Shown: piece after piece, positions 1-20,869 of the stretch
How the letters are laid out: every line of letters starts with the position of its first letter
Numbering within the stretch: the first letter of the stretch is position 1
NCBI GenBank assembly: GCA_947169395.1
Contig: CAMVPJ010000016.1
Span: forward strand, 1 to 20,869
Length of the DNA: 20,869 bases
Reading direction: 5' to 3'
Origin: an uncultured Caryophanales bacterium
GTDB taxonomy: Bacteria; Bacillota_I; Bacilli_A; RF39; UBA660
The notes under the pieces: generated by a model
The model's input: the letters and a program-made list of their open reading frames with translations, nothing else
What the model was told of the DNA's origin: nothing
Databases searched by the model: none
Position numbers and translations under genes: made by a program

Positions 1-1416
1 GAATTAGATGAATTTCAAAAGACATTAGTAGAACGTAGTGAAGAGATTAAAAATGGATGTGATCCTAGAAAAGATAATATGCTTAAAGTAACTAATGATG
101 GTAGAAAAGCTGCACTCGATTTACGTTTAATTGATAATAGTATGCCTGATATTGTAAATTCAAAAGTAAATATAGCAGTAGATAATATTTATGACAGATG
201 GTATAAATATGAGGGAGACAGGTTAACACAACTTGTCTTTTGTGATTTATCAACACCAAAGAACGATGGTAGTTTTAATGTATATGACGATATTAAAGAT
301 AAATTAGTAAAAAAAGGTATTCCAGAAGAAGAGATTGAATTTATACATAATGCTAAAACTGATGAGCAAAAATCAAAACTATTTGAAAAAATGAGAAATG
401 GTAAAAAGAGAATACTTATAGGTTCAACTGCTAAAATGGGGGCTGGAACTAATATTCAAGATAAATTAGTTGCCGTTCATCATTTAGATTGTCCATGGCG
501 ACCTTCTGATATTGAACAGAGAAATGGTAGAATTTTAAGACGTGGAAATCAAAATGAAGAAGTAGAGATTATTTTTTATATTACAGAAGGTAGTCTAGAT
601 ACTTATATATATCAATTAAATGAAATAAAATCTAAATTTATAAATCAAATTATGCAAGATAGTAATAGTGGTGGTAGAATTGCTGAAGATTTGGATAGAG
701 ATACTTTGAATTATGCAGAAATTAAAGCAATTGCTAGTGGTAATAAATTAATACTTGAGAAGTTTAAAGTTGATGATGAACTTGAAAAGTTATATTTATC
801 TAAATCTAGGTATGATAAATCACATATAGAGTTAGAAAATAAGTACACTAGTGAAATACCTAGAACATTAAGTAATCTTAACAAATATTTAGATAATCTT
901 AAAAGTGATATAGAAAGCGTAAAAGATTTATCTGGTGAGAAATTTACAATAACAATTAAAGATACGGTTTTTACTTCAAGAAAAGAAGCAAGCACGAAGT
1001 TTTATGAATGTTTATCAATACTTAAAACTGATGAAGAGACTAAAATAGGTGAGATTAGTGGTTTTGATATTATTGGGACTAGAGAGAATTTAAGATTCAC
1101 CCCTGTTATTTATATAAAAGGCGCTGGTAAATATAAAATAGAAATTAATAACTATGATGAGATAGGTAATATTATTAAACTAGAGAATATGCTTAAAAGT
1201 TTTGAAAGTAAAATTGATAAGACAAAAGATAAAATTTCTTATAATGAAAAACAGTTAATTGATATTAAAACAGAATTAGATAAGCCTTTTACAAGTCTTG
1301 ATAGAATGAAAGAACTTCAAAAAAGGAAGATAGAAATTGATAGTGAACTAGATTTAGATAAACAAGATAACGCTATGGATATAGATGAATACCAGAACAA
1401 TGATATGGAAAGATAA
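1..1416 (+). CDS. SNF2-family helicase/methylase-like mobile-element protein, C-terminal part
   Basis: The frame is open from base 1, so the gene is cut by the window edge and 471 residues are visible. They hold the second helicase lobe: LVFCDLSTPK opens the lobe, STAKMGAGTNIQ (about residues 142-153 of the visible part) is motif V, and QRNGRILRRGN (about 172-182) is motif VI with its arginine fingers. A long charged, probably coiled-coil tail follows. The segment around NMLKVTNDGRKAALD is typical of very large helicase/N6-methylase fusion proteins carried by conjugative elements and some phages (DarB-like, thought to act in antirestriction or DNA processing); that role is family knowledge, not shown here. 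The methylase half, if present, lies upstream. There is no frameshift in the visible part. No strong terminator follows, only AT-rich runs. Confidence 0.85.
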   Translation, partial: ELDEFQKTLVERSEEIKNGCDPRKDNMLKVTNDGRKAALDLRLIDNSMPDIVNSKVNIAVDNIYDRWYKYEGDRLTQLVFCDLSTPKNDGSFNVYDDIKDKLVKKGIPEEEIEFIHNAKTDEQKSKLFEKMRNGKKRILIGSTAKMGAGTNIQDKLVAVHHLDCPWRPSDIEQRNGRILRRGNQNEEVEIIFYITEGSLDTYIYQLNEIKSKFINQIMQDSNSGGRIAEDLDRDTLNYAEIKAIASGNKLILEKFKVDDELEKLYLSKSRYDKSHIELENKYTSEIPRTLSNLNKYLDNLKSDIESVKDLSGEKFTITIKDTVFTSRKEASTKFYECLSILKTDEETKIGEISGFDIIGTRENLRFTPVIYIKGAGKYKIEINNYDEIGNIIKLENMLKSFESKIDKTKDKISYNEKQLIDIKTELDKPFTSLDRMKELQKRKIEIDSELDLDKQDNAMDIDEYQNNDMER

Positions 1417-1490
1417 AAAAGTTTATTTTTTTTGCAAAAAACTCTTGAAAAAATTACTTTTTTAAGTGATTAATAAAATGAATTAAAAAT

Positions 1491-1582
1491 GCCATTAAAC
1501 ATGATTTATTTAAGTAGTGTTAAACGCGAGGCATGCCTTTGAATAGTTATAAGACAAAATTTTAAACTGCTCTTAAAATGGC
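1491..1582 (+). other. Structured intergenic element, candidate leader RNA or DNA hairpin
   Basis: The 199-base gap between the helicase gene and the next gene holds a nested inverted repeat. GCCATT (1491-1496) pairs with AATGGC (1577-1582). Inside it 1513-1518 pairs with 1566-1571 (one G-U) and 1520-1524 with 1561-1565, with G1519 bulged, giving 11 base pairs. Inside that is the perfect palindrome AGGCATGCCT (1529-1538), which can form a small hairpin. The element ends 33 bases before the next ATG. It matches no riboswitch class I recognise. It could be a leader RNA, a small RNA, or a DNA-level signal such as a transfer or single-strand origin. Confidence 0.5.
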
Positions 1583-1615
1583 TTTAATTCGTTTGATAGA
1601 AAGAGGTGCTTTATA

Positions 1616-2218
1616 ATGAATAAAAAAATGAAACTAGAAAAAGAAAACGTTGTTCTTGATTTTAATGATGTTGAAGAATTGGAGGAGAAAAGTATGTATA
1701 TAACAGAAACTACTGGAAGAGTAAGAATATTTTTTGGAGTATTACTTAAACTAGATGATAAATCTAAAATGGCGGTATTATTATATTTGTTTAGTAAACT
1801 TAATTGTAATCAGATTAATGATAAGAATGAGCCAAATCCAGATTTACTAGATGATAGTGATGATATTACTATATTTAATTTAGAATTAATTGGATATGAT
1901 AGAAAAACTATAGAAGCATTTTTAGAATATAATGTATTTCAATATAATTTTATTGAAAAGAATAAAGATGAATGTCTTTATTTAGATAATGGTTTTGTTA
2001 TGGGATTAAAACCAACACTATTTAGAAGACTTGTAATAGCAATGTTTGAAAAAATGTCTTTTAGTGAAAAAATAGATGTATTTGCTGAAATTGTAATTAG
2101 ATATGATAATGATACTTATTTTAACGAATTATCTCCAGAAGTAATATTTGTTGGTAATAAAAGTGGATTTGATGTTGCAAAGGCAATTAAGGACTGGAAG
2201 AAAGATAATGTTAATTAA
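1616..2218 (+). CDS. Unknown mobile-element protein, 200 residues
   Basis: I do not recognise this protein. It starts at ATG 1616, eight bases after AGAGGTG. It is soluble, acidic in its first third and without membrane segments or a signal peptide. The central part contains an acidic cluster (NPDLLDDSDDITIF) and the rest looks alpha-helical with many aromatic residues. It sits between the helicase gene and a sigma factor gene in what looks like a mobile element. A strong terminator follows its stop by 18 bases, so it ends a transcription unit. The structured element at 1491-1582 lies just upstream and may regulate it. No catalytic motif is visible, and an accessory or regulatory role would be a guess. 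Confidence 0.7.
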   Translation: MNKKMKLEKENVVLDFNDVEELEEKSMYITETTGRVRIFFGVLLKLDDKSKMAVLLYLFSKLNCNQINDKNEPNPDLLDDSDDITIFNLELIGYDRKTIEAFLEYNVFQYNFIEKNKDECLYLDNGFVMGLKPTLFRRLVIAMFEKMSFSEKIDVFAEIVIRYDNDTYFNELSPEVIFVGNKSGFDVAKAIKDWKKDNVN

Positions 2219-2235
2219 AAGTCTTATTAGTAATT

Positions 2236-2262
2236 GGAATGGGTAAAACCATTCTTTTTTTT
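2236..2262 (+). terminator. Rho-independent terminator directly ahead of the sigma gene
   Basis: GAATGG (2237-2242), loop GTAAAA, CCATTC (2249-2254) and eight T residues (2255-2262) form a textbook intrinsic terminator. The Shine-Dalgarno site of the sigma gene starts one base later (2263 onward), leaving no room for a promoter between them. Confidence 0.85.
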
Positions 2263-2278
2263 GAGAGGAGGTAATTAA

Positions 2279-2833
2279 ATGAATGATTTAATTGTAGGTA
2301 ATTTAGGATTAGTACATTTTGTTATAAAAAAAATGAATATTAGTAATTTAAATGAGTATGATGATTTTTACCAAGTGGGAGTAATAGGTTTAATTAATGC
2401 TGCAAAAACATATAATGATAAATTAAATAAATCTTTCTCAACATATGCATATATATGTATAAAAAATGAGATTTTAAGATATCTCAAAAAGAATGAAAAA
2501 AAATGTTTATCATTGGAAGATACTATATACGATGAAATTAAAATTATCGATACTTTGTCAAATAATGATTTTAGTACTATTGAAAACATCATTTTTAAAG
2601 AAAGACAAGATGAAGTAAAAAATTTATTGAATGTAGAATTAGATGATATAGAAAGAAAAATTTTAAAAATGACATTTGGTATAGAATGTAATGAACTTAA
2701 ACAAAAAGAAATTTCTGATATTATTGGACTACCTCAATATAAAATTTCAAGAATAAAGAATAAAGCCTTAAAACATCTTAAAAGCATAATTATTAAAAAT
2801 GATAATAAAAAATGTATCAATAATTTCATATAA
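2279..2833 (+). CDS. Sigma-70 family RNA polymerase sigma factor of the mobile element
   Basis: This 184-residue protein has the two core sigma domains and little between them. Region 2 spans about residues 8-72: NLGLVHFVIKKM, then DDFYQVGVIGLINAAKTY (region 2.1-2.2) and FSTYAYICIKNEILRYLKK (region 2.3-2.4, promoter -10 recognition). Region 4 spans about 115-168, with the helix-turn-helix KEISDIIGLPQYKISRIKNK contacting the -35 element. There is no clear region 3. It would direct core RNA polymerase to a special promoter set, probably genes of the element itself. The start is ATG 2279 behind GAGAGGAGG. It lies 16 bases past a strong terminator, so expression needs read-through or a promoter inside the upstream gene. 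An alternative is a displaced chromosomal sigma gene, but its position next to the truncated gene favours the element. Confidence 0.9.
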   Translation: MNDLIVGNLGLVHFVIKKMNISNLNEYDDFYQVGVIGLINAAKTYNDKLNKSFSTYAYICIKNEILRYLKKNEKKCLSLEDTIYDEIKIIDTLSNNDFSTIENIIFKERQDEVKNLLNVELDDIERKILKMTFGIECNELKQKEISDIIGLPQYKISRIKNKALKHLKSIIIKNDNKKCINNFI

Positions 2834-2897
2834 ATGATATAATGATATTGTCAGTTCAGGTCGATATTTGCTTATATTTTTATTGTAAAATTTACAT

Positions 2898-3425
2898 ACA
2901 ATTAAACTTGTTAGATTCAAAAAAGGTGTAGATGGCTTAAAAACCGGATATACTAAAGAGGCTGGATATTGTTTAACTGCTACTATGAATAAAGACAATA
3001 TGCGTGTGATTTCTACTGTAATGGGTGAAGACACTATAGATAATCGTAATAGTGAAGTTTCTAGTATGCTTGATTATGCTTATTCGCAGTATAAAATGAA
3101 GAAGTATATAAGTAAGAATAAGGTATTAAAAACTATTAAGAATGATAAAACTAAGTCTAAGGAAATTAAGATAACTCCTATGCAAGATATAAATATTTTA
3201 ACTAAAACTACTGATGATATTAATCCTAGTTATAGTATGAAGATTAATAATATTAAAACTAATATTAAAAAGGGGGATAAAGTAGGTTATTTGACTATTA
3301 AAAATAATGGTAAAGTTATAAGTAAAGTTAATTTAACTGTAAAAAATGATGTTAAAAAAGCGAATATTATAGAATTATACTTTAAATATTTAGGTGATAT
3401 TGCAAGTGGAAATATGAGTTTATAA
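2898..3425 (+). pseudogene. 5'-truncated D-alanyl-D-alanine carboxypeptidase (PBP5/DacF family)
   Basis: Only the C-terminal part of a serine-type D,D-carboxypeptidase remains. The frame reads KLVRF then GVDGLKTGYTKEAGYCL, which carries the family's KTG motif, followed by the end of the transpeptidase fold (MRVISTVMG) and a complete PBP5-type C-terminal beta domain ending in the membrane-associating tail (KKANIIELYFKYLGDIASG). The SxxK and SxN motifs and the signal peptide are absent, and an in-frame TAA lies at 2886-2888. Family resemblance begins around 2898-2904, directly beside the mobile-element genes, so insertion is the simplest cause. ATG 2985 could start a 146-residue fragment, but that would begin after the KTG motif and be inactive. 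No Shine-Dalgarno site or promoter is evident. A contig mis-join is the alternative to real interruption. Confidence 0.85.
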
Positions 3426-3455
3426 AAAAATATCAAAATGAATTGATATTTTTTT
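3426..3455. terminator. Bidirectional terminator between the dac remnant and rodA
   Basis: TATCAA (3431-3436), loop AATGAA, TTGATA (3443-3448) is flanked by five A residues on the left and seven T residues on the right, so it can terminate in both directions. It serves two convergent genes and overlaps the rodA stop codon. Confidence 0.8.
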
Positions 3456-4584
3456 AATTTCTATAGCGCAGTGACTCATTTGATATATTAAATATTATTC
3501 CTATCATAATCATATAACTAAGTAAACTAGATCCACCATATGATATAAATGGTAGTGTAATACCGGTAATAGGCATAATACCAATAGTCATTCCAATGTT
3601 TTGAAATTGTTGATATATAAGCATTCCGATTATTCCTGCAATTATATATTTATTAATATTTTTATCACTATTAATTGCTGTAGTAATAAGTTTGATATCA
3701 AAATAAATTATTAATCCTATTAAGAATATTGAACCAATAAGTCCAAAATTACTAGCAAATACAGCAAATATAAAGTCAGTTTGTGGATATGGAAAATAGA
3801 TTGGAGTATTATTAAATCCATTTCCAAATATATTTCCTGATGCAATAGCTGTCATTCCATTTTGTAATTGATAACCACTACCATTTGACCAATCGAGTAA
3901 TCGATCTATTCTAAGAAAGAAAGATGTACCAAATATTTTTATAAATAACTCTTTGTTTAAAAAGTATATAGCAAGTAATCCGCCGACTGATAGAGCTATT
4001 ACGCCAATCACTATTAAGAACCATCTAAACCTAAATCCTGATACAAATAACATTACAAATGTAATTAATAAGTATATTAATACAACTCCTGTATCTGGTT
4101 CTAAGAATGTAAGTAGAGTAGGAATGGCAACTATAATAAGTATTTTTAATAAAAATATAAATTCATCTTTCGCACTTGGAGCTTCATGATCGGTATGAAA
4201 TTTATTAATCATTTTTGCTTCTGTAAGTATTAGTATTATTTTCATAAATTCACTTGGTTGAAAGTTACCTATACCAGGTAAGACAAACCAACATTTAGCT
4301 TCGTTAATAGTAGCTCCAAATACTAAAACTAATCCTAATAATAGGACGCCTATAATATAGAGTATATTAACATGTTTAATTATAAAATTATTTCCTATTA
4401 ACATAATTAAATATGCTACTATAAATCCTATTCCATACCACATTAATTGTTTTGTATATAAGTTTTGCATATCTTTAGTAAGCAAGCTTTGCGCACTATA
4501 TATTGATATTACACTTATTATTGCAAATATAACTACTGCTAAAAGTATTCCTTTATCAACTTTAAATCTTGATATATTCTTCAT
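3454..4584 (-). CDS. rodA: RodA, peptidoglycan glycosyltransferase of the SEDS family
   Basis: This 376-residue polytopic membrane protein has about ten hydrophobic helices. It carries the SEDS signatures: NFQPSEFMKI, FLEPDTGVV after the fourth or fifth helix, and near the end GIMPITGITLPFISYGGSS, the RodA/FtsW/SpoVE family hallmark. SEDS proteins polymerise lipid II into glycan strands with a class B penicillin-binding protein. The GIMPITGITLPF form is closer to RodA (elongation) than to FtsW, but SpoVE cannot be excluded. The start chosen is the ATG at 4584 because GGTGA lies four bases upstream; the frame also continues to a TTG at 4611 without such a site. The gene is divergent from truB and convergent with the broken carboxypeptidase, and no class B PBP is adjacent. 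Confidence 0.92.
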   Translation of the reverse strand: MKNISRFKVDKGILLAVVIFAIISVISIYSAQSLLTKDMQNLYTKQLMWYGIGFIVAYLIMLIGNNFIIKHVNILYIIGVLLLGLVLVFGATINEAKCWFVLPGIGNFQPSEFMKIILILTEAKMINKFHTDHEAPSAKDEFIFLLKILIIVAIPTLLTFLEPDTGVVLIYLLITFVMLFVSGFRFRWFLIVIGVIALSVGGLLAIYFLNKELFIKIFGTSFFLRIDRLLDWSNGSGYQLQNGMTAIASGNIFGNGFNNTPIYFPYPQTDFIFAVFASNFGLIGSIFLIGLIIYFDIKLITTAINSDKNINKYIIAGIIGMLIYQQFQNIGMTIGIMPITGITLPFISYGGSSLLSYMIMIGIIFNISNESLRYRN

Positions 4585-4599
4585 CAAATCACCAATAAT

Positions 4600-4628
4600 A
4601 TGATACCTCAATAAATAAATTTATTCAA
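4600..4628 (-). promoter_or_regulatory. Sigma-A promoter of rodA
   Basis: On the minus strand TTGAAT (4628-4623) is followed by a 17-base spacer and TATCAT (4605-4600). The predicted start near 4593 is the first base of the GGTGA Shine-Dalgarno site, so the leader would be about nine bases. Confidence 0.6.
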
Positions 4629-4681
4629 TAAATAATTATTATTTTTTTGCGACAAATTCAAATTTATAGTTTTATGTGATA

Positions 4682-4710
4682 TTGACTAGATGTGTGTTAT
4701 CAATTATAAT
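4682..4710 (+). promoter_or_regulatory. Near-consensus sigma-A promoter giving leaderless truB mRNA
   Basis: TTGACT (4682-4687), a 17-base spacer and TATAAT (4705-4710). Seven bases beyond the -10 box is A4717, the first base of the truB ATG. There is no Shine-Dalgarno sequence ahead of that ATG. Confidence 0.8.
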
Positions 4711-4716
4711 GTAGAT

Positions 4717-5574
4717 ATGAATGGGATAGTAATTATAGATAAATCACCTGGATTAACTAGTCGTGATGTTGTTAATATTGTATCAAAAAAGTTTAATACC
4801 AAGAAAGTTGGACATACTGGAACACTTGATCCGCTTGCTACAGGAGTTCTTGTGGTAGCTATAAATAAAGCAACCAAACTTGTAGATATGCTTACAGCAA
4901 GTGATAAAGAATATATTGCAGAATGCATATTTGGTGTTAATACTGATACTCTAGATATAGAAGGTAATGTATTATCAACTGAGGATGCAATTATTAGTGA
5001 GACTGATATTATAAATGTACTTAATAGTTTTAAGGGGACATATAATCAAGAGGTTCCTATCTTTTCTGCAGTTAAGATAAATGGTAAGAAACTATATGAA
5101 TATGCAAGAGAAAAAATAGATGTTAAATTACCTAGTAGAGAAGTAAATATCTATGATATTAAGTTAATAGATAAACCAATATATCAAGATAATCATACTA
5201 AGATTACATTCAAAGTTAAGGTTAGTAAAGGTACATATATTAGAAGTCTTATTAGAGATATTTCTAAAAAACTTAATACAGTTGGTATAATGACTAATTT
5301 AAGAAGAATATCTCAAGGTAAATTTATGATTGAAAATGCAGTAAAATTAGATGATTTAACTACTCAAAGTATTATATCTATTAAAGATGCATTAGATATT
5401 AAATCTTTAGAATTACCAGATGAAATAATAAAAAAAGTAGTTAATGGTGCGAAGATTGAGAATATATATAACGAAGATAAAATATTATTTATAAAGGATA
5501 ACAAGGAGATTGCTATATATAAAAAAGATGGCGATTATATGAAAATAGATAAAATGATAGGAGGAATAATATGA
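4717..5574 (+). CDS. truB: tRNA pseudouridine(55) synthase TruB
   Basis: TruB converts U55 of the T-loop of elongator tRNAs to pseudouridine. The 285-residue protein opens with the family N terminus MNGIVIIDKSPGLTS, has the catalytic loop VGHTGTLDPLATG with Asp38 as nucleophile, then KVSKGTYIRSLIRDI of the core fold and a PUA-like C-terminal domain (about 230-285). An ATG at 4690 is in frame, but it lies between the -35 and -10 boxes of the promoter and would add nine residues the family lacks, so the start is set at 4717. The mRNA then appears leaderless. The stop TGA overlaps the next ATG (ATGA), implying translational coupling. The usual Bacillus neighbour ribF is not here. Confidence 0.95.
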   Translation: MNGIVIIDKSPGLTSRDVVNIVSKKFNTKKVGHTGTLDPLATGVLVVAINKATKLVDMLTASDKEYIAECIFGVNTDTLDIEGNVLSTEDAIISETDIINVLNSFKGTYNQEVPIFSAVKINGKKLYEYAREKIDVKLPSREVNIYDIKLIDKPIYQDNHTKITFKVKVSKGTYIRSLIRDISKKLNTVGIMTNLRRISQGKFMIENAVKLDDLTTQSIISIKDALDIKSLELPDEIIKKVVNGAKIENIYNEDKILFIKDNKEIAIYKKDGDYMKIDKMIGGII

Positions 5575-6452
5575 CACTTGTTATACTTGCTGCAGGTATG
5601 GGCAGTAGATTTGGGGGATTAAAACAAATAGAGCCGGTAGATGATAATGGAAACTTTATCATTGATTATTCGGCATTTGATGCAATTAAAGCAGGATTTG
5701 ATAAAATTGTATTTGTAATTAAAGAAGAAAACTATGAGGTATTTAAAAATACTGTAGGGAGCAGGGTTAGTAAACTTTGTAAAGTAGAGTATGCTTTTCA
5801 GAAGAATGATAATTTAACTAAATATGTTGATATTCCAGATAGTAGAGTTAAACCATTTGGTACAGCTCATGCATTATTATGTGCGAAAGATTATATAGAT
5901 GGACCTTTTGCTATAATATCATCAGATGATTTCTATGGTTTAGGCGCATTTAAAGAGTTACATGATTGTATGGAAAATGGAGATTCTGTTGCGATTGGAT
6001 ATTTACTTAAAAATACAATGAGTGAAAATGGTTCTGTAAAAAGAGGAGTATGCTTTACTAAAGATGGATATCTAACAAAGAATGATGATTATAAGATAGA
6101 AAGAATTGGAGATAAAATAATAGGTGAATCATTAATAGATGATTCTAAAATAGAACTTGATGAAAATCAAGAAGTATCGATGCTTATGTATGGACTAGAT
6201 TATTCGGTAATAAACTATATAGAAGATAATTTAGATGAATTTTTTAAAGATAATAAAGATAATCTAGACACATGTGAGTTATTACTTCCAAATATATTAA
6301 CTGATATGATTAATGATAACAAAATAAAAATAAAAGTAGTTCCAACAGAAGAAAAATGGATGGGAATAACTTATAAAGAAGATTTACAAAGATTAAAAGA
6401 TTATTTAAATGATCTAAGAGAAAAAGGAGTATATCCAAATAACTTATATTAA
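5571..6452 (+). CDS. Sugar-phosphate nucleotidyltransferase family protein
   Basis: This 293-residue protein has a Rossmann-like NTP-transferase fold. The N-terminal signature LAAGMGSRFGGLKQ (residues 6-19) binds the nucleoside triphosphate, GTAHAL (97-102) contacts the base or sugar, and SSDDFYG (117-123) supplies a metal-binding aspartate. The family transfers an NMP to a sugar phosphate or similar acceptor, but this subgroup, common in gut Bacillota and Bacteroidota, has no substrate I can assign from sequence. GlmU, GalU and RmlA are less likely because their C-terminal regions differ. It starts at ATG 5571 behind AGGAGG and overlaps the truB stop by four bases. A strong terminator follows. 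Confidence 0.85.
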   Translation: MTLVILAAGMGSRFGGLKQIEPVDDNGNFIIDYSAFDAIKAGFDKIVFVIKEENYEVFKNTVGSRVSKLCKVEYAFQKNDNLTKYVDIPDSRVKPFGTAHALLCAKDYIDGPFAIISSDDFYGLGAFKELHDCMENGDSVAIGYLLKNTMSENGSVKRGVCFTKDGYLTKNDDYKIERIGDKIIGESLIDDSKIELDENQEVSMLMYGLDYSVINYIEDNLDEFFKDNKDNLDTCELLLPNILTDMINDNKIKIKVVPTEEKWMGITYKEDLQRLKDYLNDLREKGVYPNNLY

Positions 6453-6476
6453 AAGATAAGTGTGTGCTTATCTTTT
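6451..6476. terminator. Bidirectional terminator of convergent genes
   Basis: AAAAGATAAG (6451-6460), loop TGTGTG and CTTATCTTTT (6467-6476) form a perfect 10-bp stem with A and T flanks. It includes the stop codon of the nucleotidyltransferase gene and the last codons and stop of the minus-strand carboxypeptidase gene. Confidence 0.85.
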
Positions 6477-7031
6477 TAAGTATTCTTCTAAAGTTAAATT
6501 GTTTTCATATAGGTGCTTAGCTATATTTATAGAATCAATATATCGATAGTGCCAAGGTTCATATTTATAAAGAGTAATATCTACTTTATCATAGGGATAT
6601 CTTAGTATAAAACCATATTTATATGCATTATTCTTTACCCAATTAAATTCTTTAGTTTTATCAAAGTTATCATAGTCTAGATTATCATTTGCAATGTCTA
6701 CTGCAAGACCTAACTGATGTTCGGAATAACCCGCTCTCGCACTACACATATTTGCATAATCTATTCCTAATTCTCTTGCATAATTATTAAATAGTTTATC
6801 TTGATACTCATAACTACGATAAGTTGATACAGCTATTATATTAAGACCTATCTTTTTTGCATCACTAGCCATACTTTCAAACGCAACTCTAGCTTTTTTT
6901 CTTAAATATTGTTTGGAATCACTATAAATTTCACTAATTATTTCTAAATCACTAGGTATATAGGTGCTAGACAGTTTATTATGTTTATTTACTAGTACCA
7001 AATAATCATTAGGGTTATTAATATCTTTCAT
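6468..7031 (-). CDS. VanY-like D,D-carboxypeptidase (M15B) without signal peptide
   Basis: This 187-residue protein is a bare M15B metallopeptidase domain. It has STYRSYEYQ (substrate-binding region), SEHQLGLAVDI with zinc ligands His105 and Asp112, and EPWHYRY with catalytic Glu158 and zinc ligand His161. Such enzymes remove the terminal D-alanine of peptidoglycan stem peptides. Unlike most relatives it has no signal peptide or membrane anchor, so it may act on cytoplasmic precursors (VanXY-like) or leave the cell by another route; both are inference. It lies 23 bases behind a larger paralogue on the same strand. ATG 7031 has no Shine-Dalgarno site, and a promoter places the predicted transcript start on that codon. 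Confidence 0.88.
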   Translation of the reverse strand: MKDINNPNDYLVLVNKHNKLSSTYIPSDLEIISEIYSDSKQYLRKKARVAFESMASDAKKIGLNIIAVSTYRSYEYQDKLFNNYARELGIDYANMCSARAGYSEHQLGLAVDIANDNLDYDNFDKTKEFNWVKNNAYKYGFILRYPYDKVDITLYKYEPWHYRYIDSINIAKHLYENNLTLEEYLKR

Positions 7032-7036
7032 ACTAT

Positions 7037-7065
7037 ATTATATGCATATATTTATTATTTTACAA
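7037..7065 (-). promoter_or_regulatory. Promoter predicting leaderless mRNA for the small VanY gene
   Basis: On the minus strand TTGTAA (7065-7060), a 17-base spacer and TATAAT (7042-7037). The ATG begins six bases after the -10 box. The -35 box overlaps the end of the upstream gene. Confidence 0.5.
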
Positions 7066-7984
7066 AGAATGCATAGTATTCATCAAAAGTAATGTTATTA
7101 TCATGGATATAAGTACTTGCTTTTTCTCCTACATATCTATAATGCCATGATTCATAATTATATCCAGTAATATATTCTAAATCTTTAGGATATCTTAAAA
7201 TAAAACCATATTTATAAGCGTTTTCTGATAACCATGTAAACTCAGGGCATTCATCAAACTCTTTATCCTCTGAACAATATGATTGAATATCTAATGCTAG
7301 TCCTGTTTGATGCTCAGAATATCCTGGACGGGCTGCTTTTTTATCAGCATCATTCTCTCCATACCAGCTAGAATAATCGTTATATATTTTTTCTTGTTCT
7401 TCATAACTTCTATAAGATGAATTAACTATTAACTTATATCCATCAACATTAGCCTTATTCCACATTTCAATAAATGCATTAAATGCATCATGTCTTAACA
7501 TTTGATTAGTACCATATGCATAAACATTAGATAATTCTTCTAAATCATTGGGATTATAATCACTAGTTAAATAGTTATACTTATTAACTAACATTAGTTC
7601 ATTTTTACTAATATCTGTTTTCTTAGTATTACTATAAAACTTATTGTTAGAATTAGTATTTACTATAGCCACAACATCAGTTAGACTTTTATCTTTATTA
7701 TCTTTAAAATACTTTAAATACTCTTCTAATTTATTAAAGATAAAATACTTCTCCTTAATAAATTTAGTTATATTCTTATTATACTTTCTATCTAATAATT
7801 TATCTAATTCTTTATCTTTTAATTCCTTTTTTAATAGTTTAACTTCTTCCTTATTATAGCCAATCTTACTTAGTCTGTACTCATACGTTTTAGTATAATT
7901 AATATGCCTTATTACTAAAATGCTAGTAACTATTCCGATTATAACTATAATACCAATAACTATTAATAATATTTTCTTTTTCAT
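7055..7984 (-). CDS. Membrane-anchored VanY-like D,D-carboxypeptidase (M15B)
   Basis: The 309-residue protein begins with a short positive stretch and a strong hydrophobic anchor (about residues 5-26). A charged helical linker of about 85 residues follows, then the M15B domain (about 125-305). The domain shows NSSYRSYEEQ, PGYSEHQTGLALDI with His225 and Asp232 as zinc ligands, and ESWHYRYV with Glu278 and His281. All catalytic residues are present. It should trim terminal D-alanine from stem peptides at the outer face of a membrane. The start is ATG 7984 behind AAAGGTGAGC. The upstream promoter matches the forespore sigma-G/F consensus, suggesting a role in germ-cell-wall or cortex modification, much as B. 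subtilis makes dacF in the forespore. A smaller paralogue follows. Confidence 0.9.
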   Translation of the reverse strand: MKKKILLIVIGIIVIIGIVTSILVIRHINYTKTYEYRLSKIGYNKEEVKLLKKELKDKELDKLLDRKYNKNITKFIKEKYFIFNKLEEYLKYFKDNKDKSLTDVVAIVNTNSNNKFYSNTKKTDISKNELMLVNKYNYLTSDYNPNDLEELSNVYAYGTNQMLRHDAFNAFIEMWNKANVDGYKLIVNSSYRSYEEQEKIYNDYSSWYGENDADKKAARPGYSEHQTGLALDIQSYCSEDKEFDECPEFTWLSENAYKYGFILRYPKDLEYITGYNYESWHYRYVGEKASTYIHDNNITFDEYYAFFVK

Positions 7985-8000
7985 AGCTCACCTTTATAAT

Positions 8001-8031
8001 TATTATGAACATTTTTAAATAAATTTATGCA
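8001..8031 (-). promoter_or_regulatory. Forespore-type (sigma-G/F) promoter of the anchored VanY gene
   Basis: On the minus strand TGCATA (8031-8026), an 18-base spacer and CATAATA (8007-8001) match the B. subtilis sigma-G consensus TGHATA-17/18-CATAMTA at every position. The predicted start, near 7994, falls at the AAAGGTGA Shine-Dalgarno site. Confidence 0.55.
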
Positions 8032-8060
8032 ACTATCTATTAATTTTTTTAAATTTATTA

Positions 8061-8066
8061 TATAAT
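8061..8066 (+). promoter_or_regulatory. -10 box of the 8086 gene
   Basis: TATAAT at 8061-8066; the matching -35 position (8038-8043, TATTAA) is weak. The box contains an in-frame ATG at 8065, so that ATG cannot be in the mRNA and the GTG at 8086 must be the start. Confidence 0.5.
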
Positions 8067-8085
8067 GATAATAGGAGTTGGTAAA

Positions 8086-8967
8086 GTGAGAAGTAAAAGA
8101 TTAAGAAGAAAACTATTAGTCCTATCATCTGGATTATCTGGATTCTTATTCACAATACTAATAGTTATGCTTATATTTGATTTTAATCATTCTAATTTTA
8201 AATTAAAAAAACTAGTTAAATACATTAAGAAAGATGAGAACTATTTATCAGTTAGCAGATATTATAACTTAGATGTTAAAACTACTGATGATACAATTAC
8301 TATAAATATTAGTAATGATGAGACTAATGATACTTTAGTTGGTACACTTGATAATAATATACTAACTTATACAATACCTAAGAAAGATAAAAATATATTA
8401 TTAAAAGGTAAGTTATTATATAGTGTAGCCGATGCAATAGGACAAGTTAATGGCAATGATAAAGGATATATATCATCTATATTAGGTAGTTTAGATTATA
8501 CAAAAATGAATATTAAAAGAAATGGTATTGAAATATATTCTGATAAAGAGAATAATATCTATAAGTTTAAAGTTGATAAAAAGTTTGAACTTGGAAGTGT
8601 TGCAGATGTATACTTTAATACTGATGACTTTGTAGTATTTAAAGATAAATTAGTTAGTGATGGATATGCACAATCTGCAAAAGGTAATTTAATATTCTAT
8701 AAGATAGAAGATAATGGTAAAAAGATTATATACTTTGGTGAACCAGAAGAGTTAACTTCTAGAACATATAATAGTTTACTTAGTTTAATTGAGGTTATGT
8801 ATGATAAAGATACTTCTGATTTATTTAGTAAAGCATTTAAATCGATAAAGACAGGACAGTACAATAACTTTAATATGATAGCTAATTATGAAGTAACTGA
8901 GGATGAGGTAATATATAATAAATTACTTGATAATTATAAAATATTAAAACTAGAAATAAGTAACTAA
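8086..8967 (+). CDS. Unknown single-pass membrane protein with large outer domain
   Basis: I do not recognise the family. The 293-residue protein starts with a strongly basic segment (RSKRLRRKL), followed by one membrane helix (about 11-33) and some 260 residues predicted outside the cell. The outer part alternates Lys/Asp/Asn-rich turns with beta-type hydrophobic patterns. It has no cysteines and no catalytic motif I can name. The start is GTG 8086, eight bases after AGGAG (8073-8077); an ATG at 8065 is in frame but lies inside the -10 box. The gene is divergent from the anchored VanY gene and is followed by spoVIF. An envelope or sporulation-linked role is suggested only by these neighbours. 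Confidence 0.75.
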   Translation: MRSKRLRRKLLVLSSGLSGFLFTILIVMLIFDFNHSNFKLKKLVKYIKKDENYLSVSRYYNLDVKTTDDTITINISNDETNDTLVGTLDNNILTYTIPKKDKNILLKGKLLYSVADAIGQVNGNDKGYISSILGSLDYTKMNIKRNGIEIYSDKENNIYKFKVDKKFELGSVADVYFNTDDFVVFKDKLVSDGYAQSAKGNLIFYKIEDNGKKIIYFGEPEELTSRTYNSLLSLIEVMYDKDTSDLFSKAFKSIKTGQYNNFNMIANYEVTEDEVIYNKLLDNYKILKLEISN

Positions 8968-8989
8968 AATAATATAAAGTCATATATTA
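8963..8989 (+). promoter_or_regulatory. Possible sigma-K promoter of spoVIF
   Basis: AC (8963-8964), a 16-base spacer and CATATATTA (8981-8989) match the mother-cell sigma-K form AC-16/17-CATANNNTA. In AT-rich DNA this is not rare. The predicted start falls inside the AGGAGGG site, giving a leader of about eight bases. Confidence 0.4.
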
Positions 8990-9003
8990 ATTTAGGAGGG
9001 TAT

Positions 9004-9246
9004 ATGGCTTTTTCTAATAGATTTTTTGATAGAGTAGAAAAGAAAACTAATGTAAATAAAGAAACTATTTTAGGACTTGCTAAAAAGTTACAAGAAACAG
9101 ATTTAAAAAATGAAGGCAGTCTTCGTGAGGTAATACAAACATTATCTAAAGTTACCGGTAGAAATGTAACTAAAGAGCAAGAAGATAAAATAATAAATGC
9201 GGTAGTAAATGATAAAGTACCAAAGAATATTGATAAAATGATATAA
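9004..9246 (+). CDS. spoVIF: Stage VI sporulation protein F homologue
   Basis: The 80-residue protein resembles SpoVIF (YjcC) of B. subtilis over its length: FFDRVEKKTNVNKETILGLA at the N terminus, then a LREVIQTLSKVTGRNVTKEQ segment and the end NAVVNDKVPKNIDKM. In B. subtilis SpoVIF helps assemble coat proteins late in sporulation under sigma-K control. It is small, soluble and helical with no catalytic motif. The start is ATG 9004 behind AGGAGGG. It forms its own unit, with a possible sigma-K promoter upstream and a clear terminator downstream. Recognition is from family memory, and other short helical proteins could look similar. Confidence 0.8.
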   Translation: MAFSNRFFDRVEKKTNVNKETILGLAKKLQETDLKNEGSLREVIQTLSKVTGRNVTKEQEDKIINAVVNDKVPKNIDKMI

Positions 9247-9252
9247 AGTTAT

Positions 9253-9278
9253 AATTCAAGATTTATCTTGAATTTTTT
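9253..9278 (+). terminator. Terminator of spoVIF
   Basis: AATTCAAG (9253-9260), loop ATTTAT and CTTGAATT (9267-9274), ending in a run of six T residues. The perfect 8-bp stem can extend by two A-T pairs. Confidence 0.8.
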
Positions 9279-9283
9279 AGTTA

Positions 9284-9312
9284 TTTACAAAAGTATTAAA
9301 TTATACTATAAT
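9284..9312 (+). promoter_or_regulatory. Sigma-A promoter of the ybeY-era operon
   Basis: TTTACA (9284-9289), a 17-base spacer and TATAAT (9307-9312). The predicted start is at 9319, a GTG nine bases before the ybeY ATG, so the leader is zero to nine bases depending on the start codon used. Confidence 0.75.
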
Positions 9313-9327
9313 TAGTTTGTGATAAAT

Positions 9328-9780
9328 ATGAATGAGATAACTGTAATTAATGAGACTAATGAGAATGTAGATACTACTTTATTAAATAAAGTAGCTGATT
9401 ATGCATTAAGAAGTGAAGATGTAGATAATGGTGTTGTAAATATTATTATTGTAGATAATAAAAAGATTAGGAAGATTAATAAAGAGTATCGTAATATAGA
9501 TAGAGAAACTGATGTTATATCGTTTGCTTTAGAGGATGATGATACTTTTATTGAACTACCTATTAGAGTGCTTGGGGATATTTATATTTCTATTGATAAG
9601 GTTAAGAGTCAAGCAAGTGAGTATGGTCATTCTGAGAAAAGGGAGATTTGTTTTCTAACGGTACACGGTATTCTTCATTTACTTGGATATGATCATATGA
9701 ATAAAGATGATGAGTTAGTTATGTTTTCTAAGCAAGATAGGATACTTGATGAATTAGGTATTAGGAGAGATTATGCATAG
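9328..9780 (+). CDS. ybeY: Endoribonuclease YbeY
   Basis: YbeY is a zinc-dependent single-strand endoribonuclease that takes part in 16S rRNA 3' maturation and ribosome quality control. The 150-residue protein has the signature HGILHLLGYDH with zinc ligands His113, His117 and His123, and the preceding conserved TDVISF and GDIYIS strands. The start is set at ATG 9328 because MNEITVINET matches the family N terminus; an in-frame GTG at 9319 sits on the predicted transcription start and could be used in a leaderless way. The only Shine-Dalgarno-like sequence is a weak GTGA. Its end overlaps era by eight bases, as in many Bacillota. Confidence 0.95.
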   Translation: MNEITVINETNENVDTTLLNKVADYALRSEDVDNGVVNIIIVDNKKIRKINKEYRNIDRETDVISFALEDDDTFIELPIRVLGDIYISIDKVKSQASEYGHSEKREICFLTVHGILHLLGYDHMNKDDELVMFSKQDRILDELGIRRDYA

Positions 9781-10657
9781 TGGTTTTGTAAGTGTTATAG
9801 GGAGACCTAATGTAGGTAAGTCTACTTTAATTAATAGTATTATAGGAAAAAAGGTTGCGATTACATCTAATAAACCTCAGACTACTCGTAATATTATTCA
9901 AGGTATATATAATGATGATGAATCACAGATTGTATTTGTTGATACTCCTGGTATTCATAAACCAACTAGTAAGTTAAGTAAGACTTTAAATAATCAAGCA
10001 TACTATAGTATTCATGATACTGATTTTATTATGTTTGTTGTTGATTCTAGTGGCGTTGGTACAGGGGATGAGTTTGTATTAGGTGAGATTAAAAAAGCAG
10101 ATAAACCTGTTGTACTAGTGATTAATAAGATTGATTTAATTAGTAAGGAAGAATTAATTAAGTTAGTTACTGATTATAGTAAATTATATGATTTTTCTGA
10201 TATTGTACCTATTTCAGCTTTAAAGAAAAATAATATTAAAGAACTAGTTAAAGTATTAAAGAAATACTTACCTGATGAAGTATTATATTATGGCAAGAAT
10301 GATATTACTAATAAGTCTATTGAGTTTCAGATTGCCGAGATAGTAAGAGAAAAGGTATTTAATGCAACTTTTGATGAAGTACCACACAGTATTACATGTG
10401 TAACAGATAGTATTATACGTAATAATAATGCTTACAATATCTTAGTATCAATTATTATAGATAGAGAATCATTAAAGAAGATTATATTAGGTAGTCGTGG
10501 TGAGAAGATCAAAAAGATTGGTACTAGTGCGAGAATAGAAATAGAAGCTTTATTAGGAAAAAAAGTTTATTTAGAATTATTTGTTAAAACTGTAAAAAAA
10601 TGGCGTGAGAAAGAAAAATACTTAACAGAATATGGTTTTAATGAATATAAAGAATAA
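9773..10657 (+). CDS. era: GTPase Era
   Basis: Era is an essential GTPase that binds the 3' end of 16S rRNA and assists small-subunit assembly. The 294-residue protein has the full GTPase set: GRPNVGKS (G1, 10-17), the TT switch (G2, near 37-38), DTPG (G3, 57-60), NKID (G4, 118-121) and SAL (G5, 148-150). The C-terminal KH domain contains ILGSRGEKIKKIG and LELFVKTVKKW. The length is typical. It begins inside the end of ybeY, so the two are probably translationally coupled, and the pair fits their shared role in 16S rRNA maturation. Confidence 0.97.
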   Translation: MHSGFVSVIGRPNVGKSTLINSIIGKKVAITSNKPQTTRNIIQGIYNDDESQIVFVDTPGIHKPTSKLSKTLNNQAYYSIHDTDFIMFVVDSSGVGTGDEFVLGEIKKADKPVVLVINKIDLISKEELIKLVTDYSKLYDFSDIVPISALKKNNIKELVKVLKKYLPDEVLYYGKNDITNKSIEFQIAEIVREKVFNATFDEVPHSITCVTDSIIRNNNAYNILVSIIIDRESLKKIILGSRGEKIKKIGTSARIEIEALLGKKVYLELFVKTVKKWREKEKYLTEYGFNEYKE

Positions 10658-10685
10658 AAGTTATCATAATATATTAGGTGATAAT

Positions 10686-10802
10686 GTGAAGGAATTATAT
10701 TGGCTTTTATTTAAACATACAGGTAAAATTGAATATTATTTAAAATATAAAAATATAAATAAGGATGATAAAAATGGAAGTAATAGTGGGGAAGGTATAT
10801 AG
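10686..10802 (+). CDS. yqzL: YqzL-like small protein
   Basis: A 38-codon frame begins with GTG at 10686, four bases after AGGTGA (10676-10681), and ends at TAG 10800-10802. It encodes ELYWLLFKHTGKIEYYLKYK followed by a polar tail. The pattern of a tryptophan, phenylalanine, TG-x-I and YLxYK matches the short YqzL family, which in B. subtilis lies between era and recO, exactly this place. Its function is unknown. It overlaps the start of the following DUF1653 gene by 29 bases. Being this short, it is easily missed; synteny and the ribosome binding site are the main support. Confidence 0.7.
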   Translation: MKELYWLLFKHTGKIEYYLKYKNINKDDKNGSNSGEGI

Positions 10803-11022
10803 GCATTTTTTAGGTAAATATTATCGGGTATTATTTATTGCAAGTGATTCGACTACTCCAAAAGGTGAACCTTTAAATGAAGTAGTTGTATATGAAGAAC
10901 TTGATGGTAAACATAGAATATGGACTCGTCCAATTGAATTGTTTTGTGAGAAAGTAGATAAAGACATATACCCAGATTGCGTACAAGAATATCGTTTTAA
11001 ATTAATTGAGGATTATGATTAA
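10774..11022 (+). CDS. DUF1653 family protein
   Basis: The 82-residue protein matches the DUF1653 pattern: VGKVYRHFLGKYYRVLFIA, a central NEVVVYEEL strand, the RIWTRPIELFCEKV segment and a final YRFKLIE. Most members are small single-domain proteins of unknown function with a compact beta fold. The start is ATG 10774, eight bases after AAGGA; an in-frame ATG at 10765 overlaps that site and is rejected. It lies inside the era-recO operon, overlapping yqzL upstream and recO by eight bases downstream. B. subtilis has no such gene at this position. Confidence 0.85.
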   Translation: MEVIVGKVYRHFLGKYYRVLFIASDSTTPKGEPLNEVVVYEELDGKHRIWTRPIELFCEKVDKDIYPDCVQEYRFKLIEDYD

Positions 11023-11728
11023 GAAAATTAAGGGTATTGTTGTAAAAGAAATTGCTTATAAAGATACTAGTAAAATAATTGAGGTATTAACTAATAACGG
11101 AATTTATAGCATAGTAGCTCGTGGTGCAAAAAAGGTAAACAGTTCTTTATTTTTAGGAACTAGTTTTTTGTCATATTCAGAATTTTGTATATATGAAAAA
11201 GAGGATTTATCTACTTTAAAAAGCGTCAGTATAATAAATAGTTTTAAGAATACTTTAAAAGATATAGTAAAACTTGGAGCATCTAGTTACTTAGTTAATC
11301 TATGTATGCAAGTTTATAAACAGAATAATAAAACTGAAATATATAATATACTGCTTACAGGTATTACTAAGATAGATAGTGGTATTAATACTCTAGGTAT
11401 TGTTAATATTATTGAAATTAAATTACTTAAATATTTAGGTTTAAAACTTAATTTAGATGAATGTGTAGTATGTAGTAGTAAAGAGATTAATTCTTTATCA
11501 CTAGATTATTCAGGTTATCTATGTAAGAATTGTTCTAAGGTTAGTACTGATAAGAAGATACTTAAACTAATTAAACTATATGATAAAGTAGACATAAGCA
11601 AATTAGATAGTTTTAATGTTTCTAACGAGTATTTGTTTATACTAAATAGATTTATTGATGAATATTACATGAAATATACAGGTTTATACTTAGATAGTAA
11701 GAAATTTTTTCGTGAAATGTTGTCATAA
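11015..11728 (+). CDS. recO: DNA repair protein RecO
   Basis: RecO loads RecA onto SSB-coated single-stranded DNA with RecR (RecFOR pathway) and anneals strands. The 237-residue protein has an N-terminal OB fold (MIKKIKGIVVKEIAYKDTSK, then YSIVARGAKK), a helical centre, and a zinc-finger segment with Cys150, Cys153, Cys170 and Cys173, a feature of Bacillota RecO. The start is ATG 11015 behind GAGG; a TTG at 11006 in frame lacks a binding site. It overlaps the DUF1653 gene. The order era-yqzL-recO-glyS is the Bacillus arrangement. Confidence 0.93.
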   Translation: MIKKIKGIVVKEIAYKDTSKIIEVLTNNGIYSIVARGAKKVNSSLFLGTSFLSYSEFCIYEKEDLSTLKSVSIINSFKNTLKDIVKLGASSYLVNLCMQVYKQNNKTEIYNILLTGITKIDSGINTLGIVNIIEIKLLKYLGLKLNLDECVVCSSKEINSLSLDYSGYLCKNCSKVSTDKKILKLIKLYDKVDISKLDSFNVSNEYLFILNRFIDEYYMKYTGLYLDSKKFFREMLS

Positions 11729-11732
11729 AATA

Positions 11733-11761
11733 TTTACACAAAAAAAGAAATGTAATATAAT
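11733..11761 (+). promoter_or_regulatory. Sigma-A promoter of the glyS leader
   Basis: TTTACA (11733-11738), a 17-base spacer and TATAAT (11756-11761). The predicted start is about 11768. It begins five bases after the recO stop, so recO cannot contribute to the leader made from this promoter. Confidence 0.75.
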
Positions 11762-11767
11762 ACGTAT

Positions 11768-11875
11768 GAAAGCAATGACCGAGGTGGAAACTCGAGAGCA
11801 ATTACTTAATGAGATTCTAAGTAGGGTGGAACCACGAGTAATTCGTCCCTACACTATAGAATCTCTTTGTTTTTT
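11768..11875 (+). promoter_or_regulatory. Very short T-box riboswitch of glyS
   Basis: AGGGTGGAACCACG (11823-11836) is the T-box sequence. The antiterminator is complete: GTAGGG (11821-11826) pairs with CCCTAC (11847-11852), the bulge begins TGGA (11827-11830), and ACGAG pairs with TTCGT above it. TGGA is complementary to a UCCA 3' end, as expected for bacterial tRNA-Gly. Upstream there is only about 55 bases, with one small hairpin (CGAG/CTCG, 11780-11783/11791-11794) whose loop GTGGAAA contains the glycine codon GGA. The terminator stem GAGATTCTA (11811-11819)/TAGAATCTC (11857-11865) and its T-rich tail enclose the antiterminator. Uncharged tRNA-Gly should raise glyS expression. Confidence 0.85.
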
Positions 11876-11891
11876 AGAAAGGATTGATATT

Positions 11892-13268
11892 ATGGATAAT
11901 AAGAATATGGATATGGAAAAGTTAGTTAATTTTTGTAAACAATATGGTTTTATTTATCAAGGAAGTGAGATTTATGGTGGACTTGCTAATACTTGGGATT
12001 ATGGACCATTAGGTAGCAGACTTAAAAATAATGTAAAAGATGCTTGGAGAAAACGTTTTATTCAAGAGCGTCCTAATGCCTATGAAGTAGATGCTGATAT
12101 TCTAATGCATCCAAGAGTTTGGGAAGCATCAGGACATGTTGAATCATTTGCAGATCCACTACTTGATTGTAAGGAGTGTAAAACAAGACATAGAGCTGAT
12201 AATTTAATTAATGATTTTACTAATAGTAGTATTGGAGATGCGATGAGTAACGAAGAGATGGTAAAATATATTAATGATAATAAAGTACCATGTCCTAAGT
12301 GTGGTAAGACTAATTTTACTGATATTAGACAGTTTAAATTAATGTTTGAAACTCATAGAGGAGTTATACAGGATTCTAAAAGTATTGTATACTTACGCCC
12401 AGAAAACGCACAAGGTGAGTATGTAAACTTTTTAAATGTTGCGCGTAGTATGCGTGCAAAGCTACCATTTAGTATCGGTCAGATTGGTAAAGCATTTAGA
12501 AATGAAATAACTCCAGGTAACTTTACTTTTAGAACTATTGAGTTTGAACAGATGGAATATCAAACATTTTGTAAAGAAGGAACTGATATGGAACTTTATG
12601 AATACTTTAAAGAGTATGGTAAGAAGTTTTATAAGGATTTAGGTTTACCTGAGGAAAAACTAAGATTTCATGATCATGAGAAACTAGCTCATTATGCAAA
12701 AGCAGCATGTGACATTGAATATGAGTTTCCATTTGGTTGGGGAGAGATTAATGGTACTCATAATCGTACTAATTTTGATTTAACTCGTCACCAAGAGTAT
12801 AGTGGTAAATCTATGGAATACCTAGATCCTGATACAAATCAAAAATATATTCCATATATCGTTGAATCTACTTATGGACTAGATAGAACAATACTTGCAT
12901 TACTATTTGATGCATATAAAGTTGAAACACTAGAAGATGGTACAACAAGAGAAGTATTAAAATTAAAAAATTTTCTTGCTCCTTATAAAGCATGTGTCTT
13001 GCCTCTTGTTAAGAAATATCATAGTGAAAAAGCCGATGAGATTTATACTAAATTATCTAAGTGCTTTATGACAGATATTGATTATAGTGGTTCAATTGGT
13101 AAAAGATATAGAAGAGCTGATGTTATAGGTACACCATTTTGTATAACAGTTGATGATGATACTATTAATAATAATACTGTAACAGTAAGATTTAGAGATA
13201 CTATGGAACAAGTTACTATTAATGTTGATGATATTGTTAAATTTGTTGAAGATAAAATTAGATTTTAA
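11892..13268 (+). CDS. glyS: Glycyl-tRNA synthetase, homodimeric type
   Basis: This class II synthetase charges tRNA-Gly. The 458-residue protein is of the eukaryote-like alpha2 type, not the GlyQ/GlyS tetramer of B. subtilis. It has IYGGLANTWDYGPLG near the N terminus (24-41), YLRPENAQGEYVNF after it (167-180), motif 2 FRNEITPGNFTFRTIEFEQM, motif 3 GLDRTILALL and a C-terminal anticodon-binding domain. Two CxxC pairs (Cys93/96 and Cys134/137) form a likely zinc site. The start is ATG 11892, eight bases after AAAGGA; the frame is open further upstream but that region is the T-box leader. It is followed closely by the repeat-protein gene. Confidence 0.96.
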   Translation: MDNKNMDMEKLVNFCKQYGFIYQGSEIYGGLANTWDYGPLGSRLKNNVKDAWRKRFIQERPNAYEVDADILMHPRVWEASGHVESFADPLLDCKECKTRHRADNLINDFTNSSIGDAMSNEEMVKYINDNKVPCPKCGKTNFTDIRQFKLMFETHRGVIQDSKSIVYLRPENAQGEYVNFLNVARSMRAKLPFSIGQIGKAFRNEITPGNFTFRTIEFEQMEYQTFCKEGTDMELYEYFKEYGKKFYKDLGLPEEKLRFHDHEKLAHYAKAACDIEYEFPFGWGEINGTHNRTNFDLTRHQEYSGKSMEYLDPDTNQKYIPYIVESTYGLDRTILALLFDAYKVETLEDGTTREVLKLKNFLAPYKACVLPLVKKYHSEKADEIYTKLSKCFMTDIDYSGSIGKRYRRADVIGTPFCITVDDDTINNNTVTVRFRDTMEQVTINVDDIVKFVEDKIRF

Positions 13269-13288
13269 AATTAAAGGGAGTTTTGGAT

Positions 13289-14272
13289 ATGAATAGCGAA
13301 ACGGAAAAAAAAGTAGAAGAAATAATGAATGACTTAGAAAAATTAAGAACAGTTAAAGGAAATAAATATGTAATTGATAATTTTGAAGATACAGTTATTA
13401 AATCAAAAAATCCAGAATTATCATATTATTTTATTAATACGCTTAAAGTTAACTATATTGAAGAGCATATAGAAAACATTATTAATAGTAAGAATAATAA
13501 ATTAATCTATGATACTATACCTTTAGATAATGTTGATTTACAAACTGAAGATAAACTAATTCAAACTATAGTTGATAGTAAAGATGCTTTTTATTGTTAT
13601 TTAATTGCTTATAATTATAATGGACAGAGGAATAATACAGAATTAGAACAAGCTGTATTAGATGCAAAAAATCCTGAGTTATGTTATAAATATGCATTAA
13701 ATATTGAAGGTGCAGATATAAAAGGACATGAGCAAGTTATTTTAGATAGTGGTAATGCAGAGTTGTGTTACAAGTTTGCTAAAGATATAAAAAATGCTAA
13801 TGTAAAAGCATTAGAGCAGGTTGTATTTAATAGTAATAACTTAGAATATATTACATTATTTGCTCTTGAGGTAAAGGGAGCTGATATTGCTTCACTTGCA
13901 ACAAAGGTATTACAAAGTAAAGATCCTCATTGGAATTATTTATTTGCATCTCAAGTGCCTAGCGCAGATATATTAAAGCACGGGAGTGTTGTTATTGAAA
14001 GTCTTAATGCCGAATATAATTTTGTATTTGCTAGGGATATTAAAGGAGCGGACATTATTAGGCACGAAAATGCAGTTGTTGAAAGTAAGAATATAGAGTA
14101 TATTTATCGATTTGCCCTTGATGTAAAAGAAGCAAATGTAGTAGAGTTAAGAAATGCTTTATTAGAAAATGCAAGTAAAGATGATTTAGATATTATATTT
14201 AATGATGAAGATTTTAATGAAAGATATCAAAATAGTATTATTAAGAATAAAATACTTAGTTTAAGTAAATAA
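13289..14272 (+). CDS. 28-residue-repeat protein of unknown function
   Basis: This 327-residue soluble protein is built almost entirely of helical repeats. Six consecutive units of exactly 28 residues run from residue 119 to 286, and three looser units (28-30 residues) from 32 to 118. The pattern is roughly LEQ-V-hhxSxNxEYxYxFAxDhKxADhxx, with Tyr/Phe-Ala and Lys-Gly-Ala-Asp as the most constant parts. The result should be a curved solenoid suited to binding protein, peptide or nucleic acid. I cannot match it to a named family; Sel1, TPR and HEAT have other periods. The start is ATG 13289, eight bases after GGGAG; TTG 13283 is in frame but too close to the site. It lies 20 bases behind glyS, so probably shares its T-box control, and ends at a strong terminator. 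Confidence 0.85.
   Translation: MNSETEKKVEEIMNDLEKLRTVKGNKYVIDNFEDTVIKSKNPELSYYFINTLKVNYIEEHIENIINSKNNKLIYDTIPLDNVDLQTEDKLIQTIVDSKDAFYCYLIAYNYNGQRNNTELEQAVLDAKNPELCYKYALNIEGADIKGHEQVILDSGNAELCYKFAKDIKNANVKALEQVVFNSNNLEYITLFALEVKGADIASLATKVLQSKDPHWNYLFASQVPSADILKHGSVVIESLNAEYNFVFARDIKGADIIRHENAVVESKNIEYIYRFALDVKEANVVELRNALLENASKDDLDIIFNDEDFNERYQNSIIKNKILSLSK
13643..14146 (+). repeat. Six in-frame 84-base coding repeats
   Basis: Residues 119-286 of the repeat protein, six units of 28 codons each. They are diverged at DNA level, so they are old or selected for divergence and not a recent tandem expansion. Confidence 0.8.
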
Positions 14273-14299
14273 AGAAAGGCTACAAACCTTTCTTTATTT
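14267..14299. terminator. Bidirectional terminator of repeat-protein gene and sspI
   Basis: AAATAAAGAAAGG (14267-14279), a 7-base loop and CCTTTCTTTATTT (14287-14299) form a perfect 13-bp stem. It overlaps the stop codons of both convergent genes. Confidence 0.88.
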
Positions 14300-14483
14300 T
14301 ATCTACAATACTTTTTTTCTCATCACTAGTTGAATTCTTCCATAAAATCTCTAAGAATACCCCTAAACCAGGTAGGGTAATCTCATCTGAATCTTTAATT
14401 GCACTCTCAATAGATTCAATTATTTCATCATTACTACTATCTTTAAAGTTTTCTTTAATACTTCTTCTAATATCTATATTCAT
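14280..14483 (-). CDS. sspI: Small acid-soluble spore protein SspI
   Basis: The 67-residue protein matches the SspI family: MNIDIRRSIKENF at the N terminus, the hallmark LPGLGVFLEILWKNS, and the end KSIVDKIKKGL. SspI is a minor small acid-soluble protein of the spore core, made in the forespore; its exact role is unclear. The start is ATG 14483 with GGTGA five bases upstream. The frame is open further upstream, but that extension would run through the promoter and the terminator of the preceding gene. A sigma-G-like promoter lies just upstream. It is convergent with the repeat-protein gene. Confidence 0.9.
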   Translation of the reverse strand: MNIDIRRSIKENFKDSSNDEIIESIESAIKDSDEITLPGLGVFLEILWKNSTSDEKKSIVDKIKKGL

Positions 14484-14497
14484 TTTATCACCTACTA

Positions 14498-14527
14498 AAT
14501 TATGTACACAATTTAAAATAATATACA
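14498..14527 (-). promoter_or_regulatory. Forespore-type (sigma-G) promoter of sspI
   Basis: On the minus strand TGTATA (14527-14522), a 17-base spacer and CATAATT (14504-14498), one mismatch from CATAMTA. The -35 box directly follows the T-run of the upstream terminator. Predicted start near 14491, at the GGTGA site. Confidence 0.6.
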
Positions 14528-14549
14528 AAAAACATGGTTTAAACCATGT
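14526..14549 (-). terminator. Terminator of the coat-like gene, containing its stop codon
   Basis: The perfect 18-base palindrome ACATGGTTTAAACCATGT (14532-14549) followed on the minus strand by a run of T residues. The TAA stop (14541-14539) of the gene lies in the loop. Confidence 0.75.
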
Positions 14550-14835
14550 AATAATTTGAATCTGTATAAGTATTATTATTTCCAGCATTATAACTTGGTG
14601 TATTATTTGTATTATTTACTTTCTTCTCTAAATTACTAACTCTATTTTCTAAATTATTTAATCTTCTTTCAATACTATTAATATCACTTGTATTCATATT
14701 TGTTTGATTATAATTGTAATATGGTAGTGGTTGTGGCATCATAGGTCCTGTGAATGCTGGATTTACCATATTTGGTACTCCGATACTTGGGTATACCGGA
14801 TACATATTATCATTACAATTTCTCTTATCTTTCAT
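14539..14835 (-). CDS. Asn/Tyr/Pro-rich protein with coiled coil, spore-coat-like
   Basis: The 98-residue protein has three parts: a Pro/Met/Asn/Tyr-rich N terminus (MYPVYPSIGVPNMVNPAFTG), a short coiled coil with heptad leucines (about 53-75, SIERRLNNLENRVSNLEKKV) and an Asn/Thr/Tyr-rich tail. There is no signal peptide or membrane segment. Low-complexity tyrosine- and asparagine-rich proteins with short coiled coils are common in spore coats, and it is followed by sspI, so coat or crust is a reasonable guess, but no family is recognised. ATG 14835 follows GGAGGAG closely; an in-frame ATG at 14850 has no site. Its promoter region contains a mother-cell-type -10 box and it has its own terminator. 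Confidence 0.75.
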   Translation of the reverse strand: MKDKRNCNDNMYPVYPSIGVPNMVNPAFTGPMMPQPLPYYNYNQTNMNTSDINSIERRLNNLENRVSNLEKKVNNTNNTPSYNAGNNNTYTDSNYYMV

Positions 14836-14852
14836 AACTCCTCCGTTCATAG

Positions 14853-14861
14853 TATTATATG
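14853..14861 (-). promoter_or_regulatory. -10 box of the coat-like gene, sigma-E/K or sigma-A type
   Basis: On the minus strand CATATAATA fits CATANNNTA (sigma-K) and also contains TATAAT. An AC lies 15 bases upstream, one or two short of the usual sigma-K spacing, and no good sigma-A -35 is seen. Predicted start just before the GGAGGAG site. Confidence 0.4.
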
Positions 14862-14890
14862 CGAATAACTAGAAATGTTTAAAAATTTGG

Positions 14891-14919
14891 TTGAAACGCG
14901 ATTTAATATTTGCTATAAT
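14891..14919 (+). promoter_or_regulatory. Sigma-A promoter of trmB
   Basis: TTGAAA (14891-14896), a 17-base spacer and TATAAT (14914-14919). Predicted start about 14926, followed by AAGGAT and the trmB ATG. Confidence 0.8.
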
Positions 14920-14943
14920 ATCTATTGTTAAGGATTTGGTAGT

Positions 14944-15573
14944 ATGCGACTTAGAAATGTAAAAGATGCAAGTATGAAGATAGATGCATCAAATTATATA
15001 ATTAAAGATTACGAAGATTATAAAGGTAATTATAAAAGTATATTTAATAATAATAATAAATTGTGTATAGAAATAGGTATGGGCAAAGGGGACTTTATAA
15101 TAGGAATGGCTCGGAATAATCCTGATATTAACTATATCGGTATTGAAAAATATGATAGTGTAATGGTAAGAGCAGTAGAGAAGTTAGATGGGTTAGATTT
15201 ACAAAATCTAAAACTAATTAAGATGGATGCAGAATATATAGAAAATGTATTTGATAAGGAAATAGATACAATATATTTAAATTTCTCTGATCCTTGGCCT
15301 AAAGATAGACATGAGAAAAGACGACTTACATCGAATAATTTCTTAAAAAAATATGATAAATTATTTAAAGGTACTAAACATATAATCTTTAAAACAGATA
15401 ATAGAAAGTTGTTTGAGTATTCAATTAAGACTCTAACTGATTATGGATATACTATTAGCAATATTAGTCTTCATTTGCACAACGATGATATTCCTAACGT
15501 GGAAACTGAGTATGAAAAAAGGTTTTCTAGTTTAGGTTATCCAATATATATGATAGATGTTATAAAAGACTAG
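14944..15573 (+). CDS. trmB: tRNA (guanine(46)-N7)-methyltransferase TrmB
   Basis: TrmB uses S-adenosylmethionine to form m7G46 in the variable loop of tRNAs. The 209-residue protein has the typical N terminus MRLRNVKDAS, the cofactor-binding loop EIGMGKGDF (43-51), the acidic GIEKYD of the next strand, the family signature NFSDPWPKDRHEKRRL (113-128) and the closing TEYEKRF. The length is normal and all motifs are intact. ATG 14944 is preceded by AAGGAT and a near-consensus promoter. It is divergent from the coat-like gene. I see no classic terminator after it, only an inverted repeat at 15582-15610. Confidence 0.96.
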   Translation: MRLRNVKDASMKIDASNYIIKDYEDYKGNYKSIFNNNNKLCIEIGMGKGDFIIGMARNNPDINYIGIEKYDSVMVRAVEKLDGLDLQNLKLIKMDAEYIENVFDKEIDTIYLNFSDPWPKDRHEKRRLTSNNFLKKYDKLFKGTKHIIFKTDNRKLFEYSIKTLTDYGYTISNISLHLHNDDIPNVETEYEKRFSSLGYPIYMIDVIKD

Positions 15574-15581
15574 ACATATAC

Positions 15582-15610
15582 TTTACACTAAAATGATGTA
15601 AATGTGTAAA
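15582..15610. repeat. Short inverted repeat ahead of the lipoprotein operon
   Basis: TTTACAC (15582-15588) pairs with GTGTAAA (15604-15610); a second copy, TGTAAA (15597-15602), can pair with the same left arm. It lies just upstream of the -35 region, so it could be an operator. There is no T-run to make it a terminator. Confidence 0.4.
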
Positions 15611-15616
15611 AACATG

Positions 15617-15644
15617 TTTGAATTATAAATAATTCTGATATAAT
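15617..15644 (+). promoter_or_regulatory. Promoter of the lipoprotein/envelope operon
   Basis: TTTGAA (15617-15622), a 16-base spacer and TATAAT (15639-15644), the latter preceded by TGA as an extended -10. Predicted start about 15651, next to GGGAG. Confidence 0.6.
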
Positions 15645-15667
15645 GTAAGAAAGGGAGTATTGAATTT

Positions 15668-16270
15668 ATGAAGAAATGTATATTATTACTTTTAACTTTA
15701 ATACTAACTGGATGTTCAGTTGTTAGAATTGATACTAACAGTCTTGATAATATTGTTGATGTAGTTTTATCTAAGAATAATACTTTATATAATAAAGATG
15801 GACAAGGTTATAAGTATTATATTCCTAATGGAGTAACTCATATTGATACTGATGATCTATCACATACGCTATATTATAAGGGTGAGTATTTATACTTATA
15901 TGTAGATATAGTAAGTTATTATTATAAGAATAAGACTAATTATAAAAAGAATGATTATGCTTATTTTTCTAAAAAAATAGATAGAAATGATAAGACTGGA
16001 TATGTAGAAGTAATAAAGAAAGATGACTTGTATTATGTTAATTTTTATTATAACTATGCACGTATAGAAGCACTAGTTACTAAAGATAATTTAAGTAATA
16101 CAATACTTAATGCATCTTATATATTATCAACTATTAAGTATAATAAAGGTTTAATTAAGACAATGTTAGATGATGAATATTTAATTAATAAAGCAGGTAA
16201 ATATGATCTGTTTAAGACTAATGATAAAACAGAGAAGTTTGTTTTACAAAAAGAAAAAGAAGGAGATTGA
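15668..16270 (+). CDS. Lipoprotein of unknown function
   Basis: The 200-residue protein has a short lipoprotein signal peptide (KK, a leucine-rich core, lipobox LTGC with Cys16), so it should be lipid-anchored on the outer face of the membrane. The mature part is rich in Tyr, Lys and Asn, with beta-type stretches, and shows no enzyme motif. I do not recognise the family. The start is ATG 15668, ten bases after GGGAG. It heads a tightly spaced run of six genes ending at 20404, whose products are all envelope-linked, and the next ATG is two bases past its stop. Confidence 0.8.
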   Translation: MKKCILLLLTLILTGCSVVRIDTNSLDNIVDVVLSKNNTLYNKDGQGYKYYIPNGVTHIDTDDLSHTLYYKGEYLYLYVDIVSYYYKNKTNYKKNDYAYFSKKIDRNDKTGYVEVIKKDDLYYVNFYYNYARIEALVTKDNLSNTILNASYILSTIKYNKGLIKTMLDDEYLINKAGKYDLFKTNDKTEKFVLQKEKEGD

Positions 16271-16272
16271 TT

Positions 16273-17253
16273 ATGAAGTTTTTAGACAAAGTAAAAAATA
16301 TGTTTACAGAAGAAGTAGTAGAAGATGAAAAACCAAAGGATGAAGTTAAAGTTGAACAGATTATTCCTGATAAAAAGCAAGAGAAAGTTACTCGTGAAAG
16401 AGCAACTCGTGATTCTAGATCATATGATGAATTTGATGAAATTAAAATGCCAGAGAAGAAAGAAGAGAAAAAACCAGTATTCTTTACAGATGACGATTTC
16501 AATGATTTAGATAATTACTTTAAAAAAGCTGAACCTAAAAGAGATGTTAGAGAAACTAGAAGTAATAATGATAAATTCGATTTACATGAGAAGTATCGTG
16601 AAGTAGAAGAAAAAAATACTCGAGATACAAATTATGGTTATAATAATGTTGATTTAAAAACTGAGCCTAAGAAGAAAGATTATGATCCACTTAAGAGTGC
16701 GACTGAGTATTTAGAAAAATATAATGAAGAAAATGGTGGAGTTAAAGAGCCTTATCAAGGTAATACTAAAATAGAAACTAAGCCACCAAAGTTTAAACCT
16801 ACACCAATAATATCTCCTGTATATGGTATTTTAGATAAAAATTATCATAAAGAAGATATTGTTAGTAAAAATGATAAAAATTATAAATCAGTTGATGGAC
16901 TTAGTGTTGATTCAATAAGGGAAAAGGCTTATGGTACACTTGAAGATGAGTTAGAAAATACTTTGTTTGGTAGTAATTCAATTTTATTTAAAGATGAGAA
17001 TAAAACTAAGAGTAAGAAGGTTGATACTGATTTCTTTGAAGATTTAGAAGAAGAAGCAACACCAACTAAAACAGATACTGATTTAAGAGATTTAGAAAAT
17101 ATTACAATGGATATTGGTAAAGAGTTAGATAGTCTTCTTAATAAAGATAATAAAGAGGAGAAAAAAGAAGATACAAGTAGTTTTGATGACGATGATGATT
17201 TATTTAATCTAATTGATACTATGTATGATGGAGATGATGCATATGACGCTTGA
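16273..17253 (+). CDS. Acidic disordered protein with a conserved-looking short motif
   Basis: The 326-residue protein is dominated by Lys, Glu and Asp with few hydrophobic stretches, so most of it should be intrinsically disordered. Two parts stand out: KFLDKVKNMF at the N terminus, which could form an amphipathic membrane-binding helix, and FKPTPIISPVYGILDKNY (about 174-191), a hydrophobic, proline-framed island that looks like a docking motif. The end (DDDDLFNLIDTMYDG) is another acidic amphipathic segment. There is no membrane helix. It resembles scaffold or adaptor proteins of envelope machinery, but the function is unknown. The start is ATG 16273 behind AAGGAG; the next gene begins inside its end. 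Confidence 0.8.
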   Translation: MKFLDKVKNMFTEEVVEDEKPKDEVKVEQIIPDKKQEKVTRERATRDSRSYDEFDEIKMPEKKEEKKPVFFTDDDFNDLDNYFKKAEPKRDVRETRSNNDKFDLHEKYREVEEKNTRDTNYGYNNVDLKTEPKKKDYDPLKSATEYLEKYNEENGGVKEPYQGNTKIETKPPKFKPTPIISPVYGILDKNYHKEDIVSKNDKNYKSVDGLSVDSIREKAYGTLEDELENTLFGSNSILFKDENKTKSKKVDTDFFEDLEEEATPTKTDTDLRDLENITMDIGKELDSLLNKDNKEEKKEDTSSFDDDDDLFNLIDTMYDGDDAYDA

Positions 17254-17530
17254 TTTTAAAGAGTTTCTAATAATTGATTTAATACTTGCGTTATTAGTAC
17301 TTGTAATAATATTTATTATAATAGGCATAAAATTAATTAAGACAATATCTAAAGTTGATAAAACTCTAGAAGTTATTGATGAAAAGCTAACTAAGACTGA
17401 TAGTGTATTTAATGTATTTGAGAAAACTGGTTCATTTGTTGATCAGATAAGTGATAAAGTTATACTTTTGATTACAAATTTAATTAATAAGATTATAAAG
17501 AAAAGGAAAGGAAATGATTTAGATGAGTAA
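17243..17530 (+). CDS. DUF948-like small membrane protein
   Basis: The 95-residue protein has one N-terminal membrane helix (about 8-32) and a helical cytoplasmic part (LIKTISKVDKTLEVIDEKLT) ending in a basic tail, the layout of DUF948 proteins. These are commonly encoded next to YtxH proteins in Bacillota, as here, and have been linked to general stress; their function is not established. The start is ATG 17243, nine bases after GGAG; in-frame upstream codons lie inside the preceding gene and lack a site. It overlaps the preceding gene by 11 bases and the YtxH gene by eight. Confidence 0.75.
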   Translation: MTLDFKEFLIIDLILALLVLVIIFIIIGIKLIKTISKVDKTLEVIDEKLTKTDSVFNVFEKTGSFVDQISDKVILLITNLINKIIKKRKGNDLDE

Positions 17531-17930
17531 AAAAGGATTAGGAAAATTTATATTAGGAGCTGCTATAGGAGCAGGATTAGGTATTTTATTCGCACCACGT
17601 AGTGGGAAAGAAACTAGAAAAATGTTAAAAGATAAGATGGATGATTTAGTTAAAAAGGCTAAAGAATTAGATAAAGAAGAAGTAAAAGAAGCAGTGATTG
17701 CTAAAATTAATGAGATTAAAGAAGGAATTAAAAATCTTGATAAAGAAACTGCTATTGAGATTGCGAAAAAACAAGGTAAGAAGATTCGCGATAAAGCAGA
17801 AGATTTAGTAGAGTATGTAAAAGAAAAAGGAACTCCTGTTATGGAGAAAACTGCTGAATCTATACGTTCAAAGGCAATTGATGTAACTAAAGAAGTATTA
17901 AATAAACTAGAAAGTAAACAAGCAAAATAG
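17523..17930 (+). CDS. YtxH domain protein
   Basis: The 135-residue protein begins with a glycine-rich hydrophobic segment (about 7-23) followed by GILFAPRSGKETR, the YtxH signature. The rest is a long charged amphipathic helix region (about 30-130) able to form coiled coils. YtxH proteins are small membrane-associated proteins, general-stress induced in B. subtilis, with unknown biochemical role. It overlaps the DUF948 gene, its usual partner, and starts at ATG 17523 behind AAAGGA at a rather long distance, consistent with translational coupling. Confidence 0.88.
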   Translation: MSKKGLGKFILGAAIGAGLGILFAPRSGKETRKMLKDKMDDLVKKAKELDKEEVKEAVIAKINEIKEGIKNLDKETAIEIAKKQGKKIRDKAEDLVEYVKEKGTPVMEKTAESIRSKAIDVTKEVLNKLESKQAK

Positions 17931-17942
17931 GAAGTGTGTATT

Positions 17943-18377
17943 ATGAAAAATCTTTTGAAAAATAAAAAACTAGTTATTATTGGTAGTATCATTATTTTAA
18001 TTATCTTACTTTTTGTTTTTATTAAAGTTATTGGCGGTAATAAAAGTGTTTATGGCGATCGTTGTAGTGATAGTGATAATTATAAAATATCATCTAAAAC
18101 TATAAAGAAGGCTAAAGATACAATAAAGACTATTGATAAAGTTAATGATATTGATATATATACTAAGTTATGTAGTGTTAAAATAATTATTAATTTAAGT
18201 GAGGATGTAGATATAGAAACGGTTAAAAACATGTCTAATGAATTACTTAAAAACTTTAGTAAAAAAGAGTTAAAATACTATGATTTCTCATTATATGTAA
18301 CTAGTGATAACAAGGATAGTGAAGTATATCCTGTAAATGTTACAAGACATAATTCAAAAGATTCATTTGCTTGGTAG
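17943..18377 (+). CDS. Unknown single-pass membrane protein
   Basis: The 144-residue protein has a basic start, one membrane helix (about 10-30) and an outer domain of about 110 residues. The outer domain has two cysteines (near 41 and 80) that could form a disulphide, a helix rich in lysine, and a strand-like KIIINLSEDVDIETV segment. I do not recognise it. The start is ATG 17943, eight bases after AGGAAG; a GTG at 17934 overlaps that site. It lies between the YtxH gene and the GGDEF gene with gaps of 12 and 11 bases, so it is probably in the same operon. Confidence 0.72.
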   Translation: MKNLLKNKKLVIIGSIIILIILLFVFIKVIGGNKSVYGDRCSDSDNYKISSKTIKKAKDTIKTIDKVNDIDIYTKLCSVKIIINLSEDVDIETVKNMSNELLKNFSKKELKYYDFSLYVTSDNKDSEVYPVNVTRHNSKDSFAW

Positions 18378-18388
18378 TAAGGTGATTT

Positions 18389-20404
18389 ATGAAAAAGAAA
18401 AATAAAATAATAATATTAATATCAACTATATTAGTAATATTATCTTTGTTTTTTTTGTTTTATGTATTAAATAATAAAAAAGATACATTAACTATTGCAG
18501 AAAAACAATGGATAGATAATAATAAAACTAATGTAATAGATATATCAGTATTAAATGATGTTCCAGCTTTTACTTATAATGGTAATGGTGTTATATTTGA
18601 TTTTTTAAACTATGTATCTAAAAGTACTAATTTAAGTTTTAATCCGTCAGCCTTTAGAGTTGGGGATACTGATTTAAATAATTATTCATTTACTATTAAA
18701 GATAAGAGTGATTCTAATGATATCTTAGTTTATCGTGATAACTATGTAATGGTATTTAATAATACTAAAGTAATTAATAGTACTAGTGATGTTTCTAATA
18801 GTAAGATAGGTATATTAGAAACTGATGTAAATAGATTTACTAATTACTTTAATGATACTAATACATTTACAACATATAAGAGTGCATTAGAAATGGTTAA
18901 TAGTGCAAGTAATATGGATGCTTTAATACTGCTTAAGAGTGATATTACAAAGTATGCATCTAGTAAAGGTCTTGCTATATCATATGAGTTCTTATCAGAA
19001 ACTAAGGATTATGTTATTACCTTAAAAGGAGATACTAATCTTAATAGTGTATTAACTAAGTACTATAATAAATGGGCTAGAACTAACTTCAATAATTCAT
19101 ATAACAGTCATTTGCTTACTGATTATTATGATTTTAAGAGTGTACCTACATTAAAACAAACTGATATTAAATCTAAAACTTATGTTTATGGCTTTGTTGA
19201 AGATGGTATTTATGATAAACTTGGAAAAGGTAAACTTACTGGTATTAATAATTTAATATTAAAATCATTTAGTAATTTTGCAGGTGTTGAAATTAAGTAT
19301 AAAGAGTATGATACTATAGAAGAACTTGTTACTGATTATGAAAATGGCAAAGTAGATATTATGCTTAATAATAAAGATATTAGTATTAAGAAAGATTCAT
19401 TTATTACTAAGTCTGCTATTAATAGTAAGATGGTAGTATTATCTCCTTATAATAGGCATGTAAATGTAAAAAGTATTAGTGATTTAAAGAATTATAATGT
19501 AGTAACTGTTAAAAATAGTAAGATTGCAGGAATACTTAAAGATAGTGGTGTTAAGTATAATACATATCCTTCTATGCATAAATTAATTACATCTATGAAA
19601 TCAGATGAAGTTGTAGTTATTAACTTAGAAGATTTTGAGTATTATAAAACTCGTAATTTTAAAAATTATAAGGTAGATTCTATAGTTAGTGACATAGATT
19701 ATAACTTTATTATTAATAATTCTAATATTAATTCTACATTCGCAACACTATTTGATTTCTATACAAACTATATTAACATTAATAATGTAGTTGAAGATGG
19801 ATATAATACTATATCTTATAAAACAGTAGATTATTTCTATTTAATGTTAGTAATTATAATTATTATATTTGTGTTATTAATGCTTGCAATAGTAAATAAG
19901 ATTAGATTAATAATAAAAAAAATACGTAATTCAAAAAAATCTACTTTAACTAAAGAAGAAAAACTGAAATTTATAGATCAGTTAACATCACTTAAGAACA
20001 GAGCATACTTAAATAGTAAAGTAGAAGAGTGGGATGAATCTGAAGTATATCCACAATCAATTATTGTAATAGATTTAAATAATATTGCTTATATTAATGA
20101 TAATTATGGTAGAGAAGAAGGAGATAAAATAATATTACAGGCTGCTAATATACTAATTACTTCACAACTACCTAATACTGAAATAATTAGAACAGATGGT
20201 AATGAATTCTTAATCTATTTAGTTGGATATCCTGAGAAAACTGTTATTGCATATTTAAGAAAATTACAAAGATTATTTAAGAATCTTGATCATGGATTTG
20301 GGGCTGCAAGTGGTTATTCTATGATTGTGGATGCAATTAAAACATTTGATGATGCAGTTAATGAAGCTACAATAGATATGCGTAATAATAAAGATTCAAA
20401 TTAA
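18389..20404 (+). CDS. Membrane sensor with two solute-binding-like domains and a degenerate GGDEF domain
   Basis: The 671-residue protein has an N-terminal membrane helix (about 6-27), an outer region of about 450 residues that looks like two tandem type-3 solute-binding domains (a repeat of FDFLNYVSKSTNLSF-type and ILKSFSNFAGVEIKYKEYD-type segments), a second membrane helix (about 484-506) and a C-terminal GGDEF-like domain (about 525-668). That domain starts with DQLTSLKNR but the signature reads DGNEF (603-607) instead of GGDEF, and the metal-binding DxD reads DLN (562-564). Asp562 and Glu606 remain. Diguanylate cyclase activity is therefore doubtful; it may bind a nucleotide or act through dimerisation. 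It ends the envelope operon and has a terminator. Confidence 0.85.
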   Translation: MKKKNKIIILISTILVILSLFFLFYVLNNKKDTLTIAEKQWIDNNKTNVIDISVLNDVPAFTYNGNGVIFDFLNYVSKSTNLSFNPSAFRVGDTDLNNYSFTIKDKSDSNDILVYRDNYVMVFNNTKVINSTSDVSNSKIGILETDVNRFTNYFNDTNTFTTYKSALEMVNSASNMDALILLKSDITKYASSKGLAISYEFLSETKDYVITLKGDTNLNSVLTKYYNKWARTNFNNSYNSHLLTDYYDFKSVPTLKQTDIKSKTYVYGFVEDGIYDKLGKGKLTGINNLILKSFSNFAGVEIKYKEYDTIEELVTDYENGKVDIMLNNKDISIKKDSFITKSAINSKMVVLSPYNRHVNVKSISDLKNYNVVTVKNSKIAGILKDSGVKYNTYPSMHKLITSMKSDEVVVINLEDFEYYKTRNFKNYKVDSIVSDIDYNFIINNSNINSTFATLFDFYTNYININNVVEDGYNTISYKTVDYFYLMLVIIIIIFVLLMLAIVNKIRLIIKKIRNSKKSTLTKEEKLKFIDQLTSLKNRAYLNSKVEEWDESEVYPQSIIVIDLNNIAYINDNYGREEGDKIILQAANILITSQLPNTEIIRTDGNEFLIYLVGYPEKTVIAYLRKLQRLFKNLDHGFGAASGYSMIVDAIKTFDDAVNEATIDMRNNKDSN

Positions 20405-20411
20405 TTATTAG

Positions 20412-20435
20412 AACTGAGATTTATTCTCGGTTTTT
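20412..20435 (+). terminator. Terminator of the envelope operon
   Basis: AACTGAGA (20412-20419), loop TTTAT, TCTCGGTT (20425-20432, one G-T pair), then T residues. Confidence 0.8.
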
Positions 20436-20475
20436 ATTTGTAAAAAATAGGGTAGTAATTTAAGAAAAAATAGTA

Positions 20476-20481
20476 TATAAT
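20476..20481 (+). promoter_or_regulatory. -10 box of the YbjQ-family gene
   Basis: TATAAT at 20476-20481, immediately before an in-frame ATG (20482) that is therefore outside the mRNA. No good -35 is seen. It supports the start at 20503. Confidence 0.5.
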
Positions 20482-20502
20482 ATGGGCAAGAGAGGTGAGT
20501 TT

Positions 20503-20817
20503 ATGTTAATAGTAACAACAGATAATGTTGCAGGAAGAGAGACTATTGAAGCCTTAGGTATAGTAAAAGGTGAGATGGTTCAATCAAAAAATATCGGTAA
20601 AGATTTTCTTGCTGGTATGAAAAACATCGTTGGTGGTGAGGTAAAAGGCTACACTAAGATGATTGCTGAGGCAAGAGAGGTTGCAACTTCACGTATGATA
20701 GAAGAAGCAACTAATTTAGGTGCGGATGCTATAGTAGGTGTACGTTATGGTTCATCAGCAGTAATGCAAGGTGCATCAGAAATTATGGTATATGGCACTG
20801 CAGTTAAGTTAAAATAG
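20503..20817 (+). CDS. YbjQ/UPF0145 family protein
   Basis: The 104-residue protein matches the UPF0145 (YbjQ, PF01906) family: LIVTTDNVAGRETIEALGIV at the start, GGEVKGYTKMIAEAREVA in the centre and GADAIVGVRYGSS near the end. Members are small soluble proteins that form ring-like oligomers in crystal structures; the name 'heavy-metal binding' is historical and the function is unclear. ATG 20503 follows GAGGTGAG; an in-frame ATG at 20482 abuts the -10 box and is rejected. The gene is a separate unit behind a terminator. AGGAGG follows at 20816-20821 but no start codon at proper spacing is seen after it. Confidence 0.9.
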   Translation: MLIVTTDNVAGRETIEALGIVKGEMVQSKNIGKDFLAGMKNIVGGEVKGYTKMIAEAREVATSRMIEEATNLGADAIVGVRYGSSAVMQGASEIMVYGTAVKLK

Positions 20818-20869
20818 GAGGCTAACTATAATAAGTCAATAGATATTTGAAAAAAAATACAAGTTTTAC

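Follow-up and report, generated by a model that had tools for sequence, protein, structure and literature searches.

At least four classes of T-box riboswitch exist, and those specific for glycine can dispense with Stem II because their codon duplex is strong (PMC7583486, PMC10482949, PMC10651847 and PMC7778990, between them). Binding of tRNA is described as augmented by a tip of Stem I that contacts the tRNA elbow, by Stem II, or by both (PMC10482949, 2023), and T-boxes that act on transcription are said in a review generally to require the tip and a long Stem I in order to capture the tRNA in time (PMC7583486). Class II, the type of Bacillus subtilis glyQS, is glycine-specific, lacks Stem II, carries a UGGA bulge and terminates transcription (PMC10482949); it has a long Stem I with an elbow-binding distal tip, and its specifier lies in an internal loop. 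Class III, typified by ileS of Nocardia and Mycobacterium, has a short Stem I without a tip, an apical-loop specifier (PMC10482949) and a K-turn (PMC10651847), but its loop is 5-6 nt long, Stem II is required and regulation is mostly translational (PMC10482949; PMC7583486). Class IV has an intermediate Stem I with its specifier in a side bulge.

The glyS leader analysed here resembles class II in its glycine specificity, its lack of Stem II, its UGGA bulge and its termination of transcription, but it has a Stem I of 28 nt that lacks the elbow-binding tip, a specifier in the terminal loop and a terminator that pairs with the Stem III region. The terminal-loop specifier also separates it from class IV. 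A first-pass annotation, made from the sequence of the window by itself, had likened the leader to the ultrashort ileS T-boxes of Actinobacteria. The analogy is sound for Stem I and fails beyond it, as the ileS leaders need Stem II and are mostly translational, whereas the glyS leader has no room for Stem II, carries a glycine specifier and is closed by an intrinsic terminator (of 149 leaders, 138 show the terminator helix together with a T-run).

Results

Locus and promoter

The window, i.e. the whole stretch of DNA analysed (20,869 nt), is AT-rich and carries truB, ybeY, era, recO and glyS. The leader (about 109 nt, 11767-11875, forward strand, as are all features of the window given below) lies between recO, which stops at 11728, and glyS (11892-13268), and ends 16 nt 5' of the glyS ATG. 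The glyS product is a glycine--tRNA ligase of 458 aa (NF003211, 622.5 bits against a cut-off of 312). A promoter occupies 11733-11761, with TTTACA at -35 (11733-11738), a 17-bp spacer and TATAAT at -10 (11756-11761), and this placement leads to an expected RNA start near 11767. The room 5' of the antiterminator, whose A1 helix starts at 11821, is therefore 54 nt, in line with the roughly 55 nt that the first-pass annotation had allowed for Stem I.

Promoters were sought in 180 nt for 138 of 142 distinct leaders, four being left out as too close to a contig end. The -10 element of the best sigma70-like site ended 6-22 nt 5' of Stem I in 122/138 (127/147 with duplicates and long forms counted in), and the spacing between the two peaked at 12 nt (55 leaders). 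Promoters that adjoin the short Stem I in this way argue against a hidden long Stem I. The alternative, that the leader is a classic glycine T-box with a long Stem I lying upstream and an accidental short hairpin, would agree with the long Stem I of classic glycine T-boxes and of four related glyS leaders (L049, L050, L199 and L209), but between the recO stop and the promoter there are only a few nucleotides and the short stem itself covaries. This alternative is extremely improbable, a full-length Stem I upstream being ruled out by the position of the promoter.

The window gave no Rfam match at gathering scores. Under lax settings RF00230 matched 11703-11853 with 35.7 bits (gathering score 93; E 2.1e-6 for 501 nt), and only the antiterminator end aligned well, this being the part in which the leader is like the family. 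Matches at the RF00230 gathering score were likewise absent from 20 related ultrashort loci. Leaders of this kind are likely to stay unannotated, since they fell below the gathering score at every locus tried (the window and these 20). Taken alone, the fold of the window leader is also modest (-28.6 kcal/mol; z -2.36 against shuffles).

Stem I and the specifier

Stem I spans 28 nt (11772-11799), as placed by sequence and by covariation in alignment A2. At its base is a 2-bp lower stem, GC/GC (11772-11773/11798-11799), paired in 100% of the alignment cells, which forms part of a K-turn (11772-11779/11795-11799) with a bulge at 11774-11776 followed by G11777.A11797 and A11778.G11796. Above this stands a 4-bp upper stem, CGAG/CTCG (11780-11783/11791-11794), with changes on both sides at 4/4 pairs in alignment A2, closed by the 7-nt terminal loop GUGGAAA (11784-11790). 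The specifier GGA (11786-11788), followed by a purine, lies in this loop, where GGN is conserved in relatives. The first-pass annotation had put the 4-bp stem and its loop in the right place and taken them for the sole 5' hairpin, overlooking the lower stem and the K-turn, as well as the family to which the leader belongs and the element with which its terminator competes. A K-turn at the base of Stem I is characteristic of T-boxes; by the usual K-turn rules, alignment A2 has G.A at the first position in 43/46 sequences and A.G at the second in 29/46.

Alignment A2 holds 46 of 63 leaders (62 relatives found by script and the window). The 17 left out by hand are two long forms (L049, L050), near-copies (L003, L004, L037, L042, L077, L079), leaders shifted by MAFFT (L011, L014, L016, L069) and a further five (L005, L028, L053, L061, L072). 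For a structure made up of both stems of Stem I, Stem III, A1 and the A2 helix, the covariation score was 0.363 against 0.181 for shuffled alignments, none of 500 shuffles scoring as high. Cells were paired in 93.3%, against 82.9% in shuffled alignments and 33.6-53.4% when the structure was slid along, the latter with the caveat that a structure drawn from the same sequences tends to beat its slid versions. By this comparison of sequences the predicted leader structure is far above chance. The upper stem differs in length and register between leaders, and for this reason only 73.5% of its cells pair when the register is fixed.

When hairpins were drawn for each sequence separately, GGN lay in a hairpin loop in all 141 distinct leaders (from 151 ultrashort leaders, the loci of GlyS relatives and those of the order sample overlapping), on 76 different stems. 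The specifier was GGA in 117, GGC in 16, GGG in 4 and GGU in 4, so that the commonest codon is GGA and not the classic GGC; the scripts sought [TA]GGN, and this tally also demanded a purine after the codon. A tally that was not dereplicated gave GGA 126, GGC 17, GGG 3 and GGU 4 with L043 unscored, and single cases are thus ambiguous. The base after the codon, on which no demand was made in this second tally, was a purine in 150/150, and conservation of a purine directly after the codon is a known T-box feature (PMC7583486). The base before GG, which the script restricted to U or A, was U in 149/150; L193 has AGGC. Column-based checks found GGN in 89/89 rows of alignment A3, which was fitted to model R1, and in 42/46 rows of alignment A2, the other four being shifted by one base. 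In 138/142 distinct leaders the motif [TA]GGN was enclosed by a stem 3 bp long or longer, compared to 1394/7100 (0.196) shuffles of the same segments. The loop, of 7 nt in the window, is mostly 6-9 nt in relatives. The specifier agrees with the downstream gene, i.e. GGN in 141/141 leaders and glyS in 90/90 loci, and a specifier for any other amino acid was absent from the short class among the loci examined. The earlier proposal of a GGA specifier in a terminal loop is thus borne out by the relatives and by covariation.

Unconstrained minimum free energy (MFE) folds agree less well. For the bare 30-nt Stem I segment, GGN fell in the first hairpin loop in only 61/140 folds, whereas covariation and the per-sequence hairpins favour the short Stem I with apical-loop specifier that marks class III. 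With wobbles allowed, an alternative small hairpin that pairs the codon's own UGG is possible in 118/126 distinct leaders, and a stem enclosing the codon in 125/126; covariation favours the enclosing stem, the invariant UGG being unable to covary. In the window, the lowest-energy fold before completion of the terminator does not show the Stem I drawn here; in it the specifier region is paired with the strand that later becomes a terminator arm.

These folds and the codon-pairing hairpin eased confidence in the sensor reading, and in the new architecture discussed below, slightly down and raised that in a decaying T-box, in which antiterminator and terminator still attenuate and Stem I no longer binds tRNA. 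Such decay would fit the missing Stem II and elbow tip, the absence of the usual Stem III in the window lineage, a codon able to pair inside its own hairpin, and three loci (L015, L017, L038) that keep only a terminator-like hairpin, but compensatory changes together with GGN in all distinct leaders indicate that selection still acts on Stem I, and decay is judged unlikely.

Link, antiterminator and tRNA-Gly

Stem I is followed by a 21-nt link (11800-11820) without Stem II. The span from Stem I to the end of the antiterminator is 79-102 nt in aligned ultrashort leaders, which leaves no room for that element. In most relatives the link contains a Stem III of the form AUUC..GAAU, while the window lineage can form only ACUUA/UAAGU (11804-11808/11818-11822), a weak hairpin (-0.9 kcal/mol) that overlaps A1; in the window and its four nearest relatives ACUUA or AUUUA with UAAGU, around a 9-nt loop, is all that stands for Stem III. 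A permissive rule found a hairpin of at least 4 bp adjoining A1 in 144/149 leaders. Stem III hardly varies in alignment A2 and shows no covariation, and RRRxG, the first part of the T-box motif RRRxG-Stem III-AA, was matched in 36/46 leaders of alignment A2 and 72/89 of alignment A3, the AUGAG of the window being no match. According to the review, the antiterminator alone hardly binds tRNA without Stem III (PMC7583486). A Stem III hairpin was not found in the ultrashort leaders L194, L196, L198, L043 and L055, whose sequences are unlike that of the window. Stem III may have been lost several times.

The antiterminator (11821-11852) consists of A1 (11821-11826/11847-11852), the T-box bulge (11827-11833, with UGGA at 11827-11830) and the A2 helix (11834-11836/11844-11846), all placed by the RF00230 alignment and by covariation in relatives, and the T-box and antiterminator recognised in the first-pass annotation lie where it had put them. 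The antiterminator A2 base pair is A-U in the window and most commonly G-U in relatives. The fourth base of the bulge was A in 134, G in 4 and not located in 4 of 142 distinct leaders. All 22 tRNA-Gly genes found, from 15 of 18 related genomes, end in TCCA and therefore carry U73, to which the UGGA of the window bulge is suited, as had been suggested. Isoacceptors GCC and UCC both occur in these genomes; the search pattern was strict, and a missing isoacceptor is no evidence.

As loop and bulge share UGG, with A after both in the window and U before GG in nearly every leader, the loop UGGN might instead be a second binding site for the acceptor end, serving two tRNA tails or one by turns. The fourth base of the loop, however, may be A, C, G or U though U73 is constant, whereas that of the bulge is A in 134/138 located cases; moreover L193 departs from the U of this motif, and the long forms keep GGA in an ordinary specifier loop. 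This reading is very unlikely, acceptor-end mimicry being ruled out by the variable fourth base, and the loop is best taken as a codon.

Terminator and switch geometry

The 5' arm of the terminator (GAGAUUCUA, 11811-11819) forms 9 pairs with 11857-11865, also in the MFE fold, and the 3' arm runs on into a U-rich tract at 11866-11875 (UUUGUUUUUU, 11857-11875), giving an intrinsic terminator before the Shine-Dalgarno sequence. The 9-bp helix encloses the antiterminator and does not compete with its 3' half, as the first-pass annotation had described. In a set of 149 leaders, with duplicates kept and L067 and L201 left out, the partner of the terminator 3' arm is the Stem III region in 138 and the antiterminator 3' half in 0, ten being weak and one having no T-run. 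The window is among the ten weak cases under this stricter rule because UUUG stands between its helix and the long T-run; a looser rule, by which some T-runs were ended too soon, scored 63/63 as the Stem III type. In the model of the review, the terminator is built from the 3' strands of both A1 and A2 (PMC7583486). Among 30 full-size sibling T-boxes (L081-L110), 12 were of the Stem III type, 14 classical, 3 weak and 1 without a T-run. The geometry that had been called unusual comes from a terminator 5' arm that overlaps the Stem III region and not the antiterminator, and it is not unique: a terminator that pairs with the Stem III region is common to part of the long T-boxes and to nearly all short ones. 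In folds of the window, the terminated form with an intact antiterminator reaches -23.5 kcal/mol, against -13.6 kcal/mol without the terminator, such that the default state should be OFF.

Distribution and target gene

When genome contigs were scanned with GlyS, 348 stretches were confirmed, and the best 80 of the 348 were kept. These are mostly from metagenome-assembled uncultured Bacilli, Bacillales and Erysipelotrichaceae, with some Clostridia, Mollicutes and entries named only 'bacterium'. By script, a T-box with an antiterminator helix and T-run was found 5' of glyS in 62 of the 80 as well as in the window, and not in 18, one of which (L067) has a leader with a broken T-run. Among the best 80 there are thus 61 ultrashort leaders, two long ones (L049, L050) and 17 without a T-box found in the glyS flanks. 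At three loci (L015, L017, L038) a terminator-like hairpin and T-run precede glyS and no T-box was found, as if the attenuator had outlived the sensor. In all, about 141 distinct leaders share the ultrashort layout.

A covariance search in related genomes, proposed in the first-pass annotation, was made with model R1 in 117 genomes from the order of G001, the genome of the nearest relative (locus L001), whose GlyS is 97% identical to that of the window; the order is presumably GTDB RF39. Of the 117 genomes, 89 had a match of at least 54 bits, and 116 had some match at E 0.01. The 89 include one long form (L199), and one ultrashort leader, L201, scored less than 54 bits (49.2 bits). Matches above 66 bits occurred in 38/395 genomes of a class sample and 13/392 of a phylum sample, all already met in the order sample, under strict filters that may lose weak matches. 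The class sample gave three further matches, at 48.6-51.2 bits, all of them long T-boxes; two belong to glyS and one to trpS. Across the samples taken, the ultrashort form was met only in a single order of uncultured Bacilli.

Within 2.5 kb of the leader, glyS was found in 87 of 90 rows (89 loci, L199 included, plus the window), and the other three reach glyS further 3' in the same gene run, behind proS or two other ORFs. Loci L122 and L123, where proS comes first (TIGR00408, 567.9 bits for the L122 copy), and L113 were accordingly rejected as cases of another target, as glyS follows. A candidate second short T-box, G005:C10:45028, was rejected because it precedes tyrS. Of the 21 loci scoring 43-51 bits (L200-L220), 19 precede non-glyS-like ORFs and look full-size, L201 is the ultrashort glyS leader mentioned above and L209 is long. 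One metagenome-assembled genome, G076, holds two different ultrashort glyS leaders (L141 with GGG, L111 with GGA), which points either to a second copy of glyS or to a bin of mixed origin.

The ultrashort glyS form exists alongside full-size T-boxes that serve other amino acids: eight genomes of GlyS relatives gave 45 RF00230 matches above the gathering score, 2-9 each. Model R1 finds 24 of the 30 full-size siblings, only at 25.8-44.5 bits. The long glyS T-boxes (L049, L050, L199, L209) share with the ultrashort form GYGAUGAC in the 5' strand, CGAGC or AGAGC in the 3' strand, GGA and the gene, but their Stem I segment is 97-99 nt, short flanks included, with a distal arm; everything above the specifier loop is missing from the ultrashort form. 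The folds of L049, L050 and L199 place GGA within a 7-by-7 internal loop, on its 3' strand; L209 has it there by sequence, the MFE fold lacking such a loop. Two long forms (L199, L209) come from the order sample, and the GlyS tree places the other two amid members of that sample. Long forms lie inside ultrashort clades of this tree (14 changes over three labels by parsimony, with several nodes weakly supported), from which no direction of change between long and short is claimed.

An arrangement of another kind was seen in L082 (reverse strand), where a full-size T-box (the T-box match, then 1314-1473) is followed by two tRNA-Asn genes, a 99-aa ORF taken for gatC, though without an NCBIfam match at 1e-20, and part of gatA (TIGR00132, 329 bits, below the cut-off of 481). 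Here a T-box appears to lead a transcript that carries the tRNA.

Discussion

The ultrashort glyS leader fits none of the four T-box classes as described and combines features from two of them, the Stem I of class III and the lack of Stem II of class II. From its sequence and that of its relatives, it is very probably a transcription-attenuating T-box with a minimal body that senses uncharged tRNA-Gly. The anticodon of tRNA-Gly would pair with GGA in the terminal loop of the K-turned Stem I, and its UCCA end with the UGGA of the antiterminator bulge, so that an uncharged tRNA would bridge Stem I, the Stem III region and the antiterminator. As the bridging tRNA would hold these parts together, the Stem III strand would be unable to leave for the terminator and polymerase would read into glyS. 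With glycine attached, the 3' end would no longer fit, the Stem III strand would pair with 11857-11865 and transcription would stop. Doing without the elbow tip and Stem II is probably affordable thanks to the G-C-rich duplex between GGN and its anticodon, which would explain why the short form is seen for glycine only.

The leader is probably a new T-box variant and probably represents a new architectural class; no such class was described in the literature searched by title and abstract opening, and older comparative surveys could list such leaders. It is likely, at a lower confidence than the sensor reading, that this is a fifth T-box architecture, glycine-specific and transcriptional, with neither an elbow-binding tip nor Stem II, in which the tRNA would be held only by a 3-bp codon duplex, a 4-bp tail duplex and stacking, the usual Stem III also being gone in several sublineages, including that of the window, and in which the leader would switch when the Stem III strand changes its partner and enters the terminator, instead of when the antiterminator opens.

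A natural element that lacks the tip and Stem II and serves an essential gene in many species would be a minimal sensor. Such a sensor would allow one to ask what tRNA recognition and the sensing of charge really require.
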